Source of the DNA: Alphaproteobacteria bacterium
Lineage (GTDB): Bacteria; Pseudomonadota; Alphaproteobacteria; Micavibrionales; Micavibrionaceae
Reading direction: 5' to 3'
DNA length: 32,687 nt
Assembly (NCBI GenBank): GCA_016757515.1
Contig: JAERIN010000015.1
Span: 1-32,687 of the forward strand
Part shown: positions 1-32,687 of the stretch, piece after piece
Position numbering within the stretch: position 1 is the first letter of the stretch
How the letters are laid out: every line of letters begins with the position of its first letter
The notes under the pieces: generated by a model
Databases searched by the model: none
The model's input: only the letters and a program-made list of their open reading frames with translations
What the model was told of the DNA's origin: nothing
Program-made: the position numbers and the translations under genes

Positions 1-629
1 CCCGCGAAGCCCCCGGCCCCCCACCACAGCGCGTCGCCCTGATCCTCCAGGGGCCGGGCCGGGTCCAGCCCCGCGTGCACGAACAGGGCCCCCTGGGTAT
101 AGGCCGCGCAAGAAAGGTGCACGGCAAAGGCCTCGTGCCCTGGGTGCGCTCGCCACGCGGCCAGAACCCGCGCCGTCCACCGCGCGGCCTCCATCACCCC
201 GCCCCGGCACGCGGCCAGGCTCTCTTGCGGGTCCAGGCCATAGGACGCAAGCGTCCCGGCCAGTCCGCTCTTGAGCATCCAGGCCAGCGTCCCCCCCGGG
301 TCCGGCGCGAACTGGATCTGGCACACCTTTGTCCACATCTCCTCCTGCCCACCCCGCAGGTAGGCCAGGTCCGTGGCTTTCCAACCGTCACGGGCCAGTA
401 GCGCGCGGCGGAAGGCCAGCAGCTCGTCCAGCGTGGCCACGGCGTCCTCCCCCCAGCCGGTGTAGTTGCCCAGATACACCAGGCGGTCCCCCGGGCGCAG
501 GCGCGGCCACAGGGCGTCGTGCAGCGCGGCCAGGGCTCCGGCCTGCCCGTGAACGGCGGCCACGGCCCACACCCGCCGCGCGGGCGCGGGTCTCACAGGG
601 GCAAATCGGCGTGCGCGGAGCTGGCACAT
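1..629 (-). CDS. Metallophosphatase-like protein with degenerate active site (3' end cut by window)
   Basis: The frame reads from ATG at 629 (AGGAA upstream) off the left edge, giving about 209 residues. The fold pattern is that of the PPP/metallophosphoesterase family: an N-terminal WAVAAVHG segment where GDxHG is expected, then LVYLGNYTGWG for GDxxDRG, then LRGGQEEMW for GNHE, and later FVHAGLDP, which keeps a His. The Asp residues that bind the two metals are replaced (D to A, D to N, D to G) and the GNHE Asn is Gly. Phosphatase activity is therefore doubtful. From memory, Rhodospirillales carry a conserved family with the same LGNY and GxQEEMW signatures, so this is probably an inherited pseudo-enzyme and not decay here. 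The substrate is unknown. Confidence 0.75.
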   Translation of the reverse strand, partial: MCQLRARRFAPVRPAPARRVWAVAAVHGQAGALAALHDALWPRLRPGDRLVYLGNYTGWGEDAVATLDELLAFRRALLARDGWKATDLAYLRGGQEEMWTKVCQIQFAPDPGGTLAWMLKSGLAGTLASYGLDPQESLAACRGGVMEAARWTARVLAAWRAHPGHEAFAVHLSCAAYTQGALFVHAGLDPARPLEDQGDALWWGAGGFA

Positions 630-679
630 AGAGGGCGTTCCTGAAGCGGCGCAGGAGGGCACCGGGGGAAGATGCTGGA

Positions 680-707
680 ATCTTACATGATTCGCGCAAG
701 GACGCAA
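680..707 (-). promoter_or_regulatory. Probable sigma70 promoter of the phosphatase-like gene
   Basis: On the minus strand TTGCGT (707-702) is followed by 16 nt and TAAGAT (685-680). This leaves a leader of about 45 nt before the ATG at 629. The -35 resembles the TTGCC/TTGCG boxes of other promoters in this window. Inferred from sequence only. Confidence 0.45.
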
Positions 708-745
708 AAGGGGGCCCGGCGGCCCTACTCCCAGATCCTTCGCCA

Positions 746-819
746 CGGGGTGTGGCGCAGCCTGGTAGCCCGCATCGTTCGGGACGATGAGGCCGGAGGC
801 TCGAATCCTCTCATCTCGA
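746..819 (+). tRNA. tRNA-Pro (anticodon CGG), structurally odd
   Basis: A full cloverleaf can be drawn. The acceptor is CGGGGTG with CATCTCG, the anticodon stem is CATCG/CGATG around the loop TTCGGGA (anticodon CGG, 780-782), and the T stem is GGAGG/CCTCT. The discriminator is A819 and no CCA is encoded. Three points depart from a normal tRNA-Pro. The D stem has a C-C mismatch (756/770, pair 11-24). The T loop starts with C where U54 is near-universal. The acceptor has G-U pairs at 3-70 and 5-68. The 3' end abuts the stop codon of the opposite-strand gene at 820. Confidence 0.88.
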
Positions 820-1365
820 TTAGGGGCCCGCCGCGGACCGAAGCGCGCGCAGGCGGGCCTCCAGGTCCTCCAGCGTCATCCCCTCCGGCAGGGCGCGGGC
901 GGGCAGGACGACGGCCTGCACGGGCGACAGGAAGACGAAGACGTGGGCCGGCGCGCGCACGATGTCCACCACCGCGCCCCAGGCCCAGGTGTCCGTGAAC
1001 CGCGCGCCCTTTGAGGTCACGCCCCCGGGCCCGATGGTGCAGGTGCGCGCCTCCATCATCGCAACGTCCGAGGGGAAGAGCGCACGCATGGCCGACTTGG
1101 ACAGCAGGAGGCGCCGGACCCAAAAGGCGGTCAAGATCGCAAGGCATGCGCCCAGCGCCCCGATCATAAGCGACGCTCCGTCAAAGTCCCAAAAACGCGC
1201 AGCAGCAGCAGCGAGCATACCAAAGGGCAGCCCTATCAAGGCTCCCGGAAGAAAGCCCGCCTTGAGCCTAGCAGGCCACAGCGCCCTTTGCCTTGCGCTC
1301 GCCGCGCGGTTCAGGGCCTCCAGGTCCTCCAGCGTCAGGGCGTAGGTGAGGGTTATCGGTTCCAT
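820..1365 (-). CDS. YcxB-like two-helix membrane protein
   Basis: 181 residues. The ATG at 1365 overlaps the dcd stop (TGATG), so it is probably translationally coupled to dcd. The N-terminus (EPITLTYALTLEDLEALNRA) is followed by two hydrophobic helices (about residues 33-52 and 59-78). A cytosolic C-terminal domain then resembles YcxB/DUF-type PH-like domains: TCTIGPGGVTSKGARFTDTW, then a VFVFLSPVQAVVLPARAL strand pair. The molecular role of the family is not established. The middle of the gene (about 1130-1270) is somewhat less GC-rich than its ends. It ends tail-to-tail with the tRNA. Confidence 0.7.
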   Translation of the reverse strand: MEPITLTYALTLEDLEALNRAASARQRALWPARLKAGFLPGALIGLPFGMLAAAAARFWDFDGASLMIGALGACLAILTAFWVRRLLLSKSAMRALFPSDVAMMEARTCTIGPGGVTSKGARFTDTWAWGAVVDIVRAPAHVFVFLSPVQAVVLPARALPEGMTLEDLEARLRALRSAAGP

Positions 1366-2009
1366 CACAGCCTCGGCAGCGTCACCCCGGTCTGCCCCAT
1401 GTACTTGCCCGCCCGCGCGGCGTACGACACCGCGCACGGCGCCGAGCCCCGGAAGAACAGGAACTGCGCGATGCCCTCGTTCGCGTACACGCGCGCCGGC
1501 AGGGGCGTGGTGTTGGAGATCTCCAGCGTCACGTGCCCCGCCCACCCCGGCTCCAGCGGCGTCACATTCACGATGAGGCCGCACCGCGCGTAGGTGCTCT
1601 TGCCCAGGCAGATGACCAGCACATCCTCCGGCACGCGGAAGTACTCCACGGTCCGCGCCAGGGCAAAGCTGTTCGGCGGGATGACGCAGATTGGCCCCGG
1701 CCGGTCCACAAAGGACTGCGTGGAAAAGGCCTTCGGGTCCACCAGGGCGTTGTCCACATTCGTGAACACCTTGAACTCCCCCGCCGCCCGCGCGTCGTAT
1801 CCATAGGACGAGAGGCCATAGGAGATGACCCCCTCGCGCTTCTGCGCCTCCTCAAAGGGCGCGATCATCCCGTGGTCCAGGGCAAGCGCCCGGATCTCCC
1901 GGTCCGCCAGCAGGCCCGGCAGGGGGCCCTCCGCCCGCGCCGCCGCCTGCGCCTTGCGCCGCCCCATGTTCGCCCGCAGGGCCTCCGCCCGCGCGTCTCC
2001 CCGTGCCAT
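1365..2009 (-). CDS. dcd: dCTP deaminase
   Basis: 214 residues from ATG 2009. The enzyme deaminates dCTP to dUTP in pyrimidine deoxynucleotide synthesis. Family motifs are clear: [36 protein letters not shown], the active-site stretch [20 protein letters not shown], and the terminal [15 protein letters not shown]. The family is usually about 185-195 residues, so the first 25 or so are extra and basic. ATG 1967 is the alternative start. I prefer 2009 because a -10 box (TACAAC) sits exactly 7 nt before it, the spacing seen at other leaderless starts here. Neither start has a Shine-Dalgarno sequence. Confidence 0.95.
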
Positions 2010-2016
2010 GGGGGGG

Positions 2017-2044
2017 GTTGTAGCACCCCCCCGCGCGCAGGCAA
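2017..2044 (-). promoter_or_regulatory. Predicted leaderless promoter of dcd
   Basis: TTGCCT (2044-2039), 16 nt, then GC-TACAAC (2022-2017), a match to the alphaproteobacterial -10 GCTANAWC. Transcription would start at about the A of the ATG at 2009. The G-run/C-run (2010-2017, 2026-2032) could also form a hairpin. Confidence 0.5.
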
Positions 2045-2078
2045 AGGGCGGGCGCACGTCCACGCACGCCGCGTTTTT

Positions 2079-2107
2079 TTGACACCCGCCCCCGCCCCCA
2101 CTATACT
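2079..2107 (+). promoter_or_regulatory. Near-consensus sigma70 promoter
   Basis: TTGACA (2079-2084), a spacer of exactly 17 nt, and TATACT (2102-2107). The start would fall near 2114, leaving a leader of about 87 nt before the GTG at 2201. It is the closest match to the classical consensus in the window and stands out from the TTGCC-type promoters of the housekeeping genes. Confidence 0.75.
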
Positions 2108-2200
2108 GAAGGTGTATAGAGTGTTAACGGGCACCCCCGCCCCGCGCCGGCCTTGATAGAGCGCACAACAAACGGGGGGCCCAGGGTAAAGGGGGTTGGT

Positions 2201-3196
2201 GTGTCTATTCCAGAAACAAAAGCGCCAGAGCTGGGGACCAAGGCGGAGGCTGCGGAGGGGAAGCCTGCTGCGGAGGATGCCGCGCCCGAGGCCGCTGAGG
2301 CGGATGCCGCGCCGGCTGCGGAGGAGAAGCCAGCTGCGGAGGCGGAGAGCCGGCCCGCTCGAGTCTTTAATGCTGAGCGTGCCGCCGCAGTTGCGAGAGG
2401 AGTCAGGGGCGGCCAATGTGCAGAAGGCGTCCGCAAGATAGCAGAAAACGCAGGAACTACTCCTGTCTATGCAGACGGCGAGAATTGGGGTGAGGGCATG
2501 CGAGCGCGCCCAGACGCCTTTATCATTCTGGATGTGACCCCCGAAGACGTTATAGCTGGCAGATTGCCAAACGGCGCTATCATAGGTTATGACGACAGTC
2601 ATGGAGGAAGAAATATAGGAAAAGGAGCAGAAAAATATGGCCATACCGAACAATACGCCGATGGTAAGTTTATATACGGTGGGGCTTATACAAGAGATGG
2701 CAACGGAAACAAAATAAGGACAGGCTATGCCACCTATGCGGGCGGCTCCAGGGGAGCCGATGGAGTTAGGAAATATCTCGATACCGTTGCTCTGCCCATA
2801 GAATATGCCACACCAGAACAGCGTGCAGCGTGGGCCCAGGCCAGGGCAGAACACGGGGCGAGAGCTGCAATAGCTATTGGCCCAAACGGCACCGGTTCCC
2901 CCACCGCCGTCGCGGGTGGCCGTGGGCGCGGGTCGGGCAACGCTCTGGCCGCTTGGTTCGGCGGCGGCGGCGGGCTGGGGGCCCCATGGGGAGCGGCGGC
3001 GGGAGGGCCGCAGATGGATCCGGCGCAAGTCGCGCAAATGCTCAAGACCATGATTGCGGTGGTAGTGTTGGCGCTTGGTGGCAGAATCCCAGACGGCTTG
3101 GACGTGGACACACGCGAGGCGCAGGAGGTGATGGCAAGCCTGGGAACCGCTCTGGGGGGGGCCCCACAGGGCAAGTTAGCCCCCGGGCTAAGCTAA
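2201..3196 (+). CDS. Accessory protein with probable Cys/His (NlpC/P60- or CHAP-like) hydrolase domain
   Basis: 331 residues from GTG 2201, chosen because AAAGGGGG lies 5 nt upstream (TTG 2153 is the alternative). Residues 1-55 are an Ala/Glu/Pro-rich low-complexity arm. Residues about 65-160 hold GGQCAEGVRKI (Cys73), then NGAIIGYDDSHG and YGHTEQYADGKFIYGG (His148). This Cys-then-His order and spacing fit papain-fold peptidoglycan amidases or endopeptidases. A Gly-rich stretch follows, then a hydrophobic segment (MLKTMIAVVVLALGG). There is no signal peptide. The hydrolase part (about 2390-2850) is much more AT-rich than both arms, which suggests transfer or a mosaic gene. It converges on sspB with overlapping stops. 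The substrate is unknown and the family assignment is by pattern only. Confidence 0.55.
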   Translation: MSIPETKAPELGTKAEAAEGKPAAEDAAPEAAEADAAPAAEEKPAAEAESRPARVFNAERAAAVARGVRGGQCAEGVRKIAENAGTTPVYADGENWGEGMRARPDAFIILDVTPEDVIAGRLPNGAIIGYDDSHGGRNIGKGAEKYGHTEQYADGKFIYGGAYTRDGNGNKIRTGYATYAGGSRGADGVRKYLDTVALPIEYATPEQRAAWAQARAEHGARAAIAIGPNGTGSPTAVAGGRGRGSGNALAAWFGGGGGLGAPWGAAAGGPQMDPAQVAQMLKTMIAVVVLALGGRIPDGLDVDTREAQEVMASLGTALGGAPQGKLAPGLS

Positions 3197-3690
3197 TCCT
3201 TCTTCCGGAACTGGTCCAGGGAGACGACCTCGCCGCCGCCGGGGGGCGGGGGGTCTTTGGGCTCCTGGCTCTCACCGTCCTGCCCCTCGGCGGGCGGGGG
3301 CGGGGCACCGTCGCCCTCCGCGCGCTCCTCGGGCGGCTTGAACTGCAGCGCGAAGTTCACGGACGGGTCGGCGAAGATGGTGATCGCGCGCCAGGGGATG
3401 ATAAGGCGCTCTGGCTTGGCGTTGAAGAACAGGGTGACGGCCATGCGCTCCGCGTCGGCGGTGAGGTCAGAGAACTGGTGCTGGAGCACGATGGTCATCT
3501 CAGAGGGGTAGCGCTCGCGCAGGTAGCCGGGTACCTGCACCCCGGCGTGGTCTGTGGAGAAGGTGATGTAGAAATGGTTCTTGTTGGGCAGGGACCCGGC
3601 TGCGGCCACGCGGGCGACGGCGTCGCGCACGACGCTGCGGAAGGCGGTCTCAACCATCTGGTTGTAGGGGAGGGTGGCCTCCTGGCTCAT
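3193..3690 (-). CDS. sspB: Alphaproteobacterial SspB-like ClpXP adaptor
   Basis: 165 residues. SspB tethers ssrA-tagged and other substrates to the ClpXP protease. Visible features are the N-terminal YNQMVETAFRSVVRDAVARV, then HFYITFSTDHAGVQVPGYLRERYP, LTADAERMAVTLFFNAKPERLIIPWRAI and FADPSVNFALQF. A Pro/Gly-rich linker leads to the conserved C-terminal tail VVSLDQFRKKD, the type of segment that docks on ClpX. The ATG overlaps the hpf stop by ATGA, so the two genes form an operon with coupled translation. The 3' end overlaps the stop of the convergent gene (CTAA, 3193-3196). Confidence 0.9.
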   Translation of the reverse strand: MSQEATLPYNQMVETAFRSVVRDAVARVAAAGSLPNKNHFYITFSTDHAGVQVPGYLRERYPSEMTIVLQHQFSDLTADAERMAVTLFFNAKPERLIIPWRAITIFADPSVNFALQFKPPEERAEGDGAPPPPAEGQDGESQEPKDPPPPGGGEVVSLDQFRKKD

Positions 3691-4385
3691 CCGCAGCAGC
3701 CTCCCCCTACGCCGCCGCCGCAGCCTTCACCGCCGCCGCAGCAGCCCTCGTCCCCGGGGGCCTTGTCTTTGCAGCGGCCCTTCTTTGGGGGGCCGGGGTC
3801 AACCCAGCCCACGTGCCCGTCCGCGCGGCGGTAGACCATGTTCAGCCCGCCGTGGGACCCGCTCTTGAACAGCCAGGCCCCCTGTCCGGCCAGCTCCATG
3901 CGGGCCACGGCCTCGGCCACGGACAGGGTGTCTATCTCTGCCACGGCTTCCGCGACGATGGTGGGCTCTCCGGTGCCAGAATCGCCGGCGTCTCCGCCCT
4001 GATCCTCGCCCTCTTCCTCCGGGGAGGCGGAGACCAGGATGAAGTCCCGGGCCTTTATGGCGGCGGCCTCGTCCCGGCGGTGGTCGTCCCGGATCTTGCG
4101 CTTAAACCGTCGCCAAGACTTGCCCACCTTCTCGGCGGCCTTCTCAAAAGCGGCGTAGGGGTCGTGGTCCTTGGCGTCTGCGTTAACGGTGAGGTTCCTG
4201 GACCCGATGTAGACAAAGATGTGCACGCGGAAGGTGCCCTTGCCGTGGCCGTCCCGGCTGAAGGTGACGGTCGCGTGCGTGGCACGGCCAAAGTATTTGT
4301 CGTTCTTCTCGCGCAGGCGCGCCTCCGCGTGTGCGCGGAGCGCGTCTCCCACATCCACCTGTTTCCCGTGTACAGCGATCTCCAC
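3687..4385 (-). CDS. hpf: Ribosome hibernation promoting factor, long form, with Cys/Gly-rich tail
   Basis: 232 residues from GTG 4385 (AGGGAGGG about 7 nt upstream, and the expected N-terminus VEIAVHGKQVDVGDALRAH). The N-terminal S30AE domain (about 1-100) binds the 30S subunit, and the C-terminal domain (about 150-197, VARMELAGQGAWLFKSGSHGGLNMVYRRADGHVGWVDP) drives ribosome dimerisation in long HPFs. A 35-residue extension then follows, made almost entirely of Gly and Cys at its end, with six Cys including two CC pairs. I do not know this tail from other HPFs. It could bind metal or form disulfides. Coupled to sspB by an ATGA overlap. Confidence 0.92.
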   Translation of the reverse strand: MEIAVHGKQVDVGDALRAHAEARLREKNDKYFGRATHATVTFSRDGHGKGTFRVHIFVYIGSRNLTVNADAKDHDPYAAFEKAAEKVGKSWRRFKRKIRDDHRRDEAAAIKARDFILVSASPEEEGEDQGGDAGDSGTGEPTIVAEAVAEIDTLSVAEAVARMELAGQGAWLFKSGSHGGLNMVYRRADGHVGWVDPGPPKKGRCKDKAPGDEGCCGGGEGCGGGVGGGCCG

Positions 4386-4461
4386 AGCGCGCCCTCCCTT
4401 AGTCTTACACCGAATCGGGCCAATATGTAGCAGTGCACGCCGCGCCGGGCAAGGGGCGGGT

Positions 4462-5550
4462 TTACGCGATGGCCCAGGGCAGGGTCTGCATCCCCACGCC
4501 CAGGGGCAGCGGGGTGATGGGCCCCTGCGGGGTGGGCAGCGGTGCCACCGAGGCCTCGCGCCGCTCCAGGGTGAAGGTGTCCTTCGGCACGGGCAGGCCC
4601 CAAAACGCGGGGCCCCGTTCGCACAAAAACGCCCGGAACGCGGCGGCATCTTCGGCCTTGTCTAGGCGCGCCCCGGCCTCCTCAAACGCCATGGCATAGA
4701 GCTGCGGCGCCACGCCGCCGGTGTAGCACCCGGCCGCGCAGCCGCACGCCGTCATCTTCGTTGCGTGCGGCGCAGAGTCCGTCCCCGCAAAGGCCGTGGG
4801 GTGCGTGCGCACCAGGTCGCGCAGGGCTGCCCGGTCTTCGGCGAACTTGACCACCGGCAGGCAGTACAGGTGGTGCTTCAGTCCGCGCAGGAGGTGCCCG
4901 GTGGTGTACAGCAGGTGCTGGGGCGTTACGGTCGCCCCCACACGCGGGCCGGCCTGCCGCACAAAGTCCGCCGCGACAGCGGTTGTGACATGCTCCGCCA
5001 CCATGCGCAATTTTGGGTGGCACTCCACAATCCGGGGCGCGATCTCGCGGTAAAACGCCTCCTCCGCGTTGGTGGCCCTGGAGAAATAGTCCGCGTCGGC
5101 CACGTCGTGGGCCTCCCCGTGCACGCACAAGACAAGGTCCGCGGCCTCCATCGCCGCAAACACGCCGTTGTCAAAATATGTCTGGACATCCGCCGCGGCG
5201 CCGGCACCCGTCGTGCCGTGGGGGGGATAATACTTCGCTGCCCGCAGCGCGCCCTCCGCCGCGCCCCGCTCCACCATCGCGGGGGTTGTGGCAGTGGTGA
5301 GGTAAAGCGGAACGATGGCCTCCATATCCCCCGCGCCGGCATCCCGGAACATGCGGGCATATGCCTCAATGCTCCAGGCGTCGCCGGGGTCGTCCTCCAA
5401 CACCCGCGCCACGGGGGGGGCCGTGTTGGGCATGGCCACAAAGCCCGCGCAGCCCATGGCCCGGTGCGCCCGCACGAGCGGAGCGATAAGGTCCCCCTGC
5501 CGGAAGTGGGCGTGCAGGTCCCACCAGCGGGGGAGGGTGAGGGTGGTCAT
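4462..5550 (-). CDS. pyrC: Dihydroorotase
   Basis: 362 residues. It closes carbamoyl-aspartate to dihydroorotate in UMP synthesis. The metal ligands are visible: HAHFRQGD near residue 13 (HxH), AAKYYPPHGTT (the Lys that is carboxylated, with a His), VHGEA, EHVTT, and AGTDSAPH with the catalytic Asp. The length fits the E. coli PyrC class (about 350). ATG 5550 is chosen because the protein begins LPRWWDLHAHFR right after it and a -10 box lies 6 nt upstream. Frames extending further upstream would run into serA. Divergent from serA. Confidence 0.95.
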   Translation of the reverse strand: MTTLTLPRWWDLHAHFRQGDLIAPLVRAHRAMGCAGFVAMPNTAPPVARVLEDDPGDAWSIEAYARMFRDAGAGDMEAIVPLYLTTATTPAMVERGAAEGALRAAKYYPPHGTTGAGAAADVQTYFDNGVFAAMEAADLVLCVHGEAHDVADADYFSRATNAEEAFYREIAPRIVECHPKLRMVAEHVTTAVAADFVRQAGPRVGATVTPQHLLYTTGHLLRGLKHHLYCLPVVKFAEDRAALRDLVRTHPTAFAGTDSAPHATKMTACGCAAGCYTGGVAPQLYAMAFEEAGARLDKAEDAAAFRAFLCERGPAFWGLPVPKDTFTLERREASVAPLPTPQGPITPLPLGVGMQTLPWAIA

Positions 5551-5556
5551 GGCGGG

Positions 5557-5584
5557 AGCATAGCAGCCGCGAACGGGCGGGCAA
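5557..5584 (-). promoter_or_regulatory. Predicted leaderless promoter of pyrC
   Basis: TTGCCC (5584-5579), 16 nt, then GC-TATGCT (5562-5557), with only 6 nt before ATG 5550. No Shine-Dalgarno sequence is present, so the mRNA is predicted to begin at or near the start codon. Confidence 0.5.
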
Positions 5585-5677
5585 GGGTGCATCGCAGTCT
5601 TGGGCCTTGCGGGCGCTGAGGGATTGTGTTTTGTGGCCACGACACCAATGCACCAGAGAGAATATAAGGAGGCCCCC

Positions 5678-7255
5678 ATGCCCAAAGTTTTGATTGCAGA
5701 CAAGCTGGCCCCGCGCGCGGCGGAGATACTCCGCGAGGCCGGTGTGGAAACGGACGTGAAAACGGGCCTGCCGCCCGAGGAGCTCAAGGCCATCATCGGC
5801 GCGTACGACGGCCTGGCCATCCGCTCTGCCACGAAGGTGACGGCGGAGATCATCGCAGCGGCGACAAACCTTAAGGTCATTGCGCGCGCGGGCATCGGCG
5901 TGGACAACGTGGACATTCCGGCGGCCACGCAGGCCGGGATCGTGGTGATGAACACGCCCTTTGGGAACACGACCACGACGGCGGAGCACGCCATCGCCAT
6001 GATGTTCGCGGCGGCCCGGCAGATCCCAGCGGCCAGCGCGTCCACCCACGCCGGGAAGTGGGAGAAGTCCAAGTTCATGGGGCGGGAGATCTCGGGCAAG
6101 ACCCTTGGCCTCATCGGCGCGGGAAACATCGGGAGCATCGTGGCCGACCGGGCCCAAGGCCTGAAAATGCGCGTCATCGCCTATGACCCCTACCTGACGG
6201 AGGAGCGCGCCCTGGCCCTGGGCGTGGAGCGGGTGAGCCTGGAAGACCTGTACAAGCGCGCGGACGTTATCACGCTGCACGTGCCCAAGACCAAGGAGAC
6301 CGCGCACATGATAGACGCGGGGGCCCTGGCGGCCATGAAAAAGGGCGTCATCCTGGTCAACTGCGCCCGTGGGGGCCTGGTGGACGAGGCCGCCCTGCGC
6401 GCCGCTCTGGACAGCGGGCACGTGGGCGCGGCGGCCTTTGACGTGTTCTCCGTGGAGCCGGCCAAGGAAAACGTGCTCTTCGGCCACCCGAACGTCGTGT
6501 GCACGCCCCACCTGGGCGCAGCAACGGCGGAGGCGCAGGACGCTGTGGCCATCCAGGCGGCGGAGCAGATCGCGGCCTACCTGACCACCGGGGCCGTCAC
6601 CAACGCCCTGAACACGGCCAGCGTGTCCGCGCAGGACGCCCCGCGCCTACAGCCGTACCTGAAGCTGGGCGCGGCCCTGGGCAAGTTCGCCGGGCAGATC
6701 ACGGGCAGCGCCATCCGTAAGGTGGACATCGCCTATGAGGGCACAGTGACGGACGTCAACACGGACCCGATCGCGGCGACCATCCTGGCCAACCTCCTGG
6801 CCGGGCAGGTGGAGAGCGTGAACCTGGTCAACGCGCTCCAGGTGGCCCAGGCACGGGGCATAGAGGTTAAGCAGAGCTATGACCCAACCTCGCGCAACTG
6901 GCGCAGCATGATAGAGATGACCGTGACAAGCGATGAGCGCGTGCGGAACGTGACGGGGACCTTGTTCACGGGGCGGGAGCCGCGCCTGGTGAACGTGGAG
7001 GGCGTGCCCATTGAGGTCGCGCTGACGGCGCACATGCTGTTCATCCGCAACCGGGATGAGCCGGGCCTGGTGGGCGCGGTGGGGTGCCTGCTGGGCGACG
7101 CGGGGATCAACATCGCGGACTTCCGCCTGGGCCGGCAGGATGAGGGTGGCGCGGCGGTGTGCGTCATCAACCTGGACGCCCCCCTGCCCGACGACGTCTT
7201 CGCGGACATCAAGGCCCTGCCCCACGTTGTGAGCGCCAAGCGGTTGGCGTTTTAA
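5678..7255 (+). CDS. serA: D-3-phosphoglycerate dehydrogenase
   Basis: 525 residues, ATG 5678 after AAGGAGG. It oxidises 3-phosphoglycerate in the first step of serine synthesis. It is the long type: a catalytic domain, an NAD-binding Rossmann core (GLIGAGNIGSIVADRAQGL, about residue 144), the catalytic Arg in NCARGG (about 227), the His in PHLGAAT (about 276), an intervening domain, and a C-terminal ACT domain from about residue 450 (RNRDEPGLVGAVGCLLGDAG) that normally senses serine. The last codons (AKRLAF, stop) are also the stem-loop of an intrinsic terminator. No serC is nearby. The 5' leader (5585-5677) lacks a clear promoter, though TATAAG lies at about 5664. Confidence 0.96.
   Translation: MPKVLIADKLAPRAAEILREAGVETDVKTGLPPEELKAIIGAYDGLAIRSATKVTAEIIAAATNLKVIARAGIGVDNVDIPAATQAGIVVMNTPFGNTTTTAEHAIAMMFAAARQIPAASASTHAGKWEKSKFMGREISGKTLGLIGAGNIGSIVADRAQGLKMRVIAYDPYLTEERALALGVERVSLEDLYKRADVITLHVPKTKETAHMIDAGALAAMKKGVILVNCARGGLVDEAALRAALDSGHVGAAAFDVFSVEPAKENVLFGHPNVVCTPHLGAATAEAQDAVAIQAAEQIAAYLTTGAVTNALNTASVSAQDAPRLQPYLKLGAALGKFAGQITGSAIRKVDIAYEGTVTDVNTDPIAATILANLLAGQVESVNLVNALQVAQARGIEVKQSYDPTSRNWRSMIEMTVTSDERVRNVTGTLFTGREPRLVNVEGVPIEVALTAHMLFIRNRDEPGLVGAVGCLLGDAGINIADFRLGRQDEGGAAVCVINLDAPLPDDVFADIKALPHVVSAKRLAF
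7234..7253 (+). terminator. Intrinsic terminator inside the serA 3' end
   Basis: Stem CGCCAA/TTGGCG (7234-7239, 7244-7249), loop GCGG, then TTTT. It lies within the last serA codons and runs into the stop. The same stem, loop and following TTTTAA recur exactly at 7877-7898, so the repeat is 22 bp (7234-7255 and 7877-7898). Confidence 0.7.
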
Positions 7256-7278
7256 GTTAAAAAATAAGGAAAACAAAA

Positions 7279-7875
7279 GTGGAACGCAAAACTTTTCTAG
7301 ATTTCATAATATCAAAAAAATTAAGAACAAAGATTTTTTCGTTTTATGGCCGCTTAGGTCGTTTAAGTTATATCTGGAGCTCTTTAGCCCTGGGCATTGT
7401 TGTTGTGCCACCTGCATTTGTTATTGTATATTTGCCTACTTTCTTGTTAATTTTCTTAGAATTATCAGAGAACCTGAATACTGTCATATCTCTAATTCTA
7501 TATATATTTGAAAACTTAATTTTAAAATTTCTTATGCCGCTTGGTATGTTTGCTCTTGCTGTCAAACGTTTACACGATATCGGGTTAAGCGGATGGTGGA
7601 GCCTGTTTCCAGCGCTGATTGGTCTACTTCAAATTCCGTTCGGCTTTTCAACGGTGCCCTTGCACATTGAGATGTACACCGGATTTCCTGCTGAATTATG
7701 GGATCCTGGCGGGTTAGAGCGCGTCCAGATAGCAGCCGGGAATCAGCCAATTCTTTTCTGGGCACTCTTATCACCTATAATTCTATATTTTTTAATGCTT
7801 TTTCTGTGGCCCGGACAAAAGGACACCAACAGATACGGAGAGCCCAAGGCTGTTGGCAAAAAGGACCCAACCTGA
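7279..7875 (+). CDS. DUF805 family membrane protein, AT-rich
   Basis: 198 residues from GTG 7279 (AAGGA 8 nt upstream). DUF805 proteins are small multi-helix inner membrane proteins of unknown role. Here FSFYGRLGRLSYIWSSLALG is the typical entry motif, LAVKRLHDIGLSGWW the central motif, and the end has the usual helix and GQKDTNRYGEP tail. The loop between the third and fourth helices is long (about residues 115-155). Codons are rich in A and T, unlike serA before it and alr after it. It is probably transcribed by read-through from serA, since I see no promoter of its own. Confidence 0.85.
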   Translation: MERKTFLDFIISKKLRTKIFSFYGRLGRLSYIWSSLALGIVVVPPAFVIVYLPTFLLIFLELSENLNTVISLILYIFENLILKFLMPLGMFALAVKRLHDIGLSGWWSLFPALIGLLQIPFGFSTVPLHIEMYTGFPAELWDPGGLERVQIAAGNQPILFWALLSPIILYFLMLFLWPGQKDTNRYGEPKAVGKKDPT

Positions 7876-7876
7876 T

Positions 7877-7896
7877 CGCCAAGCGGTTGGCGTTTT
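7877..7896 (+). terminator. Second copy of the serA terminator, after DUF805
   Basis: Identical stem, loop and T-run to 7234-7253, starting 2 nt after the DUF805 stop. It ends the DUF805 transcript and forms the right-hand direct repeat of the cassette. Confidence 0.7.
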
Positions 7897-7945
7897 AACC
7901 TTGGCCGGAGCCGCGCCGCGCAAGATGGCGTCGCTTTGGGGCCCC

Positions 7946-8104
7946 AAAATGGTATCTGCGCGGTGGCTCGGCGGTAGCGCAGCGGTATCACCGCGGTATT
8001 TGGGCGGTGGCACGGCAGTAGCACAGCGGTGGCTGGGCGGTGGCGCTTTTGGGCTGTTTTTCGCGCGGGAGGGCCTGCCTACGGGTTTGAGTATACACCA
8101 TTTT
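7946..8104 (+). repeat. 159-bp array element, copy A
   Basis: The ends are AAAATGGT (7946-7953) and its reverse complement ACCATTTT (8097-8104). After a 12-nt start come eight tandem 11-nt units at 7958-8045 that fit NNGCGGTRKCN: the GCGGT core is nearly fixed, while the two bases before it and the R, K and last N vary. A 59-nt tail (8046-8104) ends in TATACACCATTTT. Copy B (16945-17103, minus) has the same 12 + 88 + 59 layout. Because 11 is not a multiple of 3 this is not coding. On the opposite strand TATACT lies just inside the end. The left end overlaps a palindrome (TTTGGGGCCCCAAA, 7936-7949). It fills most of the 322-bp gap before alr. Confidence 0.85.
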
Positions 8105-8220
8105 TGGGCGCTGTGGGAAAATATTCGCTCTGCGGCGCGGCATTTTTCGGGCCCGCACAGCCCTGTCCTTCACAAGCCGGCGGCGTTGGCTGCTGGGGCA
8201 TAATGGGGTAAGGCTGGTCT

Positions 8221-9204
8221 ATGCGCGCCACGGCCGCCACTGTGGACCTGGGCGCGGTCGCCCGGAACTACGCCCGCCTGGTGGCGCGGGCGGCGTCGGG
8301 CTGCGCCGTGGCGGGTGTGGTGAAGGCCGACGCCTATGGCCTGGGCGCGGGGCTAGTGTCCCGCACGCTGTGGTCCGCCGGGTGCCGGGACTTCTTCGTG
8401 GCGACCGCCGCCGAGGGCGCGGCCTTACGCGGTATCCTGGGCGCGGGGGCGCGGATCTTCGTCCTGAACGGCCCGCCCGTGGGGCCGAGCCTCATCCCGG
8501 TGGTCAGCACGCCGGCGCAGTGGCGGGCCTGTGACGGCCCCGTGGCCCTGCAGGTAGAGACGGGGATGCACCGCCTGGGCGTTGCGCCAGACGAGGCCCG
8601 GGGGATGCTGTGCACGGGGCGCGTGGTCCTCCTCTTGAGCCACCTGGCCTGCGCGGACAACTGGGCGCACCCCCTGAATGCAGCCCAGTGCGCGGCCTTC
8701 GCGGCGTTAACCAAAGCGTTCCCGGACGTCCCGGCCTCCCTGGCCGCGTCGCACGCCTTCCTGGCGAACCCTGCCACGCACCACGCCCTGGCCCGCTGCG
8801 GCATAGCCCTGTACGGCGGGTGCGGTGCGGAGGGCGTTTTGGCACTCCACGCGCCGGTCTTGCAGACGGCCACCGTCCCCGCCGGGGCGTCTATAGGCTA
8901 CGGCGCGACCTATCGCTTCCCAAAGGACGCCCGCGTGGCCACTGTGGCGCTGGGCTACGCCGACGGCCTGTTGCGCGCGGCCTCAAACCGCGCCGCGCTT
9001 TACCACAACGGCGTGCCCTGCCCCGTCCGGGGGCGGGTGTCCATGGACCTGACATGCGTGGAGGTCACGCACCTGGGCCGGGACCCGGATGTGATGGAGG
9101 TCCTGGGGCCTCACCAGGGGATAGACGCCCTGGCCGCCGGGTGTGGGACCATCCCCTATGAGGTCCTCACGGCCCTGGGGCCGGGTTCTGGCCTTCTTCG
9201 GTGA
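8221..9204 (+). CDS. alr: Alanine racemase
   Basis: 327 residues from ATG 8221, with GGGGTAAGG upstream. It interconverts L- and D-alanine for peptidoglycan. Motifs: VVKADAYGLG (PLP-binding Lys at about 35), the mid-protein HLA and IALYGG, SIGYGATYRF (catalytic Tyr region), LGYADGL and RVSMDLT, and the ending GTIPYEVLTALG. It is shorter than most Alr proteins (about 360), mainly through tight loops. The last 38 nt overlap the convergent gene. Repeat element copy A lies 117 bp upstream, and CATAAT at about 8200 could be the -10. Confidence 0.94.
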   Translation: MRATAATVDLGAVARNYARLVARAASGCAVAGVVKADAYGLGAGLVSRTLWSAGCRDFFVATAAEGAALRGILGAGARIFVLNGPPVGPSLIPVVSTPAQWRACDGPVALQVETGMHRLGVAPDEARGMLCTGRVVLLLSHLACADNWAHPLNAAQCAAFAALTKAFPDVPASLAASHAFLANPATHHALARCGIALYGGCGAEGVLALHAPVLQTATVPAGASIGYGATYRFPKDARVATVALGYADGLLRAASNRAALYHNGVPCPVRGRVSMDLTCVEVTHLGRDPDVMEVLGPHQGIDALAAGCGTIPYEVLTALGPGSGLLR

Positions 9205-10309
9205 GGGGCGGCCCGTTCGCGGCAGTGGCGGGCGTAGCCTCCGCGCCGATCGTCTGTACGGCCACCTTCTCCCCTGCCGCCACAAACTCCTGCCCCACGA
9301 CGATGATTCGGGCCCGCGCGGGCAGGCCAGAGACCCAGGCCGCGTCGGCCTCCTCCCGCACGACCGCAACAGGCGCAAAGCCCACCACGTCCCCCCCGCC
9401 CACGATCCGGACGCCCAAAGTGCCCGCGTCGTCCAGGGTCAAGGCGGCGGGGGAAATCTTATGCGCGGGCTCCGGTGTGCCAGAGAAGGCCAGGGTGGCG
9501 GTGCGCCCGGCCCGGACCGCGTGCGCCGGGTTGGGCACACGCACCTTCACGCGGAAGGTCCGCGCTGTCTCACCCGCCACGGGCGCGATGAAGGCCAAAC
9601 GCCCAGACACCTCCCGCCCGTCCAAGAGGCGCACAGTGGCCGCCTGCCCGGCCTCCAGATGCCCCACCTGCTGCTCCGAAGCGTAGCCCTCCACCTCCAG
9701 GGGGTCCAGGGCCACCAGATCAAACAGGGCTTGCCCCGGCGTCACATAGGCCCCGGCGTCCACAAACCGCTCCGCCACCACGCCAGAGAAGGGCGCGGCC
9801 ACCTGGGTTTTGGCCAGTGCCAGGCGGGCCGCCGCCTCCGCCGCACGCGCGGCTTCCAGGTTCGCTCGCGTCTCGGCCAGCCGGACATCTGAGGCGAAGC
9901 CCCGCCCCGCGAGGCCCTGCGCGGCCTTGAACTCCATCGCCCTTTGCGCCCTCCGGCGCTCCGCCTCCGCCACGCGCTCGGCCCGGTCCCGCGCTTCTAT
10001 CTGCGCGAGGAGGTCCCCGGCCTTGACGGCGTCCCCCTCCTCCACAGGCAGGGCCTCCACGCGGCCGTCCACCTCAGCCTGGACCTGGACCTGCGCGCTG
10101 GGCACTGTCCGGCCCGTCATGGTGACGTTTGGCGCGACCTCCTGCGCCACGGAGTCCACCACTTGCACTTTTGGCAGGGCGGCCTCTTGACCAGCCTCCG
10201 TGGCCTCGTCACGCGCGGGGAAAAAGAGGCCGGAGGCCATCCACAGCGCGAGCAGCGCGGCTACGGCCAGGGCGAAGAGGGCGGGTCGGTTTTTGTATGT
10301 GGGCATCAT
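9167..10309 (-). CDS. RND-type periplasmic adaptor (membrane-fusion protein)
   Basis: 380 residues from ATG 10309 (AGGAG 8 nt upstream). One N-terminal transmembrane helix (FALAVAALLALWMASGLFF) anchors a periplasmic adaptor. The lipoyl halves are VQAEVDGRVEALPVEEGDAVKAGDLLAQIE and VAAPFSGVVAERFVDAGAYVTPGQALFDLV, separated by an Ala/Arg/Glu-rich coiled-coil hairpin, then beta-barrel and membrane-proximal domains. It would link an inner-membrane pump to an outer-membrane channel, but no pump gene lies in the window. The start is 11 nt after the stop of the eipB-like gene, so the two probably share an mRNA. It overlaps alr tail-to-tail by 38 nt. Confidence 0.88.
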   Translation of the reverse strand: MMPTYKNRPALFALAVAALLALWMASGLFFPARDEATEAGQEAALPKVQVVDSVAQEVAPNVTMTGRTVPSAQVQVQAEVDGRVEALPVEEGDAVKAGDLLAQIEARDRAERVAEAERRRAQRAMEFKAAQGLAGRGFASDVRLAETRANLEAARAAEAAARLALAKTQVAAPFSGVVAERFVDAGAYVTPGQALFDLVALDPLEVEGYASEQQVGHLEAGQAATVRLLDGREVSGRLAFIAPVAGETARTFRVKVRVPNPAHAVRAGRTATLAFSGTPEPAHKISPAALTLDDAGTLGVRIVGGGDVVGFAPVAVVREEADAAWVSGLPARARIIVVGQEFVAAGEKVAVQTIGAEATPATAANGPPLTEEGQNPAPGP

Positions 10310-10320
10310 TGTGCGCACTC

Positions 10321-11088
10321 CTATTCATAACATTCCCCCGGCACATCCGGGAGCCGGTCAAAGTGGGTCAGGCTCTGCGCCACAGAAAAATCGGGGTAGT
10401 CCACCTGCGCAGCGCTCACCACCCCCCCCGGGTGGAGGGTGGCCGCGACCTCATACTCTGGCGCAGAGTCCTGCGCGCCCAGGGGGAAGAACGCCATCCG
10501 CACCCGCCACGCCGGGCCAGGCGGGAGACCCTCCACCGCCGGGGGGTCCGCCAGAGGGGTTATCACAGCGCTCGCCAGGCGCGGCCCGCGCGCGTCGTCC
10601 CCCTCAAACACCTGGGCAGAAAAAGTCTTTTGACCTGCGGATGCGGCGGCCAGCACCGCCCGCATGTGCGCCACGGGCAACAACGTACCCTCCGGCAGGG
10701 CAAACGCCAGGCCTGGCGGACGGACATACACGGCCCGGCCCCCCTCCGCGCGGCCACGGACGTCCTCCACCAGTTCCCCCCCCGCCACGCGGCGACTCGT
10801 AAAGTCCAGCGCCCGCCCGTCCGCCGTCTCCAGAGTCGCCGTGTCTGTGGCCACCTCCACAGAGGGCTCTTGCGCGTAGTCATACCTCAGGCGGAAGCGG
10901 TGTGCGCCCGCCCAGTCCCCCTCGCACGTCCTGTCAAGGCGGTAGTCCAGGCTCCCCGCGATGTGCACCAGGCCACCGGCAGAGCGGCTCGCCACCATGC
11001 GCACGTCATAGGTTGCCACGTGGGGCACGATATCCGCCGCCAGGGCAGGGATGGGCAAGAGCATAAGGGCCAGGAGCACACAGCGCAT
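10321..11088 (-). CDS. EipB-like (DUF1849) periplasmic envelope protein
   Basis: 255 residues with a clear signal peptide (MRCVLLALMLLPIPALA-A). EipB is a periplasmic beta-spiral protein needed for envelope integrity in Brucella. Family features are VPHVATYDVRMV at the mature N-terminus, SLDYRLDRTCEGDW with a conserved Cys, LETADGRALDFTSRR, and a final Cys in VPGECYE, which would pair with the first as in EipB. ATG 11088 lies 8 nt after a TATGCT box, so the transcript may be almost leaderless. Followed closely by the membrane-fusion protein gene. Confidence 0.75.
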   Translation of the reverse strand: MRCVLLALMLLPIPALAADIVPHVATYDVRMVASRSAGGLVHIAGSLDYRLDRTCEGDWAGAHRFRLRYDYAQEPSVEVATDTATLETADGRALDFTSRRVAGGELVEDVRGRAEGGRAVYVRPPGLAFALPEGTLLPVAHMRAVLAAASAGQKTFSAQVFEGDDARGPRLASAVITPLADPPAVEGLPPGPAWRVRMAFFPLGAQDSAPEYEVAATLHPGGVVSAAQVDYPDFSVAQSLTHFDRLPDVPGECYE

Positions 11089-11141
11089 AGCGCCGGAGCA
11101 TACACACCCACCTGCGCCATGGCCAGGGTCGGGGAGGCGCC

Positions 11142-12071
11142 CTATCCCCGTCCGGCGGCGTAGGGGGCTAGGGCCAACAGGGCGTCTTTCAGGGGGCTTG
11201 TGGGCAGGGGGGCCAGGGCCCCCTGTGCCTCATGTGCGTAAGCCAGGGCCCGCGCCCGCGCGGCGTCCAGGGCCCCTACACACTCCAGCCGTTCGAGCGC
11301 CTCGGGCAGCGCGCCTATGTTGCCCAGCGCGCGGGCCCAGAATCCCCGGTCCTCACGGCCCTCCAGCGCGAGGAGGACGGGCGCGGTCACCTTACCCTCG
11401 CGGAAGTCGTCCCCCGGCTCCTTGCCCAGCCCGCCCTCATAGTCCAGCACGTCGTCCGCAACCTGAAAGGCCAGGCCCAGCGCGCGGCCATAGGCAGCCA
11501 GGGCGTCCGCGTGCGGGCTCTTGGCCAACAGCGCGGGGGCCTTGCACGCAGCAGCGAACAGGGCAGCGGTCTTGGCGTCTATAATCTCCACATAGGCAGC
11601 CCAAGAGGTGTTGAGGTGCCCAAGCGCGGCCAGCTGCGCCACCTCCCCCCGGGCGATGGTGGCCGAGGCGGTTGCCAAAGTGCCCAGGGCGGGCAGGGAG
11701 CCGGTGGCCACCATCATCTCAAAGGCGCGCGCGAACAGGGCGTCCCCCACCAGGACGGCGGCCTTGTTGCCGAACGCTGCGGGGGCGGAGGGGCGGCCCC
11801 GGCGCTGGCGGCTTTCGTCCACCACGTCGTCATGCAAGAGGGTGGCGGAGTGGATGAACTCCACCGCGGCGGCCAGAAGGCGCGTGCCGCTCTCCGGCGC
11901 TCCGGTGATGGCGCCCGCCGCCAGGGCCAAAAGGGGGCGGATGCGCTTGCCCCCGGCCTCTATCAGGTGCCGGGCCACCTGCGGGATGAGGGGCACACCC
12001 ACGTCCTCCAGCCGCTCTAGGATGAGGGCATTGGTGGCTGCCATCTCGGGGGCGAGAGATTTTGATAGCAT
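11142..12071 (-). CDS. Polyprenyl (octaprenyl-type) diphosphate synthase
   Basis: 309 residues from ATG 12071. GTG 12089 and ATG 12044 are alternatives, and none has a good Shine-Dalgarno sequence. It extends isoprenoid chains, probably for the quinone side chain. Both Asp-rich motifs are present: LLHDDVVDESRQRRGRPS (first, DDxxD) and FQVADDVLDYEG (second). GGKRIRPLLAL binds pyrophosphate. The first ten or so codons and the leader are AT-rich, unlike the rest, at the edge of the parA insertion. A TATAAT overlaps the start region. The product chain length cannot be read from sequence here. Confidence 0.9.
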   Translation of the reverse strand: MLSKSLAPEMAATNALILERLEDVGVPLIPQVARHLIEAGGKRIRPLLALAAGAITGAPESGTRLLAAAVEFIHSATLLHDDVVDESRQRRGRPSAPAAFGNKAAVLVGDALFARAFEMMVATGSLPALGTLATASATIARGEVAQLAALGHLNTSWAAYVEIIDAKTAALFAAACKAPALLAKSPHADALAAYGRALGLAFQVADDVLDYEGGLGKEPGDDFREGKVTAPVLLALEGREDRGFWARALGNIGALPEALERLECVGALDAARARALAYAHEAQGALAPLPTSPLKDALLALAPYAAGRG

Positions 12072-12098
12072 TATAAGTGCAGAAGGCACCTCTAAAAA

Positions 12099-13163
12099 CT
12101 ACTCAGTCAACCTCAAAACCCTGTCCCCAAGATCACCAAAAGCAGCGCTAAACCTATCTCTGCTTTTCAACATTGTATCCTCCGCGTGACCAAAAACTTT
12201 TCCGTGCTCTTTTATCTCTTGATCTGTCAGCGCAAAAATAGGTTTTGATATTTTTTGACTAATCGCTATTAGAGAATTAAAATCAGATATATGCGCAAGA
12301 TCGTATGGATTTAGGTCTGTTCCATCCAGGACTTCTCTAACCTTTTCAAGGCTTGCGACGCACCCTATTTCCTCTAGGGGGGGGACAAGATTCATATTTA
12401 TAGCATCTCTTATTTTATTAATCCATCCCTGGAAAGATTTTGCAGGTTTTTCATAGCGCGGCCTATATCTTTGCTGTACGGCACCAAGAAATTTGGGTTT
12501 ATTTTTTATAGAAAAAGAACTGTCGAATCCGTGACTCTCTCTGAAGGCATTAATCTCAGAATGCCATTTTATTATATTCTTTTTTAGAGAATTAACAGCC
12601 TGAAGACAAAAATAATCTGGAGAGGTCGGGACTATAAAATAATCGCTAGACATTAAAATGACCTGATTCAAGCCACCGACATTTGGGCTTAGATCATATA
12701 TAATATAATCATAATTCACACCAATAAGAGATAGCATTTTTGGCAGACTCCCGGGAATATTTCTTGTGGCTGGCACACCTGAAGCAATCTTAAGCGCAAC
12801 GCTAATTTGGGAATCAAGATCCGATGTATTTAAGTGTCCCGGCAACAAATAAAGATTATCGTTTTTTGTCTTGAACGGCTTCCCTCTATTGCCAACCATA
12901 TAATCTTCTGGTCGCACACCTTCAATAATTGAGGCAACTATTTCTTTTAATGTAAGGTTATCCCTGTTCTGATAAAATAGCTCCATATGGTCTCCGTCTA
13001 TAGCGTTGAATCCAAGAACAAGACCAGTAAGATTGCACTGAGAATCAAGATCAACAATAAGTACCTTTTTTCCTTTTTCGGCAAGAACCCAGCCAAGATT
13101 AAATGCGGTTGTTGTTTTGCTAACGCCGCCCTTGTGATTAAAAAGACATATAGATTTTGCCAT
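12099..13163 (-). CDS. Orphan ParA-family ATPase, AT-rich
   Basis: 354 residues, ATG 13163 after AGGAGGT. The deviant Walker A is KGGVSKTT (residues 11-18, with Ser where Gly is usual), and VLIVDLDSQCNLT and YDYIIYDLSPNVGG supply the Walker A' and B Asp residues. The C-terminal 130 residues are longer than in partition ParAs and carry a Lys/Arg-rich region (QQRYRPRYEKPAKSFQGW). No parB, parS-like repeat or replication gene is adjacent, so a partition role is unsupported. It begins 23 nt after the rpoD stop and ends 9-27 nt before the polyprenyl synthase start. Its codons are far more AT-rich than either neighbour. Both rpoD and this gene end in TAGTTTTTA. Confidence 0.85.
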   Translation of the reverse strand: MAKSICLFNHKGGVSKTTTAFNLGWVLAEKGKKVLIVDLDSQCNLTGLVLGFNAIDGDHMELFYQNRDNLTLKEIVASIIEGVRPEDYMVGNRGKPFKTKNDNLYLLPGHLNTSDLDSQISVALKIASGVPATRNIPGSLPKMLSLIGVNYDYIIYDLSPNVGGLNQVILMSSDYFIVPTSPDYFCLQAVNSLKKNIIKWHSEINAFRESHGFDSSFSIKNKPKFLGAVQQRYRPRYEKPAKSFQGWINKIRDAINMNLVPPLEEIGCVASLEKVREVLDGTDLNPYDLAHISDFNSLIAISQKISKPIFALTDQEIKEHGKVFGHAEDTMLKSRDRFSAAFGDLGDRVLRLTE

Positions 13164-13186
13164 TTTTTACCTCCTCAGATTAAAAA

Positions 13187-15164
<1,978 letters not shown>

Positions 15165-15187
<23 letters not shown>

Positions 15188-16856
15188 GTGCCCGTACCCT
15201 TTGCTCCTGCTTGGCTTCCATCTCCGCCGCCCGCTCCAGCCACAACGGGGCTACGACGGACGGATCGGACCCTGGAGCCGCGAATGGGGCGCGAATATAG
15301 ACCGAAGTGCTGTCCATGTCATCCATAACTTTTGCGTGCCCCTCGACACGGAGATTTGCGGCCAGCGCGTCGGGCCCTATCCCGGTGTCGGCCTCCAGGG
15401 CGGCGATGAGGGCGCACCGCAGGGCGTCTAGACCCGCGTCCGCCACGGCCATGCGGCCCAGGACCTCCTCCACCTGGGGGTATATATGGGGGTGATTCAG
15501 CACCCCGGCCAGCAGGGCCTGCTGCGTCTTCACCAAGAGGGGTGCCACGGGGCGGGGCAAGATGCCCGCGCCGGGCGGACGTTTCCGGCCACTGCGGGGG
15601 AAGAAGGCCGCCGATATGCGCTCGCGCGCGGCGGCGCGGTAGTGCCCGGCAACCTCCCGGTCTGCGATGGTGCCGATGGCGTCCATGAGGGACTTTTGGG
15701 CTGCGGCGCGCGACTCGGGTGTGTCCGTGCGGCGCTGTGCCACGTGGACCTGCCACAGGAAGTCCACCAGGGGCGCGGCCCCCTCCAGCGCGCGGCGCAG
15801 GGCCCCCGGCCCGGCCCGGCGGATAAGGCTGTCTGGGTCCTCCCCGGCGGGCAGGAGGGCGATGCGCAGCGTCCGCCCCGGCGCGAGGAGGGGTAGGGCC
15901 CGCTCCACGGCGCGCAGGGCGGCCCGCCGCCCGGCCTCGTCCCCGTCCAGGGCCAAGACGGGCGCAGCGTCCGATATGCGCCATATGAGGCCCAGCTGCT
16001 CTGCGGTGAGGGCCGTGCCCATGGGGGCCACCGCGCCGCGGAAACCCCCCGCGTGACACGCAAGAGCGTCCATGTACCCTTCCACGATGAGGGGAGTGTG
16101 CCCCGCGCGCGCGCCAGCCTTGGCCTCACGCAGGGCGAACAGGGCGCGGGATTTATCAAACACCGGGGAGTCAGGCGAGTTGATGTACTTAGGCCCGGAG
16201 TCAGACAGGGCCCGGGCGCCGAAGGCCACGATGCGCCCCCGCGCGTCCGTGACGGGGAAGGTGACGCGGTCGCGGAAAAAGGCGTAGAGCCCCCCTCCCC
16301 GCGTGGAGGGCCGGGCAAGGCCCGCCTCCACCACCTGCGCGCGCGCAAACCCCTGGGCCTCCAGGTGCGCCACCAGCGCCCCCCCGTCCGCCGGGGCGTA
16401 GCCCAGGCCAAAGGCCCCTATGGCCTCCTCCGAGAGGCCCCTGGCGCGCAGATAATCCAGAGGCGGCCCGCGCAGATGCCCCCGGAAGAACGCCGCCGCC
16501 TCGGCCAGCGCGTCATACAGGGTCCGCTGCGCCCGCTCCCTTTTCACCTCGGCCGGCGAGGCCTTTGGGACCTCCAGCCCCGCCTGCGCCGCCAGGGCCG
16601 CCACGGCCTCCAAAAAGGGCATCTTGTCGTGGTCCATCAGGAAGCGGATGACATCCCCGTGTGCACCGCAGCCAAAGCAGTGGTAAAACGCCTTTTCGTC
16701 GTTCACATAGAACGAGGGCGTCTTCTCGTGGTGGAAGGGGCAGCAGGCCTTGTGCTCACGCCCCGCGCGGATGAGGCGCACGCGCGCGCCCACGACAGAG
16801 GACACGCTCACCCGCGCGCGGATCTCCTCCAGGAAGCGGGGGGGTATGGTCGGCAC
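15165..16856 (-). CDS. dnaG: DNA primase
   Basis: 563 residues from GTG 16856. It makes RNA primers for replication. The zinc-binding domain is [12 protein letters not shown] with [12 protein letters not shown] (Cys/His/Cys/Cys). The TOPRIM core has [16 protein letters not shown] (catalytic Glu) and [12 protein letters not shown] (Asp residues). The C-terminal helicase-binding domain is short. An in-frame ATG exists at 16865, but it is part of the hexamer TATTAT, a good -10 lying exactly 7 nt before GTG 16856, so the GTG fits a leaderless start and the family N-terminus ([13 protein letters not shown]) better. Repeat element copy B is 88 bp upstream. Confidence 0.94.
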
Positions 16857-16863
16857 GGTGGGC

Positions 16864-16869
16864 ATAATA
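16864..16869 (-). promoter_or_regulatory. -10 box of dnaG, leaderless
   Basis: GC-TATTAT (16869-16864) followed by 7 nt and GTG 16856. No convincing -35 is visible in the very G/C-rich DNA upstream. Confidence 0.4.
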
Positions 16870-16909
16870 GCGCCCCCGGGGCGCGGGGGGGAGGGGCCCC
16901 CGGATCTAT

Positions 16910-16929
16910 GCTGCGCCGCAGCTTTTTTT
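16910..16929 (+). terminator. Intrinsic terminator on the plus strand
   Basis: GCTGC-GCC-GCAGC (16910-16922, extendable by pairing G-C in the loop) followed by seven T. There is no plus-strand gene upstream for it to end (dnaG is on the other strand), so it may stop antisense transcription just before the promoter at 16931. Confidence 0.6.
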
Positions 16930-16930
16930 C

Positions 16931-16959
16931 TTGCCTCCAGAGGAAAAATGGTGTATAGT
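16931..16959 (+). promoter_or_regulatory. Sigma70-like promoter reading into repeat copy B
   Basis: TTGCCT (16931-16936), exactly 17 nt, TATAGT (16954-16959). The start would be near 16966, so the transcript would carry the complement of the 11-nt array and run toward holC. The -10 lies inside the element's terminal repeat region; copy A has TATACT at the same place but a poor -35. Confidence 0.5.
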
Positions 16960-17103
16960 CAAGACAGTAGCCGGACACCCGCGCCCAAAATCTACCGCAA
17001 TCGCGCCACCGCGCAGCCGCCGCACTGATACCGCCGCGCCACCGCTGAGACACCGCCCAGATACCGCTGTGATACCGCGTAGCCACCGCGCAGCCACCAT
17101 TTT
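16945..17103 (-). repeat. 159-bp array element, copy B
   Basis: Read on the minus strand it starts AAAATGGTGGCT (17103-17092), has eight 11-nt units at 17091-17004 fitting NNGCGGTRKCN, and a 59-nt tail ending TATACACCATTTT (to 16945). The inverted ends AAAATGGT/ACCATTTT are exact. The total length and every internal boundary match copy A. The first complete unit is identical in both copies, while the others differ mainly at the variable positions. In the tail about 60% of positions match, including the last 13. It lies in the 303-bp gap between divergent dnaG and holC, with dnaG downstream in element orientation. Confidence 0.85.
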
Positions 17104-17121
17104 GCCACCCCACCGGCCCGG

Positions 17122-17151
17122 TTGCCGGCCTTTTGGGCCTCTGGCTATACT
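17122..17151 (+). promoter_or_regulatory. Predicted promoter of holC
   Basis: TTGCCG (17122-17127), 18 nt, GC-TATACT (17146-17151), then 8 nt to ATG 17160. Predicted to give a leaderless or nearly leaderless mRNA. Confidence 0.5.
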
Positions 17152-17159
17152 TCCGGGCC

Positions 17160-17639
17160 ATGGGGGACCCAGACATCCGCTTTTACCACCTGACGCGACG
17201 GGGGCTCACCGCGGCCCTCGCGGCCCTTTTGGACAAGGCTCTGTCTGCGGACCGCCGGGCCGTGGTCCGGGCGGAGCCGGGGGCAGACCTCTCCGCGCTC
17301 TCCCGCGCCTTGTGGAGCGGGCCGCCGGGGTCCTTCCTGGCCCACGGACACGCGGGGGACCCGCCCACGGCCCGGTTTGCGGCGGACCAGCCCATATGGC
17401 TCACCACCGGCGGGGACAACCCTGCCAGCGCGGATGTCTTGTTCCTCCTGCCCGGCGCGGACGGGGCCGGGGATGGGGGCTTTGCCCTCATCTGCCACCT
17501 GTTTGAGGGGGGAGACCACGCCGGGGTGACCGCCGCCCGCGCCGCGTGGTCCGCCGCCCGTGCCGCAGGGCACGATCCCACCTATTGGCAGGAGACCGAG
17601 GCCGGGGGGTGGGCGCGCAAGGGTGCCAGAGGGTCTTGA
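17160..17639 (+). CDS. holC: DNA polymerase III chi subunit
   Basis: 159 residues from ATG 17160. Chi links the clamp loader to single-strand binding protein at the replication fork. Family signs: IRFYHLTRRGLTAALAALLDKAL at the N-terminus, a central DLSALSRALWSGPPGSFLAHG, QPIWLTTGGDNPASADVLFLL, then FALICHLFEGGDHAGVTAARAAW. The C-terminus (YWQETEAGGWARKG) is typical of alphaproteobacterial members. It is divergent from dnaG, another replication gene. The -35 of the next promoter overlaps its stop codon. Confidence 0.9.
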   Translation: MGDPDIRFYHLTRRGLTAALAALLDKALSADRRAVVRAEPGADLSALSRALWSGPPGSFLAHGHAGDPPTARFAADQPIWLTTGGDNPASADVLFLLPGADGAGDGGFALICHLFEGGDHAGVTAARAAWSAARAAGHDPTYWQETEAGGWARKGARGS

Positions 17640-17664
17640 CTTTTGTGTCAGGGTATGCTATTCT
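17636..17664 (+). promoter_or_regulatory. Sigma70-like promoter of the flaG-like gene
   Basis: TTGACT (17636-17641), 17 nt, TATTCT (17659-17664). The -35 overlaps the holC stop. The leader is about 50 nt and includes GGGGAAGG before GTG 17722. A housekeeping promoter on a flagellar gene is worth noting, since late flagellar genes often use other sigma factors. Confidence 0.55.
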
Positions 17665-17721
17665 GGAAGTAGTGGCTTTGTGGTCATAATACCCGATCTA
17701 GGGGTCCGGGGAAGGTGCAGC

Positions 17722-18186
17722 GTGATAGAAGCCGTGAACTCCACCATTGCCGCCGCGCCCCTCCTGCGCGGCCTGCCCGGCATGGCTGGTGAGTCTCCTC
17801 AGGCCGCTGCCTCCGCACAGCCCGCGCAGGTTTCAGGGGTCCTCCCAACGGCCAAAGCGCCCTTCGTAAGCCCCGTTGTGTATGTGAACCTCAATTACAA
17901 CAGGGCCGTCTGGCAGATTCGAGACGGGGAGACCGGGGATGTGCTGGGGCAGATCCCCTCTGACGCGCGCCTGGCGGCGCAGCAGCGGACCGCCCGGCAC
18001 CTGGCCGAGGAGAGTGTTGTGGTTGAGGCGAGCCCTGCCACGTATGCCCTGCCTGGAGAGCGGGCCCCCGCGCCTGACGCCACAACCTCTGCGGAGCCTG
18101 TGCAGACCTCCACCGGAGATGCGCCCGCCTCCGGCGCGGAGGCCCAGACCAACGCCGCGGAGAGTGTCGTGGACGTTCTGGCCTAG
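17722..18186 (+). CDS. FlaG-like flagellar protein
   Basis: 154 residues from GTG 17722 (GGGGAAGG 6 nt upstream). The recognisable part is VYVNLNYNRAVWQIRDGETGDVLGQIPSDARLAAQQR at about residues 53-89, matching the FlaG pattern of a beta strand, then D-x-TG-x-V-x-QIP. FlaG influences filament length or cap assembly in other bacteria. Both ends are Ala/Pro/Ser-rich and probably disordered. Its place just before flgK and flgL supports a flagellar role. The exact function is not established. Confidence 0.6.
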   Translation: MIEAVNSTIAAAPLLRGLPGMAGESPQAAASAQPAQVSGVLPTAKAPFVSPVVYVNLNYNRAVWQIRDGETGDVLGQIPSDARLAAQQRTARHLAEESVVVEASPATYALPGERAPAPDATTSAEPVQTSTGDAPASGAEAQTNAAESVVDVLA

Positions 18187-18208
18187 CCCCCCCTTAAAGC
18201 CAGAGGGC

Positions 18209-18236
18209 TTGACCATACTGCAACTTTTGGTATAGT
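18209..18236 (+). promoter_or_regulatory. Sigma70-like promoter of flgK
   Basis: TTGACC (18209-18214), 16 nt, TATAGT (18231-18236). The start would be near 18243, giving a leader of about 75 nt that contains a strong hairpin. Confidence 0.55.
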
Positions 18237-18264
18237 GCTCCCGTGCCCGGTGGAGCGCTTGGCA

Positions 18265-18288
18265 CCCCTCTTGCAGGAGGCAAGGGGG
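18265..18288 (+). promoter_or_regulatory. Hairpin in the flgK leader
   Basis: CCCC-T-CTTGC (18265-18274), loop AGGAG, GCAAG-GGGG (18280-18288): nine pairs with one bulged T. There is no T-run, so it is not a terminator. The loop AGGAG is Shine-Dalgarno-like and the real AAGGAG lies farther down (about 18300). It might affect mRNA stability or translation. Confidence 0.35.
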
Positions 18289-18316
18289 TTAAGAAGCGTA
18301 AGGAGCACGCGAAAGA

Positions 18317-20632
18317 ATGGGTATAACCTCCCTCTCGGCAGCCCTGTCGGGGCTGCGCGTGGCGCAGGAGCAGTTGGCTACGATCTCTACGGACATCGCC
18401 AACGCCTCCACCGCTGGCTATACGGACAAGACCCTGCCGCAGTACTCCCGCGCCATAGCGGGCGTCAGCGTCGGGGTGTCTTCGGGCATCATCACGCGCA
18501 GCGTGGACATGGACCTAACCCGCGACATGTGGAACGCCTCCAGCGCCGCGCAGAGCCACAGCGTGCGGCAGGCATACCTGGAGCGCATAGAGGCGTCTTA
18601 TGGCAAGCCAGAAGACGAGGTGTCCTTCGCCGCGAAGATCGCACGCCTGCGCGACGCCTTCACAGTCCTGGTTGACTCGCCCGAGGACAAACTGTTGCAG
18701 TCTCAGGCTATGGCGCGGGCGGAGGAGGCCGCCGCAGGGCTGCGCACGACCGCCCAGACCATCACCACCTTGCGCAACGATGTGCAGGGGCACATGGAGA
18801 GCACCGTGCAGAGGGTCAACAGCCTTCTGGTGCAGGTGGCCGAGTCCAACAACACCATTTTGTCTGCAGCGAACGTAGGCCGCTCCACCGCAGCGTACGA
18901 AGACCAGCGTGATGAGATAATGCGCGAACTGTCGAGCCTTATCGGGGTGTCGTTCTATCAGCGCGGAGACGGCGTGATGGTGGTCAAGAGCCTCACGAAC
19001 GAGGACTTGGCCAGCGAAACAGCGCGGCAGCTGACCTTCCGCCCCACGCCCCTGGCCGCCACGAACGCTTACCCCTGGACCGCTGGGGCGGTGTATATCG
19101 GCAACCCCGTCACGGACGGTGAGGGCGCAATCGACATCACGGCCTCCTCTATCGGGGGAGAACTCGGGGGGCTTATCGCCCTCCGGGATGAAGACTTGCC
19201 CCAGCAGATGGCCCAGATGGACGAATTGGCGTACCGCCTGGCCTCACGGATGGACGCACAGGGACTGACCCTGTTCACAAACCGCCTGGGCGTTGTGCCA
19301 GCGGAGGCCGATCCGGACCCAGCGGCGGACCCGCCCGTGGCCGTGCCCTATGTGGGCTTCGCGTCCCTCATCAGGGTGAACCCGGCTATCACCGATGACC
19401 TCTCCCTCCTCCAGCGCGGAACGGCGGGCACAGACCTGAGCGCCCCCCCCGGCTCCAGTGCCGTCCTGCGCCGGGTGGTGGACTACGCCTTTGGCGCGGT
19501 CTCTCACCAACAGGCCACCGGCACAGCGGACATCCGCGCCACGGCGAACGGCGCGACAGACCTGCGCGAATGGCTGGGCGTCCACGCCACAAACACCCTC
19601 CGGGGCACGCGGGCCGTGGGGTCCGTGGGGGACCTCATGGCCGCGCCGGGCAGCCCCTTCACGCCGGCGGGCGCGGACACCTTCCGCATCATCCTAGACC
19701 CGGCGGGGGAAAGCGCGGGGCCCCTGGCCTTTGACGTGGACGTAAACGCGGTTGCGCCTGCGGGCAGCGCCACCGCTGTGGACCTGGCGGCGCACATATC
19801 CGCCCTGCACACGGACATAACAGCCACGGTGGACGGGAGCGGGCGGCTGGTCCTCACCTCTCCCCACGACATAGAGCTGGCCGATGTGGACATGGGCGCG
19901 GCGGGCTTTGCGTTTCTGGGCCTCGCGGCGGGGACATACGACGCCGCAGACCCCTATATAGACGTCCAGGTTGGGACGGACGCCCCGGTGCGCATAGCCA
20001 TCACCCCCGGCATGGACGAGGACGACCTGATAGACGCCCTCATCCTGGACCCAGCCGTGCCGGGGGACACGGGCGTGCCGGGCCTGGCCTACGATGCGGA
20101 CGCCTACGCCGCGAGTGGCGTGCTGATTCTGCGGCCGGGGGACAGCTTCGCCAACCCCACCTTCGGGGGGGCTCTTGCCATCACCTCCGGGCCCTTCACC
20201 GCCACCGGGGCCGGGGGCTCGGGCGCGCCTGCGGGGGCCAGCCTTGTCTCCGCCCTCTTTGGCAGCTACGACGCCGGCCCACCGGTGCAAAACCTCTCGC
20301 CCTCGGCGGACGTGGCCCACGCCCCCTTCCGCTCTGAAAACCTGGGCCCCGGGGCGAACACAGAGACGGCCGTGCGCGGGGCCTCCGGGATCGTAGACTA
20401 CGCACAGCGGGTGATAGGCCAGCAGGCCACGACCCTGATAAGCGTGTCCTCTCAGGCGGGGGACGCGCAGGCCCTGGCGGACCTTCTGGCCACCCAGCGC
20501 CTGAACGAGTCTGGGGTCAACGTGGACGAGGAACTGGCCAACATGATCGTGATCCAGACCGCCTTCGCGGCCTCGGCGCGCATCGTGTCCGCAGTGCAAA
20601 GGATGTTCGACGAGCTTTTGGAGGCAGTGTAG
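18317..20632 (+). CDS. flgK: Flagellar hook-associated protein 1 (FlgK)
   Basis: 771 residues, secreted by the flagellar export system, forming the first hook-filament junction ring. The conserved N-terminus MGITSLSAALSGLRVAQEQLATISTDIANASTAGYT and the C-terminus SGVNVDEELANMIVIQTAFAASARIVSAVQRMFDELLEAV form the coiled-coil pair of rod/hook proteins. It is longer than enteric FlgK (about 550): the middle (about residues 330-690) is a variable, Ala/Gly/Asp-rich surface region. No signal peptide, as expected for type III export. AAGGAG lies 11 nt before the ATG, slightly far. Operon with flgL (56-nt gap). Confidence 0.95.
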   Translation: MGITSLSAALSGLRVAQEQLATISTDIANASTAGYTDKTLPQYSRAIAGVSVGVSSGIITRSVDMDLTRDMWNASSAAQSHSVRQAYLERIEASYGKPEDEVSFAAKIARLRDAFTVLVDSPEDKLLQSQAMARAEEAAAGLRTTAQTITTLRNDVQGHMESTVQRVNSLLVQVAESNNTILSAANVGRSTAAYEDQRDEIMRELSSLIGVSFYQRGDGVMVVKSLTNEDLASETARQLTFRPTPLAATNAYPWTAGAVYIGNPVTDGEGAIDITASSIGGELGGLIALRDEDLPQQMAQMDELAYRLASRMDAQGLTLFTNRLGVVPAEADPDPAADPPVAVPYVGFASLIRVNPAITDDLSLLQRGTAGTDLSAPPGSSAVLRRVVDYAFGAVSHQQATGTADIRATANGATDLREWLGVHATNTLRGTRAVGSVGDLMAAPGSPFTPAGADTFRIILDPAGESAGPLAFDVDVNAVAPAGSATAVDLAAHISALHTDITATVDGSGRLVLTSPHDIELADVDMGAAGFAFLGLAAGTYDAADPYIDVQVGTDAPVRIAITPGMDEDDLIDALILDPAVPGDTGVPGLAYDADAYAASGVLILRPGDSFANPTFGGALAITSGPFTATGAGGSGAPAGASLVSALFGSYDAGPPVQNLSPSADVAHAPFRSENLGPGANTETAVRGASGIVDYAQRVIGQQATTLISVSSQAGDAQALADLLATQRLNESGVNVDEELANMIVIQTAFAASARIVSAVQRMFDELLEAV

Positions 20633-20688
20633 GGCAGCGCGCGCGGCGCGGCCCGCGCTGCGGGAACAACGGATAAGGAGAAACACCC

Positions 20689-21843
20689 ATGGCCGGCATA
20701 TCCACATTGGGCCTCATGCAAACGCAGGTTGCCCTCATAAGCGCCCAGCAGGTGGACCAGGCGGACCTGGCCCGCCAGCTTGCCACGGGAAAAAGGTCCA
20801 CCACCTTCTCCGGCCTGGGTGAAGACGCCTTGCCCACCCAGCGGGCGCGCACAGACCTTGGAGACGTAGGGGCCTACACCCGCAACATAGAGATCGCCGA
20901 CCGGCGGCTTGAGACCATGATCTCGGCCCTAAAGGAGTTTGAATCCCAGGCTGGGAATCTGTCCGCCGCCCTCCTCAACTTCGGTGCCCAGGGCCGCCAT
21001 CAGGCCGGGGAGATAGTCTATGATGACAGCACCGCGCCCCCCACGGCCATAGGCCTGACAGAAGCGGAAATGGACACGGCCTTCCAAGACCTCCAAGACA
21101 CGGCGGCGGACCTCTTCCCCATCCTGGAGGACCTTTTGAACACCCAGGACGGCGCGCGCTACCTCTTCGCGGGAGACCAGGTCACCACCGCACCATACCA
21201 AGACGGGACCGTTCTGGACGGGGCCATGTCTGGCCTGCTCACGCAGTGGAAGGACGGCACGCTAGACACGCAGGAGCTGACGGCCGCGCTGGACTCCCGT
21301 GCCACCCTATCGGACGCCACAGTGGGATACGCGCCCGAGATAGCGTCCGGCACGGCAGGGGGCGTGACCTTCCGCCCCGACGAGGGGGTGGAGATACGGT
21401 ACACGACTCTGGCCAACGAACGGGGCTTTCGGGACGTCTTGGTCGCCATGGCCTATGTCAAGAGCGAGACCCTGGGCCCCATTGCGGACGTGGTGGACCC
21501 GTCCACGGGCCTGACCACGACCGAGGGCGCGCCGGGGAACACGCTGGCCGAGATGCAGAACAACTTCTACGCTGCTTTGGAGTTTGTGGGGGGGATGCTC
21601 CAGGGGGGCATAGAGAGCCTGCGGGCCGCGCAGGGCAACCTGGAGGGCGTCCGGGCGCGCCTGGGGGACTATAAAACCCAGCACCAGATGGACGAGACGG
21701 TTTTGAATCAGATTGTGGCGAACGCAGAGAACGCAGATATCAGCACCGTGGCGGTGCGGCTCCAGACCCTGAACACACAACTGAACGTGTCTCTGAGCGC
21801 CACCGCGATGATGCAGGAGACGAGCCTCTTGAAGTACCTATAG
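20689..21843 (+). CDS. flgL: Flagellar hook-associated protein 3 (FlgL)
   Basis: 384 residues, ATG 20689 after AAGGAG. FlgL forms the second junction ring between hook and filament. The N-terminus (STLGLMQTQVALISAQQVDQADLARQLATGKRS) and the C-terminus (NADISTVAVRLQTLNTQLNVSLSATAMMQETSLLKYL) are the flagellin-like helices that assemble in the filament core. YLFAGDQVTTAPY in the middle is the usual FlgL motif (FSG/FAG). Ends the plus-strand flagellar block at a GC hairpin. Confidence 0.93.
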   Translation: MAGISTLGLMQTQVALISAQQVDQADLARQLATGKRSTTFSGLGEDALPTQRARTDLGDVGAYTRNIEIADRRLETMISALKEFESQAGNLSAALLNFGAQGRHQAGEIVYDDSTAPPTAIGLTEAEMDTAFQDLQDTAADLFPILEDLLNTQDGARYLFAGDQVTTAPYQDGTVLDGAMSGLLTQWKDGTLDTQELTAALDSRATLSDATVGYAPEIASGTAGGVTFRPDEGVEIRYTTLANERGFRDVLVAMAYVKSETLGPIADVVDPSTGLTTTEGAPGNTLAEMQNNFYAALEFVGGMLQGGIESLRAAQGNLEGVRARLGDYKTQHQMDETVLNQIVANAENADISTVAVRLQTLNTQLNVSLSATAMMQETSLLKYL

Positions 21844-21855
21844 GTGTCCCGCAAG

Positions 21856-21877
21856 CCCCCCCGCGCGCGCGGGGGGG
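21856..21877. terminator. GC hairpin between convergent flgL and xerD
   Basis: CCCCCCC (21856-21862), self-complementary GCGCGCGC, GGGGGGG (21871-21877). It is symmetrical and lies in the 47-bp gap between two convergent genes, so it could serve both. No T-run follows on either strand, so termination is inferred from position. Confidence 0.45.
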
Positions 21878-21890
21878 TGGTCAGGGAGCG

Positions 21891-22889
21891 TCAGCTGTGC
21901 GTCCCGGTCTTGTGTGCGGACAGGGGGTGTTTGTCCTCCACGGCCTTCTTCAGGTCCTCGGGCAGGACATGGGTGTAGATTTGAGTCGTGGCGATGTCTG
22001 CGTGGCCGAGCATTTTTTGCACGGAGCGCAGGTCTGCACCGCGGGCCAGGAGATGCGTGGCGAAGGCATGGCGCAGCACATGCGGGGAGACCTTGCCCTC
22101 AGGCAGCCCCGCCTGCTGGGAGAGGTCTTTGAGCAGCTGCGCAAACCGCTGCCGCGTCAGGTGCCCGTTCCCCGACGTGCGGGAGGGGAAGAGCCATTTT
22201 TCCTGCTGCGCCACGGTGTCGCCGCCGATAAAGCGCTCGCGCACGGCCAGGTAGGCCATAAGCGCGTCCCGCGCGGGGTCCGTCAGGGGGGCCATGCGCT
22301 CCCGGTCACCCTTGCCGCCCACGATAAGGTAGCGGGTGTCCTCACCCACAGCGGACAGGGGCAGCCCCACAAGCTCGCTCACGCGCATGCCGGTGGCGTA
22401 GATGATCTCCAGCAGCGCCACCAGGCGGACGCTGTGGACCTTCTCCCCCCTGGCGGCGGACTGGATGAGGGCTGTGACCTCGTCCTCCGTCAGGATCTTG
22501 GGCAGGCTGCGGACCTGCTTGGGGCTCTCTACGTCCGAGGTGGGGTCGTCGGTGCGGAGGTCTTCTGAGACAAGGTAGCGGTAGAACTGCCGCAAGGCCG
22601 AGACGCGGCGGGCGATGGTCCGGGTGGCGATGGAGGTTTCCTTGCCCCCTTTGCTGTGCGTTTTCTGGGACAGGTGCTTCATATAGGCGCGGATGTCGTC
22701 GCCGGTGGCGGTGTCCACATCCTTGTCCAGGGCCTCTTTAAGAAACTTTGAGAAGTCCGCGAGGTCCCGGAAGTACGCCTGGCGGGTGTTCACGGCGGCA
22801 CCGCGCTCTTGCTCTAACATTTGGTCAAACATGTCCACGTAGCGGTGGAGGTTAGGTCTGGGAAGTGCGGGGCGTCCGGGGCGAGCCAT
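21891..22889 (-). CDS. xerD: Tyrosine recombinase XerD
   Basis: 332 residues, ATG 22889 after AAAGGAG. XerC/XerD resolve chromosome dimers at dif. The N-terminal SAM-like domain (about 15-125) is followed by the catalytic domain with Arg in ATGMRVSEL, Lys in GGKGDRER, HVLRHAFATHLL (His-x-x-Arg), GHADIATTQIY (His/nucleophile Tyr) and the terminal ...DLKKAVEDKHPL helix that swaps with the partner. The ending resembles XerD more than XerC. It sits with housekeeping genes and has no attachment repeats or excisionase beside it, so I read it as the chromosomal enzyme. Confidence 0.9.
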   Translation of the reverse strand: MARPGRPALPRPNLHRYVDMFDQMLEQERGAAVNTRQAYFRDLADFSKFLKEALDKDVDTATGDDIRAYMKHLSQKTHSKGGKETSIATRTIARRVSALRQFYRYLVSEDLRTDDPTSDVESPKQVRSLPKILTEDEVTALIQSAARGEKVHSVRLVALLEIIYATGMRVSELVGLPLSAVGEDTRYLIVGGKGDRERMAPLTDPARDALMAYLAVRERFIGGDTVAQQEKWLFPSRTSGNGHLTRQRFAQLLKDLSQQAGLPEGKVSPHVLRHAFATHLLARGADLRSVQKMLGHADIATTQIYTHVLPEDLKKAVEDKHPLSAHKTGTHS

Positions 22890-22919
22890 GGTGGTGTTCT
22901 CCTTTGCAAAAGTTTGTAC

Positions 22920-24155
22920 TTACAGTTCTTGTGTTGCCGCGCAGATGGCCTGTTCGGCCACCCGTTCGGCGGTGGTGGCAAGGCCCATGCCCGCCAGCGC
23001 GCCCACAGCTTCCGCAACGGCACCGGGGCTGTGAGACCCCGGCTCCTGCCCCGAAAGGAGGAGCGCGGCGGCGAGGGCAACCCGGCCAGCGGACTGGTCT
23101 GTGACCGCCCTGTGCAGGCCTGCCAACGCCACGGGTTCATCCATTACATAAGCTTTACCTTCTGTCAAGGAAAAAGCGTTCCCATAAGGGTTTTTTTTGC
23201 TTTTTGGTTTATCTTTATATTTTTTGGATACGTTTATCTCTAGTAGAGAGCGACGCGGGGCGTCTATCAAGGGTTGTGCCCTTTCCGCGAACAGGGCCTG
23301 CCCTTGCGAATCGTCCGCGAGGGCGTCCCGGGCGGCCTCTAAACGACTCGCGGCCTCCCCGGCGGGGGCCTCCACGGCGGCTGCAGCCTGGAGGAAGGCA
23401 TAGAGTCGCAGCTCGGGCGCGGTGCGGGGGATCTCCAGCGCGTCCAGGGCGGCCACCCAGGCCTCAGGCACCCCCTGGCCCGCGCGAGTCGCCTGGACAA
23501 AGGCCTCGCGGACCTGGGGCAGACTCGCGGGCGTCACCGGGTCTGGGACGACCACGGCGGGCCGGGCCTTGGCAGCGGCGGAAGAGATGCGCTCCTCCGC
23601 ACAACGGGCCCGGATGTCCGCCCAGAAGGGGTCTTGCGAATCCGCCTGGAGGCTGGCCAGTGCGGCCTCTACGCAGGCCAGGGGGGTCTGCCCAGAGCGC
23701 ACGAAGGCCGTGACCCCCGCCTTGGCCAAGCGGGCCCCATAGGGCTCCGCTGCAAGCGCACTGTAAAGCGCTGCGGCTTTCTCAGGCTCGTCCAGGGCAA
23801 GGAGGGCCTCCACGCGTGCGGTCAAGAGGTCTCGCCCCGGTTCTGGGGGCTCCGCGCCGTCCGCCAGGAAGGCCAGGCCAATGGGCGCGGTCAGGGCGCG
23901 GCCCACCAGAGGCCGCAGCGCGGGCCAGGACTCCACGCCCGGCTTCGCCGCAGGGGCCAAGTCCAGCAGGGTCAGAACCTCGGCCCGCGTTGAGCCCCGC
24001 CACAAATCTGCGTCCAGGCGGGGTGTGTCCTGCGCCCACCGCAGGCCGGTGGACTCTGTCTCGGCGTGCCAGGGTGGCCCCTCCGGAGCCGCCGGGGCGC
24101 CCGCGCAGGACGACAGCACGAGACACAGCAGGGACAGCAGAGCGGCCCTAGGCAT
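22920..24155 (-). CDS. Predicted lipoprotein with an AT-rich in-frame patch
   Basis: 411 residues from ATG 24155, which begins a clean lipoprotein signal (MPRAALLSLLCLVLSSC, lipobox LSSC). The mature protein is Ala/Leu-rich and helical with repeat-like segments (LLTARVEALLALDEPEKAAALYSALAA), suggesting TPR-type helices. I cannot name the family. Near the C-terminus a segment of about 35 residues (EINVSKKYKDKPKSKK... to ...AYVMDE, DNA about 23135-23250) is Lys-rich, coded by strongly AT-rich DNA, and interrupts the helical pattern. The start overlaps the stop of the small upstream membrane gene by 8 nt, so the two are probably coupled. Confidence 0.7.
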   Translation of the reverse strand: MPRAALLSLLCLVLSSCAGAPAAPEGPPWHAETESTGLRWAQDTPRLDADLWRGSTRAEVLTLLDLAPAAKPGVESWPALRPLVGRALTAPIGLAFLADGAEPPEPGRDLLTARVEALLALDEPEKAAALYSALAAEPYGARLAKAGVTAFVRSGQTPLACVEAALASLQADSQDPFWADIRARCAEERISSAAAKARPAVVVPDPVTPASLPQVREAFVQATRAGQGVPEAWVAALDALEIPRTAPELRLYAFLQAAAAVEAPAGEAASRLEAARDALADDSQGQALFAERAQPLIDAPRRSLLEINVSKKYKDKPKSKKNPYGNAFSLTEGKAYVMDEPVALAGLHRAVTDQSAGRVALAAALLLSGQEPGSHSPGAVAEAVGALAGMGLATTAERVAEQAICAATQEL

Positions 24156-24297
24156 CCTCCGCGGGCACCTCAACGGGCAGGACCGCGGGGCCCTGCCGCA
24201 CCGGAAGGTCCACAAGGGCCAGGACGCCCGCCCCGGCGGCCAGGGCCACGAGCAGGGCCAGGAGCATAAACTGAAAGGCGCGCATCGGCTTTCCCAT
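24148..24297 (-). CDS. 49-residue single-pass membrane protein
   Basis: ATG 24297 to TAG 24148, with ATG 24285 (after GGGAAAG) as an alternative start. MGKPMRAFQFMLLALLVALA begins a hydrophobic helix running to about residue 28, and a short Pro/Val-rich tail (VRQGPAVLPVEVPAEDA) follows. Third codon positions are strongly G/C as in neighbouring genes, which supports coding. The stop overlaps the start of the lipoprotein gene. The function is unknown; it may work with the lipoprotein. Confidence 0.6.
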   Translation of the reverse strand: MGKPMRAFQFMLLALLVALAAGAGVLALVDLPVRQGPAVLPVEVPAEDA

Positions 24298-24390
24298 GGT
24301 CAAGGGCCGAGGATACGCCCCCGCGCAGGAGAACGCAACGCCAGACTGTGTGCGGACCTCCGCCCGCAGCAGCCATCACGGCGCAGCGGC

Positions 24391-24567
24391 GCCGGCGGGA
24401 CCCTGGGCACGCTGTCTTCCGTCATCGGCAAGAGCGGGGGGAACATCACAAACCTGAAGATCACCAACCGCTCTCAGGACTTCTGGGAGATGACCTCAGA
24501 CGTCTATGTGAACGACACAAAGCACCTAAAGGACATCATCGCGGCCCTGCGCGCCACGCGCGAAGGG
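24391..24567 (+). pseudogene. RelA/SpoT C-terminal ACT-domain remnant
   Basis: One open frame reads GTLGTLSSVIGKSGGNITNL, then KITNRSQDFWEMTSDVYVND, then TKHLKDIIAALRAT. This is the ACT domain that ends bifunctional (p)ppGpp synthetase/hydrolases. There are no hydrolase, synthetase or TGS parts upstream, and the expected last residues after AALRAT are replaced by sequence running into ndk. No start codon with a ribosome site precedes it in frame. The codon pattern is still normal and has no stop, so truncation looks recent. An intact rsh gene could exist elsewhere. Confidence 0.75.
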
Positions 24568-24583
24568 GTGCTAGGCTGGGGCG

Positions 24584-25006
24584 CTACCCCACGATGTCTG
24601 TTTGGGCGAAGAAGAAGGGGATCTCTTGCGCGGCGGTTTCGGGCCCGTCGGAGCCGTGGACGCAGTTCTCCCCTATGGAGGCCGCGTGCTCTGCCCGGAT
24701 GGTGCCGGGCGCGGCCTCGGCGGGGTCTGTGGCGCCCATGACCTCGCGGTTTTTGGCGATGGCGCCCGCGCCCTCCAGGACCATGGCCACCACGGGGCCG
24801 GAGGCCATGAACTCCGTCAGCTCTGGATAAAAGGGCCTTTGCGCGTGCACGGCGTAGAACGCCTGGGCCTGGGCCAAGGTCATGCGGACCCGCTTTTGCG
24901 CCACGATGCGCAGGCCCGCGCCCTCCAGCTTTGCGCAGATCGCGCCCACGAGGTTGCGGGCCGTGGCGTCGGGCTTGATGAGGGACAGGGTGCGCTCGGT
25001 GGCCAT
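24584..25006 (-). CDS. ndk: Nucleoside diphosphate kinase
   Basis: 140 residues. It transfers the gamma-phosphate of ATP to nucleoside diphosphates through a phospho-His. Motifs: [11 protein letters not shown] at the N-terminus, then [41 protein letters not shown], and the active-site [17 protein letters not shown]. Length and motifs are normal. In the family the catalytic His usually lies in NxxHGSD; here it is CVHGSD, as expected. ATG 25006 follows a TACAAC box by exactly 7 nt, with no Shine-Dalgarno. The 3' end abuts the rsh remnant. Confidence 0.96.
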
Positions 25007-25013
25007 GCCGGGC

Positions 25014-25042
25014 GTTGTAGCGGCCCAGAGCCGGGGACGCAA
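25014..25042 (-). promoter_or_regulatory. Predicted leaderless promoter of ndk
   Basis: TTGCGT (25042-25037), 17 nt, GC-TACAAC (25019-25014), 7 nt, ATG. The -10 and its distance to the start are identical to those of dcd. Confidence 0.55.
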
Positions 25043-25059
25043 GGCCTTATCGGGCCCCT

Positions 25060-26514
25060 TTACCCCGCCAGGGCGCGGCGCAGGAGGTCCACATCCTGGG
25101 CGATCTGGGCGTCGGCCTCCATCAGCTCCTCAATTTTGCGCACGGCGTGCATGACGGTCGTGTGGTCCCGCCCGCCGAACTTGCGCCCGATTTCGGGCAG
25201 GCTGCGGGGCGTGAGCTGCTTGGCCAGGTACATGGCGATCTGCCGGGGGCGCGCCACGGCCCGCGCGCGGCGGGCGGAGTGCATGTCTGGCAGGCGCAGG
25301 GCGTAGTGCTCGGCCACCTTGCGCTGGATCTCGTCTATGGTGACGCGCCGGTCGTTGCTGCGCAGCAAATCGCCCAGCACCTCTGCGGTGGTCTCCAGCG
25401 TCACATCGGTTTTGGTCACCTCTGCGTGGGCCACGAGGCGGTTCAAAGCGCCCTCTAGCTCTCTGATATTGCTTGTGATTTTCGTGGCCAGGTACTCCAG
25501 GACTGCGTCGGGCACGCCCCCTTCTTGCCCCAGCTGCGCGCGCTTGGCGCGCAGGATGCCCAGGCGCAGGTCATAGGTGGTGGGCTGGAGGTCCGCCACC
25601 AGGCCCCACGCCAGGCGGGAGCGTAGGCGCTCGTCCAGGCCCTGGAGGTCCCCCGGCGCGCGGTCGGCGGAGATGATGATCTGCTTGTTATGGTCCACCA
25701 GGGCGTTGAAGGAGTGGAAGAATTCTTCCTGCGTGCTCTCCTTCCCGGCGATGAACTGAATGTCGTCCAAGAGGAGTACGTCCACAGAGCGCAGGGCTTC
25801 CTTAAACGCCATGGCGTCTCCGGCGCGCAGGGCGCGGACAAATTGGTACATAAAGCGCTCAGCGGACAGGTACATGACGACCTTGTCCGGTGCCTGGGCC
25901 TCCAGCGCGTGGGCGATGGCGTGGAGGAGGTGTGTTTTGCCCAGGCCGACCCCGCCGTAGAGGAACAGGGGGTTAAAGGGTACGCCCGCGCTTTCCACCA
26001 CCCGGCGGGCGGCGGCGTGCGCGAGGGCGTTGGGCTTGCCCACCACGAAGCTGCCAAAGGTGAAGCGCGCGTCCAGGGGAGAGGCGATGGCCGCGATCTC
26101 GGCCCGGCGGTTTTCGTTGGCTTTGGCGCTGGCCTGGGCTCCGGCCAGGGCGTGGGAGGCCTCCTCCTCGGCCACGAGGGGGCCTGTGGGCACGACGACG
26201 ATCTGGAGGCCTTTGATTTCTGCGTCTGCGGCTCTGGCCATGGCCTCTATCTGCGCTGCGTAGTGGGTTTGGATCCAGTCACGCATGAAGCGGGTGGGGA
26301 CGGAAACCTCCAGCGTGCCGTGGTAGAACGCGCGGAGGGTGAGGGGCCGGAGCCACGAGCGGAACACCCCGTCGCCAAAGGCTGTGCGCATGTCCCCGTA
26401 CAGGCGGCCCCACAGGGCCGCTATGCGCGGGGGCGGCGCAAAGGCCTCCTCCCCGCCGGAGTCGCCTGCGATGGCAATGGGGGAGTCAGCGTGAGGTGTG
26501 GGGGCATCGGACAT
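25060..26514 (-). CDS. dnaA: Chromosomal replication initiator DnaA
   Basis: 484 residues from ATG 26514 (GGAGGT about 10 nt upstream). Domain I (about 30-105, [25 protein letters not shown]) is followed by a linker, then the AAA+ domain III from [20 protein letters not shown] with Walker [14 protein letters not shown] and Walker [14 protein letters not shown]. The DNA-binding domain IV ends in [20 protein letters not shown], which reads DnaA boxes. Length and domains are normal. Next to rpsT, an order seen in other Alphaproteobacteria. Confidence 0.97.
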
Positions 26515-26724
26515 GGTGTGTGTGACCTCCTTCTTGCGTTGCTCTCGGCCCAAAGGGGCCCGTCCGGCCCCACGTGGGGGCCAGCTCTCTCCCCCCCAGC
26601 CAAGGCCCTGAGCCTGAGCGGGAGGGTGTTTAAATATGTACCGTGTATCTGCGGAGAGACTACACTGCTCCGGCTGGGCGAGGCAAGACGCCCAAAGGGG
26701 GAACGCGCGAAAAAATCGCTGCGG

Positions 26725-26774
26725 GAAGAATCTATTCTTCTGGACGAGCGGCGAATACCAAAGTTCGACTTTGG
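26725..26774. promoter_or_regulatory. Two inverted repeats in the rpsT-dnaA gap
   Basis: The 307-bp gap 26515-26821 has no gene. It holds two perfect palindromes: GAAGAAT-CT-ATTCTTC (26725-26740) and CCAAAGT-TCG-ACTTTGG (26758-26774). Either could be an operator for dnaA. A possible dnaA promoter (TTGCCT, 18 nt, TAGTCT) lies between them and dnaA on the minus strand. I saw no cluster of DnaA boxes, so an origin is not supported. Confidence 0.4.
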
Positions 26775-26821
26775 GGTAAATCAGGGGCTTAGCGCGCAGT
26801 CTTCAAAGACGGGGTGACGAC

Positions 26822-27088
26822 CTACGCCTTAAGGGCCTTAAGCCTGGTGGCAAGGCGGGAGATCTTCCGCGCAGCGGTGTTTTTGTGCAGGATTCCCTTC
26901 GCTGCGGCGCGCTGCACCTCTGGCCGAGCGGCGGCCAACGCGGCGGCGGCGGACGCAGCGTCGCCACTGGCCAGAGCCGATTCGACCTTCTTTACGAAGG
27001 TCCGCATGCGCGAGCGGCGGCGGGCGTTCACAACCGCGCGGGCGGCGTTCCGGCGGGCGCGCTTGCGGGCGGAGAGGGTGTTGGCCAT
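26822..27088 (-). CDS. rpsT: 30S ribosomal protein S20
   Basis: 88 residues, ATG 27088 after AAGGAG. S20 binds 16S rRNA early in 30S assembly. Typical basic helical protein: [32 protein letters not shown], then [22 protein letters not shown]. Length is normal. Monocistronic as far as can be seen, with dnaA in the same direction after a 307-bp gap. Confidence 0.96.
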
Positions 27089-27149
27089 GGCGTACTCCTT
27101 AAAGGCTGTGCGTTAGGGGGCCCCTTCTACACGCCGCCGGACGGCGGAG

Positions 27150-27515
27150 TCAAGCGCCGGGGGCGAGGCGAATCTGCACCCAGACCCCCTCGGCCCCGGT
27201 GCGATGGACGTACTCCAGCCTGAGCACCTCTCCGCCGCGCGTCCACCGATTCGGCCCCGCAGGGGCCCAGCCCAGGGGGGGCAGGGCGTGCGCGTAGAAG
27301 GCCTGGATCTCTGCCCAGTCTGGCCCCGCGCTCCGCAGGATCACCTGAGCAATACGTCCCTCCGGTGCGTCAAAGAGCACGGCGCTTTCTGGCACCTCTG
27401 TGCAGCCCGGCGCGAGGGGGACGGAGGGAATGGCGGTCAGGAACTGCGCGGGCCCCGCCGCGAGGACGGGCCCCGCGAGGCAGGCGACAACAAAGATGAG
27501 GGCCAACCGCGCCAC
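27150..27515 (-). CDS. Secreted protein of unknown function
   Basis: 121 residues from GTG 27515, chosen because TTGACG-N18-TATGTG lies 6 nt upstream and because the protein then starts directly with a signal peptide (ARLALIFVVACLAGPVLA-A). GTG 27566 would add 17 residues. The mature part has EIQAFYAHALPPLGWAPAGPNRWTRGGEVLRLEY, a pattern (FY..LP.LGW...R.GE.L.I) I associate with an uncharacterised alphaproteobacterial family. One Cys (APGCTEVPESAVLF). A short periplasmic protein; no function can be assigned. Confidence 0.7.
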   Translation of the reverse strand: MARLALIFVVACLAGPVLAAGPAQFLTAIPSVPLAPGCTEVPESAVLFDAPEGRIAQVILRSAGPDWAEIQAFYAHALPPLGWAPAGPNRWTRGGEVLRLEYVHRTGAEGVWVQIRLAPGA

Positions 27516-27521
27516 GCCCCA

Positions 27522-27551
27522 CACATAGCCTCCGTAGGCCGGGGGCGTCAA
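27522..27551 (-). promoter_or_regulatory. Predicted leaderless promoter of the secreted protein gene
   Basis: TTGACG (27551-27546), 18 nt, GC-TATGTG (27527-27522), 6 nt, GTG 27515. The -35 equals the alphaproteobacterial consensus. Confidence 0.5.
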
Positions 27552-27652
27552 AGCGTTTTTGCGCACAAGGGCACCCGCCGCGCACGCCCTTTACACGCAC
27601 TGGGCTTTGATACACCCTGGCCCCCCAGGCACGCCAAAGGGAGGACAAGGGC

Positions 27653-29461
27653 ATGGCACACAAACGCAAAGAGGGCTTTCGCCCCATCTCGCTGCTGATC
27701 AAGACGGTCTTGGTCCTTGCCGGGGTGTTGGCGGTGATGTGCGTGGCGCTGGCCGTCATGGGTGCGAGCCCGTGGCTCTACCCCACGTATAAGGCCGGGA
27801 TGGAGGACGCCCTGGCCAGCGTGACGGGTCATGACGCCACGATAAACGAGCTGGCCCATGTTTCCTTCTTCCCCGTGGTGGCGGTGGAGGTGAAGGGCGT
27901 GACCCTCTCTAAGGGCGAGAAGACGGTGGCTCGCGCCGCGCGCGCGGCGGTGGAGATTGCTTTTTTTGACCTCCTGTCCGGGAGGCAGGTCCTTAGACGC
28001 CTGGCCCTGGACGGCCTGACCGCCGACGCTGGGGTGTTTACGCCCCGCGCGGTGCGGGTGGACTCGGTGGCTCTGACACAGGACTCGGCGGTCTTGCCGG
28101 GCGGGGCCGAGGCTGGCCTCCTGGCCAGGGGGACCTACGGCCCATACCCCTTCACCTTCGCCACGGGAATGGATGTCTCCGGGCCCGAGGGCGCAGAAGT
28201 GTTCGCCGCACCGGGCACAATGCCCGTGCACCTATCTGTGGGCGAGGCCTTGGCCGTCACAGCCACGGCGGAGAACGGCTCTGGCCTCACCACCCTGCAC
28301 GACGTGGCTCTGTCTGTGGACGGGCGGGAGGTCCTGAAGAGCGGTAAGATGGCTCTGTCCATCCCGGCCCAGGGGCGTGTGAGGCTGAAAGGGGACGTGG
28401 CCTTTGGGCAGAGCGCGCTGACCCCCGACGTGACCCTGGACACCACGGGCCCGCGCCCGGCGGTGAGGGGCTCTGTGAAGGGTCCGCTGCTACGCCTGGC
28501 GGACGCGCAGGCCCTGTCCGACGGGGGTGCCCGGATTGCGGACATGTGGGGCACCGCACCCGCCGCATCCCAGCCCGCAGAGGAGGGCTCGGCGGACCCC
28601 GCTGGGGACTTTGAGGCCCTGTCCCAGGCGGACGCGGATGTGGCCCTGGCCCTGGACGCGCTGGACCTGGGCGGCGCGGTGCTGGAGCGAGTGAAGGCCG
28701 ACATCGCGCTTGAGGCCGGTGTTCTGAAGGCCCCCTTCGCGGCGGCGCTCTATGGCGGGGCCCTGGCCGGCACGCTGGACCTGGACGCCGCAGCCGCCCC
28801 GGCCCGCGCGGCCCTGACCGCAGAGATGAAGGGCCTGAACTATGCCCAGGCCCTGGGGCGCAGCGGGGACGTGGAGGGCAAGGCCGACACAAAGGTCTCC
28901 GTCACCGCCCAGGGCGCGGGCGTGGGGGCCATGCTGCGCACCCTTGCGGGCGATGTTCTGGCCGTTGCGGGCCCTGCCAAACTGGGCAAGGCGCGCGCGG
29001 GTTCCCCGGTCTTCCGGTTCCTGGACATCGCCGTGCCCGGCCTCGCGATTGACAGGGACCTGACCTTGACCTGCGCCGTTGCGGACCTGGAGGTCACAGG
29101 CGGCGTGGCGCGGGCGCGGGCGCTGTTCCTGGATGGGCCGCGCCTGGCCCTCGTGGGCTCTGGGACGTACGACATCGCTGCGGACCGCCTGGACCTTAAG
29201 ATTGTGCCCCGTGCCAAGGGCACGCCCCTGGGCCGCATGGCCCCCAGCGTGGACGTGCGCGGCTCCCTGGCCGCCCCCAGGTTCCGCCCCAACGCCGCAA
29301 GCGCGGCGGTGAAGCTGGGCGGCCTGGCCGCCGGGGCCCTGGGCGGGCCCGTGACCGGCGCGGGCGCGCTCCTGCTCAACGAGGTCGCCCCCGCCCTGGA
29401 CGCCGCGCAGGGCGCAGGCGGCCCCGCGCCAAACTGCGCGGCGTATCTGGAGCGCCTGTAG
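27653..29461 (+). CDS. AsmA-family envelope protein
   Basis: 602 residues, ATG 27653 after AGGGAGGA. One N-terminal transmembrane helix (LLIKTVLVLAGVLAVMCVALAVMG) is followed by a long periplasmic beta-rich region, as in AsmA/TamB-type proteins thought to bridge lipids between membranes. The C-terminal AsmA domain is seen in LNYAQALGRSGDVEGKADTK, LAGDVLAVAGPAKLGKARAG and the late DRLDLKIVPRAKGTPLGRMAPSVDVRGSLAAPRFRPN. The next gene starts one base after its stop, so the two are co-transcribed. Confidence 0.88.
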   Translation: MAHKRKEGFRPISLLIKTVLVLAGVLAVMCVALAVMGASPWLYPTYKAGMEDALASVTGHDATINELAHVSFFPVVAVEVKGVTLSKGEKTVARAARAAVEIAFFDLLSGRQVLRRLALDGLTADAGVFTPRAVRVDSVALTQDSAVLPGGAEAGLLARGTYGPYPFTFATGMDVSGPEGAEVFAAPGTMPVHLSVGEALAVTATAENGSGLTTLHDVALSVDGREVLKSGKMALSIPAQGRVRLKGDVAFGQSALTPDVTLDTTGPRPAVRGSVKGPLLRLADAQALSDGGARIADMWGTAPAASQPAEEGSADPAGDFEALSQADADVALALDALDLGGAVLERVKADIALEAGVLKAPFAAALYGGALAGTLDLDAAAAPARAALTAEMKGLNYAQALGRSGDVEGKADTKVSVTAQGAGVGAMLRTLAGDVLAVAGPAKLGKARAGSPVFRFLDIAVPGLAIDRDLTLTCAVADLEVTGGVARARALFLDGPRLALVGSGTYDIAADRLDLKIVPRAKGTPLGRMAPSVDVRGSLAAPRFRPNAASAAVKLGGLAAGALGGPVTGAGALLLNEVAPALDAAQGAGGPAPNCAAYLERL

Positions 29462-29462
29462 G

Positions 29463-30116
29463 ATGCACGACGACGACTTTTTTAACGTCACGCCCGAGGA
29501 CGAGCCCCCCCGCGAGGTCGGCCTCACCCTCTCCACAGGGCAGGAGGTGGACCTCACCGCCCTGGACCCGACCCTGGCCGAGGTCATGATCGGCGCGGGC
29601 TGGGACCTGCGCCCCTTTGACGCGCAGCCCCTGGACGTGGACATCTCCTGCTTCCTCCTGGACGCCCACGGGCAGACCAAGGCCAACGCCGACTTCATCT
29701 TCTACAACAACATGGAGGGCCCCGCCGCCGCCGTCATCCACAACGGGGACAGCCGCACCGGCGCGGGCGAGGGGGACGACGAGACCATCTCCATAGACCT
29801 GCGCGGCCTGTCCCTTGAGGTCGCCCGCGTGGTCTTCACCCTCACCATCCACGACGGGGCCGAGCGGGAGCAGTCCCTGGCCGGCATCCGGGGGGGCTTC
29901 CTGCGCGTCACAGACCGGAGTAACGGGCACGAGATCGCCCGCTATGTCCTGGACGAGGCCCTGGAGGGCCGCGCGGAGACCGGGATGCTCGTAGCGGAGC
30001 TGGAGCGCCTGGGGCCGAACTGGGTCTTCCGCGCCCTGGGGGAGCCCGTGGAGGGCGGCCTCGCGGCCATCGCCACGCGCTATGGCGTTGTCGTGGCCGA
30101 AGAGGGGCGGGGCTAG
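29463..30116 (+). CDS. TerD-family protein
   Basis: 217 residues. TerD domains bind calcium and occur in tellurite/stress-response systems. The calcium-site pattern is visible: DVDISCFLLDAHGQTKANADFIFYNN, then VIHNGDSRTGAGEGDDETISIDL. The ending LERLGPNWVFRALGEPVEGGLAAIATRYGV is standard. A single Ter gene without terABCEZ suggests a stand-alone stress or envelope role, and not tellurite resistance. ATG lies 1 nt after the AsmA stop. Its stop overlaps that of the convergent oxidoreductase at CTAG (30113-30116). Confidence 0.9.
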   Translation: MHDDDFFNVTPEDEPPREVGLTLSTGQEVDLTALDPTLAEVMIGAGWDLRPFDAQPLDVDISCFLLDAHGQTKANADFIFYNNMEGPAAAVIHNGDSRTGAGEGDDETISIDLRGLSLEVARVVFTLTIHDGAEREQSLAGIRGGFLRVTDRSNGHEIARYVLDEALEGRAETGMLVAELERLGPNWVFRALGEPVEGGLAAIATRYGVVVAEEGRG

Positions 30117-31120
30117 CCCGGCAGGAGCGGCGCGAGCGCATGGGCAGCGGCCCGCGCGCTGGAGAACGCGGCCTCCACCCGCCCCTGTATGCACCAGTCT
30201 CCGCACGCGACCAGGGCCAGGGCCGGGTCCACAAAGGCCCCCGGCGCGCCCGCCCCGGCCTTGCCGATGTTCGCGTAGCGCCAGGCGTGGAGGCCCACGT
30301 GCGCCGCGCCGCCCGCGTCCACCCCCGCCACGCGGCCCACCTCCGCGCATAGGTGCGCCGTTACGGCCCCCGGGTCGTCGTCTATGTGCGCGTCGGCCCA
30401 CCGGTTTGTCGCGTGGACCAGCAGGCACGGCCCCCCGGCCCGGCCCGGCTTTGCGCTGTTGACCGAAATCCAGCTGATGTCCGCGCCCTTCACCAGGGCC
30501 GCGTCAAAGGGCAGGTCCAGGCCCCCGGAAAAGCCCAGCATGAGGGAGAAGCACGCGCGCATCCGCCGCGCGGCCAGGGTCGGGGCGTGCGCGAACGCCG
30601 GGGGGAGGAGGGCCAGAGCCTGCGCCGGGGGCGTGGTCGTCACGACCCAATCAAACGTCCCCAGGTCCGACCCATCCGCGCCGGACAGGGCCCACGGCGG
30701 CCCGCCGGCCAGGTCCCCCACACGCGTGCCCAGGTGCACCTCCACACCCCGCGCGCGCAGGTCCTGGGCCAGGTGGACCCCCACGGCCCGCATCCCCGGC
30801 GCGCCGATGTAGTGCGCGGGCGCGTCCCCCCAGGTCCGCTGGGCCACCACGCGGGGCCCGTCCAGCTCCGCAAACCGGGCGTCCCAGCGGCGCACGACCC
30901 CGGCCTCCACCAGGGGGGCCAGGAAGTCTTTGAACGCCTGGGTCCGGGGGGCGAAGAACTGCGCCCCGTGGTCAAAGGCAAAGGGCTCCGCGCGGCGCGT
31001 GGCCATGCGCCCCCCGGGGGCGGGGGACTTCTCAAACACCGTGACCGCCGCCCGCCCGGCCAGCGCCCCCGCCAGAACCAGGCCCGCAAGGCCCGCGCCG
31101 ATGATGGCTATGCGGGTCAT
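30113..31120 (-). CDS. FAD-dependent amine-oxidase-like oxidoreductase
   Basis: 335 residues from ATG 31120. The N-terminal dinucleotide-binding motif is IAIIGAGLAGLVLAGAL followed by VFEKSPAPGGRMATRR, and FDHGAQFFAPRT is the signature of the renalase-like COG3380 group. The FAD-closing motif near the end is LVACGDWCIQGRVEAAFSSARAAA. The substrate is unknown. A -10-like GC-TATACA lies 6 nt before the ATG, so the start fits the leaderless pattern. A second, stronger promoter (31236-31263) would give a leader of about 110 nt. Confidence 0.85.
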   Translation of the reverse strand: MTRIAIIGAGLAGLVLAGALAGRAAVTVFEKSPAPGGRMATRRAEPFAFDHGAQFFAPRTQAFKDFLAPLVEAGVVRRWDARFAELDGPRVVAQRTWGDAPAHYIGAPGMRAVGVHLAQDLRARGVEVHLGTRVGDLAGGPPWALSGADGSDLGTFDWVVTTTPPAQALALLPPAFAHAPTLAARRMRACFSLMLGFSGGLDLPFDAALVKGADISWISVNSAKPGRAGGPCLLVHATNRWADAHIDDDPGAVTAHLCAEVGRVAGVDAGGAAHVGLHAWRYANIGKAGAGAPGAFVDPALALVACGDWCIQGRVEAAFSSARAAAHALAPLLPG

Positions 31121-31235
31121 GCGGGTTGTATAGCGCGAATGGTTTTGAGGAAGAGCATTTTTATTTAATTTTTTAGTCTCTTTATCGTGTTTGCGCGGGT
31201 GCCATGAGGGCGCGGCCCGTCCAGCCCACCGCAAG

Positions 31236-31263
31236 GCTATATCCGCTCGGGGTATCAGGTCAA
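31236..31263 (-). promoter_or_regulatory. Sigma70-like promoter upstream of the FAD oxidoreductase
   Basis: TTGACC (31263-31258), 16 nt, TATAGC (31241-31236), reading toward 31120. The region 31121-31230 holds no gene larger than a seven-codon frame (ATG at about 31204) and an AT-rich stretch. Confidence 0.5.
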
Positions 31264-31277
31264 TCTATTGGTGAAAA

Positions 31278-31562
31278 TTACTCATTTACAAGATTATCAT
31301 ATACATTCCTACCTAATTGCCATAGGTTTCCGGCACCTTCTCCGGCAACTGCTATTGCAGGGGCAATATTGGGATAGGCTCTCCTTAGATAATCCTCACG
31401 CTTTTGTTTTACACAAGTGCGCGGTGCGCCTCGTCCGCAATCTGATTCAGCAAGATTTTCTGCAGTATTATATGCACCCAAGCCCGCCCCGCCCGCGTTT
31501 GTTATGGCAAAAATAAGCGCAAGAGTACGAAAACTTACCCGTGTTCCGACACCAACAAACAT
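31278..31562 (-). CDS. Small AT-rich orphan protein
   Basis: 94 residues, ATG 31562 after GGAAAGAAG. A hydrophobic N-terminal segment (FRTLALIFAITNAGGAGLGA) could be a membrane helix or signal. The rest is mixed, with two Cys (SDCGRGAPRTC) and a Tyr/Asn-rich end. I recognise no family. Base composition is well below that of both neighbours. It has its own promoter (31647-31675) and a clear ribosome site, which supports a real gene. Confidence 0.55.
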   Translation of the reverse strand: MFVGVGTRVSFRTLALIFAITNAGGAGLGAYNTAENLAESDCGRGAPRTCVKQKREDYLRRAYPNIAPAIAVAGEGAGNLWQLGRNVYDNLVNE

Positions 31563-31646
31563 GATCTTCTTTCCTTTCTCTCATGTTGGGCCCATCGGCC
31601 CGGTTGCGGTTTCAGGGGTCGCCCTTGCGGGGGCACCCAGGGGACA

Positions 31647-31675
31647 AGAGTACGCTTTATTTTTACAAAAAGCAA
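31647..31675 (-). promoter_or_regulatory. Promoter of the small orphan gene
   Basis: TTGCTT (31675-31670), 17 nt, GCG-TACTCT (31652-31647). The leader is about 80 nt. It lies just after the serS stop. Confidence 0.45.
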
Positions 31676-31694
31676 GCGTTTCTTGGCGTGCCCC

Positions 31695-32687
<993 letters not shown>

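Follow-up and report, generated by a model that had tools for sequence, protein, structure and literature searches.

Two elements in the window

The window, i.e., the whole stretch of 32,687 nucleotides under analysis, contains two copies (A and B) of one short element, located at 7946-8104 and 16945-17103 in opposite orientation and aligning without gaps over 159 nt. A sequence-only reading had described both as eight 11-nt units and a tail, bounded by an AAAATGGT end and an ACCATTTT end; this layout is confirmed, and these two copies do each precede an essential gene, with the same orientation relative to it. The main feature, which that reading had missed, is a predicted promoter with a PhaR-type operator on the opposite strand, directed into the array. 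Read on that strand, the former tail and ACCATTTT end correspond to a sigma70-type promoter (TTGACT/TTGCCC, 17-19 bp, TATACT), and the element follows the order palindrome, spacer, AAAATGGTG, TATACT, CA, leader, array and variant last unit, as follows:

8129 to 8143, minus strand: copy A palindrome ATGCCGCGCCGCAGA, PhaR-type operator with one mismatch to CTGCNNNGCAG
8114 to 8119, minus strand: copy A -35-like TTCCCA (weak), 18 bp from the -10
8090 to 8095, minus strand: copy A -10 hexamer TATACT; the preceding AAAATGGTG overlaps the ACCATTTT end
8042 to 8089, minus strand: copy A leader, 48 nt past the -10
7954 to 8041, minus strand: copy A array, eight 11-nt units, RCCGCNNNGMY in the RNA sense (NNGCGGTRKCN in the sense first read)
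7943 to 7953, minus strand: copy A variant last unit ACCATTTTGGG
16909 to 16923, plus strand: copy B palindrome TGCTGCGCCGCAGCT, PhaR-type operator, exact CTGCNNNGCAG
16931 to 16936, plus strand: copy B -35 TTGCCT, 17 bp from the -10
16954 to 16959, plus strand: copy B -10 TATAGT
16960 to 17007, plus strand: copy B leader, 48 nt past the -10
17008 to 17095, plus strand: copy B array, eight 11-nt units
17096 to 17106, plus strand: copy B variant last unit ACCATTTTGCC

In the RNA sense the unit RCCGC-NNN-GMY places a conserved block, GMYACCGC, every 11 nt, and the last unit of the array is the variant ACCATTTTGGY. The boundaries drawn at 159 nt have to be moved outward: the conserved unit runs further, the palindrome is found some 20-40 nt past the ACCATTTT end, and AAAATGGT and ACCATTTT are both internal to it. 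What had been taken for inverted ends are the promoter spacer, with AAAATGGTG just 5' of the -10, and the variant last unit, and transposon ends were not demonstrated. A coding array was ruled out, since the 11-nt unit shifts the frame, TGA and TAG are common, and no predicted gene overlaps any element. The window also holds, close to rpoD and dnaG, a gene for a ParA/MinD-like ATPase (12099-13163, minus strand; 354 aa) with no specific family assignment, which does not lie beside an element.

A multi-copy family restricted to one genome

The genome of origin is a draft of 1.75 Mb in 90 contigs, 98.9% complete, and about 37 intergenic loci of the element were found in it, although a pair at the ends of contigs C20 and C27 may be a single locus. 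A promoter-leader profile, made from sequence only, recovered 34 full copies at E<1e-13 plus pieces at contig ends. The tally of about 37 takes in two arrays with no recognisable promoter (C38:6336 and the degenerate C79:12409), and promoter and array co-occur in 35 of these loci. BLASTN with the element gave 46 hits in the same genome; the end motif TGASTATACACCATTTT matched 28 times, against 0 in reversed controls, and the array pattern 227 times, against 4 for the reversed control. TRF detects the arrays of copies A and B alike. The concern that the element might exist in these two copies only was dispelled by the many others with conserved ends; of what a profile search had been expected to return, numerous intergenic copies were indeed found, whereas a constant unit number and a shared gene placement were not.

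Outside this genome, the array pattern gave 0 hits in 103 other genomes of the family with two mismatches allowed, and BLASTN found no element homologue in 57 relatives. The promoter profile, run against 141 other genomes of the order, returned two weak hits, one in G054 that is not an element and one in G075 that is the PhaR-type promoter of a protein gene. In a wider contig scan, the 11-nt arrays among the matches listed were mostly homogeneous 11-nt microsatellites from unrelated taxa, and the matches in viral contigs were unrelated microsatellites and two chance promoter matches. As a separate observation, seven IMG/VR contigs (L164-L167 and L170-L172) share a near-identical 11-nt tandem array (GCGGTGGCGRA) with the same flanks and 4 to 9 units, its copy number differing among related phages. 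The elements are a real, unnamed, genome-specific, multi-copy family.

Unit number, register and selection

Eight units, proposed as an exact number, are usual in the family but not fixed: where the end motif is intact, the array counts 8 units in 24 copies, 7 in five, 5 in one and 10 in two, and nine units occur in one further non-redundant copy that has no end motif. As the unit number varies, neither is the total of 159 nt fixed. The copy on C26 shows a 22-bp expansion relative to that at C1:93849, and therefore unit number can change. The register, on the other hand, is strict: of 36 arrays, 32 have the end motif exactly in 11-nt phase, the other four have no such motif, and no array was seen out of phase. 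Arrays were gathered in 11-nt steps, and an indel would still have put the end motif out of phase.

Conservation was expressed as mean pairwise identity between copies. It reaches 93% for the unit core, 83% for the operator arms, 84% for the -10 and 80% for AAAATGGTG, and falls to 54% in the leader, which measures 37, 48-49, 57 or 59 nt, and to 45% in the spacer from palindrome to -10. The three spacer positions of the unit show 43.5% identity, against a baseline of 37.6% between non-homologous units, and homogenisation of spacers within single arrays was not seen. The copies are old, since their spacers are near saturation, and the contrast between these spacers and the core indicates purifying selection on the sequence of the latter. 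The constancy of the 11-nt spacing and the selection on the core fit the multimeric binding array that had been suggested earlier. The variation of the spacers beside so conserved a core amounts to a natural record of the requirements of whatever reads the motif. We rejected the idea that the units also serve as scattered genomic binding sites, the core motif occurring outside arrays at chance rate (0.337 vs 0.334 per kb).

A predicted PhaR operator at the promoter

Directly upstream of the promoter lies the palindrome TGCTGC-RSY-GCAGCA, represented by TGCTGCNNNGCAGCA, which contains the published PhaR operator CTGCNNNGCAG in exact form in 23 of 32 copies and with at most one mismatch in 31 of the 32. 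In 29 of 32 copies, 38-41 bp separate its centre from the -10, most often 40 bp. PhaR of R. sphaeroides binds CTGCNNNGCAG, and in S. meliloti PhaR represses the sRNA gene mmgR (PMC12542648). R. eutropha PhaR recognises YTKNTGCRNYGCANMAR, represses or activates, and has one site directly upstream of the phaP1 -35 (PMC12849132); the element palindrome holds CTGCNNNGCAG together with the TGCRNYGCA centre of this R. eutropha site, and by analogy the position of the operator fits the upstream repressor site of phaP1. By our tally, ATGCTGCRSYGCAGCA with at most one mismatch occurs at 23 loci genome-wide, 21 of them in elements; most of the best PhaR-type sites of this genome sit in these repeats and not at PHB genes.

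The genome encodes its own PhaR (C79:25238-25561), which scores above the Pfam cut-offs for PHB_acc_N (E 8.6e-25) and PHB_acc and under the curated cut-off for TIGR01848 (E 1.3e-30). This protein is diverged: it scores 106 bits, whereas nearly all relatives that possess a PhaR reach about 112-158. Otherwise constant positions of its DNA-binding domain are changed, from KKYANRRLYDTGRS to KKYPNRRLYDTGQS. Just before the phaR start stands TATGCTGCACCGTGCAGCATG, a variant with a 5-nt centre. Two phasins are also encoded, and the promoter of the one on C33 (TGTTGCACCGCCGCATTTTTTGCTTGACTCCC...TAGGTT) has palindrome, T-run and TTGACT laid out as in the elements; a hand count gives 40 bp from the centre of its palindrome to the -10. 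A single core motif in the leader of this phasin gene is suggestive only. With its PhaR, phasins and RpoD, the genome looks like that of a proteobacterium, probably an alphaproteobacterium.

Taken with the sequence of the operator, this arrangement makes the promoter probably that of a transcription unit under PhaR-operator control, and PhaR control of the elements is likely, with binding predicted. About half of the copies have a -35-like TTGACT or TTGCCC in the spacer, and about half lack a recognisable -35; in the latter, activation by PhaR might be needed. The palindrome as terminator of the upstream gene was rejected as a general reading, as many copies have no T-run and half adjoin a divergent gene.

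Several related sites and proteins were observed alongside. At C18:15565, a lone PhaR-type palindrome precedes a strong promoter (TTGACG / TATAAA) with no array. In two genomes of the same order (L209 and L210), PhaR-like palindromes, some of them doubled, lie in the promoter of a phasin-like gene downstream of the -10, a position unlike that in the genome studied here. The second phasin (C10:11897-12187) bears a lysine/alanine/proline-rich N-terminal stretch, AAKKPAAKKPATRKAAAKK, which we take to resemble that of DNA-binding phasins, proteins that tie granules to the nucleoid.

Neighbouring genes and duplication of copies

The copies are dispersed between many different genes. Contrary to the common orientation proposed from copies A and B, the neighbouring gene on the promoter side runs in the same direction as the element in 16 copies and is divergent in another 16. 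Such random orientation argues against cis-control of particular genes and fits action in trans.

Three pairs of copies illustrate how the family evolves. C3:6221 and C90:21248 have 282 bp in common at 97.9% identity between unrelated flanks; C6:632 and C44:9759 are alike only in the array and its end (107 bp, 96%), their promoters and leaders being unrelated; and C1:93849 shares the element plus about 50 nt upstream with a copy split over contigs C26 and C46. Thus copies duplicate, and arrays appear to be exchanged as cassettes. Neither common ends nor target-site duplications were seen in the duplicated pairs.

A predicted C-rich RNA and a possible part for Rho

On the RNA strand the array is C-rich, with a mean C/G of 2.0, which 0.7% of 88-nt windows reach, and a cytosine every 11 nt over 88 nt. 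The rut rule of RhoTermPredict asks for C/G above 1 across a 78-nt region, with a C at intervals of 11-13 nt (PMC6407284), and the array falls within this rule, which is permissive. Since it does so, and since no conserved intrinsic terminator was found at the element end, Rho may end the array transcripts and could be titrated. From the sequence, Rho would be the leading known candidate partner, at least for the transcript end. In C over G content and C spacing the elements resemble rut sites. They differ in having a conserved 8-nt core with invariant G and in forming an amplified repeat family, neither of which is known from natural rut sites. G is conserved in 90% at position 4 of the unit and in 96% at position 9, which points to a more specific reader.

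Discussion

We regard the family and its anatomy, the selection on the core, the operator match and the presence of PhaR and phasins in the genome as established at the level of sequence. In the explanation that we favour, the elements would be about 37 paralogous small non-coding transcription units scattered over intergenic regions. PhaR, the DNA-binding sensor of PHB (bioplastic) storage granules, would sit on the palindrome and make the promoter follow the PHB state of the cell, like phasin promoters and mmgR. The product would be a C-rich RNA with no conserved fold, on which an 8-nt motif recurs about eight times at even spacing; acting in trans, this RNA would capture an RNA-binding partner stoichiometrically, as a CsrB-like sponge. 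PhaR binding, transcription, the sponge role at the RNA level and the part of Rho are what we infer here. Because operator, -10 and array keep their order in every well-preserved copy, the array appears meant to be transcribed, and the many gene copies argue for dose; this kept order, the copy number and the random gene orientation therefore favour a trans-acting multivalent RNA. We put forward the whole reading, a PhaR-controlled array RNA acting in trans, only tentatively, somewhat short of an even chance, and its narrower part, that the array RNA is a sponge, seems possible but doubtful. Several observations stand against this reading. Rho needs no conserved G, yet the G residues are kept; the conserved AAAATGGTG, being upstream of the expected start, would be missing from the RNA; and the genome's own PhaR is diverged, about half of the copies have no recognisable -35, and no relative has the family.

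The same periodicity might be read on DNA, where a multimeric protein would fill the 8 x 11-bp duplex sites, as ParR does on parC, and organise the chromosome or shut the adjoining promoter. An exact 11-bp register near the helical turn, never out of phase, speaks for such an array, as does the conservation of the untranscribed promoter spacer AAAATGGTG, which mirrors the last unit ACCATTTT. ParR of plasmid R1 indeed uses 11-bp tandem direct repeats beside a promoter (PMC9426499), but parC occurs once per plasmid beside the par operon, whereas the elements are dispersed with no adjoining partition gene set. No binding protein was identified, single core motifs are not enriched elsewhere, and a pure scaffold would not need the promoter and operator that point into the array in every well-preserved copy; we consider this account rather unlikely. 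An old MITE-like or selfish interspersed repeat that captured a phasin-type promoter, with no function or an incidental one, would explain dispersed, genome-specific intergenic copies in random orientation, as well as recent duplications with unrelated flanks and the exchange of arrays. It is nevertheless unlikely, as core, operator and -10 have been held while spacers neared saturation, and the absence of common ends and target-site duplications in the duplicated pairs leaves the MITE-like nature, raised by the earlier reading, without demonstration.

A structured RNA, riboswitch-like or built of stem-loops, had been raised as well and appears very improbable. Single copies can fold well (best z -2.9), and the spacers of neighbouring units resemble each other less than after shuffling, which could reflect pairing. 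However, z-scores of single copies range from -2.9 to +2.5, no common fold beyond that of shuffled sequence was found across copies, and Rfam covariance models applied to 20 loci at gathering score matched only a tRNA and no element (no alpha-r8/MmgR). Full complementarity of adjacent spacers is 9.6%, against 9.1% after shuffling, and the adjacency effect can come from one ancestral array.

By kind, the cassettes would belong with interspersed repeats or multi-copy non-coding genes, with a promoter likely controlled by PhaR. Among phaP promoters, that on C33 matches them in operator, T-run, TTGACT and 40-bp spacing, but the elements carry an array and no coding sequence. CsrB/RsmZ-type sponge RNAs carry many copies of a short motif in one RNA, and the likeness lies in the proposed mode only: their motif is GGA, presented in stem-loops and encoded by one to three genes, whereas the elements have ACCGC, no stem-loops and about 37 genes. 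MmgR (alpha-r8) of Sinorhizobium meliloti is likewise an alphaproteobacterial non-coding RNA gene whose promoter has a PhaR (AniA) site (PMC12542648, PMC8401924), of which the elements carry a predicted counterpart. MmgR, however, is one sRNA of 77 nt that depends on Hfq, and the dyad in its promoter falls between the -35 and the -10; the elements are longer, exist in about 37 copies and contain a tandem array, and their palindrome precedes the -35. BOX elements of Streptococcus pneumoniae are also interspersed intergenic repeats with fixed flanks and a repeated inner module, some of them transcribed (PMC3049150), but boxB copies vary freely and their RNA is predicted to form stem-loops, in contrast to 11-nt units of near-constant number, unstructured, with a regulated promoter (by PhaR, to judge from its sequence) in each copy.

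A storage-regulator promoter amplified about 35-fold and joined to a periodic array would be an unusual route to non-coding RNA dose or to chromosome-wide protein arrays. Should the RNA act as a sponge, the array already supplies the bait for finding the partner. A PHB-responsive sponge network, in which PhaR would act on some 35 genes and their RNAs would titrate Rho or an unknown reader of GMYACCGC, is an improbable outcome in our estimate; if true, it would couple carbon storage to genome-wide RNA fate.
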